64,000 nt of DNA, taken from NCBI RefSeq assembly GCF_000215995.1, contig NC_015680.1, positions 372,001 to 436,000 on the forward strand, in the 5' to 3' direction. Positions 1 to 64,000 of the stretch are shown piece by piece. This DNA is from Pyrococcus yayanosii CH1 (lineage in GTDB: Archaea > Methanobacteriota_B > Thermococci > Thermococcales > Thermococcaceae). The notes under the pieces were generated by a model, which saw nothing but the letters and a program-made list of their open reading frames with translations, was not told where the DNA came from and did no database searches. Every line of letters begins with the position of its first letter. The first letter of the stretch is position 1. The position numbers and the translations under genes are program-made.

Positions 1-200
1 GTGCTCGGAAGGCCATCATAGAGGAGCTGAAGGCTATATCGAGGATAGCTAAGAGGGAAAGAATGACCCTCCTTGTAAGGCCAGCCCAGTGCAGAAAGTG
101 TGGCTTCTTATTCAAGCCCGAAATAAACGTACCGTCTCGCTGTCCCCGGTGCAAGTCGGAGTGGATAGAGGAGCCAAGGTTCAAGCTTGAGCGAAGGTAA
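1..200 (+). CDS. Zn-ribbon transcriptional regulator, C-terminal fragment (window edge)
   Basis: The reading frame is already open at the left edge (first full codon at base 3) and stops with TAA at 198-200, so only the last 65 residues are present. They contain two CxxC pairs (CRKCGF about 40 codons in, then CPRC) followed by a basic tail, the zinc ribbon that ends archaeal predicted regulators of the COG3357 type, which have an N-terminal HTH domain. The HTH part would lie outside the window. The 3' end overlaps the convergent RNase III-like gene by 20 bp. The assignment rests on the cysteine pattern and general layout only. Confidence 0.6.
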
Positions 201-558
201 TTCTTTCGGCAATGAGTTTGAGGAGGGGGGCAAGGGCCCTTCCTATTGCCTCCTTTTTCTTCGAGAAGTCGGTCACATCCTCGGTCAGGTTCTCCCGGAT
301 TATCCTTACTGCCTCCTCCACATTGAGTAGGCCGTTAAGCCAGGCCTTGGCGATGAGGGCCTCCGCATAGTCCCCTTTTCCATGCTTGTCCATCCTCTTG
401 AGGTCCTTGGAGAGACCCGCTAGGTCGAGGGCAATGGCGAGAGAGGCGTTGGGGACTCTGTCTCCCGTTGGTCTCCCAAGGAATTCCGTAAGTGCGAGGG
501 AAAAGAGGAAGTTCACAATAGCATCGCCAAGCTTCGCGAGCCCCCTGTCAAGTTCCAT
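181..558 (-). CDS. RNase III-family domain protein (mini-III-like)
   Basis: A 125-residue protein starting at the ATG at 558; a longer reading to 693 would run into the upstream dehydrogenase gene. It opens with [17 protein letters not shown], matching the LGDAVL-type helix of RNase III catalytic domains, and is all helical with no double-stranded RNA binding domain. Thermococcales carry such short stand-alone RNase III-like proteins. Nuclease activity on structured RNA is inferred. The start lies 4 nt after the stop of the alcohol dehydrogenase, so the two are co-transcribed. Confidence 0.72.
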
Positions 559-562
559 CGCT

Positions 563-1699
563 TCACTCCCCACGGAAGGCCCGGAGGTATATCTCCCTAA
601 TCTCATCCACCTTTGGTTCAACTGGGTTGAAGGAAACGAGCGGGTCCTCATAGGCCTTTCTTGACATCTCATCGAGCCTCTCCATAAAGACATCTTCCTC
701 AGCGAGTTCGCTGAGCATTGGAACGCTGAGGGCCTCGTTCAGCTCACGCACCCTCTCCAGGAGCTCCCCCGCATCCCTAAGACCCAGCTCCCTCGCGAGC
801 CTCTCGTAGAGCTCTCTCGCCCTCGCCATGTTGAACTCCATGACGTAAGGAAGCAATATAGCGTTCAGAAGGCCGTGGGGCCCCATCCATGCGGCCTTGT
901 GGCTCATGGCGTGAACAAGGCCAAGACGCCCGTTGAGGAAGGCGATGCCCGCCATCGTGGCCGCGTAGTGCATGGCTTCCCTTGCCTCGGTATCCCTTTT
1001 TACGCTCCTCTCAAGGCTTTCAAAGACCGTCAATGCGGCCTTGATGGCCATGGCATCGCTGAAGGGTGTGGCCGCCTTGGAGACGTAGGCTTCAATAGCG
1101 TGGACAAGGACGTCGAGGCCCGAGTTCTTGGCAACTTCTGGAGGCATCTTCTCGGGGAGCCTTGGATCGAGTATCGCGACGTCCGGCGTTATCTCGGGGC
1201 TCACGATGGTGTACTTTATCCCGTCCTTTTTGATCACGGTGGCCGCGGAGACTTCGCTTCCAGCGCCGCTCGTTGAGGGCACGGCAATCAGCGGTGTCCT
1301 GAGCTTGGGGAGAGGTTCAGGCCTCTGGAACCGGCTGAAGAAGGCGACTTTATCGAATTCCACGTCTGGAACGTCGTAAAACACTTTCACGGCTTTGGCG
1401 ACATCTATCACGCTCCCCCCGCCTATCGCGACGAGGGCGTCGGGGGAAAACTCCCTGACCTTTGGAAGTAGCTCCTCGACTGCATCTATCGTGGGTTCGG
1501 CTGGAACGGACGTTATTGCCTCGACGAGGGCCCCCGCCTCTTCGGCGTAGTCCATCGCCTCCTTTAGGAAGCCGTGGGTTCTCATGGACCTGCTCGATAA
1601 GAAGAGAACCCTCTCCTTGCCTCTGAGGGCCTTCTCTAAATACGACAGGCTTTCCCTCCCGAGAACGACCTTCGTGTTCAGGAAGAAGAAGCCCCTCAT
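563..1699 (-). CDS. Iron-containing (group III) alcohol dehydrogenase
   Basis: 378 residues, the normal family length. The N-terminal Rossmann-like half carries the [10 protein letters not shown] nucleotide-binding motif and the [11 protein letters not shown] stretch. The C-terminal helical half has the metal ligands: Asp and His in [12 protein letters not shown], then His in [11 protein letters not shown] and in [13 protein letters not shown]. It should reduce aldehydes or oxidise alcohols with NAD(P)H, a common way for Thermococcales to dispose of reductant during amino acid or sugar fermentation. It sits between a zinc-finger protein gene (1 nt gap upstream) and the RNase III-like gene; substrate unknown. 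Confidence 0.93.
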
Positions 1700-1700
1700 A

Positions 1701-2378
1701 TCACTCCTCCTCGAAGCTTTCCTTTATGAAATCTACCGCCTCCTCGCTGAACTCCTCCATCGGAACTTCCTTCCCAAACTTGTTGTAAACCTTACCATCG
1801 GCAAAGTTTATCTCGAGGACCTCGTACTTCTCCTCGCTCCACTCCTTTACGTCCTCTCCATGGGCTTTCATGTGCCTCGGCAGGCTCTCTATATCCACGT
1901 ACTTGTTGCAGTAGGGACACCTGTAAAACTGCCAGAAGACGTAGTCCCTACCGCCTATCATGTTTCTCTTCAGATGCTCTATGAGCCTGCCTCCGAGGTA
2001 CTCGTAGAAGTCCTCCTGGACGAGAGCCCCGTCCTTCTCGACTACCTTGAAGCCGCTCCAGACTATGTGATCCGAAACATCCTGAAGGGTCGGTCTTAAG
2101 AACTTTAGGGACATTATGAACGTCCCGTTGTTGAGATAGAAGGTTCCCTTGCCCGGGATCACTATGAGGTCTATCACGCCTACCTCCTTCTCCCTGCTCA
2201 TCTTGTCGGCATGCTCTCTTCCCTCCGCTATCCTTATCCTGACCCTCATCCCGCTCCTCTTGTGGATGCCTCGGACTTCTCCATCTTGGATGCTCCAATA
2301 GTAATCGTCAAGGCCCCTGACTTTGGCGTAAACCTTCTTGAGCTTCTCGTCGAGCTCCTTGAATCTCACACCCACCAC
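1701..2378 (-). CDS. Conserved protein with C2H2-type zinc finger
   Basis: 225 residues of unrecognised function. The distinctive feature is a C-terminal CPYCNKYVDIESLPRHMKAH stretch, a CxxC-x(11)-H-x3-H zinc finger at about residues 153-174, after a mixed alpha/beta N-terminal region. The gene heads a minus-strand operon with the alcohol dehydrogenase (ATG 1 nt beyond this stop). The rest of the protein is acidic, especially at the C-terminus, which argues against plain DNA binding. Coding is well supported by operon spacing and length; role unknown. Confidence 0.75.
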   Translation of the reverse strand: MVGVRFKELDEKLKKVYAKVRGLDDYYWSIQDGEVRGIHKRSGMRVRIRIAEGREHADKMSREKEVGVIDLIVIPGKGTFYLNNGTFIMSLKFLRPTLQDVSDHIVWSGFKVVEKDGALVQEDFYEYLGGRLIEHLKRNMIGGRDYVFWQFYRCPYCNKYVDIESLPRHMKAHGEDVKEWSEEKYEVLEINFADGKVYNKFGKEVPMEEFSEEAVDFIKESFEEE

Positions 2379-2501
2379 CAGAGGCCGGTCTCCCCGAGAA
2401 TTAATAAAGCTTCCCGGAAAAACTTTTAAGGGAGCTGGACTAGGGCGATAAAAGCTTTTCGTTCAGCTTTCTTAGTTGATAATCATTGAGCCTCTGGGCA
2501 T

Positions 2502-2516
2502 TTTTGTTAAACAAAA
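2502..2516. promoter_or_regulatory. Perfect 15-bp palindrome upstream of tupA promoter
   Basis: TTTTGTT-A-AACAAAA is an exact inverted repeat with 7-bp arms and a single central base. Its right end lies about 23 bp upstream of the TATA box that drives tupABC. Placement just outside the core promoter is typical of a regulator site. The cognate factor is not known; a metal or oxyanion sensor is an inference from the downstream genes. Confidence 0.45.
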
Positions 2517-2539
2517 TCACTTAAAATCAGCAAAAAACG

Positions 2540-2547
2540 TTTATAAG
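2540..2547 (+). promoter_or_regulatory. TATA box of the tupABC operon
   Basis: TTTATAAG preceded by an A-rich BRE-like stretch, about 25-30 bp before the first possible starts of tupA (GTG 2570 and GTG 2579). That spacing suggests a very short or absent leader. Confidence 0.6.
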
Positions 2548-2569
2548 TTTTGTCTTCATCCAGATAACG

Positions 2570-3613
2570 GTGATCGCTGTGAATAAGGGGGCAAACACAC
2601 TTGTTTTGCTTGTCCTGCTCCTAGCCGGGCTTTCCTACGGATGCATAGGGAGCACCAACGGGACTCAAACTGCGACGGAGAAGCCCAAAGTGCTGACAAT
2701 CTCAACCACCACCAGCCTCTACGATACCGGAATCCTTGAGAATGTGATTGCACCAATTTTCAAGGAGAAGTACAACATAGAGCTCCGCTTCATCCCCAAG
2801 GGAACCGGTGGGGCTATTCTCGATGCTAAAAGCGGTGCCAGCGATGCCATACTCGTGCATGCACTTCCAAAGGAACAGGCATTCATGGAGGAGGGCTACG
2901 GCGTGAACAGAAAGGTCTTCGCGTACAACTTCTTCGTGATAGTTGGCCCGAAGGACGACCCCGCTGGAATTAGAGGTTTAAGCGTTTCCGAGGCGCTCAA
3001 GAAGATCGTCGAGTACGGTAGGGCCCATCCCGACAAAATCGTCTGGGTCTCAAGAGACGACGGCTCGGGAACAAACACGAAGGAGATAGCCCTGTGGAAG
3101 AACGCTGGATTCGATTTCAATGAGCTGAAGAACGAGAGCTGGTTTGGAACGACGGGCTCAGGAATGGGCAACACGCTCCTCTACACGAGCGAGAGGAAGG
3201 CATACACCATCTCGGACATAGGAACCTACCTCAAGTACCAGAAGGAAGGCAAGATAAACCTGGATGTCCTCGTTGACAAGGGGGAGGAGCTCATAAACGT
3301 CTACGCCATAATCATTATAAACCCGAAGAAGATACCTGGCAAGGACTTTGAGGGAGCGATGCTTTTAGCTCAGTGGCTCACCAGCGATGAGGGTCAGAAG
3401 GCCATAGCCGAGTACGGGAAGGACGAGTTTGGAAGGCCCCTGTTCTATCCGGCCGTTCCGGTTCTCAAGAACCAGCAGGGAGACGTCTTCAAGTGGATTA
3501 TCAAGTACGGCTTCATGAAGGACGGGGATAAATACACCGAATGCCCCGAGAAGTTCAGGTATCAGCCCAAATACGACTTCTTCGAGTTTCCAGCGTCTGT
3601 GGTTGAAGGCTAA
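2570..3613 (+). CDS. tupA: Tungstate ABC transporter, substrate-binding lipoprotein TupA
   Basis: 347 residues. A signal peptide ends in a lipobox at LSYGC (Cys25), so the protein should be lipid-anchored outside the membrane. TTTSLYDTG at residues 46-54 is the oxyanion-binding signature of the TupA family, different from the WtpA protein usual in this order. It delivers tungstate to TupBC for the tungsten aldehyde oxidoreductases. Two GTG starts are possible: 2570, nearly leaderless from the TATA box, or 2579, preceded by GGTGATC. The longer one is given. tupB and tupC follow in the same direction. Confidence 0.9.
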   Translation: MIAVNKGANTLVLLVLLLAGLSYGCIGSTNGTQTATEKPKVLTISTTTSLYDTGILENVIAPIFKEKYNIELRFIPKGTGGAILDAKSGASDAILVHALPKEQAFMEEGYGVNRKVFAYNFFVIVGPKDDPAGIRGLSVSEALKKIVEYGRAHPDKIVWVSRDDGSGTNTKEIALWKNAGFDFNELKNESWFGTTGSGMGNTLLYTSERKAYTISDIGTYLKYQKEGKINLDVLVDKGEELINVYAIIIINPKKIPGKDFEGAMLLAQWLTSDEGQKAIAEYGKDEFGRPLFYPAVPVLKNQQGDVFKWIIKYGFMKDGDKYTECPEKFRYQPKYDFFEFPASVVEG

Positions 3614-3652
3614 GCCTTTTATTCTTTCCTTCCATTTTCGGGTGGATGAAAG

Positions 3653-4360
3653 ATGGCGTGGGACTACATAATCCAGGGATTTTCAGAGGCGGTGAAGCTT
3701 ATAGACGATCCGTATGTGATAGAGATAGCCATCCGTTCCATCAAGGTTTCAGGCATAGCTACACTGATGGCGGTGGCATGGTCTCTGCCTATTTCAGTGC
3801 TCCTCGGCCTGAAGGACTTCCCCGGCAAGTGGCTGGTTAAGACCCTTATAAACGGTCTCATGGGAGTCCCGACCGTTATCTGGGGGCTAGTGCTCTACCT
3901 TATGTTCGTCCCCCTCGGCCCGCTCGGTTCCCTCGGCCTTCTCTACACGGAGATGGGGATAAGCGTCGGTCAAGCATTGTTGATAACCCCGATAATCATG
4001 AGCATAGTCGTGAACTCTCTGGAGTCGATAGAGGGCGAGATTAGGGAGCTGGCCTTAACTCTCGGTGCCGATGAGATACGTGCATCCTTCCAGGTGGTCA
4101 GAGAGAGCATCGGCGGGATAGTATTGGCGATTATTGCGGCCTTCAACAGGGCAATATCCGAGCTCGGCATAGCCCTCATGATAGGAGGTAACATCTACGT
4201 CAGGGGCGGCGTTTACAACACCAGGGTTCTCACCACGGCAATACAGATGTACACCGTCAGGGCGGAGATAAGCATAGCTATTGCCCTTGGCATAATCCTC
4301 ATGGGCATAGTCCTTGCCGTGAACCTGCTCTCAAACCTCGTGAGGAAGTGGTTGGAATGA
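3653..4360 (+). CDS. tupB: Tungstate ABC transporter permease TupB
   Basis: 235-residue integral membrane protein with about five hydrophobic segments. The EGEIRELALTLGADEIRASF stretch in the cytoplasmic loop is the EAA-type motif that contacts the ATPase. RALSEL-like sequence FNRAISELG follows, as in TupB/ModB permeases. It forms the membrane channel of the tungstate importer. The gene starts 39 bp after tupA and its TGA overlaps the ATG of tupC (ATGA at 4357-4360), showing translational coupling. Confidence 0.9.
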   Translation: MAWDYIIQGFSEAVKLIDDPYVIEIAIRSIKVSGIATLMAVAWSLPISVLLGLKDFPGKWLVKTLINGLMGVPTVIWGLVLYLMFVPLGPLGSLGLLYTEMGISVGQALLITPIIMSIVVNSLESIEGEIRELALTLGADEIRASFQVVRESIGGIVLAIIAAFNRAISELGIALMIGGNIYVRGGVYNTRVLTTAIQMYTVRAEISIAIALGIILMGIVLAVNLLSNLVRKWLE

Positions 4361-5079
4361 GCCTCGTGAGGATCAGCAACATCTCCAAGTCATATGAAGG
4401 GAAGAAGGTTCTCGACGGGATAAACCTTGAGGTCAAAAAGGGCGAGATATTCTGCGTTATGGGGCACAGTGGAGCAGGGAAGACCACCCTGCTGAGGATT
4501 TTGGCCCTGCTTGAGAGGCCCGATTCTGGAGAGTACGTTTTCGATGGGAAGCCCGTCAACTGGAGCCGGCCGGGGGAGCTGAGAAAAAGCATTACCATGG
4601 TGTTTCAGACCCCGGTAATGTTCAACACGACCGTTTTCAAGAACATCGCCTATGGGTTAAAGCTGAGGGGCTACTCTAAGGCTGAGATAGAGAAAAAAGT
4701 TCACGAGGTGCTCTCCCTCGTGAGGCTTAAGGGCTACGAAAAGAGAAAGGCCAAAACGCTGTCCGGCGGAGAAAAGCAGAGGGTTGCAATAGCGAGAGCG
4801 ATAGTTCTTGAGCCGAAGCTCCTCCTGATGGACGAGCCTACAGCCAATCTTGACCCAACGAACTCGGCTATAATAGAGGACATCGTGAGGGAGATTACCA
4901 AGGAGAACGGCACGACGATAGTATTCTCGACCCACAACATGTTCCAGGCGAAGAGGCTCGCAGACAGGGTCGCCCACATGTACGCTGGAAGGATAGTTGA
5001 AGTTGGCAAAACTAAGGAAGTGTTCGAAAGACCAAAAAGTGAACTAACAAAAAGATTCATTAATGGGGAACTTTTCTGA
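4357..5079 (+). CDS. tupC: Tungstate ABC transporter ATPase TupC
   Basis: 240 residues from the ATG that overlaps the tupB stop; an upstream in-frame GTG at 4348 has no advantage. Walker A GHSGAGKTT is at 36-44, the ABC signature LSGGEKQR begins near residue 135 and Walker B/D-loop DEPTANLD near 159. There is no long C-terminal regulatory (TOBE) domain, as expected for TupC rather than ModC. It energises uptake by TupAB. Downstream sequence turns AT-rich and decayed at once. Confidence 0.92.
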   Translation: MSLVRISNISKSYEGKKVLDGINLEVKKGEIFCVMGHSGAGKTTLLRILALLERPDSGEYVFDGKPVNWSRPGELRKSITMVFQTPVMFNTTVFKNIAYGLKLRGYSKAEIEKKVHEVLSLVRLKGYEKRKAKTLSGGEKQRVAIARAIVLEPKLLLMDEPTANLDPTNSAIIEDIVREITKENGTTIVFSTHNMFQAKRLADRVAHMYAGRIVEVGKTKEVFERPKSELTKRFINGELF

Positions 5080-5131
5080 GCTAAGCTTATAAGTCGGAGT
5101 ATGAGCATGAAACTCTATCATTGAAAACTAC

Positions 5132-5293
5132 GTGAAGATAACAGAAAGCTTTGCTGTTGGGCCATTTAGGAAAGGCGAGCATGAGTTTACAAGCGTTGAT
5201 ATTGCAAAAACAGTTGGGAGTGCAATTTATGACAGGCTCAGCAGGTATGAAAAGCCTAGAAGTGAATTTAGATCATCCTGGCATGATTTTTAG
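5132..5293 (+). pseudogene. Short ORF, probable gene remnant
   Basis: A frame open from an in-frame TGA at 5108 to TAG at 5291-5293 reads as a well-behaved soluble protein piece (KITESFAVGPFRKGEHEF, then SVDIAKTVGSAIYDRLSRYE). Only a GTG at 5132 without a ribosome binding site could start it. A TATA-like AGCTTATAAG lies at 5084-5093. I do not recognise the family. Either a 53-residue small protein or the remains of a larger gene; the decayed surroundings favour the second. Confidence 0.4.
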
Positions 5294-5333
5294 GACCGAA
5301 CTCATTTAGGATGCATTCTTCTTAAGGAGTTGA

Positions 5334-5420
5334 TACAACTGGACCTACATAAGAGACCTCGGCGTGTCTATGACCATCCAGCCCCCGAAAGCTCCAATAG
5401 CAAATGCAATGATTGATTAA
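5334..5420 (+). pseudogene. Unidentified C-terminal gene fragment
   Basis: Between a TGA at 5331 and a TAA at 5418-5420 the frame reads YNWTYIRDLGVSMTIQPP followed by KAPIANAMID. Residue usage and third-base GC look coding, unlike the AT-rich bases around it, yet there is no start or upstream domain. It is best read as a remnant of a lost gene. Family not recognised. Confidence 0.3.
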
Positions 5421-5527
5421 CCTCGATGTGCGGAAGCGGGAGTATGTTGATCGAAGTGATAAATATTTTCTATAGTTCTACATTGCTATCTATATACCTA
5501 CCGGCTAAACTATATTCTATTGCGGAA

Positions 5528-5538
5528 ATCTTTATATC
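5528..5538 (+). promoter_or_regulatory. TATA box before decayed lipoprotein gene
   Basis: ATCTTTATATC lies about 30 bp before the ATG at 5569, which is itself preceded by a good GGTGAT site. Promoter and translation signals have survived although the coding region is destroyed, so a short peptide could still be made. Confidence 0.5.
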
Positions 5539-5568
5539 CGCACGGCCTTATCATCCCTTGGTGATACC

Positions 5569-5759
5569 ATGAATAGGGTCTTCGCCCTGACGATTGATAG
5601 AGTTCCTCAGTTTGCCGTTATTTCAGGCGGCTGTATCGGGGGCAATAATCCTACACAGATCGTAAAAACCGTGACACAAACCCAAAAGAGACCGTTCCTC
5701 AAAAGGAGATCGTTACCGTAACTGCAAAACAAGTTGTGTCATTTTCTTCCTTATACTGA
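5569..5759 (+). pseudogene. Decayed substrate-binding lipoprotein gene (N-terminal remnant)
   Basis: From ATG 5569 the frame reads a broken signal sequence and then FAVISGGCIGGNNPTQIVK, a lipobox (SGGC) followed by the Thr/Val-rich linker typical of Thermococcales lipoproteins. It stops at 5719-5721 after 50 codons. A neighbouring frame continues the same linker style (KETVPQKEIVTVTAKQVV) and stops at 5757-5759, so at least one frameshift separates them. The whole binding domain is gone. It was probably an ABC-type substrate-binding protein; ligand unknown. Confidence 0.6.
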
Positions 5760-5785
5760 CTGAAACAATGGGAGAGGGGTAGGAG

Positions 5786-6568
5786 ATGAAAGTCGGTGTG
5801 AACTCATACATAATAAGGGAAATCTCCGGACATGGGTTTTCAGTTGACGAACTTCCAGTTGATGTTGTTGAGCTAGGATTTGACGACACCCCCGTTTTAA
5901 GTGAGGAGGGCATAGACTGGGAAGTTCTCCATGGGATTTTGTCGCTTGACATAAACTTCACAATTCACGCTCCATGCTCGGATGGAAAAAACGTTTCCAT
6001 CGACCTTGGCGTAAACTCAAGGAGAAACATAAGAATCATGGAGAACGTGTTTAAAATAGCCCAGCTCCTTGATGCTCGCTATGTCGTCGTTCACGGAGGA
6101 GATATCAGAGAGAGCTACCACAAAGCCTTCATAAACACGAGAAAACAACTTATGGAGATTGCAACCATAGCGGAGGATTATGGGATAAAACTTGTTGTTG
6201 AAAACCTCACGGACAACAGGATTGGGGCATTCCCGCATGAGCTTTTGCCGTTCCTTGAAGAAAACGTCTCTGTGTGCTTTGACATTGGACACGCATTTCT
6301 TACCTCCATGAAATACGGAATAAACATTAACGAATATTTCCTTTTGCCCGGCATAGAACACGTTCATTTGCATGACAACAACGGTGTGAGGGATGAGCAT
6401 AAAGCAATGGGTGAAGGCTGCATAAAGTTTGACACTCTTCTCTTCAGAGTGCTTTCACACAAGCCAAAGAACGTTATCTGGGAAATTAGAGATTACTGGA
6501 TCAAGGAGAACATCTTAAAGAGCATACTTTCGGTTAAAAAAGCTAAACCTATGAAGGTAGGCATATGA
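5786..6568 (+). CDS. Sugar phosphate isomerase/epimerase-like TIM-barrel protein
   Basis: 260 residues of the xylose isomerase-like TIM barrel (AP endonuclease 2) superfamily. Visible metal-site elements are FTIHAPCSDG, YVVVHGGD, KLVVENLTD, CFDIGHAFL, HVHLHDNNG and VIWEIRD, giving the expected His, Glu and Asp ligands along the barrel. Reaction unknown. Start is the ATG after GGGTAGGAG. Third codon positions are clearly more AT-rich than in flanking genes and decayed genes lie directly upstream, which suggests lateral acquisition. Confidence 0.82.
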   Translation: MKVGVNSYIIREISGHGFSVDELPVDVVELGFDDTPVLSEEGIDWEVLHGILSLDINFTIHAPCSDGKNVSIDLGVNSRRNIRIMENVFKIAQLLDARYVVVHGGDIRESYHKAFINTRKQLMEIATIAEDYGIKLVVENLTDNRIGAFPHELLPFLEENVSVCFDIGHAFLTSMKYGININEYFLLPGIEHVHLHDNNGVRDEHKAMGEGCIKFDTLLFRVLSHKPKNVIWEIRDYWIKENILKSILSVKKAKPMKVGI

Positions 6569-6689
6569 TGTTTAAGGCAAGTCGACTACGTTGCTTTCCT
6601 CAAGTTGGGAGGGACCCGGAAGTTCATAAATGGCTGGCTGTTCTGGTAAGGATTTTAACCTTTTTCGCGAATCTATTCCGGTGAGGCAG

Positions 6690-7235
6690 ATGCCCGAGGA
6701 GGCCCTTATAGTTGTTGACATGCAGAGGGATTTCATGCCCGGCGGTGCTCTGCCCGTTCCTGACGGCGACAGGATAATCCCCCGCGTGAACGAGTACATA
6801 AGGCGGTTCAGGGAGAAGGGAGCATTGATAGTCGCCACGAGGGACTGGCACCCCGATAACCACATCAGCTTTAGGGAGCTTGGCGGCCCTTGGCCGAGGC
6901 ACTGTGTTCAAAACACTCCAGGGGCAGAGTTCGTGGTGGAACTTCCGGCCGATGCGGTGATAATATCCAAAGCCACGGAGCCTGACAAGGAGGCCTACTC
7001 CGGTTTCGAGGGAACGAACCTCGCCGGGATACTAAAGGAAAAGGGCGTTAGACGCGTCTACATATGCGGCGTTGCCACCGAGTATTGTGTCAAGGCCACA
7101 GCCCTCGATGCTGTGAAGCACGGCTTCGAGGTTTACCTACTGAAGGATGCCGTCAAGGGCATTAAGCCTGGGGACGAGGAGATGGCCATAAGGGAAATGG
7201 AAGAAGCCGGAGTCAAGATACTTCCTTCCCTTTAA
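6690..7235 (+). CDS. pncA: Nicotinamidase
   Basis: 181 residues from ATG 6690, behind a GGTGAGG site and about 30 bp after a TATA box (ATTTTAACC near 6653); an upstream ATG at 6630 lies before that promoter and is rejected. The Asp-Lys-Cys triad is complete (D10, K94, C133) and the metal ligands D52, H54 and H71 are present, at the positions of the P. horikoshii enzyme. It hydrolyses nicotinamide to nicotinate and ammonia for NAD salvage. The 3' end overlaps the convergent AI-2E family gene by 23 bp. Confidence 0.95.
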   Translation: MPEEALIVVDMQRDFMPGGALPVPDGDRIIPRVNEYIRRFREKGALIVATRDWHPDNHISFRELGGPWPRHCVQNTPGAEFVVELPADAVIISKATEPDKEAYSGFEGTNLAGILKEKGVRRVYICGVATEYCVKATALDAVKHGFEVYLLKDAVKGIKPGDEEMAIREMEEAGVKILPSL

Positions 7236-8193
7236 GGCTTTTCCATTCCCTGAGGATTTCTATGGCAACGTTTAGGACTATGGGCCCTATTATGAGGCCC
7301 TTCAGCCCGAGGCCCCATGTCCCGCCTATCATCCCTATGAGGACGATTATCTCGTTGAACTTGGCCTCCCTAGCCACTATTCTTGGTCTTATCGTGAAGT
7401 CGGGGAGGGGAGATACAAAAATGAAGCCGTAGATGGCGAAGGCAAGGGCAGTGAGAACCCTGCCCGCCCTGAAAAGATAGAATGCTCCGACCACCCATAT
7501 CATCCATCCCTCGAAAAGGGGCACGAAAGAGAAGAAGACCGTCAGCAGACCGGCGAGGAGGGCTGTAGGCAGGTCGGAAACCCTGAATATTAAGAATCCC
7601 AAGGTCATAAGGATTCCCTTGGCGATGTTTAGAAGGAGCCATGCTCTTATGAGGGCTTGGAGCGTTAGGTTGCCCCTCTCAATGATCCTATTAAGGCGTT
7701 CGTTCTGGAACCTCAGAAGGTCAACAAGTTCCCTACCCCTAACCAGGAAGAAATAAACGAAGGACAAGTAAACGACGAGCTGGAGCAGGTATTTCGGAAT
7801 CGAAAAGGTGAAGGATAGGAGGAAGTCCTGCAGCCCTCCCATCATCTGGGTGGTTATCGAGGAGATAGCATCGGAAAGACCAAGGGGGAGCTTAAGGCCA
7901 CTAACGAGTCTCTCAGCGTCCCTAAGATATTCATAAGCTTCCGAAATGAGGGGTGTGAGCGTGTAGACAAGGAGAAGCAGTGTCCCAATTCCGCAGGAGA
8001 GGAGGATAAGGAGGAGAAGGGTCGCCGATGTCTTAGAACCTATTTTCTCCGAGAGGCGAGTGTGGACAGGATAGAGAGCGTAGGCCGTCACAAAGGCAAA
8101 AAATAGTGGGGAGAAGAAGGTGCCGATGATTCTGAAAGCCATGTAAAGAATCACAATGCCAATGGCAATCCAAACCACCGTTTCACATTTCAT
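7213..8193 (-). CDS. AI-2E family (PerM-type) membrane protein
   Basis: 326 residues with about seven to eight hydrophobic segments, including the paired N-terminal helices and the long C-terminal set ending in IGGTWGLGLKGLIIGPIV, the conserved glycine-rich signature of the AI-2E/YdiK/PerM family. Known members export autoinducer-2 or act as Na+/H+ antiporters; the substrate here is not predictable. The start overlaps the HIT gene stop by 11 bp, so the two form an operon. Confidence 0.88.
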   Translation of the reverse strand: MKCETVVWIAIGIVILYMAFRIIGTFFSPLFFAFVTAYALYPVHTRLSEKIGSKTSATLLLLILLSCGIGTLLLLVYTLTPLISEAYEYLRDAERLVSGLKLPLGLSDAISSITTQMMGGLQDFLLSFTFSIPKYLLQLVVYLSFVYFFLVRGRELVDLLRFQNERLNRIIERGNLTLQALIRAWLLLNIAKGILMTLGFLIFRVSDLPTALLAGLLTVFFSFVPLFEGWMIWVVGAFYLFRAGRVLTALAFAIYGFIFVSPLPDFTIRPRIVAREAKFNEIIVLIGMIGGTWGLGLKGLIIGPIVLNVAIEILREWKSLKGKEVS

Positions 8194-8638
8194 TCAGTGC
8201 CCTCCTGAGGGCCCTGATTTCTTTTTCCCCTAGCCTATTCCTGAGCCACCTTTCCTTGTCCCCTGCTAAGTTCTCGTCCTCGATGTCGAGTACAGCCTTC
8301 CTTACACCTCCCCTTGGATGCCTGCAGTCTCCTCTATACCTCGGAATCACGTGAACGTGGATATGCTCTACCGTCTGACCTGCTGTCTCGCCGATGTTTA
8401 TTCCTATGTTAAACCCGTTCGGGGAGAGAACGAGGCTGAGGGCTTTCATCGCGAGCTCGATGCCCCTAATCAGTGCGACTTTTTCTTCCTCCGTGAGGTC
8501 GTCGTGATGCGTCACATGCCTCCGAGGAACTACGAGTAGGTGACCCCTGTTTGCTGGATACGAGTCAAGCAGTATCCTTATCAGCTTGTCCTCGTAGAGC
8601 AGGACCTCTTCCCGAGGCTTACAAAAAGGACACCCCAT
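8183..8638 (-). CDS. HIT family nucleotide hydrolase/transferase
   Basis: 151 residues. The histidine triad is EHIHVHVIP (H92, H94, H96). An N-terminal CPFC pair with later His residues is the zinc site common in Fhit/HinT-like archaeal proteins. It acts on nucleoside phosphoramidates or dinucleoside polyphosphates. The C-terminal 40 residues are a charged extension beyond the HIT core. It overlaps the downstream membrane protein gene by 11 bp. Confidence 0.93.
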   Translation of the reverse strand: MGCPFCKPREEVLLYEDKLIRILLDSYPANRGHLLVVPRRHVTHHDDLTEEEKVALIRGIELAMKALSLVLSPNGFNIGINIGETAGQTVEHIHVHVIPRYRGDCRHPRGGVRKAVLDIEDENLAGDKERWLRNRLGEKEIRALRRALNEM

Positions 8639-8683
8639 GGATTCAGGTTAGGGGCGGTGGTTTAAAACATTGTCCCGCGAAAA

Positions 8684-8693
8684 GTTTATAAAC
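8684..8693 (+). promoter_or_regulatory. TATA box of tRNA-Tyr
   Basis: GTTTATAAAC preceded by purine-rich GCGAAAA lies about 40 bp before the mature 5' end of tRNA-Tyr, leaving a short 5' leader for RNase P to remove. Confidence 0.55.
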
Positions 8694-8733
8694 CTCAACC
8701 TTTCCACCAGATACCGGGTTCGGGCAGTAGGGT

Positions 8734-8811
8734 CCCGCGGTAGCCTAGCCTGGTAGTGGCGGCGGACTGTAGATCCGCAGGTCCCCGGTTCAAATCCGGG
8801 CCGCGGGACCA
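8734..8811 (+). tRNA. tRNA-Tyr (anticodon GTA)
   Basis: Acceptor strands CCCGCGG (8734-8740) and CCGCGGG (8801-8807) pair fully, followed by discriminator A and an encoded CCA. The anticodon stem GCGGA/TCCGC holds loop CTGTAGA; the T arm is CCCGG-TTCAAAT-CCGGG. The first pair is C1-G72, the identity element of archaeal and eukaryotic tyrosine tRNAs. No intron. Confidence 0.97.
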
Positions 8812-8830
8812 CCAGAATTCTGTAAAGGCC

Positions 8831-10288
8831 TCATTTTTTCACCTCCATAATTGTCACGTTCCCAATCCTGTAAACTGGAGATGCCACGCAACTCATATCA
8901 ACCTGTCCCCACCGTTCGTATACAAAGGGTTCGATGATGATATACTTAACGCGATATTTTTCAATAACGAGCTTTTTCTCGTTGCAATCCCCTGTAAACA
9001 GCTTTTTTAGGTCTTTTCTCCTTTGCTCGTTGTCGAGGAACGTGTTACCATGCCCATACATCGTGGCTATAATTGGCCTTCCGGTTAGCGCATTTAACAT
9101 CATCCCCGCCTCTTCGCTCGTTGCTATCGTATCATCCCGGCATGTATTGTTCAGTATCCACTCCCTAACCTCTAGGAAGTGCTCCCCCGGAAAATAACGG
9201 GAAAAATCCACTCCAGAAACCTTCACAAAAGGATCTTCTCTAATGGAGTTCCAGAAATTCAACGCCCCGGCCACAGGACACAAGAATAGTATGATTAGGA
9301 ACATCGTCGCCATTTTCCTAGAGGATGCCCCAACGGCGGAGAGACCGTACGCCGCCAAGAGGGTATAAATGTACGGGAGTAAACCGCTGAATCGGGATGA
9401 CCAGAGTTTTATCCCAAAGGGTTTGAGAAGCTCCGGAGAAAGTCGAGCAACCCATATGAGCCCAATGAATAGAAGCAACGTCGTAACGGCAGTCTCTCTT
9501 CTCTTGCTCCAGTTTATCATCGCTAGGCCAAGAAATGGAATGAGGTACAGGGGAGGAAGCAGGCTAATGAGTTTCCTTTCCAGGGTGTCCGTTTCCCAAA
9601 ACCTGTATATGTCCTCGATGTGAGGAGGTGCTTCGGCATGAATAAGGGCGTTAATAATGAAGGGAGAGAAGATGGCCAACGCTATGAGGAACGTCAACAA
9701 CGCCCGCTTTTCTCCCTTTAGAATCCCAACCACTATAGGGAGGCCGAGCAGGGGTAGCACGAGCGCGTAGTGTGTCCACATGGCGAGACCCATTAGAATG
9801 CCCGATACGATCCATTGCCGCCTGATGAAATAGAGAAGAGACAGTACTCCAAGCAGTGGGGCAAGTTCCTTTGGATTAGGATAAATGTGGGCTGTTAATA
9901 GCATTAAGGAGAGGGATGCTGCCGCTATTCCGGCGTTGTCTCCCCAAAGTTCCTTGGCTATGTGGAACATAACTGGTACCATTGAGATTGCCAAAATCGC
10001 TTGCAACATGATCATGCTCTTCTCAATTGAGAAGCCAAACACCCATGATATCCCCGCGACGAGGAAATGGTAAAAGAACGGGTACCAGTTCGGGTACACA
10101 TTGTAAGTCTGATCTAGAAAGGGGTTTCTTCCAAGGGATATCCCCCGAGCTATTGCCGCGTGGACGAGTGTGTCTCCGCCTATAATATATCCCGGTGGTG
10201 TTTTCCTTGTAAAGAAGTAGGGAAAAGTAATCAAAATTGCCACTAGGATTATGTAGCAAAGCAGACGCTTCCCATTGATGCCTGTCAT
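8831..10288 (-). CDS. Multi-pass membrane glycosyltransferase-like protein (GT-C type)
   Basis: 485 residues with about ten to eleven hydrophobic helices and a C-terminal extracytoplasmic domain of about 130 residues ending in TIMEVKK. After the first helix comes GYIIGGDTLVHAAIARG, an acidic loop motif like the catalytic Asp region of GT-C enzymes (PMT/ArnT/STT3 relatives) that use lipid-linked sugars. Donor and acceptor unknown. The gene is AT-rich compared with its neighbours, lies directly beside tRNA-Tyr, and the IS element begins about 40 bp upstream of its ATG. Probably recently acquired. Confidence 0.72.
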   Translation of the reverse strand: MTGINGKRLLCYIILVAILITFPYFFTRKTPPGYIIGGDTLVHAAIARGISLGRNPFLDQTYNVYPNWYPFFYHFLVAGISWVFGFSIEKSMIMLQAILAISMVPVMFHIAKELWGDNAGIAAASLSLMLLTAHIYPNPKELAPLLGVLSLLYFIRRQWIVSGILMGLAMWTHYALVLPLLGLPIVVGILKGEKRALLTFLIALAIFSPFIINALIHAEAPPHIEDIYRFWETDTLERKLISLLPPLYLIPFLGLAMINWSKRRETAVTTLLLFIGLIWVARLSPELLKPFGIKLWSSRFSGLLPYIYTLLAAYGLSAVGASSRKMATMFLIILFLCPVAGALNFWNSIREDPFVKVSGVDFSRYFPGEHFLEVREWILNNTCRDDTIATSEEAGMMLNALTGRPIIATMYGHGNTFLDNEQRRKDLKKLFTGDCNEKKLVIEKYRVKYIIIEPFVYERWGQVDMSCVASPVYRIGNVTIMEVKK

Positions 10289-10329
10289 ATTTCAACCCCA
10301 CCTCTCTTATTACATTTTTCTTTTGAAAG

Positions 10330-10349
10330 CCTCGCCCTTTAGGGCGGGG
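10330..10349. repeat. Left-end hairpin of IS200/IS605 element
   Basis: CCTCGCCC-TTTA-GGGCGGGG forms an 8-bp stem (one T-G wobble) with a 4-nt loop, the subterminal hairpin recognised by TnpA. A nearly identical hairpin in the same orientation closes the element at 12064-12083. A TTAC at 10310-10313 could be the cleavage tetranucleotide, but this is not proven. Confidence 0.7.
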
Positions 10350-10443
10350 ATGCAGAAATTCTAAAACAAGCCCTTTAGCAGGAAAGTGAAAAGTATTAAA
10401 GTATTTAAACTCTAAGTGCATACCATACGTTAGAGGGTTCAAT

Positions 10444-10878
10444 ATGGAAAGTAGAATACCAAAGTTTGGCTCAACAAGACATGCAAAGCATTTCATAGCT
10501 TATCACTTTATATGGATACCCAAATACCGTAGGGATATTCTCATCGGAAAAGTCGCTGAAAGACTAAAGCAAATGCTTAGGGAGTTTGCTGAAGAAATCG
10601 GGTGTGAGGTAATTTCTCTCGAAGTAATGCCCGACCACGTGCATGTTTTCCTCAGAGCTAAACCCAACCTCTCACCAGCACAAATCATAAACCACTTGAA
10701 AGGGAAGAGTGCAAGAAAACTCTTGCAAGAATTTCCAGAGTTAAGAGCAAAAACGACCAAGGGAAGATTGTGGTCTCGCTCCTATTTCGTAGCCTCAGTT
10801 GGATACATAACTGACGAAATTGTTAAACACTACATTGAAACACAATGGGAGCGTGAGTTAAAACGAAAAGAACAGTAA
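10444..10878 (+). CDS. tnpA: IS200/IS605 Y1 transposase TnpA
   Basis: 144 residues, full length for the Y1 HUH transposases. The metal-binding HUH motif is MPDHVHVFL at about residues 60-68. The C-terminal helix carries the single catalytic tyrosine in SVGYITDEIVKHYIETQ. It cuts and rejoins single-stranded ends at the subterminal hairpins. The frame is open from ATG to TAA with no lesion. It overlaps the first codons of the tnpB remnant. Confidence 0.93.
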   Translation: MESRIPKFGSTRHAKHFIAYHFIWIPKYRRDILIGKVAERLKQMLREFAEEIGCEVISLEVMPDHVHVFLRAKPNLSPAQIINHLKGKSARKLLQEFPELRAKTTKGRLWSRSYFVASVGYITDEIVKHYIETQWERELKRKEQ

Positions 10879-12052
10879 CGATTAAACTCCAAGCATCAAA
10901 GGAAGTTGAGAGAATCCTCTTTGAGATAGCTGATATTGGAGCAAAAGTCTGGAATGAAGTAAACTACTTAAGAAGACAACAATTCTTCAACCACAAGCCA
11001 GTGGATTTTAATAGGACTGAGAAAATCGTTTATGAGAAATACAAGCGTGAGATTGGCTCTGCAACAGTCCAACAAATCTGCAGGAAGAATGTCGAAGCTT
11101 GGAAAAGCTTCTTTTCCCTAATCAAAAAGCGGAAAGAACTCCCCAAATTGTTGAAGCCAAAACCACCAAACTACCAAAAAGAGAATGGAAAAAGAAATAA
11201 TCCTGAGAAACGACCAATACAGGATTGAAGGTAATAAGCTAATTTTGAAGGGTCTTGGAAAATTCAAGAAGCTGGAAGTCCAGTTTAAAGGCAGAATACA
11301 CTGGAAGGGAAAACAGGGAAGACTTGAAATTATCTACGATGATGTTAAGCGAAAATGGTATGCTCACATTAGTTTTAACGTTAAAGAAAAGCTGTCCAAG
11401 AATGGTTGGATTAAAGTCCCAAGAGAACCTTTGGGAGACCTCACGGCTGGAATTGACTTGGGAGTAAACAATTTAATGGCTGTCTATGTCGAGAATGGTG
11501 AATCATTCTTAGTTAATGGTAGGCCATTAAAAAGCATTGCTTTTTATTGGCAGAAGAAGATTGCCGAGTATCAGTCTAAAATCAACAAATCAGGCTGTAA
11601 AAAGAGTAGAAAACTCAGAAGAATGCACGAGAGAGCAAAACTCCAAGCTAAACACTACATTAACACTGCAGTCAGACAAACTGTTGAAAGGCTTTATCAC
11701 CTGGGCGTTAGCAGAATTGTCGTGGGGTATCCAAAGGAAATTGCAAGGAATTCACGCAGGGGGAGGAAGCAAAACTTCTTGCTTTCCCATGTTTGGCGTT
11801 TTAATACGGTGATAAAACGCTTGAGTGAAGTTCAAGTGTCCCACAGAGGGGCTTGTTTTTAATGCCGACCTTGTTGGAGCGTTTAATATCTTGAAGAAGG
11901 TTGTTAGAACGATAACCCCGAGCCCTGAGGGTTTGAAAGCCTTCAGGGTGAGGGGTAATGGGGGCAAGACCGCCCCTGAGGGGTTCAGGGAACCCTCGAA
12001 AGGGTTCCTGATGAAGACCCCTCAAACCTCCCCGCCAATGGCGAGGGGTTAA
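10857..12052 (+). pseudogene. tnpB: TnpB RNA-guided nuclease gene, inactivated by several lesions
   Basis: Three lesions are visible. First, where M-K-T-K-R-T should begin, the codon is GTT (10857) and no start exists in frame. Second, an extra A in the run near 11188-11194 shifts the frame between KPPNYQKENG and KEIILRNDQYRIEG. Third, after FNTVIKRLSEV (about 11833) the sequence jumps to KFKCPTEGLVFNADLVGAFN, losing roughly 35-40 codons with the RuvC-II Glu and the first zinc cysteines. RuvC-I (GIDLGVNN) and RuvC-III Asp (NADLVGAFN) remain. No active nuclease can be made. Confidence 0.88.
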
Positions 12053-12063
12053 CTCGTTGGAAC

Positions 12064-12083
12064 CCTCGCCCTTCAGGCCGGGG
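12064..12083. repeat. Right-end hairpin of IS200/IS605 element
   Basis: CCTCGCCC-TTCA-GGCCGGGG repeats the left-end hairpin with one stem mismatch. It follows the TnpB terminator codon by 11 bp, where the omega/reRNA 3' end of TnpB systems normally lies, so a guide RNA could once have ended here. Confidence 0.65.
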
Positions 12084-12089
12084 AGGAGG

Positions 12090-13097
12090 TCAGAACTGCC
12101 ACCACTCCTTTTGAACTTCCTTCACGCCCCTGATTATCCTGAGAGTTTCATAGCTAATATCTCGTGGCTCTTCTATGGGTTCCCCCCTTTCGTAGCCCTC
12201 TATAAAGGCAGGGAGTCCCTTCTTGAGGCCCACACCATATCCTCCCTCTAAAACCATTACCACAGAGAAATTCGAGAGCGTGGCCCCAGCATGGTGAAAG
12301 AACCTCTCCGTGAGCATGAGGGTAGTCAGGTTCTCTCCTTTGAAGCCGTCAAAGCCCGCCGACACGATGATGACCTTCGGTTTGAGTGCTTCTACAATTG
12401 GAAGGACCACTTCGTTCCACGCAAGTATGTAGTTGTCATCCCCGGCGTAGTGGGGCATGGGGATGTTCACCTTACTTCCTTCGGCTCCCTTCCCTCCAAT
12501 GTCCGCCTCATAACCCGTCCATGGGTATATGTCCCTCTCGTGGATGTCCACGTGAACGACGTTGGAATCCGTCCAGAATATCTCTTGAGTTCCATTGCCG
12601 TGGTGGGCGTCGAAGTCTATGACGAGAGCCTTCCCCTTCTCGTCCTTCACCACCCGGGCGGCGGCCGCCGCGTTGTTGAATATGCAGAATCCGAGCGTCG
12701 GGGCCCCTAGGGCGCGACCTGACCGACCGGCGTGGTGTCCCGGCGGTCTTGATAGGACGAGATGGAGTCCTCTCTCTTTGGTGCCAAGGAGTGCGGCTTC
12801 CCTTGCGGCTCCCATCGCCAGAAGAGCGGCCTCCCAGGTGCCGGGGGAGACGTAAGTGTCCGGATCTATGTACGTGAAGCTCTTCGAGGCCGTTCTAATC
12901 GCCTCAACGTATTCGGCAGCATGTATTGATAGCAGCTCCTCCTCCGAAATCGGGTTGGGTTCTTTAACGTTCGCCCACAGTCCTCTCTCCCTAAGAGCTT
13001 CTAAAACCAAGGCGAGCCTCCCCGGGTTCTCAGGATGGTAACCTCTTGGCCTGTGATCGAGGAACTTCGGGGAGTAGAATATTGTCGTTGGAATCAT
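12090..13097 (-). CDS. Histone deacetylase family protein (class II-like / acetylpolyamine hydrolase)
   Basis: 335 residues of the arginase/deacetylase fold. SRPPGHHAG holds the catalytic His pair (H121, H122). VIDFDAHHGNGTQ holds zinc ligands D163 and H165, and SAGFDGF holds the third. GGYG near the C-terminus is the conserved end-of-site loop. It should remove acetyl groups from lysine or polyamines; Thermococcales are polyamine-rich and have histones, so either is possible. The stop codon abuts the IS element but the protein has normal length, so it was not truncated. Confidence 0.92.
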   Translation of the reverse strand: MIPTTIFYSPKFLDHRPRGYHPENPGRLALVLEALRERGLWANVKEPNPISEEELLSIHAAEYVEAIRTASKSFTYIDPDTYVSPGTWEAALLAMGAAREAALLGTKERGLHLVLSRPPGHHAGRSGRALGAPTLGFCIFNNAAAAARVVKDEKGKALVIDFDAHHGNGTQEIFWTDSNVVHVDIHERDIYPWTGYEADIGGKGAEGSKVNIPMPHYAGDDNYILAWNEVVLPIVEALKPKVIIVSAGFDGFKGENLTTLMLTERFFHHAGATLSNFSVVMVLEGGYGVGLKKGLPAFIEGYERGEPIEEPRDISYETLRIIRGVKEVQKEWWQF

Positions 13098-13151
13098 TGT
13101 CTCCCCAAGGGCCTCTTCATTGCAAGTTTTAAAGCCTTTGAGTAAGCTTTA

Positions 13152-13159
13152 AAAGATGG
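13152..13159 (+). promoter_or_regulatory. TATA-like box of tRNA-Leu
   Basis: CTTTAAAAG lies about 25 bp before the mature 5' end of tRNA-Leu, in the 80-bp gap after the divergent deacetylase start. Confidence 0.45.
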
Positions 13160-13179
13160 GCTGATTAGTATCGGACGGA

Positions 13180-13264
13180 GCGGGGGTTGCCGAGCCTGGT
13201 CAAAGGCGCGGGATTTAGGGTCCCGTCCCGTAGGGGTTCCGGGGTTCAAATCCCCGCCCCCGCA
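13180..13264 (+). tRNA. tRNA-Leu (anticodon TAG)
   Basis: Class II tRNA with a long variable arm. Acceptor strands GCGGGGG (13180-13186) and CCCCCGC (13257-13263) pair, discriminator A at 13264; CCA is not encoded. The anticodon stem CGGGA/TCCCG holds loop TTTAGGG, reading CUN leucine codons. T arm CGGGG-TTCAAAT-CCCCG. No intron. Confidence 0.96.
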
Positions 13265-13308
13265 CTAACCTTATTAACACCTAGCCCCTATCCTTTCTGG
13301 GTGGTTGG

Positions 13309-13725
13309 ATGAAGATAGTCCGCTTCGGTGTTTCTATTCCTGAGGAGCTTCTCCAGAAGTTCGACAAGATAATAAATGAAAAGGGGTACGCCAACAGAAG
13401 TGAGGCGATTCGGGATCTGATAAGGGATTTCATCGTAAGGTATGAGTGGGAGAAGGGGGATATGGAGGTTGCAGGAACCATAACGATAGTCTACAATCAC
13501 GATGAAGCAGACGTCGTCAAGGAGCTTCTCGATCTCCAGCACGAATACTTGGACGAGATAGTTTCCAGTCTCCATGTTCACATGGACGAACACAACTGCC
13601 TTGAGGTCGTCGTTGTGAAGGGGAGAGCGAGCAAGATAAAGGAGATAGCTGACAGACTCATAAGCCTGAAGGGAGTTAAGCATGGAAAGCTCGTTATGAC
13701 GACCACGGGAAGGGAGCTTCTCTGA
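13309..13725 (+). CDS. nikR: NikR-type nickel-responsive regulator
   Basis: 138 residues. The N-terminal ribbon-helix-helix ([17 protein letters not shown] then SEAIRDLIR) binds DNA. The C-terminal ACT-like domain has the square-planar nickel ligands H78, H89, H91 and C97, two residues shifted from the E. coli numbering. It senses Ni2+ and represses nickel uptake. No nickel transporter is adjacent, so it acts in trans; a hydrogenase maturation gene (hypE) lies elsewhere in the window. Start ATG follows GGGTGGTTGG. Confidence 0.94.
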
Positions 13726-13822
13726 GCGAAATTTTTATTAACCCGCATTTACTAAAATTTATACGGACCAACAAGGTTTAAATTGATGCGGAGCGAATAA
13801 ATATTGTTAGGAGGTGGAAAAG

Positions 13823-15001
13823 GTGGTCGGGATACAGGTTCAGGAAGTTACCACCGACAAGTACGCGAAGATAGATATCAACGCCCCGCTTTCTGAGGCG
13901 ATTGGAGTAATCGAGAAGGAGGATCCAGATCTCATTCTTGTCTTCGATGGGAACGTTTACAAGGGTGTCCTCACCCAGGACCTTATAATCAGGTCTCACC
14001 TTAAGTGGGATCCCACGAAGGCAAAAGTCAGGGACGTTTACAAGCCTGCACCCGTTGTCAAGCCCACGGATGACCTCAGCCATGCCGCCAAGCTCATGCT
14101 TGAAACGGATCTCCGCTCCCTGCCCGTTGGAGAGGACAAGGCCAACATAATGGGCATCGTAAGCGACTTCGCCCTGCTTGACAGAGTTGTCGCCGAGGAA
14201 TTCGGAAAGAGGAAAGTGGAGGAGTTCATGACAAAGGATGTCATAACGCTCTCGCCTGACGACACGGTCGCCAAGGCTCTCGCCGTCATGAGAGACCACT
14301 CCATATCGAGGATTCCCATCGTCGACGAGGAAGGTCGCTTAGAGGGTCTTGTGACCCTTCACGACCTGATACTCAGGTTTATAAAGCCTCGTTTCAGGGC
14401 CCAAGCGGGGGAGCTCGTAGGGGAGAAGATACCTCCCTTCAGCATGAAACTCAGGGAGGCTATGATCAGGGGTGTCATAACCATAATGCCGGATGCAACC
14501 ATAAGGGAGGCCGTCGCTACGATGATTGACAATGACATAAACGGCCTCGTCGTCGTTAACGAGGATAACAAGGTTGTTGGTATCATAACGGGCAAGGACT
14601 TGTTGCTTCCGATATCCAAGATGGTCGAGAAGGAGGCCCGCTTCTACCTCCAGCTCGGAGGTGATGCAGCCGCCCTGAGCGAGTTCACGAGGGAGAGGAT
14701 AATAAACGATATAAAGCGCTTCGTTGATGGCTACTCAGATCTCTTAGGCAATGAGGGAATAATATACCTCTACATCCGCAGGTTCAACGAGAAATTCCGT
14801 GGTGTCCACCTTTATCAGGCCAGGATGAGGGTCGTTACTGACAAGGGGGTCTTTGTGGCAAGGGGAGAGACTTGGGGAGCCATACAAGCAGTCCACGACG
14901 CCATAAGGGCCATAGAGAGGCAGCTTCTCCAGAAGGCGGAGCTTGAGAGAGACATACGCTACGCCAAGAGGTTCATAGAGAAGCTTGAGCTGTGGCGCTG
15001 A
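13823..15001 (+). CDS. Quadruple CBS-domain protein
   Basis: 392 residues from GTG 13823, seven bases after GGAGGT; an earlier GTG at 13814 sits inside that site and is rejected. Four CBS motifs are readable, e.g. VRDVYKPAPVVKPTDDL, VEEFMTKDVITLSPDDTV and LREAMIRGVITIMPDATI, each with its I-x-G-I/L-V strand. A C-terminal alpha/beta domain of about 130 residues follows. CBS pairs bind adenine nucleotides or SAM and act as energy or ionic sensors. Partner unknown; the gene stands alone. Confidence 0.88.
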   Translation: MVGIQVQEVTTDKYAKIDINAPLSEAIGVIEKEDPDLILVFDGNVYKGVLTQDLIIRSHLKWDPTKAKVRDVYKPAPVVKPTDDLSHAAKLMLETDLRSLPVGEDKANIMGIVSDFALLDRVVAEEFGKRKVEEFMTKDVITLSPDDTVAKALAVMRDHSISRIPIVDEEGRLEGLVTLHDLILRFIKPRFRAQAGELVGEKIPPFSMKLREAMIRGVITIMPDATIREAVATMIDNDINGLVVVNEDNKVVGIITGKDLLLPISKMVEKEARFYLQLGGDAAALSEFTRERIINDIKRFVDGYSDLLGNEGIIYLYIRRFNEKFRGVHLYQARMRVVTDKGVFVARGETWGAIQAVHDAIRAIERQLLQKAELERDIRYAKRFIEKLELWR

Positions 15002-16004
15002 GCTCCTCTTCCTTTCCCTTCCTGAACAGCTCCTTGGACTTTATGAGCAGGGCCTTGTTCCTTCTCTTTCTTCCCTCTTCAAGGAGTTCAAAGGCTAGGA
15101 ACTTCATGAGCCGAGCGAACTTCCAGGGATTCCTATTCCTTAAGTCTGAAAAGAGGGTGTAGATGAGGGGAATTGCATCATCGGTGGGTTTAAGGAGAAG
15201 CACTCTGTAGGCAAGGAGAATGCGGTCTACGGGTCTCCTAACTTTTTCTAAGTGCTCTTCCCTTCCCAGGAAGAAGAGAAGTCTAGCTAGGGTTCCTCCC
15301 CCTATTGTAATCTTTTCTACCAGCTCCTCAGCAGCCTCCACATCTCCCTCCTCGAGGCGGTGAAGACCAATGCTCTCGATAAGGGCCGACCTGAATGGTT
15401 CGGGCAAGTTTTCGAAATTTTCTTCTGTTAGCTCAAGGAGCTCCATCTCCAGAGGTTCCAACTCTGGCTCTTTGAGATTAGCCTTCTCGTCCCGCATTTC
15501 CACTACGGCGCTTCCCTTCTCCTCTGAGACCGGGAGGATGGTAGCGTCCACGAGAAACCTACCATCCTCGTACTTTATACCCTCGGGAAGGGGCTTAAGG
15601 AGCTCAACATCAGCTTCCTCAAGGCCCAGCTCTCCTAAACTTATCTCGATGATGTTCATTTTCTTGAGGGCCTCTGCGAGGGCATCACTGATGCTCCTCA
15701 GAGCTTTTTTCTTCATGTATACGTCCACTATCAGCCTAGCACTATCCACGGCATCCTTAAACTTCCCCCTCTTTGAGAGCTCGTAGGCCAGATAGAGAAG
15801 GGCCTCATTCCTGAGGGATGGAATTGGAATCGAGCTGGCCAATCTTCTAGCCTCGGCCGGGTTTTTAGAAGCCATTGCTTGCGACAGCCATTTCATGGCA
15901 TAGGACTTCCAGTAGGGATCGTTTATGTTCTTGGATATCTTGATGGCCTCTTCTAGTTTTCCCCTTTCAATGGCCTCACGAACCTTCGCAAGTTTTTCGA
16001 TCAT
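14973..16004 (-). CDS. Helical-repeat protein of unknown function
   Basis: About 343 residues, nearly all amphipathic helices, with TPR-like pieces (e.g. AIERGKLEEAIKISKNI and AYELSKRGKFKDAVDSARL). A central beta-rich acidic stretch separates two helical halves. Such proteins usually act as protein-binding scaffolds. Starts at 16046 and 16004 are both possible; TATA-like TTAAAAGG at 16052-16059 makes the ATG at 16004 more likely. It is divergent from the DUF460 gene and overlaps the CBS gene's last 29 bp. Confidence 0.7.
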   Translation of the reverse strand: MIEKLAKVREAIERGKLEEAIKISKNINDPYWKSYAMKWLSQAMASKNPAEARRLASSIPIPSLRNEALLYLAYELSKRGKFKDAVDSARLIVDVYMKKKALRSISDALAEALKKMNIIEISLGELGLEEADVELLKPLPEGIKYEDGRFLVDATILPVSEEKGSAVVEMRDEKANLKEPELEPLEMELLELTEENFENLPEPFRSALIESIGLHRLEEGDVEAAEELVEKITIGGGTLARLLFFLGREEHLEKVRRPVDRILLAYRVLLLKPTDDAIPLIYTLFSDLRNRNPWKFARLMKFLAFELLEEGRKRRNKALLIKSKELFRKGKEEELSATAQASL

Positions 16005-16050
16005 CAGAAAAAGGCTCTCCCTTCCTACCTTAAACCTTTCCGCCATCAAA

Positions 16051-16060
16051 CCTTTTAAGC
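16051..16060. promoter_or_regulatory. Shared TATA-like element between divergent genes
   Basis: CCTTTTAAGC reads as a TATA box on both strands and is placed about 25-50 bp from the starts of the helical-repeat gene (minus) and the DUF460-topA operon (plus). Bidirectional use is an inference from position. Confidence 0.4.
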
Positions 16061-16101
16061 CCGGTTGGTGAGTGTCCCACAGAAAGCGCTCCATGAGGGT
16101 G

Positions 16102-18084
16102 ATGCGTATTCTCGTACTCGGCCTCGACATAATCAGCGAGGACCCCAAGAGGTTCGCCGTCGTGAGCTGGTTCAACGGAAAGCTCGAGAAGAAGGGTGAG
16201 TTTACCCTATACCGTTTGATACGCTTCATAAGGGCCAAGAGGCCCGACATAGTTGCCATGGACAGCGTTACCGAATTGGGCAATGATCTGAGAAAGTTCT
16301 TGCGGGCGTTGCCGGAGGGAACGAAACTTGTTCAGGTCACTGGTAGGCCAGGCGAACAGCGCTCCCTTTGGAGTCTCGCAAGAGAGCACGGCATCAGAAT
16401 AGGGGACAAGTTTGACCCCTACGAGGAGGCTAAGGTCTGTGCCCTGCTCGCGGCCAAGGGAGTCGGCTATGAGGTCCTCGCTTTTGAGGATGAGGTTATA
16501 ATAACCGTTACTAGGGGCAGGAGCCAAGGTAAGGGAGGCTGGAGTCAAGATCGCTACAGGAGAAGAGTTTACAGTCTCGTTCAGGCCAAGGTGAGGGAGA
16601 TAGAGGAAACCCTTCGCAGAGCGGACATTCCTTTTGATCTTGAAACGGAGGAAAGAGACAGAGGAGTCGCGAGGGGTGAGTTCAAGGTCTACGCGAGCAG
16701 AGAGGAGTTGGCGGGGCTCGTAAGACCTATGCGTGGCGGGGATGTTGAGGTTAGGATAAGGCCCGTGGAGAGGAAGGTCCTAGAGTTCGTTCCACTGAGG
16801 GTTGAGAGGGCAATAGAGGAGAGGAGGAGCATAATAATCGGCCTCGACCCCGGGATAACTGTCGGTATAGCGGCCGTTGATCTAGACGGGAACGTGGTCG
16901 CCGTTTACAGTGAAAAAAACATGGCCTTGAGTGAAATAGTTCGCTTCATAAGCGAACTCGGCCATCCGATAATCATAGCGACGGACGTGAACCCACCGCC
17001 GGGCCTCGTGGAGAAGATGGCCCGCTCCTTCAAGGCCCAGCTCTTCGTTCCAAGGGAGAGTCTGAAGGTTGAGGAAAAGAACGAGTTACTTAGGAGCTTG
17101 GGCATAACCGTGGAGGACGACCACCAGCGCGATGCTTTGGCTGCTGCCTACAAGGCATATCTCCGCTATAAGCCGAAGTTTGAGCACATAGAGGCAAGAC
17201 TCAAGGAGCTGGGCCTCTGGAAGAAGAGGAATGAAATAAAGGCCCTCGTTCTGAGCGGCTACAACCTTGGCGAGGCCATAATGAAGGTTAAGATGGCCGA
17301 GAGGCCGAAGGAAGATGTTAAGGAGAAACACGAGCCCGAGGTGGACGTAACGCCCTATCTCGAGAGAATAAGAGAACTTGAGAGGACCATCGAGATTTTG
17401 GAGAGGGAGAACGCCGAGCTCAGGAGCCTCGTGGAAAAGCAGAGGAAGAGGATAGAGAGGCTTGAGGAGATGCTGAGGGAATTCGACGAAAAGGTTAGGG
17501 CGAAGATCATAAGGGAGAAGGAAATTCAGGCGAGAGACAGGAGAATAGCCCAGCTAGAGGAGAAGCTCAGAGAGGCGAGGGAGATGGTAGAGAAGCTCAG
17601 CAGGGACTTAGCGCTCACGAAGAGGATGCGCCTCATGGAGCTCCGGGGAAAGGTCATCCCAGTTAAGGTCATTGAGAACTTGACCTGGAAAGAGATAGAG
17701 GAGCTCGAAGGCAATGTGGGAATAAAGAAGGGTGATGTCCTCTACGTGCTGAATCCAGCAGGTGCGGGGAGGAGCATTGGGGAACATCTGGCCGCGAAGA
17801 GAATTAAGGCCCTGATAACCGTAAAAGAACTTCCCGTTCCCGTTTATGAGGCTTTGAGGGAAAGGAAAATTCCAGTCCTCCTCGAAGGGGAGATTGAGGT
17901 TAAGAGAGTTGATGAGTTTGCCGTAGTCGAGAGGAATGCCCTTGAGGAGGCCGTGAGGAGAAAGCTCGAGGAATGGGCGGAGGAAGAGAAGGAGAGGGAG
18001 CTCGAGAGCGTGCTTAGAGTAATAGAGGAATACAAAGTCGAGAGGATTAAGGAGCTTATTAGGAGGGTGGAGGAAGGAAGATGA
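16102..18084 (+). CDS. DUF460 protein: tandem RNase H-like domains plus coiled coil
   Basis: 660 residues from ATG 16102 (16093 and 16072 are alternatives). Family DUF460/COG2433, uncharacterised. The central part reads as an RNase H/RuvC-like fold: [17 protein letters not shown] (D249), IIIATDVNP and [11 protein letters not shown] (D339-D344). The N-terminal part repeats the scheme ([35 protein letters not shown]). A coiled coil spans about 413-510, followed by an alpha/beta tail. The stop overlaps the topA ATG, so both proteins are made together, pointing to DNA topology or repair. Function is inference. Confidence 0.85.
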
Positions 18085-21000
18085 TCCTGATAATAGCCGA
18101 GAAGCCCAACGTCGCCCGCAAGATAGCCTCGGCCCTCGCCGAAGGTAGACCTGTGAAGAAATCAATCTACGGCGTTCCCTACTACGAGCTGACAAGGGAC
18201 GGGAAAAGGCTCATAGTGGCCCCCGCAGTGGGCCATCTCTACGGCCTCGCCCCAAAGCGGGACTTCTTTGGCTATCCAATATTCGATATCGAGTGGGTGC
18301 CCGTTTACGTTGCGGAGAAAGGGAAGGAGTACGCGAAGGATTATATCAAGGCTCTTTCTGTTCTCGCGAAGAGGGCGAAAGAGTTTGTCGTGGCCACGGA
18401 TTACGATACGGAGGGCGAGGTCATAGGCTACACCGCACTAAAATATGCCTGTGGCGTCGACCCCAGGAAAGCCAAGCGCATGAAGTTCTCTGCCCTTACA
18501 AAAAGGGATCTTCTTAAGGCGTGGTATAACCTTGAGCCGACAATAAACTTTGGAATGGCGGGGGCTGGAATAGCTCGTCACGTCCTCGACTGGTACTGGG
18601 GAGTGAACCTCTCCCGGGCGCTAACGCACGCGATCAAAAGGGCCAGCGGAAAGTGGGTAGTCCTCTCAACCGGTAGAGTTCAGGGACCGACGCTAAAGTT
18701 CCTAGTGGACAGGGAAAGGGAGATTCAGAACTTTGTGCCCAAGCCTTACTGGATCATCAAGCTCATCCTCGAGAAGAATGGGCGGAAGCTGACGGCCACG
18801 TACGAGAAGGACAAGGTCTGGGACGAGGAGGAAGCCAAGAGAATAGTTCAGGAGGCCCGGAAAGGATATGCGATCGTCGAGAACATCGATGTTAGGAGGC
18901 TCCAAAGGAATCCCCCCGTCCCCTTTGACCTTGGAACTCTACAGAGGGAAGCCTACTCGGCCTTCGGTTACTCTCCTAAGAAGACCCTCGACATAGCGCA
19001 GAGCCTGTATGAAAAAGGATACTGCCTCCATCCGGATTCCCTAATACCCACCCCGGACGGGATTAAGAAGATAGCCGAACTACCCAAAGAGGGAGAAGTG
19101 CTTGCACTCGACTTTAACCTGAAGCTTTCGAGGGCTAGATACCGCCTCCTCGAGCGTGATGCAGACGAACTTATGTACAAGGTTACCCTGGGTGACAGAA
19201 CCGAGCTTTATCTGACCGCCGACCATCCGGTGCTCGTTTGCCGTGACGATAAGCTCATTTTTGTCCCAGCGGAAGAATTGAAGGAGAGCGACCAGGTCGT
19301 TCTCGTGATTGCAAGAGAAGGCTTTAAAGGTAGAGAAAATCCGCCAACACTTCTTGACTTCCTCTTAGAAAACGCCCGCACGATGAAGGACTACATCCTG
19401 TACGACCCCGAATTCGGAAAGGATCTCAGGAGGAGGCTCAAGGAAAGGGGTTTGAAGGTTGAGGTGATGGCAGAATTCAACATACGGGAGTCAACGTATT
19501 ACAACTACCTCCGCGGCAAGATGCCCGTGCCAATCGCGAAGTTCCTGCTTGACAAAGGAGTTATTTCTCGGGAGGAACTCAGAAGTGTGTTTAGAGGCTT
19601 TGCCTACAGCACATCTCTCTCCCCAATCAGCTTCGAGTTCAGCGAGGAGTTCTGGTATCTGTACGGTTTTGTTGTCGGTAGCAGTTATACCGTAAAGAAT
19701 GGCGCATTAGTGATATCCGCAAAGGAAAGGGAAGAGGACATCGTGAGAGCCATCAGGGAGGTCGCCAATTCCCTAGGAGTGCCATTCAGGTACGATGCAA
19801 AGTATAAGCTCATAATTATCCGCAGTAAGTCCCTGACAAGGCTCTTTGAACTGCTCGGTTGCTCATATGGGAACAAGACGAGAACATTTAGAATCCAGGG
19901 TATTGTTGTATCAAGACCTGGGTGGATAGCGGCTTTCCTTGCAGGCTACTGTGACGCTGATGCCCATATAAGAGTTAAGCCCACTGGAAGCAGAAAGTCG
20001 CTCTCGCCCCAGATAGTGCTGACGTCGAAGAACAAGGAAGTAATCTATACCATCAAGCTGATGTGGCAGCTCTTGGGTGTCAGGACTTATCTGCTGGAGA
20101 AAAAAGATAAAAACGGAGTCGTGTACGAGTTGAAAGTTTATCCCAAAGATGTTCCCAGGTTTTACGAAGTTCTGAGGAGCTTTCTCATAGTCAAGCGGAA
20201 AGACCTCGAAAGGGTTATTGAAATAGTGGCAGGTAAGCGTGCGATAAACATCGAGGAAACAGCCATTCCCCTGACCGATGAAGACCTGAGGAGAATCGCC
20301 ACGGGAGACGTTTACCTTCTGAAGGTAAATGGCATTGAGAAGTTCCGCTACCGTGGTAAGGTGTATGACCTCGTTGTGGAAGACTATCACAACTTCATCG
20401 CCAACGGCGTTGTTGTTCACAACTGCTCATATCCAAGAACCTCGTCCCAGAAACTTCCAAAGAACCTCAACTTCGGGGCTATCCTTCAGGGGCTCTCCAA
20501 GCTTCCCGAATACAGGCCCTTCGCCCACATGCTTCTTGGCAAGGAAGTCTTGAAGCCCGTGGAGGGCAAGAAGGAAGATCCCGCTCATCCGGCTATATAC
20601 CCCACGGGTGAGGTGCCAAAGCCGGGGGAGCTGACGAAGGATGAGCAGAACCTCTACGACCTGATAGTGCGCAGGTTCTTGGCCCTCTTTATGGAGCCGG
20701 CTGTGAGGGAGAGCGTGAAGGTTACGATTAAGGCAGGTTCCCACCGCTTCATCCTGAGCGGTGCCAGGACCGTTAAGGAGGGTTGGCTGAGGGTTTACGG
20801 AAAGTACGTCAAGTTCGATGAGGTTCTCTTGCCGGGTTTCAGGAGAGGCGAGCCTGTTAGGGTCCTTCAGGTGAAGAGGGAGAAGAAGAAGACTAAACCG
20901 CCCGCCCGCTACTCACCTGCGGCTGTGATTAAGAAGATGGAGGACCTCGGCCTCGGAACCAAGGCTACGAGAGCCCAGATACTTGAAACTCTCTACCAGA

Positions 21001-21551
21001 GGGGCTATATAGAGGGGAAGAAGAGCATCAAGGTGACGCCCCTCGGCATGAAGGTAGTGGAGACCCTGGAGAAACACGTGCCCGAAATAGTGAGCGTCGA
21101 GCTTACGAGGGAGTTCGAGGAAAAGATGGAACTCATAATGAATGGCAAGCTCACGAAGGAGGCCGTTATAGAGGAGGCGAAGGAGCGGCTGCTGAAAATC
21201 CTGGAGGAGTTCAAGAGGAAGGAGCTGGAGATAGGCAGGGAGCTCGCCAAAATAGTTATAGGAGAAGACCTCGTGGAGGATAAGAGAGAGGACATCGTCG
21301 TGGTGGGCAAGTGCCCCAAGTGCGGCGGCGACCTCGTCGTGAAGTATAACAGGAAGACTGGAAAGAGGTTCGTCGGATGCTCCAACTGGCCGAAGTGCGA
21401 TGTTACCTATCCTATACTCCAGCGGGGCGAGATAATCCCGACGAATAAGACCTGCTGTGACGGCACTCCCATCGTTATAATCAGGGAGGAGGACGGGAGA
21501 GAGTATGAGATATGCCTTGATATAAGGTGCAGGAAGGGGAAGGGGAGGTGA
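18081..21551 (+). CDS. topA: DNA topoisomerase I (type IA) precursor with intein
   Basis: 1156-residue precursor; 689 residues after removal of the intein at 315-781. The N-terminal Toprim domain has [13 protein letters not shown] and [13 protein letters not shown] with its acidic metal ligands. The catalytic tyrosine is Y784 in CSYPRTSSQ (residue 317 after splicing). Two C-terminal zinc sites are [13 protein letters not shown] and a CC..C..C set. There is no helicase part, so this is not reverse gyrase. It relaxes negative supercoils by cutting one strand. The ATG overlaps the DUF460 stop. Confidence 0.96.
19023..20423 (+). other. Intein in TopA (467 residues, LAGLIDADG type)
   Basis: Starts with Cys ([13 protein letters not shown], block A), has TADHPVLV (block B with the TxxH motif), and ends [20 protein letters not shown] before extein Cys782, the complete splicing set. 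Endonuclease motifs are [12 protein letters not shown] and [14 protein letters not shown]. The second keeps its acidic residue; the first has Ser where the catalytic Asp is expected, so homing cleavage is probably weak or lost. Insertion is two residues before the catalytic tyrosine, so unspliced protein cannot work. Confidence 0.95.
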
Positions 21552-21555
21552 TTTT

Positions 21556-22341
21556 GTGTCCCTTGAGGAGCTCTACCGTTATCTGAGATGGAGGATGGAC
21601 CCTGAGGATGAAAGGGCTGTGGAGAGGTTCCGGCGGATAGTGAAGTTCTTTGAGTCCTTGCCGGACCTTCCGGGGGGTGGCAGGGTCCTGGACATCTGCG
21701 CTGGCACCGGAATAGCGGGGGCCGCTGTTGCGAAGGCCACGGGTGCGAAGCTTCTTACGGTGCTGGACGCCAGAAGGGAAGACCTTGAAAAAGTGAGCGC
21801 CTGGGTGGACATCGCGGAGATAGGGCCGGATGTTAGAAAGGTCATCGGGGATGCCCGGAACGTTGCAGAGCTCGTGGGGAAGCATGACATCGCAGTTCTC
21901 TGGGGTCTCACGATGCCTCATTTTGATCCCTTCGATGCCGTAAAGCTCTTCGCGGGCGTCGCCTCCATTCTCTCAGATAATGGTGTCTTCCTCATCGAGG
22001 AAACTGACAGGGTATACGGTATCCTCTATCGCATCGGCTACAAGGACATGCTGATAGAGGCAAAGGGAGGGGACTACACGCTAATCTCGCTTCATGAGGG
22101 CTATAACATTATGAGGGGAATGTTCAGGCGGACATATTACAAGCTTCCGGGCTTTGATAAGGTTGCGGAGCAGGAGTTCAGGCTCTGGGACATAGCTTCA
22201 CAGCTGGCCATCGGGAGCGTGTTCTTCAGAGAATGGAGACTTATAGGCAGGGAAGAGCACGGAGTTGTTGGCGTTTCGGATGTGCTATACTTCAGGGGGC
22301 CGAGAAAGGACGTTGCAAAGGCTGTGCTCGGAGACAAATGA
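21556..22341 (+). CDS. Class I SAM-dependent methyltransferase
   Basis: 261 residues starting at GTG 21556 after GGAGGTG, four bases past the topA stop. Motif I is VLDICAGTGIAGAAVAK at about residue 44; motif II LLTVLDAR; motif IV region VLWGLTMPHFDPFDA; post-motif GVFLIEETDRVYGI. The second half (IMRGMFRRTYYKLPGF onward) is the substrate side and gives no clear hint to the acceptor. Likely the last gene of the DUF460-topA operon. Substrate unknown. Confidence 0.85.
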   Translation: MSLEELYRYLRWRMDPEDERAVERFRRIVKFFESLPDLPGGGRVLDICAGTGIAGAAVAKATGAKLLTVLDARREDLEKVSAWVDIAEIGPDVRKVIGDARNVAELVGKHDIAVLWGLTMPHFDPFDAVKLFAGVASILSDNGVFLIEETDRVYGILYRIGYKDMLIEAKGGDYTLISLHEGYNIMRGMFRRTYYKLPGFDKVAEQEFRLWDIASQLAIGSVFFREWRLIGREEHGVVGVSDVLYFRGPRKDVAKAVLGDK

Positions 22342-22348
22342 CGTGGGC

Positions 22349-22426
22349 TGGCGGGCCGGGCGGGATTTGAACCCGCGACCTCCGGCTCCGGAGGCCGGCG
22401 TTCTATCCTGGCTAAACTACCGGCCC
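22349..22426 (-). tRNA. tRNA-Arg (anticodon CCG)
   Basis: On the minus strand the acceptor strands GGGCCGG (22426-22420) and CCGGCCC (22359-22353) pair, followed by discriminator G and encoded CCA (22351-22349). The anticodon stem CCGGC/GCCGG holds loop CTCCGGA, reading CGG arginine codons. T arm GCGGG-TTCAAAT-CCCGC. It ends 7 bp after the convergent methyltransferase stop. Confidence 0.95.
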
Positions 22427-22512
22427 TCCCGGGAAGTACTCTGGTCTTCCTCTTAAAACGCTTTTGCCATACCCCTATAAAGGTGGTGTTCCTCACTATC
22501 ATGGGTGGTCTC

Positions 22513-23310
22513 ATGGTTAGGGTGGCCATTATAGGAGGTTCCGGCGTCTATGGATTCCCCGTAGAAGAGCCGAAGGATGTGACTGTGGAAACCCCCTACG
22601 GGCCCGTTAAGCTCAGGGTCGGGCTTTTGGACGGGGAAGAAGTTGCTTTCCTCGCAAGGCATGGCGAGGGGCACAGCGTTCCTCCCCACAAGATTAACTA
22701 TCGGGCCAACATCTGGGCACTCCACGAGCTGGGCGTGGAAAGAATAATAGCAACGTCGGCGGTGGGTTCAATGAACCCTGAAATGAAACCAGGGGACTTC
22801 GTAATTCTCGACCAGCTCATGGACTTCACAGTTTCAAGACCGAGAACCTTCTACGATGGGGAGGAAAGTCCGCATGAGTGGAAGTTCGTTGCCCACGTTG
22901 ACTTCACGGAGCCTTACTGCCCCGAGATAAGGGAGGCTCTAATAAGGGCGGCAAGGGAGCTGGGCTTGTCTTATCACCCACGGGGGACCTACGTCTGCAC
23001 GGAAGGCCCACGCTTTGAGACGAGAGCAGAGATAAGGGCCTACCGCATTTTGGGTGGTGACGTCGTGGGCATGACCCAATGTCCCGAGGCTGTTCTCGCG
23101 AGGGAGCTGGAGATGTGTTACGCCTCCGTAGCCATAGTGACAAACTTCGCGGCCGGCATGAGCGGCAGGAAGCTGACCCACACCGAGGTCGTGGAACTGA
23201 TGGGGAAGAAGGGGGAAGAGATAGTTCGCCTCATAACGAGAGCCATATCTTACATACCGAAGGAGAGAGGGTGTCCCTGCAAGGATGCCCTCAAGGGTGC
23301 CACCGGGTAA
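22513..23310 (+). CDS. mtnP: S-methyl-5'-thioadenosine phosphorylase
   Basis: 265 residues from ATG 22513 behind GGTGGTCTC; an ATG at 22501 lies inside the site. IIGGSGVYGF is the phosphate loop, FLARHGEGHSVPPHKINYRAN the family signature region, and VVGMTQCPEAVLARE the purine/ribose region. The C-terminus carries CPCKDALKGA, the disulphide CxC of thermophilic archaeal MTAPs. It splits methylthioadenosine from polyamine synthesis into adenine and methylthioribose-1-phosphate. A purine permease gene follows. Confidence 0.95.
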   Translation: MVRVAIIGGSGVYGFPVEEPKDVTVETPYGPVKLRVGLLDGEEVAFLARHGEGHSVPPHKINYRANIWALHELGVERIIATSAVGSMNPEMKPGDFVILDQLMDFTVSRPRTFYDGEESPHEWKFVAHVDFTEPYCPEIREALIRAARELGLSYHPRGTYVCTEGPRFETRAEIRAYRILGGDVVGMTQCPEAVLARELEMCYASVAIVTNFAAGMSGRKLTHTEVVELMGKKGEEIVRLITRAISYIPKERGCPCKDALKGATG

Positions 23311-23314
23311 ATCC

Positions 23315-23365
23315 ATTGACATTTTTTTGTCTAATAAACCTTAAAAATGCCCGAGCAATTGACAT
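23315..23365 (+). promoter_or_regulatory. Promoter region of purine permease with repeated ATTGACAT
   Basis: ATTGACAT occurs at 23315-23322 and 23358-23365, on either side of a TATA-like AACCTTAAAAATG. The first copy overlaps a perfect inverted repeat GACA-N6-TGTC (23318-23331). The arrangement looks like a repressor site around the core promoter. The regulator is not identified. Confidence 0.4.
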
Positions 23366-23389
23366 GACAAAAGCTAAGGAGGTGCAGGA

Positions 23390-24703
23390 ATGGGATGGTT
23401 TGAGAAGTATTTCGAGTTCGAGAAGTATGGCACTGACATGAAGACAGAGATCTTAGCCGGTGTAACAACTTTCATGACTATGGCGTACATTCTCTTCGTG
23501 AACCCGGAGATACTCAGCACCGCCATGGGTCCCGAGGCTAGGGAGGCCCTTGTAGCTGTCACGGCCCTTGCGGCGGGCTTCTCGACGATAATGATGGGTA
23601 TTTACGCCAAAAAGCCCTTTGCCCTTGCGCCAGGAATGGGTCTAAACGCATACTTCGCCTTCACGGTTGCGCCTAAGTTTGGGTGGCAGGTGGCCCTTGC
23701 GGCCGTCTTCGTCGAGGGCATAATCTTCATAATCCTCTCCTTGACGAAAGTCAGGAGTGCCATAATCCACGCCATACCCCTCAGCCAGAAGTACGCTATC
23801 GGAGCAGGCATAGGCCTCTTTCTGACCCTCATAGGGCTCTCGAATGTTGGGGTCATCACGAGTGGGCCAACTATACTGGCCCTCAATGCCGGTAACCTCG
23901 CCACCAAGCCGGTGCTCCTCTTCTTCTTCGGGCTGTTCTTCGCCGCCGTCCTTATTGCACTCCGAATCAAAGGAGCTCTCTTGATATCAATACTCGTCAC
24001 CAGCATCTTGGGATGGTTAACGGGAGCTGCCCCCTGGCCTGAGAAGCTCTTCTCCTGGCCCGACATAAGCTACACCTTCCTGAAGCTTGACCTCCAGGGA
24101 CTCCTCAACGTCGGTGCTTTCGGTGCTATCTTCGCGTTCTTCATGGTCGACTTCTTCGACACCCTAGGAACCGTCACGGGTCTTAGTGCCAAGGCCGGGT
24201 TCCTGACTAAGGAAGGCAAGATACCCGACGCCGACAAAGTCCTCCTCACGGACGCCGTTGGTACAACAATGGGTGCTCTCCTTGGAACATCCACCGTGAC
24301 CACATACATCGAGAGCGCCGCTGGCATTGAGGAGGGTGGAAGAACGGGCATGACTGCCCTCGTGACGGGCTTCCTGTTTCTCGCGCTCGGCCTCTTCATA
24401 GGGCCGCTTGCCGGCTCCATTCCGGGCTTTGCTACCGCACCGGCCCTCGTCATCGTCGGTTACTACATGCTCAGTGCCATAAAAGAGGTTGACTTCACAG
24501 ACCCGACGGAGGCCATTCCGGCCTTCCTCGTCCTCATAACGATACCCTTTACGTACTCAATAGCCGACGGAATAGGCATGGGCTTCATAAGCTACACGAT
24601 AATCAAGGTCTTCAGCGGCCGCTGGAAGGAGGTCCATCCGCTAATGTACATACTGGCCATCATCTTCGTCCTCTACTTCGCTTACCTTGGCGGCCTCTTC
24701 TGA
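23390..24703 (+). CDS. NCS2 family purine/pyrimidine permease (AzgA/PbuG-like)
   Basis: 437 residues with about twelve membrane helices. FALAPGMGLNAYFAFTV is the signature of the AzgA-like branch of NCS2, and DFFDTLGTVTGLSAKAGF and STVTTYIESAAGIEEGGRTG are its conserved substrate-site loops. It should take up adenine, guanine or hypoxanthine with protons. Next to mtnP, a role in purine salvage is natural. The last 63 bp overlap the 3' end of the convergent DtxR gene. Confidence 0.92.
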   Translation: MGWFEKYFEFEKYGTDMKTEILAGVTTFMTMAYILFVNPEILSTAMGPEAREALVAVTALAAGFSTIMMGIYAKKPFALAPGMGLNAYFAFTVAPKFGWQVALAAVFVEGIIFIILSLTKVRSAIIHAIPLSQKYAIGAGIGLFLTLIGLSNVGVITSGPTILALNAGNLATKPVLLFFFGLFFAAVLIALRIKGALLISILVTSILGWLTGAAPWPEKLFSWPDISYTFLKLDLQGLLNVGAFGAIFAFFMVDFFDTLGTVTGLSAKAGFLTKEGKIPDADKVLLTDAVGTTMGALLGTSTVTTYIESAAGIEEGGRTGMTALVTGFLFLALGLFIGPLAGSIPGFATAPALVIVGYYMLSAIKEVDFTDPTEAIPAFLVLITIPFTYSIADGIGMGFISYTIIKVFSGRWKEVHPLMYILAIIFVLYFAYLGGLF

Positions 24704-25117
24704 TCTATATTTTTTCAGAAACTGCTTCAGAACGTAAGGACAGTTCTCTTGGATGTATTCGATGAACTCCTTAATCCTCTGGAGGGTTATCTCGTGAACG
24801 TAGTGCTCGAACTGGCATGCGTCCTCCTCGGCGATATCCGTCGGTATTCCAAGGACGTCAGTGAAGAACTGTGTGAGGAGAAGATGCTTTAAGTGGGTTT
24901 TCTCCGCTATTCTCTTGCCCTCCTCTGTGAGGAGTATCCTGTCGTACTTCTCATATTGAACAAGTCCCTTCTGGCTAAGCTTCTTTAGGGCATCTACAAC
25001 GCTCGGAGGTCTCACTTTCAATATCTTTGCTATGTCCTTGACTCTTATCACGCCCTTGTCCTTCTGGAGAAGGTACATGACCTCGAGGTACTCTTCCTCC
25101 CTCTTTGATATTTTCAA
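24641..25117 (-). CDS. DtxR/MntR-family metal-dependent regulator
   Basis: About 158 residues. The N-terminal winged helix reads KISKREEEYLEVMYLL and VRPPSVVDALKKLSQKGLV; the dimerisation domain has the metal-site pattern EEDACQFEHYVH. No SH3-like third domain. It should sense Mn2+ or Fe2+ and repress metal uptake. A TTG start at 25117 follows AGGTGGT with good spacing; GTG at 25126 would lie inside that site. A palindrome sits just upstream. The 3' end overlaps the permease gene by 63 bp. Confidence 0.9.
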   Translation of the reverse strand: MKISKREEEYLEVMYLLQKDKGVIRVKDIAKILKVRPPSVVDALKKLSQKGLVQYEKYDRILLTEEGKRIAEKTHLKHLLLTQFFTDVLGIPTDIAEEDACQFEHYVHEITLQRIKEFIEYIQENCPYVLKQFLKKYRSEEAAKVSEVEDEDDGQYVH

Positions 25118-25132
25118 CTCTACCACCTGGAA

Positions 25133-25146
25133 TTAGATTCACCTAA
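25133..25146. promoter_or_regulatory. Candidate DtxR-family operator (autoregulation)
   Basis: TTAG-ATTCAC-CTAA is an inverted repeat whose half TTAGGT resembles DtxR/IdeR boxes. It lies 16-30 bp upstream of the TTG start of the divergently read metal regulator, where a bound protein would block its transcription. Confidence 0.4.
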
Positions 25147-25205
25147 CCAATTTAATTGCTTTTTGGTGAGGAAAGCTCTAAAATTCAGGCCCCTAACTGG
25201 ATACG

Positions 25206-26690
25206 ATGGACGAGGTGCTGGACCTGCTCAGGGCGGTGAAAGTATTTCCTCGGCTGAACCCCAGAAGGAGGGTTCAGAAGTTCTTCGAAGAGCTTAGGGG
25301 AGACTATGTTCAAATATATGGATTCTTGCTCCTAAGGAGACCTCCCTGCCCTGGCCAAGAGGATATCGAGTACCTTATCTCTCCCCTCTCCCCGGGCGAG
25401 CTCGAAAGATCAGATTTCAGGGGCTACGCCGTCGTGAGGATAGGCAGCAAAACAATCATTAAGGGACTTCTGAAGAGCGGGCACTATGTGATCGTGAGGG
25501 GAAGGGTAGAGCCGTATCCCTGCGGCAATATGAGGGTCATAGTGGCGGAGGAGATAGCTCCGGCGGATTATGCCCATTACTGGGCTCTCGAAGAATATGC
25601 TCTGTCCAAGGGTGAGATCGAGGATCTCATATCGAGAACCTTCTACGCGACGAGGCAAGTGGAAGAAGCCCTCACGTACTCTCTTTTCGGCGGGCCGGAG
25701 ATATTGGGGAACCCCCTAGGATGGAGGGAGGGATTCACATTTTCTGTCCTCAAGGACGATGAAAGGGTAGTGAAGTCCATTCACGAGTTCACGAGTCGCT
25801 TCCTCGCCCTCCTTCCCAGGGAGCTTAGGTTGGAGAAAGCTGGGAAGTGGAAGATAGAAGACGAGGGCCTTGGTTTAGATTTCACGCTCTTCGACCCGAA
25901 CACTTCCCTGAAATACTACTCTCCCACTCCTAACCTCCTGAGGAGGGCTATCCCCGTTCCAAAGTGGGCTATGAACATTTTCGCTCGAAAGGCTGCGATT
26001 TTCCTAATCTCTAAGCTTGCAAGGCCGAGTCCAAGGGATTACCTCGCTTCCCTTTCCGAGACACCCTTCATACTCAACGAGCCGGTTGCCTTCGAAATGC
26101 ATGAGCTCGAGGAGCTCTGGCCTAACCTGGTGGCGACGATATTTATGGGCCGGGTGAAAATTGGGACACTTAATCCACTCAGAGAGGAAGTTGAGGAGTT
26201 CAGAAAAGCCTTCGAGAGGTGGCTTTGGAGAAATAGGGAGGAGTATGGGGAGATATTGGATGCCCTGCTCGTCAAGAACAGCCTTCTTGACGTTGGGCGG
26301 AGGTACGTCCTTTCCCTTCACGTCCTCGGTTCAATGAGTCGGATAGAGGGAAGGCTCAGGGGGGCCTTTGTAAGGAGGGTGCTGGCGATAGAACAGGAAA
26401 TTCTCGATACGTGGATCAACGAGGTTCCAAGAGAAGAGCTTATATCACTTCTCAGGGACCACAGAAGATACGTTGGCGAAGATAGAAGGGCCTCGATAGC
26501 CCTTAGGGTGTTCCTCGACCTTGAAGCGACGTCAGTTGATGGAACCGTGACCAGAGAAGAGTTCGTAGAGGCTCTTTTGGAGAGGGGCTTATCCAAGGAG
26601 GATGCTGAGATTCTAATCGAGAGGCTCAAGGCTGACGGCTACATATACGAGCCAATCCTAGGAAGGCTCAGGATGGTGAGGCCAGAATGA
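25206..26690 (+). CDS. Conserved protein with C-terminal winged helix (MCM-like end)
   Basis: 494 residues, no family recognised with certainty. Residues about 25-125 are beta-rich (YVQIYGFLLLRRPPCPG, YAVVRIGSKTIIKGLLKSGHYVIVRGRV), compatible with an OB fold. A long helical middle follows. The last 50 residues (VTREEFVEALLERGLSKEDA, then YIYEPILGRLRMV) resemble the winged helix that ends MCM helicases. No Walker motifs. The stop overlaps the ATG of rnp4 (ATGA), so it is co-expressed with an RNase P subunit. A nucleic-acid role is inferred. Confidence 0.7.
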   Translation: MDEVLDLLRAVKVFPRLNPRRRVQKFFEELRGDYVQIYGFLLLRRPPCPGQEDIEYLISPLSPGELERSDFRGYAVVRIGSKTIIKGLLKSGHYVIVRGRVEPYPCGNMRVIVAEEIAPADYAHYWALEEYALSKGEIEDLISRTFYATRQVEEALTYSLFGGPEILGNPLGWREGFTFSVLKDDERVVKSIHEFTSRFLALLPRELRLEKAGKWKIEDEGLGLDFTLFDPNTSLKYYSPTPNLLRRAIPVPKWAMNIFARKAAIFLISKLARPSPRDYLASLSETPFILNEPVAFEMHELEELWPNLVATIFMGRVKIGTLNPLREEVEEFRKAFERWLWRNREEYGEILDALLVKNSLLDVGRRYVLSLHVLGSMSRIEGRLRGAFVRRVLAIEQEILDTWINEVPREELISLLRDHRRYVGEDRRASIALRVFLDLEATSVDGTVTREEFVEALLERGLSKEDAEILIERLKADGYIYEPILGRLRMVRPE

Positions 26691-27055
26691 GGAGGGACTG
26701 GGAAAAGAGGGAGAAAAAAAGGATAGCTCTTGAGAGAATAGAAACGCTGTTCACAATGGCCGAACGGGTTTTTCCCTATGACAGGGAGCTAGCGAGAAGG
26801 TACGTGGAGATAGCGCTCGCGGTTCAGCAGAAGGCGAAGGTTAGGATGCCCAGAAAGTGGAAGAGAAGGTACTGTAAGAGGTGTCATGCCTTCCTCGTTC
26901 CCGGCATCAACGCTCGAGTAAGGCTCAGGGAAAGACGAATGCCCCACGTTGTGATAACATGTCTGGAGTGTGGTCATATGATGCGTTATCCCTATTTAAG
27001 GGAGCAGAAGGCCAGGAGGAGACAACGGCAGGAAGAAGGTAGGCGAAAAACTTAA
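26687..27055 (+). CDS. rnp4: Ribonuclease P protein component 4 (Rpp21)
   Basis: 122 residues. Two basic N-terminal helices precede a zinc ribbon YCKRCHAFL..CLECGH with four cysteines, and a very basic C-terminal tail (EQKARRRQRQEEGRR). It binds RNase P RNA with Rpp29 and helps cleave tRNA 5' leaders. The ATG overlaps the stop of the upstream gene. Confidence 0.95.
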   Translation: MRRDWEKREKKRIALERIETLFTMAERVFPYDRELARRYVEIALAVQQKAKVRMPRKWKRRYCKRCHAFLVPGINARVRLRERRMPHVVITCLECGHMMRYPYLREQKARRRQRQEEGRRKT

Positions 27056-27094
27056 AGCCCGCTTAATATATTATAGTTAACGGAGGTGAGTAAA

Positions 27095-27340
27095 ATGGTT
27101 GTGAGACTGGTGTATCCCGAAGCTCTAGTTGTCATCGAAGACGGCTTCGTGAGGATGTTCAAGGGAAAGCTCGTGGAGGCTCCTCTGGAGGAGGTGCTCA
27201 GCTACGCGATGGGTGAGGAAGCTATAATCCCGGAGGAACTGAAGGAAGTTGCTAGGGATGTCCTGGTGGCAATTGAGGCCATGAATATTGGAAGAAAGAG
27301 ATTTATGACTGTACCCAATTGGAAAAAAGTTGCTGCGTGA
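27095..27340 (+). CDS. Small conserved protein, function unknown
   Basis: 81 residues from ATG 27095, eight bases after GGAGGTGA, with a TATA-like CTTAATATATTA about 30 bp upstream. Mixed alpha/beta; an EALVVIEDGFVRMFKGKLVEA beta-rich N-terminal half and a helical C-terminal half. No cysteines, no membrane segment. I do not recognise it. It ends 4 bp before the convergent stop of the MinD-partner gene. Confidence 0.75.
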   Translation: MVVRLVYPEALVVIEDGFVRMFKGKLVEAPLEEVLSYAMGEEAIIPEELKEVARDVLVAIEAMNIGRKRFMTVPNWKKVAA

Positions 27341-27344
27341 GGGC

Positions 27345-27590
27345 TCAGAGGCCCTTTATCTCTTCTTCTAGGGATTTCTCAAGTTGTCTCTCCCACTCAG
27401 CAACATCGAACTCTGTGAGCTCTGACTCAAGGTCCTCCTTAAGGTGCATAACACGCCTCTTGAGAGCGGTCTTTGTTTCCTCATCGTAAACCACATAGTA
27501 GGGGTTCCTCTTTGCGGAGAGGTAGAGCATGGCTAGAATTACGTTGAGGACAAAGAGTATTAGGATAAGGACGTAAACCAGCCCATTCAT
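27345..27590 (-). CDS. Small single-pass membrane protein paired with MinD
   Basis: 81 residues from ATG 27590, whose first base is the last base of the MinD stop (TGATG). An N-terminal helix VYVLILILFVLNVILAMLYL spans the membrane; the rest is a charged, coiled-coil-like cytoplasmic tail (ALKRRVMHLKEDLESELTEF). A longer reading frame to 27659 lies within minD and is rejected. Tight coupling suggests a membrane partner or regulator of the MinD ATPase. No family known to me. Confidence 0.75.
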   Translation of the reverse strand: MNGLVYVLILILFVLNVILAMLYLSAKRNPYYVVYDEETKTALKRRVMHLKEDLESELTEFDVAEWERQLEKSLEEEIKGL

Positions 27591-28369
27591 CAGCGCCTCC
27601 CTCCAAAGAGTGCTCTGAATATTCTCTTGACAGGGCTCTCGGGTTCGGGTGGAGTCCACTTAACTCCAGCAAGCTTGGCGGCTATCTGCCTGTAAGCTAT
27701 GGCCGCCGGACTTGTTGGATTCTTTATGACGAGGGGAACACCATATGCAGAGGCCCTCTTGACCTCCGGATCTTCGGGGACCATGCCCATGACAGGGACC
27801 TCAAGAATAGCCTCAATTTCTTCCTTGGTTAGCTCTGTCTTCTCGCTCGTTACCCTGTTAAGGATTGCACCGAGCGGAAGCGTGCCCAGCTTCTCGGCGA
27901 CGAGCTTTGTCTTGAGGGAGTCTGTTATGGCTGATATCTCAGGGTTCGTGACGACGATGAGCTCCTTTCCTATGAGGAGTGCCGTTACAGATGTCAGCTC
28001 AAGGCCCGCGGGCGCATCGATAAGTATGAAGTCGGCCATCTGGCCGATCTCTCTTATGAGCTCCCTGAGCCTCTCAGGCTTGGCCTTCTTAACCTTCTCA
28101 AGGCTGAGTCCACCGGGAATTACCTTGACACCGGCGGGCCCCTCATATATGGCGTCCTTCAAATCTGCCTCGCCTGCAAGGACGTCGTGGAGCGTTATGG
28201 GAATGTCTTCCATTCCGAGAATGAGGCTCAGGTTTGCCATTGTTATGTCCGCGTCTATCAGTATGACGTCCTTTCCAAATTGAGCCAGTGCTACTCCGAT
28301 GTTAGCAACCGTTGTGGTTTTACCAGTTCCGCCCTTTCCGGAGGCGAAGACTATTGACCTGCCTTCCAA
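27590..28369 (-). CDS. minD: MinD/ParA-family ATPase
   Basis: 259 residues. Deviant Walker A ASGKGGTGKTT (signature Lys11), Walker A' ILIDADITMANLSL and Walker B DFILIDAPAG are all present. The C-terminus PVKRIFRALFGGRR is a basic amphipathic helix, the membrane-targeting sequence of MinD. No MinC or MinE is near. In archaea MinD homologues position polar structures such as archaella or chemoreceptor arrays. A one-base overlap links it to the small membrane protein gene. Confidence 0.92.
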   Translation of the reverse strand: MEGRSIVFASGKGGTGKTTTVANIGVALAQFGKDVILIDADITMANLSLILGMEDIPITLHDVLAGEADLKDAIYEGPAGVKVIPGGLSLEKVKKAKPERLRELIREIGQMADFILIDAPAGLELTSVTALLIGKELIVVTNPEISAITDSLKTKLVAEKLGTLPLGAILNRVTSEKTELTKEEIEAILEVPVMGMVPEDPEVKRASAYGVPLVIKNPTSPAAIAYRQIAAKLAGVKWTPPEPESPVKRIFRALFGGRR

Positions 28370-28494
28370 TGTTGCTCCCTCCTCTCCACAAAATGGTTAA
28401 TGAACTTTTGCGGCATCCAAGTTAAATATCTTTCTCCTGAAAACATGCATCAACACCAAAAACTTAAAAGGGTTTTTACCGAGTGGCCCTTGCT

Positions 28495-28896
28495 ATGGAG
28501 AGGAAAGAAGATATCAAAAAGAAAAATCCGATAGACGAGCTTCCTTGGCAGGAATACGAGCTTGAAGAATTCAAGGAAAAGTTTCCGGCCCTTGCAAAGG
28601 AGCTGGATGGGGAAGAGGGGCTTCCTATAGAGGGTATTAGGCTCGATGAATACCAGTTCCTTAAGGAAGAGGAAGAGGGAATAGACTTCTCGGGTTATAA
28701 CCCGACTATCATAGATTTCCTCCGTAGGTGCGAGACCGACGAGGAGGCACTTGAGATAATCAACTGGATGGAAAAGCGGGGCGAAATTACATCTGAGATT
28801 GCCAAGGAGCTGAGAGTGACCCTCGTCCACAAAGGAGTTAGGGCTTTTGGGCCAAAAAAAGAGTGGGGATGGTACGAGAGGCACGGGAAGCACTAA
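28495..28896 (+). CDS. DUF2095-family protein
   Basis: 133 residues from ATG 28495, about 30 bp after the TATA-like AACTTAAAAGG; a GTG at 28483 is too close to that box. Highly acidic first half (ELDGEEGLPIEGIRLDEYQF), then helical with CETDEEALEIINWMEKRGEI. It matches my memory of COG4072, a euryarchaeal family of unknown function. Divergent from minD. Confidence 0.72.
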   Translation: MERKEDIKKKNPIDELPWQEYELEEFKEKFPALAKELDGEEGLPIEGIRLDEYQFLKEEEEGIDFSGYNPTIIDFLRRCETDEEALEIINWMEKRGEITSEIAKELRVTLVHKGVRAFGPKKEWGWYERHGKH

Positions 28897-29022
28897 AACT
28901 TCTTTTATCTCATTTCCTTTCTAGAGAGCTAATTTGTTGGCTTGTAATTTCATTCTGAGGAAGATCCAAATATTAAAGAAAAATTTTTATACACGAGTCA
29001 ATACTAAGGTGCGGTGATGCCC

Positions 29023-29961
29023 ATGAAGAAGCTTTCAGCTATATTTATAGTCTTGGTGGTTCTGCTAAGTCTGCCAATAGCATCCCCTGTTCCCCAGAGG
29101 CATGGAATAGACTACTCCAAGCCCCTGTATGCTGAAGACGTGAAGATAGGGCACAAGATAACCGTAGACTACATTCCAAAGGCCGGAGGATTCCGCGGCG
29201 GAAGAGGTGGAGGAACAAGCACAACGACAGCTGCAACTGGCATTCTTGGTGAGCCAGTTGAAGGGGAGAAGTATGCAATAGTCATAGGCATAGCTGATTA
29301 TCCTGGCACATCGAGCGACCTTCAGTATACGGACGATGATGCCCTGCTGGTTTATAACACCTTAATTAACGTCTACGGCTTCAAGCCAGAAAATATAATC
29401 CTCCTCCTCAACATGGACGCGAGCTTCTACAACATATACAACGCCGTTATGGAGCTCAAGTCGAAGGTCCAGCCGGGAGATGAGGTTGTGTTCTACTTCA
29501 GTGGCCATGGCTCAACCGGAAGGGCTGAGGATGGAGATAATGAGATAATTGACGAAGCGATAGTCACTCACGACGGCAACCCGGACGGAAGCTTTCTCCT
29601 TATATGGGACGGACAGCTAAGGGCCTGGTTCGAGGACTTCCCGACTGACAGGATAATATTCATCTTCGACAGCTGCTACTCAGGCGGAATGACCGATTTA
29701 GCTGCAGATGGCAGGATAGTCATCATGGCCTCTGGGGAAAGGGAGTTCTCACTTGAGAGCGCCGAGTGGGGACACGGTCAGTTCACGTACTACTTCTTCC
29801 TTGAGGGCATCAACGAGGGCTACGCCGACCTCTACGACCATGATGGAGACCCTGCCACTCCAGACGTCACCGTTGAGGAGGCCTTTGACTACGCCTTCGC
29901 CAACTGCGAGCGGCAAACACCCGTTATAGCAGATGGTTTCACCAACGACCTCCTTCCATAA
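29023..29961 (+). CDS. Secreted metacaspase/caspase-like (C14) protease
   Basis: 312 residues from ATG 29023 behind GGTGATG. A Sec signal (KKLSAIFIVLVVLLSLPIAS) is followed by about 40 residues and a Gly/Thr-rich linker (FRGGRGGGTSTTTAA). The caspase p20-like domain begins YAIVIGIADYPG and holds the dyad His162 (YFSGHG) and Cys218 (IFDSCYSGG). The acidic pocket residues expected of Arg/Lys-specific metacaspases are plausible. A TATA box (TTTTTATAC) lies at 28983-28992. Acts outside the cell or in the envelope; substrates unknown. Confidence 0.88.
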   Translation: MKKLSAIFIVLVVLLSLPIASPVPQRHGIDYSKPLYAEDVKIGHKITVDYIPKAGGFRGGRGGGTSTTTAATGILGEPVEGEKYAIVIGIADYPGTSSDLQYTDDDALLVYNTLINVYGFKPENIILLLNMDASFYNIYNAVMELKSKVQPGDEVVFYFSGHGSTGRAEDGDNEIIDEAIVTHDGNPDGSFLLIWDGQLRAWFEDFPTDRIIFIFDSCYSGGMTDLAADGRIVIMASGEREFSLESAEWGHGQFTYYFFLEGINEGYADLYDHDGDPATPDVTVEEAFDYAFANCERQTPVIADGFTNDLLP

Positions 29962-30021
29962 GGCGTTTAATTTCTCTTTTCTTCACTTACTTTTGAGCCA
30001 GCGAAAAGAAAGCGAAAGGTA

Positions 30022-31533
30022 TCAAATGTTCCCTATCCTCTGAAGCACCATTCCCTCTATCTTTATGGGGTCAAGCCTCCTTGCCAGCACTATAGCCCTG
30101 TCAAGCCTTGTCTCGCTTTCAGCGTGGATTGTGAAGAGCGGATCTCCCTCCTTAACTTTCTCACCGACCTTAACGTGGAAGGTTATCCCGGCCCCTTTGT
30201 CCTCAGGAGCCCCTGCCTCTCTCGCTATTGCTGTCACGGCCCTGTTGTCTATCCCGGTAACGTAACCGCTTGTCGGTGCTGTGAAAGTGTACGTCTTATC
30301 GCCGATTGGTACGTCATCGGGCTTTATGTCGGGATCGCCACCCTGCTCCGCTATTATCTCCCGCATCTTCTGGTAAGCCTTTCCGCTCTCCAAGATTTCT
30401 CGGGCTATCTTCTTTCCCATTCCCGCCGGGGCAACGCCGCCCATCTCTAGGAGTATCCCTGCCAGACCGAGGGCCTTCTCTATGAGACTTCCCGGCCCCT
30501 TTCCGGTCATCAGGGCTTCGAGGGCCTCCTTTGCCTCAAGGGCCGGGCCTACGGTGTGGCCTATCGGCTGACCTCCGTACGTTATCGCAACTTCAACGTA
30601 TTGGCCGAGCCTCTTCCCGAGCTCTATAAAGTCTCTTGCGAGGGAGCGGGCCTCTTCCATGCTCTCGACCTTGACGCCTCTTCCGGTCGGGATGTCGATG
30701 AGAATGTACTGGCTTCCTATGGCGTATTTCTTAGACATTATGCTGGCCAGCATGAGGCCCCTCGGGTCGATACTCAGCCTGCGTTCGACCTTTATCGTTA
30801 TGTCATCCGCGGGTGCTAGGTTAAGGGCTCCACCCCACACGAGGCACGCTCCAATCTTTTCCACTATCCTCTTAATCTCATCGAGGCTCAAGGTAACGTT
30901 GGTAAGGACCTCAACGACATCTGCCGTTCCGGCGGCGCTCGTTATTGCCCTGGAACTCGTCTTCGGAATCGTCAGACCAGCGGCGGCGACTATCGGGACG
31001 ACGAGAACGTTCGTTTTGTTTCCTGGGACACCTCCTATGCTGTGAACGTCCATTATGGGCTTTCTATCTATGTCGAGCATGTGACCTGTCTCGGCCATGG
31101 CCACCGTTAGGGCTGCTATCTCGTCCATGTCGAGGCCGTTTATCTCGAGGGCGGTAACGAAGGCGCTAATCTCTACATCGCGGAGCTTCCTATCAACGAT
31201 GTCCTTGACTATGGCCTCTATCTCTACCTTCCTCAGCTTCTCACCCCTCATTTTCTTCCTTATGTACCGGACGCTCTCGGGAGTTCCAGCTGGAACCACG
31301 ACGACGGCCTCTCCCTCGGAGAAGGGCTGAACCTCAAGGATGTCTTGCGATATTCCAATCTCTCCCCTACCCACAAAGTCCCCGATCGCCACGGTTCCGT
31401 AGACTGTCCTCTTGCCCGTTTCAATCTTCACTAGATCCTCTGGATGCAGCCTTCCCTCCTTGGCATCCTCGGGATTTATGAAAACCGTAAAGTTTCCGGT
31501 GTTGACATCAAGAAGCCTCGTCCTGGCCCTCAA
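30022..31533 (-). CDS. deoA: AMP phosphorylase
   Basis: 503 residues from TTG 31533, which follows GGTGG with proper spacing and gives exactly the length I recall for the T. kodakarensis enzyme; GTG 31542 is the alternative. An N-terminal barrel-like domain precedes the thymidine phosphorylase fold with [16 protein letters not shown] and [20 protein letters not shown]. It converts AMP (also CMP, UMP) and phosphate to base and ribose 1,5-bisphosphate, the first step of the AMP pathway leading to type III RubisCO. The RubisCO and isomerase genes are not in this window. Confidence 0.95.
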
Positions 31534-31577
31534 GGAAACCACCGATAGAGATAGGGCTCCAAAAGTTATAAATTTGC

Positions 31578-32225
31578 CTAATACCTGAGGAGTGTCTTCA
31601 GGAATCTCACGATGTCTTCAAACCTGAAGTGGCCCGTCTCAACCTCATAGGTGGTGCTTACCGGAACTTCCGCTACCCTGGCCCCCATCTTCACGGCCTT
31701 TATGAGGATCTCCGTCTCGACTTCATAGCGCTCGCTCTCTATTTCAGGCAAAAAATCCCTTCTAATGGCCCTGAATCCACTCTGGGTGTCCCTAATATCT
31801 ACGCCAAGCTTGAGCCTCAGGAGAGTTGTAGTTACAAAGTTACTGAGCTTTCTTATGAGGGACCTCCTTCCCTCCTTAATGACCCTCCTCCCTATGACGA
31901 AGTCGGCCCGGTTCTCGGCTATCGGGAGGATAAGCCGTTCTATCTCGGCCGGATCATGCTGGCCGTCCGCGTCCATAAAGACTATAACGTCGCCAGTCGC
32001 CTTCTTAACGCCCTCGCGCATTGCGGCACCCTTTCCCCTGTTCTTTGGCAGTCTAACCACATTGGCACCATGACGCTCCGCGATATCCGCAGTTTCATCC
32101 TTTGAGCCGTCATCAACCACTATTACTTCATCAACGAAGTCTGGAATTCTTGACAAGACGCCACTTATCCTTTTCGCTTCGTTGTAAGCGGGCACCACTA
32201 CGGAGATTCTCAGGCCTCGAAACAT
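31578..32225 (-). CDS. Family 2 glycosyltransferase (dolichol-phosphate sugar synthase-like)
   Basis: About 215 residues from ATG 32225. GT2 motifs: [24 protein letters not shown] (nucleotide-sugar Asp), [13 protein letters not shown] (DxD-like metal site) and DTQSGFRAI. No membrane anchor. It probably transfers a sugar from a nucleotide donor to polyprenyl phosphate for protein N-glycosylation. A TATA-like GGTTTAAGAG lies about 27 bp upstream. Divergent from the ubiquitin-like gene. Confidence 0.88.
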
Positions 32226-32265
32226 GGAAGGTTTTTTAACTGATGCTCTTAAACCTCTTTTGGTG

Positions 32266-32499
32266 ATGCCCTTGAGGATAAGGCTCATGGGAGCTTTTGC
32301 TCACCTAGCCGGTGCAGGGGAACTCGAGGTTAGAGTGAAGGGAAGGAAGAAAGTGGGAGAAATTCTCAGGGAGGTAATACCGAGGTTCGACGAGTTCAGG
32401 GATAAGATAATCATCGTTAACGGCATGGTGGCCAGCGAGGAGGCTGAAGTCGGGGATGAAGATGAAGTCAGAGTTATGCCGGTTTTGAGTGGTGGCTGA
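32266..32499 (+). CDS. MoaD/ThiS-type ubiquitin-like protein (SAMP-like)
   Basis: 77 residues with a beta-grasp pattern and the diagnostic C-terminal LSGG, which is activated by an E1-like enzyme. It may donate sulphur for molybdopterin/tungstopterin or tRNA thiolation, or be conjugated to proteins. Start at ATG 32266; GGTGATGCCC followed by TTG 32272 is an equally good alternative. Tungsten enzymes are important in this order, which fits a pterin role, but this is inference. Confidence 0.86.
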   Translation: MPLRIRLMGAFAHLAGAGELEVRVKGRKKVGEILREVIPRFDEFRDKIIIVNGMVASEEAEVGDEDEVRVMPVLSGG

Positions 32500-32542
32500 A
32501 GAGGAGAAAACCGTTTATACCGAGGTGTGAAAACAGTATCGG

Positions 32543-33082
32543 GTGGCGGTGGTGGGAGAAATAGAGAGGGCACTTCAGGCCTTCCACTCGATGAAGGTAA
32601 GACAGATAACGCCGCCGATAACCTCGATGCCCATAGTGGAGGAGGAATCTGCCATAGTGGACGTCCTCAAGATACTCAGAACGAGGCATCACGTTTGGGT
32701 GGTAAGGAGCAGGGAAAGCATGGAGCTCACTGGGGTCATTAGATACCTTGACGTGGTTGACATACTGCTTCCCCCAACAAGGCAGAGGGCAAGGCTGGGC
32801 AGTATAAGTTCCATGCTTAAGTCTATCATGGCGGGGGCCGAGAAGGCCAGAGACATCATGGAAAGGAACGTTCTGACGGTAGAGGAAGAAGCAACGGTGC
32901 TTGAGGCCCTTGAGAAAATGAAAAGATATAGAGTTGCAATCCTCGCAATAACGGATGAGAGAGGAAAGCTGAAGGGCGAGATCAGCCTGAGATTGTTGAT
33001 AAACGAGTTCATCAGATTAATGAGGGTGGGTGGTGCCCAATGGACGCAACGTGGCTCCTCTTCGCGCTTGGAGTCTCCCTGA
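32543..33082 (+). CDS. Two-CBS-domain protein coupled to antiporter
   Basis: 179 residues; exact start among four close GTG codons (32543-32552) is uncertain. Two CBS motifs: VRQITPPITSMPIVEEESAI and ARDIMERNVLTVEEEATV, with LAITDERGKLKGEISLRLL ending the second. A TATA-like CGTTTATACC lies about 35 bp upstream. The last 43 bp overlap the antiporter gene, an unusually long overlap that implies translational coupling, so it may sense nucleotides and gate or report on the transporter. Confidence 0.86.
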   Translation: MAVVGEIERALQAFHSMKVRQITPPITSMPIVEEESAIVDVLKILRTRHHVWVVRSRESMELTGVIRYLDVVDILLPPTRQRARLGSISSMLKSIMAGAEKARDIMERNVLTVEEEATVLEALEKMKRYRVAILAITDERGKLKGEISLRLLINEFIRLMRVGGAQWTQRGSSSRLESP

Positions 33083-34338
33083 TGCTTGCCAAGATAGGGG
33101 ATGCCATAGTAGAGAGGTTCGAGCTACCAGGAGTGCTTGGAGAGCTCCTTATGGGAATGCTTCTTGGCAACCTCGTTTACTTTGGTATAGTCCGACCCAA
33201 CTATCTTCCAATAACGATGGATGCCAGCGATATTGCGAGCTTCTTGGCCAAGCTCGGAATAATATTCCTCCTCTTCTTAGGAGCTCTTGACACGGATATT
33301 GAGCAACTGAAGAGGACGGGTCTGACGGCGGTCGTTTCTACACTCTTCGGAGTTTTCGTTCCCCTTGTTCTTGGCTGGTTCGTCCTGATGGAGATGGGTT
33401 ATCCGAGCAGAGAGGCCTTCGCTGGAGGAGTTCTACTCACCGCCACGAGCATAGGGATAACAGTTAGGGTGATGATGGACCTTGGCGTGCTCAGGAGTGA
33501 AGTCGGTGCGGCCTCCCTGAGCGCGAGCGTTATAGACGACTTTCTCGGGATTGCCCTGATAATCTTCGCCGTTGGAACTGGCAGTCTCCTTGGTCTTACC
33601 CTCAAGATAATCTTGTTCTTCATAATCACGGGCATTATTGGGTGGTTCACTATCGACCGCTACGTGGGATTAGCCGAGCGCCTCCACGTTGAGAAAGGCG
33701 TCCTGGGAATGGTCGTGGGTATGATGTTCCTCTTTGCGGCCCTCGCTGAAGGGTGGTTCGCGGCCGCAATTGAGGGTGCCTTCATGATGGGCCTAATTCT
33801 ATCTAAATTGCCCGAGGGGAGGCGTCTGATGGAGGACGTGAAGGCCATAGGCTACGGTCTCCTGATACCGTTCTTCTTCGTGCACACGGGCGCGATGCTC
33901 AACCTTAGAGTCTTTGAGCATAAGGAGGCATTGACACTTGCCGCGGTTATGACGGTCATAGCTGTTGTCGGCAAGGTTGTCGGTAGGGGCTTTGGGGCCT
34001 GGATAACAGCTTGGGGTAGGGGGAAGAAGTTCCTCTTCACGAGGGAGAACTTTTGGATGTCCCTTCAAGCTGGAATAGCATCGATTCCGAGAACGGAGGT
34101 GGCCCTTGTCAACCTGATGGTGGCGATTCATGGTGGAGCAATTCCGCCTGAGGACGCATCTAAGTTTATAGCCGCCACCTTGATATTTATCACGGTGTCC
34201 GTGCTGATAACCCCCCCTCTGCTCAAGTGGGCCTTTAGGGAGGATATTGAAAGGAGGAAGAGAGAAATCATCGAAGGAAGAAAGGGTAGGATTGAGGAGA
34301 AGAAGTCGCAAGTAGCAGATATCAAGGGGTCCCGATGA
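33040..34338 (+). CDS. Cation:proton antiporter (CPA2, NapA/KefB-like)
   Basis: 432 residues with about twelve helices. PGVLGELLMGMLLGNLV and FLLFLGALDTDIEQLKRTG are family signatures, and SASVIDDFLGIALI holds the paired-aspartate ion site of CPA2 antiporters. The C-terminal 35 residues are a charged cytoplasmic tail. It exchanges Na+ or K+ for H+. Start ATG 33040 follows GGTGGTGCCCA inside the CBS gene. Confidence 0.92.
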   Translation: MDATWLLFALGVSLMLAKIGDAIVERFELPGVLGELLMGMLLGNLVYFGIVRPNYLPITMDASDIASFLAKLGIIFLLFLGALDTDIEQLKRTGLTAVVSTLFGVFVPLVLGWFVLMEMGYPSREAFAGGVLLTATSIGITVRVMMDLGVLRSEVGAASLSASVIDDFLGIALIIFAVGTGSLLGLTLKIILFFIITGIIGWFTIDRYVGLAERLHVEKGVLGMVVGMMFLFAALAEGWFAAAIEGAFMMGLILSKLPEGRRLMEDVKAIGYGLLIPFFFVHTGAMLNLRVFEHKEALTLAAVMTVIAVVGKVVGRGFGAWITAWGRGKKFLFTRENFWMSLQAGIASIPRTEVALVNLMVAIHGGAIPPEDASKFIAATLIFITVSVLITPPLLKWAFREDIERRKREIIEGRKGRIEEKKSQVADIKGSR

Positions 34339-34570
34339 TTGGAAGTGGAGTGAGCTGAATTGTGATGACCGACTTCCCACTGAGGGCCCGCAATTTTATC
34401 TCCTTAAAATATCTGGGCCATTGCCGTCCTTATGTGTACAGTGATGTATGTAAAATTCGGGCGCACAATGCTTCTTTTCTCCAACTCTTTTTTGTGATTG
34501 GACTTTTATCTTGAAATCCCTCTTTTGTGCCGGGTTAAATGAAACAAAAGGATTTCCACCCTTGTTTACC
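34339..34570. other. AT-rich intergenic region upstream of gdhA
   Basis: About 230 bp without a plausible ORF on either strand, between the antiporter stop and the gdhA promoter. T-rich runs near 34480-34510 (CTTCTTTTCTCC, CTCTTTTTTGTG) could terminate the antiporter transcript. Nothing else recognised. Confidence 0.5.
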
Positions 34571-34585
34571 GAAAGGTTTATATAG
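34571..34585 (+). promoter_or_regulatory. Strong gdhA promoter (BRE + TATA)
   Basis: GAAAGGTTTATATAG combines a BRE (GAAAG) with a consensus TATA box about 50 bp before the ATG, as in the well-studied Pyrococcus gdh promoters. It predicts high expression with a leader of about 25 nt containing GGGGTGAT. Confidence 0.8.
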
Positions 34586-34634
34586 GCTATTGCTCAAGTT
34601 TGTATCGCCAATCAACTAAATTGGGGTGATAGAC

Positions 34635-35897
34635 ATGGTTGAGCAGGACCCGTATGAGATTGCCGTTAAGCAGCTCGAAAGGGCTGCCCAGTATATGGAC
34701 ATAAGTGAGGAGGCCCTTGAGTTCCTCAAGAGGCCCATGAGGATTGTCGAGGTTACCATTCCCGTCGAGATGGACGACGGTTCTGTGAAGGTCTTTACCG
34801 GCTTCCGTGTCCAGCACAACTGGGCCCGTGGTCCCACTAAGGGTGGCATAAGGTGGCACCCCGAGGAGACCCTCAGCACCGTCAAGGCTCTTGCCGCCTG
34901 GATGACCTGGAAGACCGCCGTTATGGATCTTCCCTACGGCGGCGGTAAGGGTGGTATCATCTGCAATCCGAAGGAGCTCTCCGACAGGGAGAAAGAGAGG
35001 CTCGCTAGGGGCTACATAAGGGCCATCTACGATGTCATCAGCCCCTACACTGACATTCCCGCTCCTGACGTCTACACCAACCCGCAGATAATGGCCTGGA
35101 TGATGGATGAGTACGAGGCCATCAGCAGGAGGAGGGACCCATCCTTCGGAATCATCACCGGCAAGCCACCAAGCGTTGGTGGTATCGTCGCCAGGATTGA
35201 CGCTACCGCCAGGGGTGGAGCCTACACCGTCAGAGAAGCGGCAAAGGCCCTTGGCTGGGACGGTCTCAAGGGCAAGACCATTGCCATCCAGGGTTACGGT
35301 AACGCCGGTTACTACATGGCCAAGATAATGAGCGAGGAGTTTGGCATGAAGGTCGTTGCAGTGAGCGACAGCAGAGGTGGAATTTACAACCCCGATGGAT
35401 TGAACGCCGACGAGGTCCTCAAGTGGAAGAAGGAGCACGGCTCGGTCAAGGACTTCCCAGGCGCAACAAACATAACCAACGAGGAGATTCTCGAGCTTGA
35501 GGTCGACGTTCTAGCACCAGCCGCCATCGAGGAAGTTATAACCAAGAAGAACGCCGACAACATCAAGGCAAAAATCATAGCGGAGCTTGCCAACGGTCCG
35601 ACAACGCCAGAGGCCGACGAGATACTCTTCGAGAAGGGCATCCTCATAATACCAGACTTCCTCTGTAACGCCGGTGGTGTCACCGTCAGCTACTTCGAGT
35701 GGGTCCAGAACATAACCGGCTACTACTGGACAATCGAGGAGACCAGGAAGAGGCTTGACGAGAAGATGACCAAGGCCTTCTGGGACGTCTACAACACCGC
35801 CAAGGAGAAGAACATTAACATGCGTGATGCAGCATACGTCGTCGCTGTTCAGAGGGTCTACAGGGCCATGCTTGATAGGGGCTGGGTCAAGAAGTGA
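34635..35897 (+). CDS. gdhA: Glutamate dehydrogenase
   Basis: 420 residues from ATG 34635 after GGGGTGATAGAC, the length of the Pyrococcus and Thermococcus hexameric enzymes. Catalytic lysine region [14 protein letters not shown], nucleotide-binding [10 protein letters not shown], and substrate loop [10 protein letters not shown] are all present. It interconverts glutamate and 2-oxoglutarate with NAD(P)H, central to peptide fermentation and nitrogen balance. Codon choice is highly biased to the preferred set, fitting high expression. lrpA follows. Confidence 0.98.
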
Positions 35898-35899
35898 TT

Positions 35900-35932
35900 T
35901 TTCCCTCCTCTTCTCTTCTCCTCCTTAGTTTG
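35900..35932 (+). terminator. Pyrimidine-rich tract after gdhA
   Basis: A run of T and C with repeated CTTCTC and TTTTT directly follows the gdhA stop and is the sort of T-rich signal at which archaeal RNA polymerase releases. No hairpin is needed. It separates gdhA from the lrpA promoter. Confidence 0.4.
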
Positions 35933-36023
35933 CCACAATAATAATCCTTCTCGAAGCCACAATATTGGGACCGAACATTTTAAAATAGTTTAGTGCGATA
36001 GTTAGACTTAGGTGGTTTGAAAA

Positions 36024-36449
36024 ATGATAGATGAGAGGGACAAGATTATACTAGACATACTCGTCAAGGACGCCCGGACGCCCTTCACAGAGATAGCAAA
36101 GGTGCTCGGCATCAGCGAGACTGCCGTCAGGAAGAGAGTCAAGGCCCTAGAAGAAAAAGGCATAATCGAGGGTTACACGGTGAGGCTTAATCCTAAAAAG
36201 CTTGGCTATTCCCTAGTAACGATAACTGGCGTCGATACGAGGCCCGAAAAGATCTTTGATGTGGCTGAGAAGCTCAAGGAGTTCGACTTCGTTAGAGAGC
36301 TATACCTTTCGAGCGGCGACCACATGATAATGGCCGTGATATGGGCGAGAGATGGGGAAGACCTCGCGGACATAATTTCGAACAAGATAGGGAGAATAGA
36401 CGGCGTAACCAAGGTGTGCCCGGCCATAATATTGGAAAGGCTTAAGTGA
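36024..36449 (+). CDS. lrpA: Lrp/AsnC family regulator LrpA
   Basis: 141 residues. N-terminal HTH ([20 protein letters not shown]) and C-terminal RAM ligand domain ([20 protein letters not shown]). It closely matches the P. furiosus LrpA sequence as I recall it, which lies downstream of gdh there too and represses its own promoter. A TATA-like TTTTAAAATAG lies about 40 bp before the start. The product likely forms octamers and responds to amino acids. Confidence 0.94.
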
Positions 36450-36451
36450 GG

Positions 36452-36507
36452 GCTCGGTTGCGAGGGTAGTCATCACCTTTCAGCTAGCGAAATTATCTTC
36501 ATCGCCT
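36452..36507 (-). ncRNA. Candidate C/D box sRNA
   Basis: Read on the minus strand: C-like GCGATGA (36505-36499), D' CTGA (36483-36480), a 3-nt spacer, perfect C' GTGATGA (36476-36470) and a degenerate D (CCGA, 36457-36454). The D'/C' pair with a 3-5 nt spacer is typical of archaeal methylation guide RNAs, and guide spacers of about 13-15 nt fit. The C and D boxes each have one mismatch. A TATA-like TTTTAAGC lies about 30 bp upstream. Confidence 0.35.
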
Positions 36508-36568
36508 TTATATTTTCTCCGTGGTTAAGCTTAAAAGCTTCTTGGGAAATCCGAATCCGGTGGTGGAG

Positions 36569-37093
36569 ATGTCGGTATACGAGCTCGATGGTAAGAGACC
36601 TAAAATTCACCCATCCGCGTTCATAGATGAAAGCGCCGTCATCATAGGTGACGTCGTCCTCGAAGAAAAGACGAGCGTCTGGCCTTCGGCTGTCCTGAGG
36701 GGTGATATAGAGCGGATATACGTTGGCCGTTACTCCAACATCCAAGACAACGTGAGCATTCACACCTCTCATGGCAAGCCGACCGAGATAGGTGAATACG
36801 TTACCATAGGCCACAACGCCGTTATCCATGGGGCCAGAGTCGGTAATTATGTGATAATCGGCATGGGGGCTGTCATTTTGGATGGGGCAAAAATCGGAGA
36901 TCACGTCATAATAGGGGCGGGCGCTTTAGTTCCGCCCGGCAAGGAGATACCGGATTATAGCCTTGTCATAGGAGTACCGGGCAAGGTTGTTAGACAGCTC
37001 AGCGAAGAGGAAATAGAGTGGACGAAGAAGAACGCCGAGGTATACGTCGAGCTCGCGGAGAAGCACCTGAAGGGACGGAAGAGGGTTGAGTGA
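36569..37093 (+). CDS. Gamma carbonic anhydrase-like hexapeptide-repeat protein
   Basis: 174 residues from ATG 36569 after GGTGGTGGAG. Left-handed beta-helix repeats and the metal histidines (SIHTSHGKPTEIG, IGHNAVIHG) are those of the gamma-CA/ferripyochelin-binding protein family. A C-terminal helix packs the trimer. It may hydrate CO2 or serve as an acyltransferase-like protein; activity varies within the family. uppS begins 3 bp downstream, a probable operon. Confidence 0.9.
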   Translation: MSVYELDGKRPKIHPSAFIDESAVIIGDVVLEEKTSVWPSAVLRGDIERIYVGRYSNIQDNVSIHTSHGKPTEIGEYVTIGHNAVIHGARVGNYVIIGMGAVILDGAKIGDHVIIGAGALVPPGKEIPDYSLVIGVPGKVVRQLSEEEIEWTKKNAEVYVELAEKHLKGRKRVE

Positions 37094-37096
37094 GAG

Positions 37097-37891
37097 ATGA
37101 TATATAGGCTCGTTTCTTACCTCCCTAAAATTCTTTTCAAACCTGCCTATGACCTCTACGAAAGATACCTTTTCGAAAAGGTAAAGGCAGGCAACCTGCC
37201 CAAACACATTGCCATAATAATGGATGGCAACCGGCGGTGGGCGAGAAAGCTTGAAAAACCACCCTGGTACGGCCATCTTTTTGGTTCCAAAAAGTTAGAG
37301 GAAATAGTTCAGTGGTGCCACGAGCTCGGCATAAGGATGCTCACCGTCTACGCCTTCTCCACGGAGAACTTCAAGCGCTCCAAAGATGAAGTGGACAGAC
37401 TTATGGAGCTTTTTGAGAGAAAGTTCAGGGAACTCGTTAAAGACAGGAGGGTGCATGAATACGGGATAAGGGTGAACGTCATAGGGAGGAAGGATCTCCT
37501 GCCAAAGAACGTGAGGGAGGCCGCGGAGGAAGCTGAGAGAGCCACGAGGAAGTACAACAATTATGTCCTGAACATAGCCCTAGCCTACGGGGGCAGGAGC
37601 GAGATAGTGGATGCTGTCAAGGACATCGTCAGAGATGCCCTTGTCGGAAAGCTTAGACCAGAAGAAATAGACGAGGAGCTCTTGAAGCGATATCTTTACG
37701 TTCCAAACATGCCCGACCCGGACATCGTGATAAGGACGGGCGGGGAGGTCAGAATAAGCAACTTCCTCCTGTACCAGATTGCCTACAGCGAGCTCTTCTT
37801 CGTTGATGTGTACTTCCCCGAGTTCAGGAAGATAGACTTCCTGCGCATCATCAGGGAGTATCAGAAGAGGGAGAGAAGGTTTGGGAGGTAG
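37097..37891 (+). CDS. uppS: cis-Prenyltransferase (polyprenyl diphosphate synthase)
   Basis: 264 residues. HIAIIMDGNRRWARK holds the catalytic Asp, FSTENFKRS the second motif and DPDIVIRTGGEVRISNFLLY the diphosphate-binding motif, with SELFFVDVYFPEF closing the site. It condenses isopentenyl diphosphate in cis to make the dolichol-like carrier used in N-glycosylation. It has a 30-residue N-terminal helical extension. Convergent with the deaminase gene, with no spacer between stops. Confidence 0.95.
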   Translation: MIYRLVSYLPKILFKPAYDLYERYLFEKVKAGNLPKHIAIIMDGNRRWARKLEKPPWYGHLFGSKKLEEIVQWCHELGIRMLTVYAFSTENFKRSKDEVDRLMELFERKFRELVKDRRVHEYGIRVNVIGRKDLLPKNVREAAEEAERATRKYNNYVLNIALAYGGRSEIVDAVKDIVRDALVGKLRPEEIDEELLKRYLYVPNMPDPDIVIRTGGEVRISNFLLYQIAYSELFFVDVYFPEFRKIDFLRIIREYQKRERRFGR

Positions 37892-38437
37892 CTACTTCTC
37901 GCAGCCGCAGAACTCGGGGAAGAGAGCCTCAAGGAACTGTCTGACCCTCTCTTTCGACAGTTTGAACTGGCGTATCTTGATTAGCCCCTTTTCTTGAGCC
38001 TCTTTCAGAAGTATCTCCGTGACCTTATTAGGATACATCTCCTCGTAGACTATCTCCTTTATTCCGGCGTTTATTAGGAGCTTGAGGCACGTATCACAGG
38101 GGAAGTGGGTCACGTAGAGCGTTGCTCCCTCGAGACTTATTCCCTTCCTTGCCGCCATCGCTATGACGTTTTGCTCCGCGTGAACGGCCCTGTGGCAGTG
38201 GCCGTCGACGAGAAGGCATCCTGCGTCTATACAGTGGTCCATACTTCTGGGGGCCCCGTTGTAGCCAGTGGCTAGTATGTAGCCATCCTTAACGGCAACG
38301 GCCCCAACTCTCAACCTCGGGCAAGTAGCCCTTAGGGAGACGAGCTTGGCTATGAGCATGAAGTATTCGTCTTTGGTTGGCCTGATGCGCTTTATCCGCT
38401 CAGCTTTTTCCTTATCAAGGAATACCTCAACATCCAT
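37892..38437 (-). CDS. Deoxycytidylate/cytidine deaminase family protein
   Basis: 181 residues from ATG 38437 after GGTGATTGCC. Zinc motifs are HAEQNVIAMA and PCDTCLKLL. An additional Cys/His cluster (DHCIDAGCLLVDGHCHR) matches ComEB-like dCMP deaminases with a second zinc. It converts dCMP to dUMP for thymidylate synthesis. The C-terminal 50 residues end in a CGC motif. The start lies 13 bp past the stop of the M48 peptidase gene. Confidence 0.92.
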   Translation of the reverse strand: MDVEVFLDKEKAERIKRIRPTKDEYFMLIAKLVSLRATCPRLRVGAVAVKDGYILATGYNGAPRSMDHCIDAGCLLVDGHCHRAVHAEQNVIAMAARKGISLEGATLYVTHFPCDTCLKLLINAGIKEIVYEEMYPNKVTEILLKEAQEKGLIKIRQFKLSKERVRQFLEALFPEFCGCEK

Positions 38438-38449
38438 GGCAATCACCCC

Positions 38450-39247
38450 TCATTTCAGCGCCTCAAGGAGCTTAGAGCTCTCGACAATGGACATTATCCT
38501 CAATATCCTCTCATCGTAGCTTGGGTGAGTGCTCATAAGATACGTCCAAGATGACTTGGTTTTCTCCCACCTCTCAAGGGAGGGCTCTATACTGGGCAGG
38601 ACCGTGTTCCTTGCTAGCCTTTCCCTTACGTCCTCGTAGTATTTGAGCTCCTCAAGGGCGTTCTTAAGAGCGTAGGGGGTGTCAAGTACTCTTACAGCCA
38701 CGTCATCAGCCTTGAATTCTCTCCTCCTCAGGAACCTTCTCCTTTCCACCTCGTAGGTTACGAATAGGAGGAGGGATATGTACCGAACGATTGTGGAATG
38801 AGATAAAACGGCAGTTGCAACGCTGACCAGGAGCATGAGGTAACGTCCATAGCTCACAAGAGGGAAGAGGATTGTGTCTCCGTTCTTTATGTGGCCCATT
38901 TCGTGGGCGGCAACTGCAAGTATCTCAACATCGCTGAGAACCTCAAAGAGGCCGGCGGAGAGAACTATGGACGTTCCAAAGGAGTAGGCGTTTGGCACGT
39001 AGGTGTCCTCAATGTAAATGGTGGGCATATTTATCCTCAGCTTCGCGGCCATTCTTGCTATTCCATCATATAGCCAGGGCATATCTGCCCATTGGATTTT
39101 GGAGTACCTACCTGAAGGCATTTTCCTACTGACCAGCAGGTACATTGCGGAGAGCACGGCCCCAGAGAAGAGCACCATACTCAATCCTAGGCGGCCGAGG
39201 GAGAGAAGGGTTATGAGGAGCTGGGCCACCACTATGAGCCTGAGCAT
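38450..39247 (-). CDS. M48 family membrane metalloprotease (HtpX-like)
   Basis: 265 residues. Two N-terminal helices, then the zinc motif VAAHEMGHIKNGD, then two more hydrophobic segments (LMLLVSVATAVLSHS, YISLLLFVTYEVERRR) with the third zinc Glu following in RREFKADD. It degrades misfolded membrane proteins facing the cytoplasm. It lies 15 bp after a BlaI/MecI-type regulator gene in the same direction, so regulator and protease are co-transcribed. Confidence 0.92.
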   Translation of the reverse strand: MLRLIVVAQLLITLLSLGRLGLSMVLFSGAVLSAMYLLVSRKMPSGRYSKIQWADMPWLYDGIARMAAKLRINMPTIYIEDTYVPNAYSFGTSIVLSAGLFEVLSDVEILAVAAHEMGHIKNGDTILFPLVSYGRYLMLLVSVATAVLSHSTIVRYISLLLFVTYEVERRRFLRRREFKADDVAVRVLDTPYALKNALEELKYYEDVRERLARNTVLPSIEPSLERWEKTKSSWTYLMSTHPSYDERILRIMSIVESSKLLEALK

Positions 39248-39262
39248 CAGCCTCGACCCGCT

Positions 39263-39628
39263 TTACTTCTTAATTTTAGAGAGGTATGCATAAGTAGCCT
39301 CGCGGAAGTTGTTTATGAGGGCTTCAAGAATTCTCTCCACAATCCTTCTCTCGAACTCCTCCCTGCTTGTCGTGACGCTGTACACGTACCTGATACCGCC
39401 CCTTCCCCTCTCCATCCTCCTGCTCAGGAGGCCCTTCTCACAAAGCCTGTTCATCAATATGCTTACGGTGGAGCGTCTGATGTCTGGATGAGTCTTCTTC
39501 AGGTATTCATAGACCTCGCCCGCCGTTGCTGCCTTAACTTGCCACATATATTCCATTATCTCAGCCTCTAGAGGTGGCAACACAGCCCTGAGGCCCTCCT
39601 GATTCAGCTTGAACTCGCTGGGCTCCAT
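39263..39628 (-). CDS. BlaI/MecI/CopY-family transcriptional regulator
   Basis: 121 residues. Winged helix: LPPLEAEIMEYMWQVKAATA, then RRSTVSILMNRLCEKGLLSR with the recognition helix, and wing GRGGIRYVYSVTT. The C-terminal helices dimerise the protein. BlaI relatives are inactivated by proteolysis by a membrane metallopeptidase; here an M48 peptidase gene follows directly. ATG follows GGGGTGCGATTTA. Confidence 0.9.
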   Translation of the reverse strand: MEPSEFKLNQEGLRAVLPPLEAEIMEYMWQVKAATAGEVYEYLKKTHPDIRRSTVSILMNRLCEKGLLSRRMERGRGGIRYVYSVTTSREEFERRIVERILEALINNFREATYAYLSKIKK

Positions 39629-39667
39629 TAAATCGCACCCCTATGGTCATTTTGCCAGGGAAAGAAA

Positions 39668-40024
39668 TTAAGCTTTTCGCTCTATCCTGTCCTCGAGCTC
39701 CCTGAGCCTTATCCCTACCTCCCTCGTCAGCTCCGTTATTTCTCTTTCAACTTTGTCTATCATAAGGTAGAGCCGGAAGACGAGGAGGTAAACTCCTCCA
39801 ATCGCGACGACGAAGAGGGCGTCGAGCCCTCTGCCCAGTCCAAGTATTTCCTTGATTTCTTGGGATATCTCGACGGGTCGTAAGCTTACCATGAGGAGCA
39901 CTGCTAGGAGGGCCTCCCAGAATATGAAGTCTCCCCATTCAAACTCCTTCTCCCTGTACTTCTTAAGCACATGAACCATCAGAAGCCCGATAACGAGGAG
40001 GGCAATGTGCTGGACCATATACAT
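39668..40024 (-). CDS. DUF2304 family membrane protein
   Basis: 118 residues from ATG 40024 after GGTGATGGCC. Three hydrophobic helices (IALLVIGLLMVHVL, FWEALLAVLLMVSL, ALFVVAIGGVYLLVFRLYL) and a coiled-coil tail (TELTREVGIRLRELEDRIE). DUF2304 proteins are regularly found next to GT2 enzymes, as here, and probably anchor or regulate them. The upstream glycosyltransferase stop lies 6 bp inside the start region. Confidence 0.85.
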   Translation of the reverse strand: MYMVQHIALLVIGLLMVHVLKKYREKEFEWGDFIFWEALLAVLLMVSLRPVEISQEIKEILGLGRGLDALFVVAIGGVYLLVFRLYLMIDKVEREITELTREVGIRLRELEDRIERKA

Positions 40025-40029
40025 GGCCA

Positions 40030-40893
40030 TCACCTCAGCTTGTCAATTAAAAGATTGAAGGCTATCTTAATTCCCTCCACAACGTTCGTGCCCTTTCTCA
40101 TAGAGTACTTTGTGTAGATCGCCTTTATTGGAACTTCCACTATTCTACATCCCTTTTTCGAGGCCTCGATTATTATCTCACTCGAGACAGCGTACCTATC
40201 GCACGTTATCCGAATCCGGGAGGCACAATCCCTAGAGAGACATCGGAGGCCGCTCTGGCTATCGCTGACGTATCGACCTGAGAAAATCGTCGTTATCAAG
40301 TCTAATGCAGTATTTCCAATCCTCTTAATCAGAGGCATCTGGCTGACATCTCCTTTGAGCCTCGACCCTATGGCGAGGTCGGCCCTGCCCTCAATGACGG
40401 GTTTCATGACCCTTAGAGCGTCCTCGACTTTGTGCTGACCGTCGGCATCGAACGTTACGATGGCCCTGGCTCCCTTCCTAAGGGCGTATTCGATGCCCGT
40501 GCCAAGGGCCCCCCCGAGTCCCCGATTCACTAGATGCGTTATTACTCGGACGCCTCTTTCCCTCGCTATCTCCTCGGTCCTGTCCCTGCTACCATCGTTC
40601 ACAACGATAATCCTTTCTGGGGGAAAGTACTCGAGCAACTCGTCTAGAACCTTCCCTACGGTTTTTTCCTCGTTGTAAGCCGGGACGACTACGTATGTGC
40701 CCAGTAAATTCTCAAAAACCGACTTCAGGCCTTCGAGGTTCTTAGCCTCGAACTTGACTTCTCCAACCTCAAGATAGTAGGTGCCCAACTTTGGAGCCCC
40801 TTCATCCCCAGTTGTTTCTACCCCTAACTCCCGCAGAACTCTCTGGACGTTCCTGTCCTCATGTCCCTCCACGAAGACTCTCTCAATTCTCAA
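40030..40893 (-). CDS. Family 2 glycosyltransferase with N-terminal extension
   Basis: 287 residues from TTG 40893; the minus-strand TATA box at 40913-40924 puts transcription start at about this point, so ATG 40911 is unlikely. About 65 residues of unknown fold precede the GT2 domain: [37 protein letters not shown] and SDSQSGLRCL. It likely makes a polyprenyl-phosphate sugar, working with the DUF2304 membrane protein encoded next. Confidence 0.86.
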   Translation of the reverse strand: MRIERVFVEGHEDRNVQRVLRELGVETTGDEGAPKLGTYYLEVGEVKFEAKNLEGLKSVFENLLGTYVVVPAYNEEKTVGKVLDELLEYFPPERIIVVNDGSRDRTEEIARERGVRVITHLVNRGLGGALGTGIEYALRKGARAIVTFDADGQHKVEDALRVMKPVIEGRADLAIGSRLKGDVSQMPLIKRIGNTALDLITTIFSGRYVSDSQSGLRCLSRDCASRIRITCDRYAVSSEIIIEASKKGCRIVEVPIKAIYTKYSMRKGTNVVEGIKIAFNLLIDKLR

Positions 40894-40912
40894 AGGCCTC
40901 CCCCATGCCAAA

Positions 40913-40940
40913 CCTTTATAAACGGGCCGGCTTTTAAACC
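40913..40940. promoter_or_regulatory. Divergent promoter pair (glycosyltransferase / aRF1)
   Basis: CCTTTATAAACG at 40913-40924 gives a TATA box on the minus strand (CGTTTATAAAGG) and GCTTTTAAACC at 40930-40940 gives one for the plus-strand aRF1 gene, about 28 bp before its ATG. The two core promoters nearly touch, so their use may be mutually exclusive. Confidence 0.6.
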
Positions 40941-40967
40941 TTTGGACGCGAGAAGGGGGTGATGCTC

Positions 40968-42212
40968 ATGTCTCACCGTGATGCTCAACTTTACGAGCTC
41001 AGGAAGAAGATTGAAGAGCTAAAGAAGATAAGGGGGAGAGGGACGGAACTCGTATCCCTTTATATTCCCGCCGGCTATGACCTAAGCAAGGTCATGCAGC
41101 AGCTTCGCGAGGAGTACGGGACGGCGCAGAATATAAAGTCAAAGACGACAAGGAAGAACGTCCTCGGAGCCCTTGAAAGGGCCATGCAGCACCTAAAGCT
41201 CTACAAGCAGACCCCGGAGACAGGTCTGGCGCTATTCGTGGGCAACGTCAGCGAGATGGAGGGAGTAACGGATATAAAGCTCTGGGCGATAATCCCGCCC
41301 GAGCCGCTGAACGTCCGTCTCTATCGATGTGACCAGACTTTCGTCACCGAGCCGCTTGAGGAGATGATTCGCACAAAGGACGCTTACGGCCTCATAACCG
41401 TCGAGAAGAACGAAGCCACAATCGGCCTGCTCAGGGGCAAGCGCATCGAGGTTCTTGACGAGCTAACATCGAACGTACCGGGCAAGACGAGGGCGGGCGG
41501 TCAGTCAGCTCGAAGATACGAGAGGATAAGGGAACAGGAGACCCATGAGTTCATGAAGCGAATAGGAGAGCACGCTAATAGAGCCTTCCTGCCCCTTCTT
41601 GAGAAGGGAGAGCTGAAAGGAATAATAATCGGCGGTCCAGGGCCGACCAAGGAGGAATTCGTCGAGGGAGACTATCTCCACCACGAGCTCAAGAAGAAGA
41701 TTATCGGCGTTGTCGATATCAGCTATCACGGCGAATACGGTCTCAGAGAGCTCGTGGAGAAGGCAAGCGACATTCTCAGGGACCACGAGGCGATCAAGGA
41801 AAAAAAGCTCATTCAGACGTTTCTGACTCATGTTGTCAAAGATACGGGCCTCGCGACCTATGGAGAGAGGGAAGTTAGGAAGGCCCTTGAGATAGGAGCC
41901 GTTGACAAGTTGCTCATAAGTGAGGGATACGCCAAGGTCCGCGTGAGGGCAAAGTGCAACGCCTGCGGCTGGGAGGAGCTCAAGACGATGAGCGAGGAGG
42001 AGTTCGAGACCTATAAGAAGCGACTCACTCGTTGCCCGAAGTGTGGGAGCCAAAACATCAGCTTCGAGAAATGGGACGTCGCGGAAGAGCTCATAAAGAT
42101 GGCCGAGGAGGCGGGCTCGGACGTGGAGATAATATCCCTCGACACCGAGGAGGGTCAGCAGTTCTACAGGGCCTTTGGCGGCCTCGGCGCGATACTTAGG
42201 TTTAAGATTTAG
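40968..42212 (+). CDS. prf1: Peptide chain release factor aRF1
   Basis: 414 residues from ATG 40968 after GGTGATGCTC. Domain 1 has the stop-codon motif [13 protein letters not shown]. Domain 2 has [13 protein letters not shown], whose GGQ triggers peptide release. Domain 3 carries a zinc site ([16 protein letters not shown]). It recognises all three stop codons and frees the nascent protein with aIF5B-type recycling by ABCE1. The 3' end overlaps the convergent HTH gene by 11 bp. Confidence 0.97.
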
Positions 42213-42756
42213 CCCTCCTCTCCCCCAATATCTGCTGGATGTCGTTGTATATGGAATCCCTCGAGACTCCAAACATCCTAGCAAGCTCCGATATGTTTAA
42301 GGCCTTTGGATTGTAATTCAGCAACTCTAAGAGCTTTGCCAGAAGCTTCCTCCTGTCGACAAGTTTCATGTCCTCAAATTCACCCTTTGCCGGGCGGTTG
42401 TATGTTACCACACCTACAGCGTATGTCCTCCTAGTTACGGGGGTCGTGTAAACCTCCACGTCGAAGTCCTCAAGAACCATATCGGGCCTAATCCTTTCGT
42501 TCAGCTTGGCCTGAAGCTCTTCGAGGGCGGTCTCTTTGCTACCTGCTACCGCGTATGCCGTGATGACACCCGGTTTATATGGCTCGGCGGGGTCAATTGT
42601 CAGAATGACGGACACGGACATGAATGCACCCATCCCAATTCTTATCTTAGATCCCTTGATTTTACCCCTGTGGGGGAGCTTCTCCATTGCAGATTCTTCA
42701 AGCTTCTTTAGACATTCTCCAACGTTTGTCCCTTCACAATGCAGTATCACCAACAT
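42202..42756 (-). CDS. HTH-domain protein of unknown function
   Basis: 184 residues. A C-terminal helix-turn-helix reads [20 protein letters not shown]; the first 120 residues are a beta-rich domain ([20 protein letters not shown]). A regulator or RNA-binding protein is likely. Its 5' leader holds a perfect hairpin with the ribosome binding site in the loop (see 42758-42779). Pilin-like genes are divergent from it. Family not recognised. Confidence 0.78.
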
Positions 42757-42757
42757 T

Positions 42758-42779
42758 ATTTCTGCACCCCCGCAGAAAT
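42758..42779 (-). promoter_or_regulatory. Hairpin presenting the ribosome binding site of the HTH gene
   Basis: On the minus strand ATTTCTGC-GGGGGT-GCAGAAAT is a perfect 8-bp stem with a 6-nt loop. The loop is the Shine-Dalgarno-like GGGGGT(G), and the stem ends 1 nt before the ATG at 42756. Either it is an RNA element that controls translation or the palindrome is a DNA operator for this HTH protein; position fits both. Confidence 0.55.
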
Positions 42780-42811
42780 GGGGATTACTTAGTGCAAATT
42801 TGAGGAAAAAG

Positions 42812-42822
42812 GTATATATAGA
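42812..42822 (+). promoter_or_regulatory. TATA box of the first pilin gene
   Basis: GGTATATATAG after an A-rich BRE-like AAAAA lies about 45-50 bp before ATG 42867, a consensus strong archaeal promoter. Confidence 0.6.
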
Positions 42823-42866
42823 GTTTGCGAAAATTTAATCTGAAAAGTTCCAAGGAGGTGGTCTCG

Positions 42867-43046
42867 ATGAGGAGGGCCCAGGGTGCAATAGAGTATCTCT
42901 TCATGATAGCGGCGGCGTTGATAATAATCTTGGTGGTCGTTAGGTACCTTAGCAGAAGTGGCATTGAGCAGGGTACAAGGATAGAACAGACAGCTGGAGC
43001 TATTAATGAGACCCTCAATGAGCTCAACCGGAGCACTGCTGGATGA
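42867..43046 (+). CDS. Class III signal peptide pilin-like protein
   Basis: 59 residues from ATG 42867 after GGAGGTGGTCTC. MRRAQGAIEYLFMIAAALII is a class III (type IV prepilin) signal: a charged start, cleavage before QGAIEYL and a hydrophobic polymerising helix. The mature part is short and Asn/Thr-rich. It should be cut by the archaeal prepilin peptidase and assembled into a pilus or act as a minor subunit. A second similar gene follows. Confidence 0.85.
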   Translation: MRRAQGAIEYLFMIAAALIIILVVVRYLSRSGIEQGTRIEQTAGAINETLNELNRSTAG

Positions 43047-43119
43047 CACATCTCAAATTGCGTCCCTCTTAATTCTTAATTTTCCTTTCTTGAATTTTTG
43101 TTATGGGAGGAGGAAAAGT

Positions 43120-43314
43120 ATGAAAAGAGCTCAGGGTGCCATTGAATATCTTATTATCGTCGTGGCGGGGCTTATTTTAATTCTCATAACAGCAAGGTAC
43201 ATGATAGACGAGAGAAGTGCGGCTGATATGGCATACCAAAAGATCAATGGAACGAAATCAAGCATAGAGAGAACTTTCAGTGAAGTGTACAACACAACCA
43301 TTAACTCGACGTAA
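43120..43314 (+). CDS. Class III signal peptide pilin-like protein
   Basis: 64 residues from ATG 43120 after GGGAGGAGGAAAAGT. MKRAQGAIEYLIIVVAGLIL repeats the prepilin signal of the preceding gene, and the mature tail carries three N-x-T/S sites (NGT, NTT, NST), so it may be glycosylated. Spaced 73 bp after its paralogue through an AT-rich gap. The stop ends just before the convergent MazG gene. Confidence 0.85.
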   Translation: MKRAQGAIEYLIIVVAGLILILITARYMIDERSAADMAYQKINGTKSSIERTFSEVYNTTINST

Positions 43315-43602
43315 TCACTCTTCACACTCACACGCCTTCTTCCCGCAGTAGGGGCAGACGCCTGGATACTTCTTCTCCGCGGCTTTCTCGAGGTCAATCC
43401 CAAGTAAATTGGCGAGACTCGCGAGCCATGCGAGGACGTCGGCGAACTCCTCATCCATGGCCTCCTTGTCCCCCTTCCTTATGGCCTCTGCCAGCTCCCC
43501 AACCTCCTCAACGAGCCAGAAGAATGTCCTCTCAACACCCCTCTTCCTGTCCTTGTGGAAGTAGATGTCCTTTATCATCTCCTGAAACTCCCTTATGTGC
43601 AT
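43315..43602 (-). CDS. MazG-like nucleotide pyrophosphohydrolase
   Basis: 95 residues. FFWLVEEVGELAEAIRKGD and EEFADVLAWLASLANLLG provide the EExxE and ExxD metal motifs of the all-alpha NTP pyrophosphatase fold. A C-terminal CPYCGKKACECEE adds a possible zinc site. It should hydrolyse non-canonical or excess NTPs. Start follows GGGGGAGGTGATAGG and is 4 bp past the glycosylase stop. Confidence 0.9.
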   Translation of the reverse strand: MHIREFQEMIKDIYFHKDRKRGVERTFFWLVEEVGELAEAIRKGDKEAMDEEFADVLAWLASLANLLGIDLEKAAEKKYPGVCPYCGKKACECEE

Positions 43603-43606
43603 CCTA

Positions 43607-44443
43607 TCACCTCCCCCTTTCCATCTCGGTCTTCCTGTCGTAACACAGGACGTAGAAGGCTAAGAGGCTCTTCCACTTTCCGTACGGGTCTATCAGCTCC
43701 CTGACGTCCTTCTCCCGGACCTCCTTGAGCCTGAGGCCGAATATCTTTGCAACTCCCCTCCTCAGCCCTAAATCGCCTGCGGGATAGACGTTCTTCCGCA
43801 GACCGTAGAGGAGAAAGAGCTCAGCACTCCAGCGGCCGATTCCGCGGAATCTCATTAAGTATTTTATTGCCTCCTCATCTTCCCGATTCCACAGCTCGAG
43901 GTCCAACTCCCCCCGAAGGTGTAAGGCCGTGAGGGACTTTATGTAGCCCGCCCGATAACCTAACTTCGCCCTTCGGAGATCCTTCTCGCTTAAAGCAGCT
44001 ATCCTTTCTGCCGTTGGAAAGACGTAGAGGTCGCCTACCCTTTCGCCGGCAATCTCTACGAGATTCCTAATCGTCCTCTGGGCGAACTCGAAGCTCACCT
44101 GTTGTTGGGCAACCACCTCAACGAGGGCCTGATAGGGGGTTGGGGCTGCCGGAACCGTCAGTCCGTAGAACTCCTCTATCAGAAAGGCGAACTTAGAATC
44201 TGATATCTCAGCGTAAAAGGAGTCGAGGTCCGTGTCGAGGCCGAGGATGAATTTCATCTTTTCCTTTGCTATCTTCCTCTCTCGCCGGCCCCATTCCTCG
44301 GGGAACAAGAAGGTCTCTCCGTCGAACCCTACGACGCCCCCCTCTAAGGCCTGCCAAAAGATGCCGCCCTCGAACTTCCACGTGCCGTTTCGCACCATCT
44401 CATGGGTCGTCTTCTTAAGATCAACCTCTACCAAGGGCTTCAC
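43607..44443 (-). CDS. AlkA-like DNA glycosylase (HhH-GPD)
   Basis: 278 residues. The helix-hairpin-helix FRGIGRWSAELFLL and the catalytic aspartate in VYPAGDLGLRRG are those of AlkA/3-methyladenine glycosylases; AQQQVSFEFAQRTI is the conserved core helix. No iron-sulphur cluster cysteines. It excises alkylated bases. The GTG at 44443 is given; the pattern AGGTGAAGCCC-TTG suggests TTG 44434 as a good alternative. Coupled to the MazG gene, so a small damage-sanitising operon. Confidence 0.88.
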   Translation of the reverse strand: MKPLVEVDLKKTTHEMVRNGTWKFEGGIFWQALEGGVVGFDGETFLFPEEWGRRERKIAKEKMKFILGLDTDLDSFYAEISDSKFAFLIEEFYGLTVPAAPTPYQALVEVVAQQQVSFEFAQRTIRNLVEIAGERVGDLYVFPTAERIAALSEKDLRRAKLGYRAGYIKSLTALHLRGELDLELWNREDEEAIKYLMRFRGIGRWSAELFLLYGLRKNVYPAGDLGLRRGVAKIFGLRLKEVREKDVRELIDPYGKWKSLLAFYVLCYDRKTEMERGR

Positions 44444-44558
44444 CTCGCTCAGCGCCCGCTTCTCCTCACCTCTCGGCGCAATTCGCTCTCATCATCGCCA
44501 AGCGTCGTTAACCGCAGGCTTTTTAATAATTATTCCTCACTGGGTTTGAGGGATGGTT

Positions 44559-45086
44559 ATGGCCAAGGCAAAGCCGAGGTACTGCGAGCTCTGCGGCAGG
44601 GAGATACGGGGCGAGGGCCATGTGGTAAGGCTCGAGGGGGCAGAGCTCCTCGTCTGCGACGACTGCTATCGGAAGTACGGCAGGAAGCAACCGGGAACCT
44701 TCAGCATAATGCCTAAGGGCAGGGAACCCATCAGGAGGATGACGGTGAGCAGGCCGAGGCCACAGGTGAAGAGAGAAAGGCCATTAATAACGGAGGACAT
44801 AGTGGAGGACTACGCGGAGCGCGTAATGGAGGCAATCAGGAGAAGTGGCCTCAGCTACGAGGAACTGTCCCACAGGGTTGGCCTCTCGGTGAATGTCCTG
44901 AGGAGGATTGCCCACGGTGAGTACATGCCCACGATCGAGGAGGCGAGGAAATTAGAGAAGTACTTCAAGATAAAGCTCGTGGAAAAGGTGGAGGCCGACT
45001 ACGAGCAGAGGCCTTTAATTCCTAGAGACTACGAGCCGACCCTCGGGGACATCGCGAGGATAAGGATCAGGAAGAGGAAGAAGTAG
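44559..45086 (+). CDS. Multiprotein bridging factor 1 homologue (aMBF1)
   Basis: 175 residues from ATG 44559. An N-terminal zinc ribbon (YCELCGREIRG..VCDDCYRKYG) is followed by a linker and an Xre-type HTH (LSYEELSHRVGLSVNVLRRI). Archaeal MBF1 joins translation and transcription; it binds the small ribosomal subunit. A TATA-like GCTTTTTAATAAT lies about 35 bp upstream. It overlaps the next convergent gene by 20 bp. Confidence 0.92.
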   Translation: MAKAKPRYCELCGREIRGEGHVVRLEGAELLVCDDCYRKYGRKQPGTFSIMPKGREPIRRMTVSRPRPQVKRERPLITEDIVEDYAERVMEAIRRSGLSYEELSHRVGLSVNVLRRIAHGEYMPTIEEARKLEKYFKIKLVEKVEADYEQRPLIPRDYEPTLGDIARIRIRKRKK

Positions 45087-45483
45087 GCTCAAATTCTCCT
45101 TCCAAATTTGGATACTTCCTTTCCTTCGGGGGGTAGAACCCCTTTAGCTTCTTGAAGCTCCCCCACATTCTGAGAAGCTCCCTGTGAACATTCGTGCCCA
45201 CTGGGATAACAACTATGTGGGCCGGCGGGTGTATGTCCCTTATCCTTCCTATGGCCTTCGATGCCGGAAGGTCTATCTGGGCCACGACGTGCGCCCTCAC
45301 TTTCTTCCTCGGCTTCTCCCCCACTATCTGCTCAAAGGCCCAGTCCGAGAGGGCAGGAGGAATTATCCTTGGCTCCCCTCTTATCGTCATTCCCCCGTAC
45401 CTCACGAGGTCGGCAAGTGCCGTGAGGGCCTTGTCGAAGCTGTCCGTCCTTATAAGCACGATGGTGTTAAGCACATTTCCCAC
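45067..45483 (-). CDS. Uncharacterised archaeal protein, possibly DUF356
   Basis: 138 residues. An alpha/beta domain with TIVLIRTDSFDKALTALADL at the start and HPPAHIVVIPVGTNVHREL in the second half; the tail is Pro/Ser-rich. The opening resembles DUF356 proteins of euryarchaea as I remember them, but this is not certain. No catalytic motif seen. Convergent overlap of 20 bp with the MBF1 gene. Confidence 0.65.
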   Translation of the reverse strand: MGNVLNTIVLIRTDSFDKALTALADLVRYGGMTIRGEPRIIPPALSDWAFEQIVGEKPRKKVRAHVVAQIDLPASKAIGRIRDIHPPAHIVVIPVGTNVHRELLRMWGSFKKLKGFYPPKERKYPNLEGEFEPTSSSS

Positions 45484-45589
45484 CAGATAAGGCCTCTTTT
45501 CAGAGGTTTAAAAGTTTAAGGCCTGCGAAACCTTTAAAAGTCAATTCCCAACTTACCCCTTGGCCAGAAACCGTCTGAGGTGGGAGGGA

Positions 45590-46066
45590 ATGAGCTGGAC
45601 GACTCCCAAAAAGGCGATAATGCTCGCCGCAACCGCGGAGGGCGGTACGAAGCTGAACGCATTCGACAACGCCCTCCTCAAGATGGGAATCGGGAACGTT
45701 AACCTCGTCAAGCTCAGCAGTGTTATACCCGCTCACATCGAGTGGCTCGACGAGCTTCCTAAGAACATCCCCATAGGGATGCTCTTGCCCACCGTTTATG
45801 CTCACATAGAGAGCGATGAGCCCGGTTCAACGATAAGCGCAGCCCTCGGCGTCGGCATAAGCGAGGGGAACGAGGGTGGCTTGATATACGAGTACGCGGG
45901 CTACTGCACGAAGAAGGAGGCCGAGGAGATGGTGAGGAAGATGGTCGAGGAAGGCTTTCGAGTCAGAGGCTGGAAGCTCAAAGAGTTTAGGGTTGTCTCG
46001 GCCGAGATAACCGTCAAGGACAGACCCGCCGCCGCCATCGCCGCAGTTATAATGTTCCCCTACTGA
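45590..46066 (+). CDS. pdaD: Pyruvoyl-dependent arginine decarboxylase
   Basis: 158 residues from ATG 45590 after GGTGGGAGGGA. The proenzyme self-cleaves between S43 and S44 in VKLSSVIPAH to form the pyruvoyl group on the new alpha chain. It makes agmatine from arginine, the first step to the polyamines these hyperthermophiles need. A TATA-like ACCTTTAAAAG lies about 55 bp upstream. The stop overlaps the convergent PP-loop gene by 7 bp. Confidence 0.95.
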   Translation: MSWTTPKKAIMLAATAEGGTKLNAFDNALLKMGIGNVNLVKLSSVIPAHIEWLDELPKNIPIGMLLPTVYAHIESDEPGSTISAALGVGISEGNEGGLIYEYAGYCTKKEAEEMVRKMVEEGFRVRGWKLKEFRVVSAEITVKDRPAAAIAAVIMFPY

Positions 46067-46845
46067 CTGAACCTCTTCACGATTTTCTCTGCCTCCCTTA
46101 GCGTCTCCTCATCGCAGTTCCAGCACATCACCTCGAAGCTTGGCACCCTGACGCTCATCCTCACCTTCTTCCTTCGGGCCAGCCTGCTAATCACGTAGTT
46201 CACCTTATAGGCGAGGTCCATAAGCTCAGGCGTTATCCTTTCCTCCCTGTCGATGTACTGAAGAGGGCACCCTTCTCGCCACTGCCTCCTTCTCCCGTGC
46301 TCGTACATTCTGTAGGGCCTTATCCCGGCCTCCTCGGCTAGGGCCTCGACTTCTTCGGCCCTGTATTTTATCAGTGGTCTGAAAAAGGGAATCCCTATTC
46401 TGGGGAGCTCGCAGAGCCTGATATCTCCGGGGCACTGGTCGAGGAGGGCCCCGATTATCTTATCGTTGGCATTATCCCCCTTTGCAAGCACGGAAAAGCC
46501 GTTATTAAGGGCAAACCACTTGGCGTTCCACAGCATGACCTTCTTGCAGTGGATGCAGATAGGTCCCTTCCGCCCTATAGCCTCTCGAAGGAGGCCTTCC
46601 GTGATGTCAACTAGATAGTGCTCGACGCCGATCTCTTTTGTGAATTTCATCGCCCAGCTGCGAACCTCGGGCCAGCTCCAGCGGTGGAAGAACGTCAGGG
46701 CGGCTACATCAAGCCCGGCCTTTTTTAGCAGGTATAGGGTAAGAGAGCTGTCTTTTCCACCGGAAAAGAGGACGAGAATCCTCTTTTCGTAGAGACCAAC
46801 CTCTTCTGCGAAGATCCTTACATCCTCAATGACATTCTCAAGCAT
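46060..46845 (-). CDS. PP-loop ATPase (tRNA thiolation / TtuA-like family)
   Basis: 261 residues from ATG 46845, about 28 bp after the TATA-like CCTTTTAAGC. The PP-loop LVLFSGGKDSSLTLYLL adenylates a substrate. CIHCKK in the middle and CWNC at the C-terminus could hold an iron-sulphur cluster or zinc, as in TtuA/TtcA-type tRNA 2-thiolation enzymes. The precise target base is not predictable. Confidence 0.83.
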   Translation of the reverse strand: MLENVIEDVRIFAEEVGLYEKRILVLFSGGKDSSLTLYLLKKAGLDVAALTFFHRWSWPEVRSWAMKFTKEIGVEHYLVDITEGLLREAIGRKGPICIHCKKVMLWNAKWFALNNGFSVLAKGDNANDKIIGALLDQCPGDIRLCELPRIGIPFFRPLIKYRAEEVEALAEEAGIRPYRMYEHGRRRQWREGCPLQYIDREERITPELMDLAYKVNYVISRLARRKKVRMSVRVPSFEVMCWNCDEETLREAEKIVKRFSQ

Positions 46846-46949
46846 GAAGAAAAACCGCCGGCGGGGCTTAAAAGGATTGGGGGCCATTTGGAGATGTCGG
46901 CCCCCTGGGGGTCCCGAGGTCATCGCAACCCAAGGTACTCCTCGGGCAT

Positions 46950-47191
46950 TCAAAGGTTGGATGTCGGGTTTATCTTCCTTTCGCTACCCTTAGCCGTCGT
47001 AGCTATGAGAACCCTGCTGATCCACCTCTCCTTTATGTAGCGGAGTAGCGGATGAGCTCCAGAAAAGGCAAGTTCTTATGCGATATGTGGCTCAGAACTG
47101 TTCTTTCCGCAATTTCAAGGCCGATCTCGGCTGCCTCATCCACGTTGTTGTGGTATGGATCGTTAAAGCCTGGGACGAGCCTTAGCGGGGC
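46950..47191 (-). pseudogene. Frameshifted gene fragment of unknown family
   Basis: On the minus strand one frame reads PLRLVPGFNDPYHNNVDEAA then VLSHISHKNLPFLELIRY and stops at 47033. A second frame resumes at once with YIKERWISRVLIATTAKGSE and stops at 46950, so a single frameshift splits them. There is no start codon and no N-terminal domain. Residue patterns are clearly coding. I cannot name the family. Confidence 0.55.
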
Positions 47192-47236
47192 TTAGGAGTG
47201 AGAAGCTACCCCCACATGCTTATGTTCCTAGAAGCT

Positions 47237-47589
47237 TTACTCCACTCTCACGGGTTTCACGCCGAGAATCCTGATATAGCGCTGGAAGCCCTTCTCATCA
47301 ACGATGTGGAATTCGAAGGGATGATTGTCTGGAAGATCGGCCAGCTCTTCAATCCTTATCTCGAGCTCGGCCCTCTCGCGGGGAGTTTTCGGCGCTTCTC
47401 TGACCTTTATGAGAAGGTCAACGTCGCTCCCCATTTTCCCTAACGAACTCGGCAACCTTTTCTTGGCTGAACTGCCTGCTCAGCGAGAAAAGTCGCGAGG
47501 CTGTACTTTCCATCCTTAAACGCCCTATTGGCGAACTCGAGAAAGTCGGAGGAGCGCTCGAGCAGCATCTTGACTTCCTCGTAGTGCAT
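47237..47589 (-). pseudogene. Collapsed HEPN/MNT (nucleotidyltransferase) gene pair
   Basis: ATG 47589, behind GGTGGTGGA, starts MHYEEVKMLLERSSDFLEFA and ATFLAEQAVQ, the first helices of a HEPN domain, then breaks off (stop 47440). A second frame reads FSQEKVAEFVRENG, an MNT N-terminus. A third frame (to 47237) gives SDVDLLIKVREAPKTP, the MNT active-site strand, but the GSxxxG loop before it is missing. Deletions have thus fused the remains of two adjacent genes. Such pairs are toxin-antitoxin modules; this one cannot work. Confidence 0.75.
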
Positions 47590-47636
47590 TCCACCACCGG
47601 TAGGGCTTTAACTTCAGCCGAAATTAATACCTTTCG

Positions 47637-48101
47637 ATGAGGAAGTTCATCGCGGACATGATGCTTGGCCGCTTGGCCCGCTGGCTCCGCCTTTACGGCT
47701 ACGACACCCTCTACGGTGTTGAGGACGACGATGATATACTCAGGATTGCCCGGGCCGAGCAGAGGATAATCCTCACGCGGGACTCAGGCCTCGCGGAAAG
47801 GGCTTCCCGACTCGGCATTCCCGTCATCTTGATTAGGGCCAACTCCCTTGAAGAGCAGGTTGCCCAACTGAGGGAGGAAGGTGTCGAGTTCGAGGAACTG
47901 TTCCCAGCGGGGGCCCGCTGTCCCAAATGCAATGGCCCGATAAAGCCTACAAGAAAGGAGGAGGTTAGGGGAAAGGTTCCACCGAGCGTTTACGAGGCCT
48001 ATGACGAATTCTACGTCTGCGAGAGTTGTGGACAGATATACTGGCCTGGAAGGCAGTGGAGGGAGATTGTGAAGATGGACAAGATGCTGAGAGGTGGTTG
48101 A
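47637..48101 (+). CDS. Mut7-C (PIN-like) RNase domain protein with zinc ribbon
   Basis: 154 residues. FIADMMLGRLARWLRLYGYDT, a PIN-like acidic start, and RIILTRDSGLAERA supply the conserved aspartates of the Mut7-C/DUF82 fold. The second half has a zinc ribbon CPKCNG..CESCGQIYW. A nuclease role on RNA is inferred. It abuts the next gene (stop 48101, ATG 48102), an operon with mptE. Confidence 0.88.
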   Translation: MRKFIADMMLGRLARWLRLYGYDTLYGVEDDDDILRIARAEQRIILTRDSGLAERASRLGIPVILIRANSLEEQVAQLREEGVEFEELFPAGARCPKCNGPIKPTRKEEVRGKVPPSVYEAYDEFYVCESCGQIYWPGRQWREIVKMDKMLRGG

Positions 48102-48800
48102 ATGGAGTGGGAGGAGTGGAAACCCTTCTACGAGCGGATAGTGAGAGAGATGGGATACTCCGTGGAGAGGGATAGGGAAGCTGCGGAGCTTTTGCGGGCG
48201 GTGCTCCTTGAGAACGATACGTACCTTCTGAAGGAGGAGCTCGAGGTCGTGGTTGGGAAGAAGGTTTACGTCTTCGGCGCCGGCCCGAGCCTTGAAAAGG
48301 TCCTTGAAGAGCATGACTTCTCAGATGGGACGCTCATAGCAGCCGATGGTGCAACAACAGCGCTCCTCGAACGCGAAATAATTCCTGACATAGTTGTTAC
48401 CGACCTGGACGGCAGGCTCCTCGATCTGAGGAAGGCCAACGAGAAGGGAGCCTTCATGGTGATTCACGCCCACGGTGACAACATGGATAAAATCGGGGCT
48501 TATGGAGCCCTCTTCGATAACGTCTTGGGAACATGCCAGACGGAGCCCCTCGACATAATTTACAACTTCGGAGGTTTTACGGATGGGGACAGGGCAGCGT
48601 TCCTTGCGGAGGCTCTTGGGGCTGAGAAGATAATCCTCGTAGGCTTTGATTTCGGCTCCTTCGTCGGCAAATGGAGCAAGCCGTGGCTCAAAGAACATGC
48701 TCCCTTGTGGGAGAGCAAGGCAAAGAAATTCGCGTTTGCCAAGGAACTTCTGCGGTGGTTGGAGGAAAACGGCAGTGCCAAGCTTGTGTGGTTTCAATGA
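48102..48800 (+). CDS. mptE: 6-Hydroxymethyl-7,8-dihydropterin pyrophosphokinase (MptE-like)
   Basis: 232 residues. KVYVFGAGPSLEKVL, LIAADGATTALLEREIIPDI and VVTDLDGRLLDLRKA form the DUF115/MptE nucleotide-binding and metal sites; IILVGFDFGSFVGKWSKP closes it. It activates the pterin for tetrahydropterin-type coenzyme synthesis in archaea. No spacer separates it from the Mut7-C gene. Confidence 0.9.
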   Translation: MEWEEWKPFYERIVREMGYSVERDREAAELLRAVLLENDTYLLKEELEVVVGKKVYVFGAGPSLEKVLEEHDFSDGTLIAADGATTALLEREIIPDIVVTDLDGRLLDLRKANEKGAFMVIHAHGDNMDKIGAYGALFDNVLGTCQTEPLDIIYNFGGFTDGDRAAFLAEALGAEKIILVGFDFGSFVGKWSKPWLKEHAPLWESKAKKFAFAKELLRWLEENGSAKLVWFQ

Positions 48801-48851
48801 ACAACGAAAACAATATTAAGTACTAACAACGACTAAAGTCTGGTGGTGGCT

Positions 48852-50594
48852 ATGAACTCGGCCGTTCTCATCCTGATAGCGGCCGTGATATACGTATTCT
48901 TTTACATGACGTATGGTAAGGCCCTCCAGAACAAGGTTGTCAGGGCTGACCCTAACAGGCCCACTCCTGCCCACAGGCTCTACGACGGCGTGGACTACGT
49001 GCCAGCGCATCCCCTTGTCCTCTACGGTCACCACTTCGCCAGCATAGCCGGTGCTGGCCCCATAGTTGGTCCAGCCCTAGCCATAGCTTGGGGATGGTTG
49101 CCGGCAATACTCTGGATATGGTTCGGCAACGTCTTCATAGGAGCAGTGCATGACTACCTGGCCCTCATGGCATCCGTCCGCTACGATGGTAAGTCCATCC
49201 AGTGGATAGCGGGCAAAATAATGAGCAAGAGGACAGGTGTAGCCTTCGAGATCTACATATGGTTCACGCTACTGCTCGTGGTGGCAGCGTTCGTTGCTGT
49301 GACCGCTAAGCTACTGACAACTACGCCACAGGCCGCCACGGCGACTATACTATTCCTGCTGATAGCACTACTGCTCGGGTGGTTGCTCTACAGGGTCAAG
49401 ATAAACTTCTATCTTGGAACGGCCATAGGGCTTATTCTCTTGGCCCTGGCAGTCTGGATTGGCCTCAAGCATCCGTTGATTTTCGTCAGCGGACAGACGG
49501 ATGTAACTAATGTTGCCGCGTACACAACGGCCTACCACTACTGGAACATCATCCTGATGATTTACATAATCGTGGCATCCTCACTGCCCGTCTGGATGCT
49601 CCTCCAGCCCAGAGACTACCTTAACGCTTACATCCTCTGGTTTGGCCTCCTCATCGGCGGTATAGCCTTCATCGGCATTGCAAAGACATTTGAAGCTCCA
49701 GCCTACACGGGCTTCGTTGCTAACGTCGTGGCCAAGCAACCCTCCCCGTTCTGGCCCACAATACCACTCGTTATCGCCTGTGGAGCACTAAGCGGATTCC
49801 ACTCTCTTGTAGGTTCTGGAACGTCGAGTAAGCAACTTGACAACGAGCTCCATGGCCTCCTCGTCGGATATGGTGGCATGTTCACTGAGGGCTTTCTCAG
49901 CACCATAGTCATTACGGCCATAGGCGTGTACGGCGTCAAGCTAACGGGTGTCAGCGTGGCGGAGTGGGGAAGCCAGTACATCTTCAAGGGAGGTCTCGGA
50001 ACCTTCATAGGTGGTTACGCGAACGGTCTCCACGACTTCTACGGCCTTGACATGGACCTCGGCAAGACCTTCGCTACCCTGTGGATCTCGGCCTTCACTC
50101 TGACATCCCTTGATACGGCCACGAGGCTTGGAAGATTCGCCTGGCAGGAGCTCTTCGGAATGATAGCGGACACGGGCAAGGGCATCATGAGGGTAATAAC
50201 CAACAAGTGGGTCGCCTCTGCTATAATAGCCCTTCTTGGAACAGCCCTCGCTTGGAACTCAGGCTATAAAGTCCTCTGGCCGGCCTTCGCCGCAATGAAC
50301 CAGCTCCTTGCCTCGATAGCCCTCATGACATCAGCCCTCTGGGTGGCCAAGGTGCAGAAAGCTGGTAAGTGGAGCTACGCAGTCCTGATACCGGCACTGT
50401 TCCTCTGGGTGACGGTGACGGCCGCAATAATCTGGTACATCTTCGAGGTACCACTACCGAACCTCCTTACGACAATCGGAACCAAGGGCGCCCTCCTCGT
50501 CGGCTTAGTCCTCAACGTCCTCCTCGCCTACGACTTCTATCTCGCCTGGAAGAGACCTGCGGAGGAGTACGTAAAGGAGGCCACTCCGGCCTGA
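48852..50594 (+). CDS. cstA: CstA family peptide/pyruvate transporter
   Basis: 580 residues from ATG 48852 after GGTGGTGGCT, with about sixteen membrane helices. HHFASIAGAGPIVGPALA and GCVHD-like VFIGAVHDYLAL, and TSSKQLDNELHGLLVGYGGM are CstA signatures. Family members import peptides or pyruvate on starvation; a peptide-fermenting organism fits either. A T-rich tract follows the stop. Confidence 0.92.
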   Translation: MNSAVLILIAAVIYVFFYMTYGKALQNKVVRADPNRPTPAHRLYDGVDYVPAHPLVLYGHHFASIAGAGPIVGPALAIAWGWLPAILWIWFGNVFIGAVHDYLALMASVRYDGKSIQWIAGKIMSKRTGVAFEIYIWFTLLLVVAAFVAVTAKLLTTTPQAATATILFLLIALLLGWLLYRVKINFYLGTAIGLILLALAVWIGLKHPLIFVSGQTDVTNVAAYTTAYHYWNIILMIYIIVASSLPVWMLLQPRDYLNAYILWFGLLIGGIAFIGIAKTFEAPAYTGFVANVVAKQPSPFWPTIPLVIACGALSGFHSLVGSGTSSKQLDNELHGLLVGYGGMFTEGFLSTIVITAIGVYGVKLTGVSVAEWGSQYIFKGGLGTFIGGYANGLHDFYGLDMDLGKTFATLWISAFTLTSLDTATRLGRFAWQELFGMIADTGKGIMRVITNKWVASAIIALLGTALAWNSGYKVLWPAFAAMNQLLASIALMTSALWVAKVQKAGKWSYAVLIPALFLWVTVTAAIIWYIFEVPLPNLLTTIGTKGALLVGLVLNVLLAYDFYLAWKRPAEEYVKEATPA

Positions 50595-50616
50595 TTTTTC
50601 TCCTTTCTTTTTTGGG
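50595..50616 (+). terminator. T-rich tract after cstA
   Basis: TTTTTCTCCTTTCTTTTTTGGGG directly follows the cstA stop; two T runs without a hairpin are the usual archaeal termination signal. The next gene's GGGGTGATGTC site starts right after it, so read-through may occur. Confidence 0.4.
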
Positions 50617-50624
50617 GTGATGTC

Positions 50625-50897
50625 ATGTTTTTGGAGAGCCTTAGGGAGTTCCTAAGAGGGTTCTTTCAGTCCTTCAAGGATCAGTCAACCGAGTATATTG
50701 AATTCGAGCTCAGAGAGCTCGAGAACGTTTTTGCTCTCCTCCTTATGGGCTCCTTCATTGGGATACCCAGTCCGCCCACCACCCTAACTTTGAGGTTGCT
50801 CCCCCACATGGCCAGGGAGTTCATCGTGATGCAGAGGCGTGCAGAGAACCTCGACGATGTGTTCGCCGAACTTGCGGGCCTCTTCGAGGTGACGTGA
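50625..50897 (+). CDS. Small conserved protein upstream of ArsA
   Basis: 90 residues, helical, starting MFLESLREFLRGFF with an amphipathic helix and containing a hydrophobic stretch (FALLLMGSFIGIPSPPTTL) that could be a short membrane segment. It ends 1 bp before the ArsA-family ATPase start, so the two are tightly coupled. Family not recognised; a partner of the ATPase is the obvious guess. Confidence 0.72.
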   Translation: MFLESLREFLRGFFQSFKDQSTEYIEFELRELENVFALLLMGSFIGIPSPPTTLTLRLLPHMAREFIVMQRRAENLDDVFAELAGLFEVT

Positions 50898-50898
50898 G

Positions 50899-51879
50899 AT
50901 GAGAGAGTGCTTCCTCCCCAAGAAAGGTTATAGAGCGGTGTTCGTCATAGGAAAGGGGGGCGTAGGAAAGACAACGATGAGTGCCGCAATCTCCTTGGCA
51001 CTTGCCCAGAAGGGCTACAGGACGCTCGTGGTTTCCCTGGATCCCGCCCATAACCTTGGGGACGTGCTCGGGGTCAGGCTAGAGGACAGGCCCAGGGAGA
51101 TCGCGGAAAATCTCTACGCGAGCGAAGTGGATATGGAGGGAATGATAAAAGCCTACCTCAAGCACATTGAGGAGACCCTAAAGCACACCTACAGGTATCT
51201 TACCGTGATAAACCTCGAGAAGTACTTTGAGGTCCTGCGCTATAGTCCTGGAATCGAGGAATATGCAACCCTTGAGGTCATCAGGAGAGTACTTAGCCGG
51301 GGCGATGAGTGGGATGTAATAATCTTTGATACTCCTCCTACAGGCCTCACCCTCCGCGTGCTCGCCCTTCCCCGCATAGCAAGGACGTGGGCCGACAAGC
51401 TGATAGAGCTGAGGCTGAAGATACTTGATAGAAGGAAGGCGATAGAGAAGATACACGGAGAGAGAAAGTTCAAGCTGCCAAGTGACCCCCATGAAGACGC
51501 TGTTCTCAGGGAGCTCATGGCCTATAGGGAGGAGGTTAGCGATATAGAGGCTGTTCTAACGGATCCCGAGAAGACGAGCGTCGTGGCGGTCATGAACCCC
51601 GAGATGCTACCCCTTTACGAGACGGAGAGGGCGTTTGCTATGCTGAGGAGGTTCGGCATTCCGTTCACCCTCATCGTCATGAACAAAATCCTGAGGCTAG
51701 AGAATCCACCGGATGAGCTTAGGGTAAAGATGGAAGCGCAGGAGAAAGTCTTGGGGCTTGTTGAGGAAAAGTTTCCTGGTGTCGAGGTCATCCGCATACC
51801 AATGATGGCCGAGGAGCCAAGAGGGCTTGAGAAGCTGATTGAACTCGGAAAGGTTATAGTGGAGGGTGGCCCATGGTGA
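50899..51879 (+). CDS. ArsA/Get3-family ATPase
   Basis: 326 residues. Deviant Walker A GKGGVGKTTMS at about 18-28, switch I DPAHNLGDVLG and Walker B region VIIFDTPPTGLTLRVLALP are those of the ArsA/Get3 family. No CxxC zinc pair is visible. It may target tail-anchored proteins or act with membrane partners rather than pump arsenite; no ArsB is nearby. Flanked by a small protein gene and a membrane-anchored protein gene (7-bp overlap). Confidence 0.9.
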   Translation: MRECFLPKKGYRAVFVIGKGGVGKTTMSAAISLALAQKGYRTLVVSLDPAHNLGDVLGVRLEDRPREIAENLYASEVDMEGMIKAYLKHIEETLKHTYRYLTVINLEKYFEVLRYSPGIEEYATLEVIRRVLSRGDEWDVIIFDTPPTGLTLRVLALPRIARTWADKLIELRLKILDRRKAIEKIHGERKFKLPSDPHEDAVLRELMAYREEVSDIEAVLTDPEKTSVVAVMNPEMLPLYETERAFAMLRRFGIPFTLIVMNKILRLENPPDELRVKMEAQEKVLGLVEEKFPGVEVIRIPMMAEEPRGLEKLIELGKVIVEGGPW

Positions 51880-52520
51880 GCTCTGACGTAATTCTTATCG
51901 TGATGGTTCTTGCGGGTGTCGCGACCCTCCAGTTCTATAAAGGACGTAGAATCAACCTCCTCCTGATGCAACATTACCTTAAAAGTATCGAGGATATCGT
52001 GAGACCGGAGGACAAGAACTACATCTGGCTTGGCGGTTACGTCGGCTTCAAGGCCGAGTACAAGGTTAGACGAGATAACGTGGAGAAGTTCGAGTACACG
52101 CTGACCCTTTTACCAAGGCAGAGCCTTCTATATTTTCCAGTATCGAAGCTCATAAGCAGGCATGACAAGCTTTACATCGTCGTCAGGCCCAGCTTTGAGA
52201 TCACGAGGGAAATCCATCTCATTCAGAAGGGCTACTACAGGATCAAGCCGAAGATAGAGAACGAGCCCCTGCTCGTGAGGGATGTAATCGATGTCGGGGG
52301 CGTTCAGTTCGAGGTTCTCTTCGAGAAGAGGGCGGACATAGAGAGGCTGGTCGAATTCGTGAAGGGCTTTTCCAACGTGAGAAACGTGAAGCACGTATCC
52401 CTTGTTCCTAGCACCAACGTTATCTATGTCTTCCTGAAGCCCGAGCCCGAGACGATAAAAAAAGATGTAAAGAACGTGCTCAGCTTCGTAAAGATGTTCC
52501 CAAGGGAAATGAGGCGTTAG
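51873..52520 (+). CDS. N-terminally anchored protein of unknown function
   Basis: 215 residues. One N-terminal helix (VILIVMVLAGVATLQFYKG) is followed by a soluble alpha/beta domain (YTLTLLPRQSLLYFPVSKLI, LIQKGYYRIKPKIENEP). The start overlaps the ArsA-family stop by 7 bp, so three genes make one operon. No motif recognised. It ends in a 4-bp convergent overlap with hypE. Confidence 0.75.
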   Translation: MVSSDVILIVMVLAGVATLQFYKGRRINLLLMQHYLKSIEDIVRPEDKNYIWLGGYVGFKAEYKVRRDNVEKFEYTLTLLPRQSLLYFPVSKLISRHDKLYIVVRPSFEITREIHLIQKGYYRIKPKIENEPLLVRDVIDVGGVQFEVLFEKRADIERLVEFVKGFSNVRNVKHVSLVPSTNVIYVFLKPEPETIKKDVKNVLSFVKMFPREMRR

Positions 52521-53527
52521 CAGACCCTCGGGATCGGGTCCCCAACGGGTGGCTCCAAAAAGCGCTTTCCTCCTATGCCCGTCTCCATCAAGACCTTGCC
52601 GCGGTATTCGCCGATTACTTCTCCAATTATTGCCGCATTCCTGCCCTTCTCCGTCTTTCTCATTGCCTCCAAAGCTTCTTCTGCGAACTCTCTCGCCACG
52701 CTCATAACGACCTTGCCCTCGTTGGCCACGTCGAAGGGGCTTATTCCAAGCATCTCGCTGGCCGCCCTGACCTCCGGCCTCACCGGGACGTCAGCCTCCC
52801 TTATCAGTATACCCACGTTGGCCTTTCTGGCCATCTCGTTGAGGGCGTTACTTAAACCACCCCTCGTCGGGTCTTTCATGGCGTGGATGTTTTCCCATCC
52901 TATCGCCTTCGCTACTGCCTCGACGACCTCCCACACAGGGGCCACGTCACTCTTCAGCTCCGTCTCAAAGCTTATCCCCTCGCGGTGGCTCATAAGTGCT
53001 ATTCCATGGTCCCCTATCGTGCCGCTGACGAGGATAACATCTCCTATTTGGGCCCCAGCATCACTTATCGGCCTCTCTGCAATTCCGATTCCCGCCGTGA
53101 TTATGAACATCCCTATCCCTTCCTCGACGACCTTGGTGTCCCCAGTGACTATCGGGACGGGCACTTCCTTTGCGGTCTCGTCCATTGAGCGAAGGATTCT
53201 TACGAGGTCGTCCCCGTCAAATCCCTCACCGATTATCATGGAGTTTGCGAGGGCTATTGGCTTGGCACCCATTACCGCCAAGTCGTTCACGGTTCCGCTT
53301 ACCGCTAAGCGACCTATGTCGCCGCCCGGAAAGAATATTGGCTTAACGGTGTGGCCGTCTATCGTGAAAACGATGTGCTTGTCGCCGAAGGGTATCGTCG
53401 CGCCGTCGTCGAGCGCATCCAGACCTACTCCGCCGGCGCTCTTGAGCGTTAGGTTCTTCAGGATTACATCCCTGAGGAGCTCTTCCATAACCTCTCCACC
53501 GGCACCGTGCTCCAGCCTGATCTTCAT
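52517..53527 (-). CDS. hypE: Hydrogenase maturation protein HypE
   Basis: 336 residues from ATG 53527 after GGTGAACC; GTG 53536 is inside that site. AIR synthase-related fold with IRLEHGAGGEVMEELL, DDGATIPFG, TGDTKVVE and HAMKDPTRGGLSNAL. The C-terminal PRVC cysteine carries the carbamoyl group that HypE dehydrates to thiocyanate, giving the cyanide ligand of the NiFe site. Hydrogenase structural genes are not in the window. Confidence 0.96.
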   Translation of the reverse strand: MKIRLEHGAGGEVMEELLRDVILKNLTLKSAGGVGLDALDDGATIPFGDKHIVFTIDGHTVKPIFFPGGDIGRLAVSGTVNDLAVMGAKPIALANSMIIGEGFDGDDLVRILRSMDETAKEVPVPIVTGDTKVVEEGIGMFIITAGIGIAERPISDAGAQIGDVILVSGTIGDHGIALMSHREGISFETELKSDVAPVWEVVEAVAKAIGWENIHAMKDPTRGGLSNALNEMARKANVGILIREADVPVRPEVRAASEMLGISPFDVANEGKVVMSVAREFAEEALEAMRKTEKGRNAAIIGEVIGEYRGKVLMETGIGGKRFLEPPVGDPIPRVC

Positions 53528-53614
53528 CCGGTTCACCTTGTGGCCCTTATACCCCCATGGCCTTAAGAACGAAACGGTTTATAACCCGGAGTTGAATTGG
53601 AGGTGGGGATGGGC

Positions 53615-54583
53615 ATGTTCGGAAAGCTTAGGGAGAAGCTGAAGGCCTTCGTGAAGAGGGTCGAGGAGAACGTCGAGAGGGAGGAGGAAGAGGCCAAGAA
53701 AAAGGGACTCCTAGACAGGCTTATTCAGGTGGAGATAAAGGAGAAGGACGTTGATGAGGCTCTCGACGAGCTTGAACTCGAACTTCTGGAGGCGGACGTG
53801 GCTCTGGAAGTTGTAGACGCCCTCAGGGAGAAGATAAAGGAAAGGCTCGTCGGTAAAAAGGTTCGGATAGGCACGGACAAGGCGAAAGTTATCGAAGAGG
53901 CCGTTAAGGAGGCCGTCCTTGAGATCCTCAGGCCCGAGAGGGAAGTGGATCTCCTTGAGGAGATAAAGAAGTCCGAGAAGCCCTACGTGATACTCTTCGT
54001 CGGGTTCAATGGTTCGGGGAAAACCACGACGATAGCAAAGCTTGCACACTGGCTCAAGAAGAATGGCCTGAGCGTTGTCATCGCGGCCAGCGACACCTTC
54101 AGGGCAGGGGCCATAGAGCAGCTTGAGGAGCATGCCAGACGCGTTGGGGTGAGGGTTATAAAGCACGATTACGGGGCTGACCCTGCCGCCGTCGCCTACG
54201 ACGCCATCCAGCACGCGAAGGCTAGGGGAATAGACGTCGTTCTCATAGACACGGCCGGAAGAAGCGAGACGAACAGGAATTTGATGGACGAGATGCGGAA
54301 GATAGCCCGCGTCACGAGGCCGAACCTCGTGATCTTTGTCGGTGACGCTCTGGCTGGGAACGCCATAGTCGAGCAGGCCCGTCAATTTAACGAGGCCGTG
54401 AGGATAGGGGGCGTCATCCTCACCAAGCTCGATGCGGATGCGAGGGGCGGTGCTGCGCTGAGCATAAGCCACGTCATAAACGCTCCAATACTCTTCGTCG
54501 GCGTTGGCCAAGGCTACGATGACCTAAGGCCATTTGATGAGAAGTGGTTCATCGAGAGGATATTTGGGGAGGCGGAGGCATGA
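53615..54583 (+). CDS. ftsY: Signal recognition particle receptor FtsY
   Basis: 322 residues from ATG 53615, eight bases after GGAGGTGG. A charged N-terminal helix ([20 protein letters not shown]) binds the membrane, then the NG domain: G1 [26 protein letters not shown]3 [12 protein letters not shown] and G4 [10 protein letters not shown]. It docks ribosome-SRP complexes at the Sec translocon. The stop overlaps the next ATG (ATGA). Confidence 0.96.
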
Positions 54584-54858
54584 TTAAGGAAACCGGTTAT
54601 GGCGTCCTCCTTTCCCTCTACGTTAGACCCAACGCGAAAAAGAACGCGGTTGAGGGAATCGACGAGTGGAGGGAAAGGATAAAGGTCAGCGTAACAGCAC
54701 CGCCCGTAGGCGGAAAGGCCAACAGGGAGCTCGTTAAGTTCCTCTCAAAGCTACTGGGTGCCGAGGTTGAGATAGTCAGGGGAGAGACGAGCAGGGAGAA
54801 GGACGTTCTCGTGAAGGGAAAAACCGTGGAAGAGGTAAAGAAGAAGCTGGGACTTTAG
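54580..54858 (+). CDS. DUF167 (YggU-like) protein
   Basis: 92 residues from the ATG overlapping the ftsY stop. [20 protein letters not shown] and [20 protein letters not shown] are the DUF167 signature regions; [14 protein letters not shown] follows. Small alpha/beta protein of unknown function, found widely. Translational coupling to ftsY is by a 4-bp overlap. Its 3' end overlaps the convergent MBL hydrolase by 4 bp. Confidence 0.92.
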
Positions 54859-55529
54859 AGCTCTATCATCTCACCGGGCTTGAGGATTATCACTTCGGCC
54901 TTGTCACCCACGAGCCTCTTGAACTCCTCGGGGTCGGCGGAAATCGGTGGCCAGGTGTTGTAGTGCATTGGGATGACCTTCTTCGGCTTAAGCAGCTCCA
55001 CGGCCTTCGCGGCCTCCTCCACGCCCATCGTGAAGTGGCCGCCTATCGGGAGCAGGGCTAGATCTATGGGTCCATAGAGCTCTGCGAAGAGCTCCATGTC
55101 CTTGAAGACGAAGGTGTCGCCCGCGTGGTAGATTTTAACGCCGTCGAGCTCGATGATGTAGCCGCAGGCGTTTCCGATGCTGTACTTGCCATCGCTGCTG
55201 GAGTGCCAGGCTGGAACTTGGACGATCTTGACGCCGTCAATCTCAGTCGGGCCGTAGTTCATGCCCACGGTTGTTATGCCCTTGTTGTTCTCGACGAGGT
55301 AATTGGCGATGTCGTACATTGCCACTATTTTGGCACCAGTCCTCCTGGCTATCTCGGCGGCATCTCCAACGTGGTCCCCGTGGGCGTGGGTCACGAGTAT
55401 GAGGTCAGCCTCAAGCTCCTCAGGCTTTGCTGCAGCTACTGGGTTTCCGCTCAGGAAGGGGTCTATCAGGATTTTCTTGCTTCCCTCGATGTAGAAAGCC
55501 GCATGCCCCAAGAACTTCACCTTCACCAT
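54855..55529 (-). CDS. Metallo-beta-lactamase fold hydrolase (UPF0173)
   Basis: 224 residues from ATG 55529 after GGTGGTTGCC. VKFLGHAAFYIEGSKKILID is the family start, THAHGDHVGDA the zinc motif, with further ligands in VPAWHSSSDG, HAGDTFVFKD and IPMHYNTWPP. The UPF0173 family has unknown substrates, perhaps cyclic nucleotides or lactones. Single gene, convergent with the ftsY operon. Confidence 0.93.
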   Translation of the reverse strand: MVKVKFLGHAAFYIEGSKKILIDPFLSGNPVAAAKPEELEADLILVTHAHGDHVGDAAEIARRTGAKIVAMYDIANYLVENNKGITTVGMNYGPTEIDGVKIVQVPAWHSSSDGKYSIGNACGYIIELDGVKIYHAGDTFVFKDMELFAELYGPIDLALLPIGGHFTMGVEEAAKAVELLKPKKVIPMHYNTWPPISADPEEFKRLVGDKAEVIILKPGEMIEL

Positions 55530-55629
55530 GGCAACCACCGATGGATATAATCACCTCGAATCACTTAAACCTTGTGGGCCATAGATTTATAAGAGGACCC
55601 CTGAGAGGAGAGAACGGAGGGGCAGGTTT

Positions 55630-56793
55630 ATGCCCACGAACGTAACGGCAGAGTACTTAGAAGCCGAGGAGGAATACAGGAACGCCAAGACGATTCCCGA
55701 AAAGATTCGGGCACTTGAGAAAATGTACGCCACAGTGCCCAAGCACAAGGGAACCGAGAAGCTCAGGCTGATGATAAAGCGCAAGCTCGCCGAGCTCAGG
55801 AAGGAACTGGAGAAGCAAAGGCAGCAGAGGAAGGGTGGCGGCTACTCGCTGGCGGTTAAGAAGGAAGGGGCAGCCCAAATAGTCCTCGTTGGTTTCCCGA
55901 ACGTTGGCAAGTCGGAGCTCCTAAGGGCCTTAACGGGAGTGGATGTTGAGAGCGCCGACTATCCCTTCACGACGACCGAGCCAATACCGGCCATGATGAA
56001 CTACAAGGATGTCCAGATACAGCTCGTCGAGGTGCCAGGCCTCATAGAGGGAGCCGCCCTCGGGAAGGGCATGGGGCCGCAGTTGCTCGCGGTGGTCAGA
56101 AACGCCGACGCCATAGCCATCGTCATAAACCTCAGTGAGGACCCGGCCAAGCAGATGGAAATACTTCTGAGGGAGTTTGAGAGGGCGGGCATAAAGGTGA
56201 ACAAAAGGAGGCCAAGGGTTGAGATAAGGAAGACACCGAGTGGCGGCATAGTGATAAACGGGGCTGAGAACATAAAAGGTGATCTGGACGAAGTTATGAG
56301 GATGCTCCGCGAGGAGAGAATTCACTCGGCCGAGATAACCGTCAAGGAGCCCGTGACATTGGAGGAGTTCGCCGATGCCCTCGACGACAGCCTCGTCTGG
56401 AAGAAGGCTATAATAATCGCCAACAAAGGGGATGCCCCGGGTAGCAAGGAGAATTACGAGAGATTAGTTAAGGCTTACGGGGACCGCTTTAAGATAGTGC
56501 CCGTCTCGGCGAAGAAAGGAATAAACCTCGAGGCCGTGAAGGAGGCGCTGTATGAGGTAGCGGACATAATAAGGGTCTTCACCAAAAGCCCAGGTGAGGA
56601 GCCCGCATATCCTCCGATAGCCCTTAAGAAGGGTTCAACGGTCCTCGATGTGGCGGAGAGAATACACAAGGACTTCGCCAAGAACTTCCGCTACGCGAGG
56701 GTGTGGGGTAAGAGCGTGAAGTTCCCGGGACAGAGGGTTGGTCCTGACCACGTGCTTGAGGACGGCGACATTGTGGAGATACACGCCCGCTGA
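55630..56793 (+). CDS. OBG/DRG-family GTPase
   Basis: 387 residues. An N-terminal helical region with a coiled-coil-like basic segment (KRKLAELRKELEKQRQQR), then G1 GFPNVGKSELL, the G3 region VEVPGLIEGAALGKG and a G4-like IIIANKGDAPG with the Asn-Lys-Gly-Asp form, then a C-terminal TGS domain ending in HVLEDGDIVEIHAR. DRG proteins bind ribosomes or translation factors. Start ATG 55630 after GGAGGGGCAGG. Confidence 0.95.
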   Translation: MPTNVTAEYLEAEEEYRNAKTIPEKIRALEKMYATVPKHKGTEKLRLMIKRKLAELRKELEKQRQQRKGGGYSLAVKKEGAAQIVLVGFPNVGKSELLRALTGVDVESADYPFTTTEPIPAMMNYKDVQIQLVEVPGLIEGAALGKGMGPQLLAVVRNADAIAIVINLSEDPAKQMEILLREFERAGIKVNKRRPRVEIRKTPSGGIVINGAENIKGDLDEVMRMLREERIHSAEITVKEPVTLEEFADALDDSLVWKKAIIIANKGDAPGSKENYERLVKAYGDRFKIVPVSAKKGINLEAVKEALYEVADIIRVFTKSPGEEPAYPPIALKKGSTVLDVAERIHKDFAKNFRYARVWGKSVKFPGQRVGPDHVLEDGDIVEIHAR

Positions 56794-56824
56794 GGTCACT
56801 CCCATTAAGAATTAAGGAGAAAAG

Positions 56825-59614
56825 TCAGCGCCGCCTGAAGAGAAGTGGCAAGAGGGCGAGGGTAGACAGGAGAGCTGGACCGCAGATGCCGGCACCGCCT
56901 TCCCCGGTAGTCTTAGCGTTCTCGGCGGTTTCCGTTTCGATAGAAGTTGTTTCGGTTTCATGACTCTCAATTCTGGGGGCCGTGTCAGTTATCACCGCTT
57001 CGGCGAAGAATTGAACGATTCCGAAAGCTCCCCTCCCCTCTATGCTCAACCGTATATCGCCGGTTATCCCCGATACATCTCCTAGCATTATTCCGTCGAC
57101 GCTTATGAAAATCGTGCTTCCGGAGAGCTCTATTGAGATCACGTGGTCGCCATCCATCGGGTAGGGAACGATGAATGCCTTGGACCCATTAACCTCGACA
57201 ATAACACCATCTGGAACTCCGAGGATGACTGAAACATCTCCAATCCTGATTCTGAGGGACTCACCCTCCTGCAGCTTCGTCCTGAGGGTCAGGCGGAACC
57301 CCCTTAGGGTTTCAAGATACTCGGCCCTGCCACCTTTGAGAACCACAAAGGAGCCGCTGACATCTCCCCCCTCTATCCTCCAGCCCTCTGGACGCCGTGG
57401 GGATGGGAGGTGGCCCTCATAATACCTGTACCACATCGGCGTCATTGGCATCTGAGAAATATAGCACTCGGCGAGCTTCGAGAAATTGACGCTACCTACC
57501 TTTCCAGCCTCCTTCATAACTCTATAGGCCAGAGCGTCCAAGAGGTCATCGCTGGGCGTATGCATTCTCTCGGAGAGGGCTATCCTAACGACACTCCTAA
57601 CAATTTCCACATACGCCTTGCCACCATCAACACCACACCACTCTTCTTCCAAATCCTTGGCGTTCACGAAGACTTCTTCCCCCTCGACCCTCCACTCGCT
57701 GGCTATCCTATATTCCGCCCTGACCCTGACGTTCAGCGCCCGCTCGACGGCCCTAATGGCTTCTTCGAATATCGTTCCAACGTTGGGGGTGGGCTTAATG
57801 GCCATAAACTCTAGCTTGCCCTGCTTGAAGAAGGAGCCGCCAATCCCGATGAATCCGAAGTACGCCTTCTCGCCTAGGTTGTCGATGAGGTCTACGTGTT
57901 TGAGGAATATCCTCTTCTCATCGAGGTAAACCATAAGGTCGCGTGAATCCGCAAGCCATTCCACCCTTAGTTTATGAAGCTCGTCTCCGTAAAGCTTTCC
58001 AACATTGAACTTTTCCACGACGTTCCCGTTCTCTACGACTCCGAGGTAGCCTTCTCCGTCATCAACCCAGATTTTCACACCGTAGCTAGGACTAATTTCC
58101 GGGGATGTAACATCTGGACCAACTCCCTGGAGAAGGAAGTACACCGCCTTGGCCCTTCCACTGTCAAAGCCGAAGTAAAAGGTCATCTTGAAGTCCCTCG
58201 ATAGGTTCACGAGCCTGCCGTACCACGCCGCTCCGAGGCCATCACCCGGCCACTCTACGAGCTGAACTCCTCGGATGTTCTCATTTACATGGGCCTCCCC
58301 GACGGTCTTCCAGAGAGCGTAGGCCCCGTGTTCATCTACTGGGCCCCCGCTACTGTAGATGAGCTGAAGGGGAACCACATAGTGGAGATTTGTCCTGAGT
58401 CCAGTGCCCGCGGTCCATCCGAAGTAAACATAGGGGGAATCGAGGACGTTAATGAGATCCACCTGAGCCTTAATCCTGAGCTCCCCATCCAAGTAAACGC
58501 TAAGCGTTTTGGAGGTTGGTTCCCATCTGACCTCAAATATGTGCGTTCTCTCATCTTCCACCTCGCCCAGGTGTGTCCTGTATTCGTCGAGCTCCCGACC
58601 ATTGATCATGAGAACGATGTAGTCCTCCTTGTCGTGCCTGTCGAGGCCGACGTCCGTATCTATCTTGATGGCGACGCTTGGAGCTATGCCTAGGTATCCG
58701 AGGCCTCTTCCAGGCATTCCAAGGGCGTTCTTAGACTGGCTCTGAAGCACGAAGACTAAACCATCGCCGCCGTTATGGTCACCGAGATAGACCCTGAAGA
58801 TCATCGAGAAGGGTTGCCTGAGGTCAAGGCTGTCTTTATTCCAGATAGCACCAGCTTTGAAAGCCTCATTAGGGGTGAGAACAAAACCCATCTTCACGGG
58901 ATAGTGATAGGCCGTGCCGACGGTGTTCCACTGGCCAACGGTCTCAGCCTTCTCAACCGTCGGGAGGTCGAGTTCTACAATTTTGACGAACTGCAGGTTA
59001 ACCCCTTGGCCCGTGGCTCCTGTCCATCCAACGTAAGCGTACCGGCTCTCGAGAACTTCCTCAATGTCTACCCGGTACTCTATGACCTTTATTCCATCTA
59101 CCCAAACCCTCAAAAGCTTCTCATCCGCGTCCCATATTATCTTAACCCTGTGAAGCCCTCCATCCTCCATGAGGCCCAGCTTCTGGAGGTCGAAGAGCGT
59201 CCTTGAGATTTGTCTTCCATTCACCATGACGTAAACCTGCTCCCCGGGGTTCGTGTCGAACTTAACGGCGACACTCGGCCATATCCCGACGTAGCCAACT
59301 CCATCTCCTCCCGAACCAAGAGCGGCCAGCCCCTCACTCTGGAGGACAAAGGCCATGCCCTCTCCTCCACTCACGTAGGAACCGAAGTGGACGTCAAACT
59401 CGACGCTGAAGTCCCTACTCACATCTATCATCCGGTTGAACCACGCGGCACTCACTTGATCGGGCATGGCGTGGGTTAATATTATCCTATCCCCTGAGAG
59501 CACTGCATTGCCTAGAAGAATCCAGTCCGCTTCACTGAGAGATATAACTTTAAGGGCTCCCGCTGGGCTGGTGAGTATCATCAGAAGAGCGAACAATGCA
59601 ACGGATCTTTTCAT
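56825..59614 (-). CDS. Secreted multi-lectin-domain protein with CGP-CTERM anchor
   Basis: 929 residues. A signal peptide (VALFALLMILTSPAGALK) precedes three tandem L-type lectin-like domains (about 25-205, 225-420 and 430-610) sharing FVLQS, VGYVGIWPSVAVKFDT-type and YVGWTGATG-type motifs. A middle stretch of about 120 residues and a fourth beta-rich domain follow. A Thr/Glu-rich linker leads to CGPALLSTLALLPLLFRRR, the CGP-CTERM signal of Thermococcales by which proteins become lipid-anchored at the surface. It probably binds polysaccharide or S-layer glycan. ATG follows GGTGATCCTACC. Confidence 0.88.
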   Translation of the reverse strand: MKRSVALFALLMILTSPAGALKVISLSEADWILLGNAVLSGDRIILTHAMPDQVSAAWFNRMIDVSRDFSVEFDVHFGSYVSGGEGMAFVLQSEGLAALGSGGDGVGYVGIWPSVAVKFDTNPGEQVYVMVNGRQISRTLFDLQKLGLMEDGGLHRVKIIWDADEKLLRVWVDGIKVIEYRVDIEEVLESRYAYVGWTGATGQGVNLQFVKIVELDLPTVEKAETVGQWNTVGTAYHYPVKMGFVLTPNEAFKAGAIWNKDSLDLRQPFSMIFRVYLGDHNGGDGLVFVLQSQSKNALGMPGRGLGYLGIAPSVAIKIDTDVGLDRHDKEDYIVLMINGRELDEYRTHLGEVEDERTHIFEVRWEPTSKTLSVYLDGELRIKAQVDLINVLDSPYVYFGWTAGTGLRTNLHYVVPLQLIYSSGGPVDEHGAYALWKTVGEAHVNENIRGVQLVEWPGDGLGAAWYGRLVNLSRDFKMTFYFGFDSGRAKAVYFLLQGVGPDVTSPEISPSYGVKIWVDDGEGYLGVVENGNVVEKFNVGKLYGDELHKLRVEWLADSRDLMVYLDEKRIFLKHVDLIDNLGEKAYFGFIGIGGSFFKQGKLEFMAIKPTPNVGTIFEEAIRAVERALNVRVRAEYRIASEWRVEGEEVFVNAKDLEEEWCGVDGGKAYVEIVRSVVRIALSERMHTPSDDLLDALAYRVMKEAGKVGSVNFSKLAECYISQMPMTPMWYRYYEGHLPSPRRPEGWRIEGGDVSGSFVVLKGGRAEYLETLRGFRLTLRTKLQEGESLRIRIGDVSVILGVPDGVIVEVNGSKAFIVPYPMDGDHVISIELSGSTIFISVDGIMLGDVSGITGDIRLSIEGRGAFGIVQFFAEAVITDTAPRIESHETETTSIETETAENAKTTGEGGAGICGPALLSTLALLPLLFRRR

Positions 59615-59667
59615 GGTAGGATCACCAAAAAGTTAATTGGAGAAAAGAGTTTAAAATTCTGCCGGGC

Positions 59668-60786
59668 TCATGGCCTGCCGGGTCTTATGGGCATCTTGTG
59701 ATGCCTGGGTGGAACTGTTCTGACCTTCTCCCTGATCATCTGCTCAACCTCTTCTAGTATCTTAAGGGCCTTGCTGGTATCTCCCCTCTTGAGTGCCTCC
59801 TTTGCCTGCTGGAGGAGCTGTAGCTCCTGAGAGACGTTGTAGCCAATCGCCTGGAGCCTCAGGGCAACCCTCTCAATCATCCTAACTTTGAGTTCAAGCT
59901 TCAAGCTGAGGCTCTTCCTAATACTCATCTCTGCATCTTCACCGGCCATTCTTATGACGGCCTCCGCGTGGGCCTTGGCCGCTATCGCCAACCCATAAGC
60001 CTTTTCGTAGTTCCCGTCCTCATAGGCGTTCTTTGCTTCAGTGAGTAGCTTCTGGGCAGTTTCCAGGAGCTTGCTGGCCGCGGGGATAGTGACATTCTGC
60101 AGGAGCTCCTCAGCAAGGGCCGTCCTGTTTTCGGCTATCTCAATGGCCTCCCAGGCGACTTCGGCGGTGATATTGAGCCGCTCCTCTTTGGCGATTTCAC
60201 CTATATGGGCCCTAACCCTTTCCATGACTCGGAGGGAATATGGCGTCTCCATGATTGTCACGTTCTTGAACTTTTGAAGTATTTGCTCATCAACGGTTTC
60301 GTTCTCAGATACTAGAACCGGTAGGAGGCCTTTCCTGGCCTTAATCTGCATCAGGGCCGCTATGTCCCATCCATACGCTATTGCCCCACCAACGTTCTTG
60401 AGGAGCTCCGGATAATCCTTGGCCAGCATCTCAAGGACGAGTCTGCAGGTCCCAACCCTGTCCTCTCCTCCGATCCTGGTGACGTTTATGCCAAGATCCG
60501 TGAGGTCCTCTTCGTACAGGCTGACGACGGCTCTGGGTCCTCCGATTATCAATACGAGGCTCGGGCCGAGTGATGCTATCTCGGCAGTCACTTCCTCGTT
60601 GTAAACCCCCCACGAGGTCACGACGATAGTGGCATTGAGGAGCTCCGCGACCTTCTCCGCGAGGGTCAGGTCCGCCTCGTTGTCGCTGACCAGTATCACT
60701 ATGTTGGCCGCTTGTGCAGACACTTCACCCATATTCAGCAGGGCCATCAGGAGCATGGCCCCCATTATAATACCAACCTTCTTCAT
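59668..60786 (-). CDS. Secreted protein with CWB2-like domain and helical tail
   Basis: 372 residues from ATG 60786 after GGTGGTGGGA; longer frames upstream are rejected. A signal peptide (KKVGIIMGAMLLMALLNMG) is followed by a domain like cell wall binding repeat 2: IVILVSDNEADLTLAEKVAE, VLIIGGPRAVVS and INVTRIGGEDRVGT. The second half is helical, with TPR-like repeats (AYEDGNYEKAYGLAIAAKAH, ALKRGDTSKALKILEEVEQM). It has several N-x-T sites. Likely attached to the S-layer; it lies next to the lectin protein gene. Confidence 0.85.
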   Translation of the reverse strand: MKKVGIIMGAMLLMALLNMGEVSAQAANIVILVSDNEADLTLAEKVAELLNATIVVTSWGVYNEEVTAEIASLGPSLVLIIGGPRAVVSLYEEDLTDLGINVTRIGGEDRVGTCRLVLEMLAKDYPELLKNVGGAIAYGWDIAALMQIKARKGLLPVLVSENETVDEQILQKFKNVTIMETPYSLRVMERVRAHIGEIAKEERLNITAEVAWEAIEIAENRTALAEELLQNVTIPAASKLLETAQKLLTEAKNAYEDGNYEKAYGLAIAAKAHAEAVIRMAGEDAEMSIRKSLSLKLELKVRMIERVALRLQAIGYNVSQELQLLQQAKEALKRGDTSKALKILEEVEQMIREKVRTVPPRHHKMPIRPGRP

Positions 60787-60941
60787 TCCCACCACCCCGT
60801 TGTTTTCTTCATTGGAGTATAGCATTGCGATGTAAAAAAGGGATACTGTGTCCGTTTCGCGTTCCAAACTGTTTCTGAGGCGCCCAAATGGAGTTAAAGT
60901 GTATCATAGAATTCAAATCGAGCAGAAGTAGTGGGGGAAGC

Positions 60942-62078
60942 CTAAACTATTTTAACCACCCTCTCCTTCCACGGGCTCACACGGACCCTTATATAACCCT
61001 TCAGCTTTCCATCAACTTCTGGGTCGCCCGTGTAGGCTCTCACGATGCCATTCCTTATCTTGGACTCAGACGCAACGACGATTATGTTCTCCTTGGGTAT
61101 TTCTCTGAGAACCGCAGGGGAGAACTGCTGGTTGCCGCGCCCGAAGAGGAAACTAAGGCCCCCTATAACCGTCACGACAATCTTTGGTCTCGTGGGAAGG
61201 AAGCGCAGAAGATCCCTCTCGGTGGCATCTTTAACGAGGAGCCTAGCATTCCCTCCCTCTACCTCTACCACGTCCACACCGAGGAGGGTGCCGTCTATAC
61301 CGAGCTTATCTTTTATCCTCTTGATGGTTGAGCCTGCCCCAAGGAAGTATATGCCGTCCTCTTCGAGTATCTCTTCTGCCACGGAATCGGCGAGGGCTTC
61401 CACTTCCTCCGCCTCATCAACGGGGGTGGGCTCCTTGCTCCCCTGAATGAGGCTCTCAATGACGGGTGTCAGGGCCCTTCCGAACTCTCTTGTCCTCACC
61501 TCATCCCTCCTGTAGGCCTCTTCGTCGAGGTCAATAATGGGTCGAAGCTCTAAGGGGGCCTCCCCCTTCAGGAAGGCTACTAGGAGTCTGGCCGCATCCT
61601 CGGGGGATAACGCAAAGATCCCCGAGAACATCTTGACACCAGTAGGGATGCCGAGCATGGGAACTGCTCTGCCAATGACCTCGAAAACGTCCCTCGCTGT
61701 TCCGTCTCCGCCCGCAAAGACTATTAGCCTAACTTTTCCAAGCATCCTCCTTGCCAGTTCCTTCGTGTCCTCCGCGGTAGTGTCAGGAATCCTGACGCCC
61801 CTAACATCTCTGTAGCTGATTTCCCTGTGTTTAATCACCTCGTATCTGAAAGGGAACTCCTTCAGGACGTCCTCCCCGAGGGGCCCAGGTCCCGTGATAA
61901 ACTCCACGTCCTTTGCCTCATCATAGTGGCTCAGCTCACTGAGGAACAGCCTGACGATATCACCTGCAATCGGCTTGGCGCCCCTCTTTATGGCCTCCTC
62001 GACGACTCCATCCGTTCCCTTCAGGGCTACCCTTCCACCCATCCCGGCTATTGGATTGATTATCAGTCCCACCCTCAT
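60942..62078 (-). CDS. ATP-NAD kinase-like protein (COG3199 type)
   Basis: 378 residues. LIINPIAGMGG opens the fold and LIVFAGGDGTARDVFEVIG is the NAD kinase/diacylglycerol kinase GGDGT motif; GIPTGVKMFSGIFALSPEDAA follows. A long C-terminal half (IYFLGAGSTIKRIKDKLGID onward) is typical of this branch. Whether it phosphorylates NAD or another small molecule is open. Third gene of a minus-strand operon with the K+ channel (4-bp gap). Confidence 0.88.
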   Translation of the reverse strand: MRVGLIINPIAGMGGRVALKGTDGVVEEAIKRGAKPIAGDIVRLFLSELSHYDEAKDVEFITGPGPLGEDVLKEFPFRYEVIKHREISYRDVRGVRIPDTTAEDTKELARRMLGKVRLIVFAGGDGTARDVFEVIGRAVPMLGIPTGVKMFSGIFALSPEDAARLLVAFLKGEAPLELRPIIDLDEEAYRRDEVRTREFGRALTPVIESLIQGSKEPTPVDEAEEVEALADSVAEEILEEDGIYFLGAGSTIKRIKDKLGIDGTLLGVDVVEVEGGNARLLVKDATERDLLRFLPTRPKIVVTVIGGLSFLFGRGNQQFSPAVLREIPKENIIVVASESKIRNGIVRAYTGDPEVDGKLKGYIRVRVSPWKERVVKIV

Positions 62079-62082
62079 CCGC

Positions 62083-63525
62083 TCACCTCATGTACTTCCT
62101 CGCGAAGACGGTAAGGAAAACGGCCCACATAAACATTCCGAAGATAGCCTCGACCGACGCTATCATCTTTCCAACTCCAACCGGGTGAAGGTCTCCATAG
62201 CCAAGGGTCGTGGCTGTCACTATGCTGAAATAAACGTAGTCGAAGAAAGAATTCGTTACCTCCACGCTCCTCGTGAGGTAGTAAAAGAGAGGAAATACAC
62301 CAAGCACAAGGGAGACCCAGAGGAAGACTGGCCTCCTCCAATCGGTTCCGTACTTGCAGGTCAGGTCCGCGAAAAGCCACTCGAAGAAGACCTCAAAAAG
62401 TCTGAAAATCCTCCTAGGCGTCTTTGGTCCCCTAAGGTAGTGGTGAAGGAGCTTCTCCCTTCTGGCAATCATCTCAAGGTAATAGTATTCATCCGCCTTT
62501 TCCTTGTCCCCGCTCCTCTCCCAAGTCGTTCTCGCTATCCTGTAGAAGACTTCCGCGAGGTAGGGATTGTTGAAGAGACAGTTCTCGATGACTATAAAGC
62601 CCAATACCTCAAGCTCGGCGAGAAGATTGGGGAGGAACGTCAGGTTCCAAGTCTCATCGCTATAGAACCTTGAGTTCTTGAGAACAAAGTTGTTATGGAC
62701 GGTAACGTGGACGAACTCGGGGTACCTTATCCTACTGTTCACGACTTCCGCGTGACCCGGGATGGAGGTATTCTCAATCGTGAGTCCTCCAATTAGAGCG
62801 TTTATGTAGAGACGCACTTGCCTCTTGAAGCGGGGACTTTCATCGAACTTTATGCCGCCAATGTAGAGCATGTGGATCCGGACAGGCTTCCGTTTCCTAT
62901 TAAACTCTATTCCCAACTCTTCAGCAAGCCTTTTTATGAGTGGATAGCGGGAGTTTATTGCTATTCTTCTGACGCCCCGTAGGTTCGAAAGCTCTACCCT
63001 ACCCGCCATCCTGCCCCTCTCGCCGTACTCTTCTTCCGCTGTTATCTGGGCTTCCCTGTATTCTACGGAGTTCAACATGACGTACTTTATTGAGCTGTTC
63101 CTGATGAGGATGGAAGATGAGAACTCAACGGAGCAGAGGCTGAGCCCGTAGAGGGTGGAGCCGTTCACGTAAAAGAAGTTAATCGACGATTCTATGACTA
63201 CCACGGATTCGACGTTCGTGTTGATGAGTGTGAGACCCTTGAGTTTTGAATTAGCTATAACAATCCGACCTATAGTGGAGTTCCTGAAGATGAGTGGTCC
63301 CTCAATGTCCTTTCCCGCTATCATGACCTCGTAGAGCTGAACGCCCTCGAAGTTCCTGACCCCCCTCTCGAGGGCCTTCTCGAATGCCCTCCTCTTTATT
63401 TCCTTAATCTTCTCGCCATAGAGGAGCTCTCCCTCCTCGAAGGGTATGTGGAGGGAGCAGTATTTGGAACCTTTTAGGGGCTTTCTCCGACATTTTTTGC
63501 CGTTTGAATAAGTGTACTCGCACAT
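62083..63525 (-). CDS. Pentapeptide-repeat protein fused to a two-helix K+ channel
   Basis: 480 residues. N-terminus CEYTYSNGKKCRRKPL..YCSLH is a small C-x(8)-C-x(10)-C-x2-H zinc-finger-like module. Residues about 60-330 are made of imperfect beta-helix repeats (e.g. LIFRNSTIGRIVIANSKL and SSILIRNSSIKYVML). A helical spacer leads to two membrane helices flanking the pore loop TATTLGYGDLHPVG with the potassium filter. Thus a K+ channel with a cytoplasmic binding domain is predicted. It overlaps the TrkA-C gene upstream by 1 bp. Confidence 0.85.
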   Translation of the reverse strand: MCEYTYSNGKKCRRKPLKGSKYCSLHIPFEEGELLYGEKIKEIKRRAFEKALERGVRNFEGVQLYEVMIAGKDIEGPLIFRNSTIGRIVIANSKLKGLTLINTNVESVVVIESSINFFYVNGSTLYGLSLCSVEFSSSILIRNSSIKYVMLNSVEYREAQITAEEEYGERGRMAGRVELSNLRGVRRIAINSRYPLIKRLAEELGIEFNRKRKPVRIHMLYIGGIKFDESPRFKRQVRLYINALIGGLTIENTSIPGHAEVVNSRIRYPEFVHVTVHNNFVLKNSRFYSDETWNLTFLPNLLAELEVLGFIVIENCLFNNPYLAEVFYRIARTTWERSGDKEKADEYYYLEMIARREKLLHHYLRGPKTPRRIFRLFEVFFEWLFADLTCKYGTDWRRPVFLWVSLVLGVFPLFYYLTRSVEVTNSFFDYVYFSIVTATTLGYGDLHPVGVGKMIASVEAIFGMFMWAVFLTVFARKYMR

Positions 63526-64000
63526 TAAATCCTTCCCTCCATTTCTTCCTGCATGCTCCTGAGCCTCGCCTTCTCGACTGCCTCCTCGTGCTCCGCCTTA
63601 CCTCTGGCTCCCTTAACCCTCCGGGAGAGGTTAAGTAGTGTGTCCTCCGGCCCGTACAGAATCACGAGGTCGCCGGGCATTATCTTCGTGTTGCCGTGCG
63701 GGGCCCCGATGTACACCTCCTTCCCGTTTACCTTCCTATATATTCCGAGGACGAGTACACCCTCCTTGTCGAGCTCCAGCTCCCTCAGGGTTTTGTTTGC
63801 AAGCCAGCTGTTCTTCTTAACCCTAATTTGGGATATTGAATAACCCCTCGTTATCCCAAGGAGCTGACTGTAGTCGTATATTCTCAGAGATGGAGCGAGA
63901 CGACCGAGAACTTTTCGGATAACCCTCCTCATTGCCCTCTCCACGAGCTTGGAGCGGAAGAAGATATACATGGCGATGAGGCCTACCACGAGAAGGAGAA
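63525..64000 (-). CDS. TrkA-C (RCK_C) domain membrane protein, N-terminus beyond window
   Basis: At least 158 residues. The frame is open to the right edge, where LLLVVGLIAMYIFF reads as the end of a membrane helix, so the true start is outside. A basic juxtamembrane helix leads to a TrkA-C domain (ISQIRVKKNSWLANKTLREL, KIMPGDLVILYGPEDTLLNL), the ligand-binding half of K+ channel regulators. A charged tail follows. Its stop overlaps the K+ channel ATG (ATGTTA-type 1-bp overlap), so both act in potassium transport. Confidence 0.85.
   Translation of the reverse strand, partial: LLLVVGLIAMYIFFRSKLVERAMRRVIRKVLGRLAPSLRIYDYSQLLGITRGYSISQIRVKKNSWLANKTLRELELDKEGVLVLGIYRKVNGKEVYIGAPHGNTKIMPGDLVILYGPEDTLLNLSRRVKGARGKAEHEEAVEKARLRSMQEEMEGRI

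Follow-up and report, generated by a model that had tools for sequence, protein, structure and literature searches.

The window, by which we mean the whole stretch of 64,000 nucleotides analysed (contig NC_015680.1 of Pyrococcus yayanosii CH1, positions 372,001 to 436,000), contains on its minus strand a gene for an HTH protein and, divergent to it, two small pilin genes (Table 1). The HTH_11 domain (PF08279) scores 30.3 bits with a curated cut-off of 25, and the two pilins score 33.3 and 23.8 bits against PF04021, both above the cut-off of 23.7; the divergent pilin genes named in a preliminary description of this DNA are thus real. At its 3′ end the HTH gene overlaps by 11 bp (42202-42212) a convergent gene (40959-42212), which from its sequence we take to encode the peptide chain release factor aRF1. 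The near-palindromic TATA box in the intergenic region probably serves both the pilin gene on the plus strand and the HTH gene on the minus strand, a function predicted from the sequence.

Table 1. Features of the HTH/pilin locus of P. yayanosii (positions in the window)
Feature	Position	Strand	Basis or remark
HTH gene, 184 aa, proposed pilin regulator	42202..42756	minus	PF08279, E 3.9e-7
Hairpin, 8-bp perfect stem, loop GGGGGT	42758..42779	minus	sequence; this species only
Plausible Shine-Dalgarno sequence GGGGGTG of HTH gene	42765..42771	minus	sequence, position relative to ATG
Candidate operator, palindrome 2 (minus-strand sequence CCCCATTTCTGC), core 42773-42780	42772..42783		overlaps hairpin 5′ arm
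Candidate operator, palindrome 1 (minus-strand sequence CTCAAATTTGCA), core CAAATTTG 42795-42802	42793..42804		abuts pilin BRE
BRE-like purine stretch, pilin promoter	42806..42812	plus	sequence inspection, aligned promoters
TATATATA box (TATA), near-palindromic	42813..42820		sequence, conserved position
Divergent pilin gene 1, class III signal peptide, 59 aa	42867..43046	plus	PF04021, E 4.4e-8
Pilin gene 2, class III signal peptide, 64 aa	43120..43314	plus	PF04021, E 4.2e-5

On the minus strand the leader of the HTH gene reads CCCC, arm ATTTCTGC (42772-42779), loop GGGGGT (42766-42771), arm GCAGAAAT (42758-42765), A and then the ATG (42756-42754), a start that agrees with the alignment of the orthologs. 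Position, stem, loop and the gap of 1 nt to the start codon are exactly as first described. From the TATA box the transcription start of the HTH gene is predicted near 42789-42793, and the hairpin would therefore be within the HTH mRNA. Its loop, with the Shine-Dalgarno sequence in it, had been considered unlikely to arise by chance, and this holds for the one leader: an 8-bp stem around the Shine-Dalgarno sequence formed in 0.07% of shuffles of this leader (p about 0.0007). It does not hold on the scale of a genome scan, since at 0.07% per leader roughly one such leader would be expected in a genome of about 2000 genes. The hairpin is striking for a single leader and not beyond what a genome scan would yield. 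Perfect stems of at least 8 bp with loops of 3-8 nt are not rare in the window, with 13 found versus 7.0 on average in shuffles. Taken whole, the leader does not outperform its shuffles in folding (z −0.60), and at 37 °C an alternative fold of the leader is favoured over the hairpin.

The preliminary description took the hairpin to suggest translational control, by a protein, a ligand or temperature; the structure would then either hide or expose the Shine-Dalgarno sequence of the HTH gene. Besides the perfect stem and its low chance in this leader, the growth range of P. yayanosii from 80 to 108 °C (PMC7936305) leaves some room for a role of temperature as far as the sequence can tell. Against it stands the energy of the stem calculated with ViennaRNA, which rises from −8.5 kcal/mol at 37 °C to +0.9 at 80 °C and +4.8 at 98 °C; the calculation uses extrapolated parameters with no pressure or ion terms, and some partial pairing persists in it. 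Strain CH1 is grown at 98 °C and 52 MPa, its reported optimum (PMC10728627). If stable, a stem with the Shine-Dalgarno sequence in its loop would keep this sequence accessible. An Rfam scan of the region gave no match. The comparison of the leaders across related genomes, suggested as a check at the outset, went against conservation, an outcome that the preliminary description had itself named as refuting its idea: the stem is present in none of the 84 other orthologous leaders from the Thermococcaceae and there is therefore no covariation to examine. Shine-Dalgarno sequences in the loop of any stem of at least 5 bp occur in 8% of the leaders as compared with 3.4% in shuffles, and the six leaders concerned are that of P. 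yayanosii, three with close similarity and a further two whose arms are unrelated; enrichment among the orthologous leaders is not convincing. The hairpin was accordingly rejected as a conserved RNA element, and we consider translational control by it very improbable.

What the leaders of the 85 orthologs contain instead of the hairpin are palindromes. Downstream of the TATA box nearly all have two of them, one CTCAAATTTG-like and one CYCAATAYTG-like, with CYCAAWWTTGRG as their consensus. Among 83 loci with sufficient upstream sequence (the testable loci) the spacing is 21 bp in 67 and 22 bp in a further 14, which corresponds to two helical turns and places both palindromes on the same face of the helix; in the P. 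yayanosii window the centres are 22 bp apart. In 77 of the 83 loci pairs of the form YYCAAWWTTGRR scored better (p<0.05) than in dinucleotide shuffles made from the intergenic region concerned, a count to be read with the scoring pattern having been written after viewing the very loci it scored and with the genomes being related rather than independent. Three loci are exceptions with p>0.1, one of them with 0.55. In Pyrococcus palindrome 2 is degenerate, the version of P. yayanosii being CATTTCTG.

Palindrome 2 has seven bases in common with the 5′ arm of the hairpin. The suggestion that the inverted repeat could be a DNA operator is supported in that a conserved operator candidate exists, but not as to its identity: the palindromes are other ones, the second overlapping the 5′ arm, and they are anchored at the pilin promoter. 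It is scarcely credible that the HTH protein of this species alone binds the hairpin as a third DNA palindrome. The hairpin does form a perfect inverted repeat, with palindrome 2 as its 5′ half, but its 3′ half has no counterpart elsewhere, and its sequence and spacing do not conform to the operator consensus. We read the hairpin as a coincidence specific to this species, partly made of palindrome 2; it illustrates that a striking RNA hairpin of a single genome can arise as the by-product of a DNA operator. The feature conserved throughout the Thermococcaceae is the short palindrome pair fixed upstream of the pilin promoter, not the hairpin.

Every one of the 83 testable loci has a pilin gene with a class III signal peptide divergent to the HTH gene. 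The layout is compact in 65 of them, with a short intergenic region and the operator between the two genes. The other 18 have a long intergenic region in which the operator keeps a distance of about 78-108 bp to the pilin start and the HTH gene begins some 170-270 bp off, mostly with a TATA box of its own that has no operator. The distance of the operator to the HTH gene varies from 14 to about 270 bp, whereas that from the centre of palindrome 1 to the pilin TATA box is 17 bp in 74/83 loci, including 12 of the 18 long ones. (In one long locus, L065, the pair was first assigned elsewhere; when the search was limited to the pilin side, the expected site was found.) Since the operator is kept with the pilin gene in the long loci, selection acts on DNA upstream of the pilin promoter and outside both transcripts, and an element that is so placed and keeps a constant distance to a promoter functions as DNA rather than as RNA. 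The early idea that the divergent pilin genes share the control thereby gains support, with a candidate operator anchored 17 bp from the pilin TATA box. In four long loci of one genus (L044, L048, L053 and L059) palindromes are seemingly present at both the pilin and the HTH promoters.

The HTH protein consists of a conserved N-terminal alpha/beta domain followed by the HTH_11 domain at the C-terminus. An AlphaFold2 model had a pLDDT of 92.6, and for the N-terminal 120 residues (window 42397-42756) the order beta-alpha-beta-beta-beta-alpha-beta-beta is confidently predicted. A fold search of the model against the PDB gave no hit at E<0.001 (best TM about 0.2), and convincing sequence relatives were absent from the PDB and NCBIfam. 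Orthologs are encoded in 85 of 94 Thermococcaceae genomes and are single-copy in 74/74 good genomes; among 115 genomes of the phylum no homologs were found beyond this family. In the contig search a single-protein query returned no match and an alignment-based query returned 20 loci. The predicted DNA-reading helix is nearly invariant among 45 orthologs.

The strict operator pattern matches only once in the P. yayanosii genome, at the HTH/pilin site. With a loose pattern 20 matches were obtained in this genome as compared with 25 in the control, and no regulon can therefore be claimed. Across the family, strict matches outside the locus are about as frequent as those of the reversed pattern used as control and lie beside unrelated genes. 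These counts bear on the question whether the conserved sites could be bound by a different, unlinked transcription factor, the HTH protein having another role. Synteny is the sole tie between the HTH protein and the sites, which leaves room for such a factor; the co-occurrence of HTH gene, pilin gene and operator throughout the Thermococcaceae and the single strict match in the genome, with family-wide extras at control level, make it quite improbable.

We propose, with a probability of roughly two in three, that the protein is a dedicated pilin regulator which binds the palindrome-pair operator and probably activates the pilin gene and, in the compact layout, represses itself. The HTH gene product would bind the pair probably as two dimers, and the bound protein would activate the pilin promoter by helping TBP/TFB. 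Activation is suggested by the position of the operator, which lies next to the BRE/TATA of the divergent pilin gene with constant spacing. In compact loci the bound protein would sit between the common TATA box and the HTH start codon and thus repress its own gene. Possible rather than probable is a bolder version, in which the protein represents a Thermococcaceae-specific regulator family whose N-terminal domain, confidently matched to no known structure, is sensor-like; acting directly through the two-turn tandem operator it would turn on the major pilin while repressing itself, and would be the first dedicated pilus regulator of the Thermococcales.

The Pfam scan found HTH_11 (PF08279) in the HTH protein and not PF07381, the family (arCOG03422/PF07381) of EarA. 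EarA is the euryarchaeal regulator of the archaellum in P. furiosus and M. maripaludis (PMC10665913, PMC5512572); its sites precede the BRE of the archaellum promoter by 9 nt and have the reported motif A(C/G)(C/G)TACA(T/C) (PMC10665913). The HTH protein resembles EarA in being an HTH regulator, in its case a putative one, of a filament that is type IV pilin-like; in both cases the sites are repeated and, in most Thermococcales, precede BRE/TATA by a fixed distance. The position of the sites is alike and the motif is different: EarA acts on archaellum genes via the TACA motif, which was not encountered here, and the putative sites of the HTH protein are CYCAAWWTTGRG palindromes at a pilin gene. 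Activation of the pilin gene would thus follow by analogy with the position of the EarA sites, and a site in an activator-type position is no proof of activation. The HTH protein could also bind the palindrome pair and repress both the pilin gene and its own. The sites flank the core promoter, palindrome 1 beside the BRE could block TFB, and the HTH family gives no prediction of the sign of control. In the pilin direction, however, the sites are upstream of BRE/TATA at a fixed distance, as with archaeal activators such as EarA, and we regard double repression as a live but clearly less probable alternative.

Regulators that are divergent to their target and regulate themselves use one operator in the intergenic region common to both genes. 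The HTH gene, divergent to the pilin gene with the candidate operator between them, fits this scheme (adjacency in 83/83 loci, operator with p<0.05 in 77/83) and departs from it in 18 genomes, where the layout is stretched and the target retains the operator. Ptr2 and TFB-RF1 are archaeal activators that recruit TBP or TFB (PMC10665913; for TFB-RF1 see PMC5937170); the promoter geometry and mechanism proposed for the HTH protein would be similar, although it has no sequence-family match to either.

In the available text of a survey of archaeal type IV pili (Makarova 2016, PMC4858521), small stand-alone, often paralogous genes with class III signal peptides are predicted to encode the major pilins of the clade 1 pili in Thermococci, which the two pilin genes of the locus resemble; the regulators named there are from other families, and the HTH protein is not described. 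Nor did we find in open-access papers a description of this HTH regulator or of the control of non-archaellar type IV pili of Thermococcales. This previously uncharacterised protein most likely binds the palindromes, as judged from the sequences, and would thereby control pili and itself. A universal Thermococcaceae gene with a short operator fixed at a predicted major pilin gene makes it a directly testable regulator, present in organisms with genetics such as T. kodakarensis and P. yayanosii A1.

Operator-like pairs were also seen away from the locus. The main pilus cluster was considered as a second operator locus, at its minor pilin (G000:C1:936471), and dismissed for lack of conservation. 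The best matches, in one genus, occur upstream of the minor pilin of the main cluster (L135, G090:C9:56196-56225; L152, L153, L157 and L158); they are apparently located in the tail of the preceding coding sequence and are not conserved in other genera. An identical pair, CCAAATTTGATTGGAAATCCTTCAAAATTG, lies upstream of a gene for a secreted protein in two genomes (L128, 1487-1516, and L131, 1532-1561) and may be due to chance or be the site of another regulator. In two further cases, each from a different genome (L129, 1556-1586, and L133, 1471-1501), an operator-like pair immediately precedes a TATA box and a conserved gene of about 150 aa.
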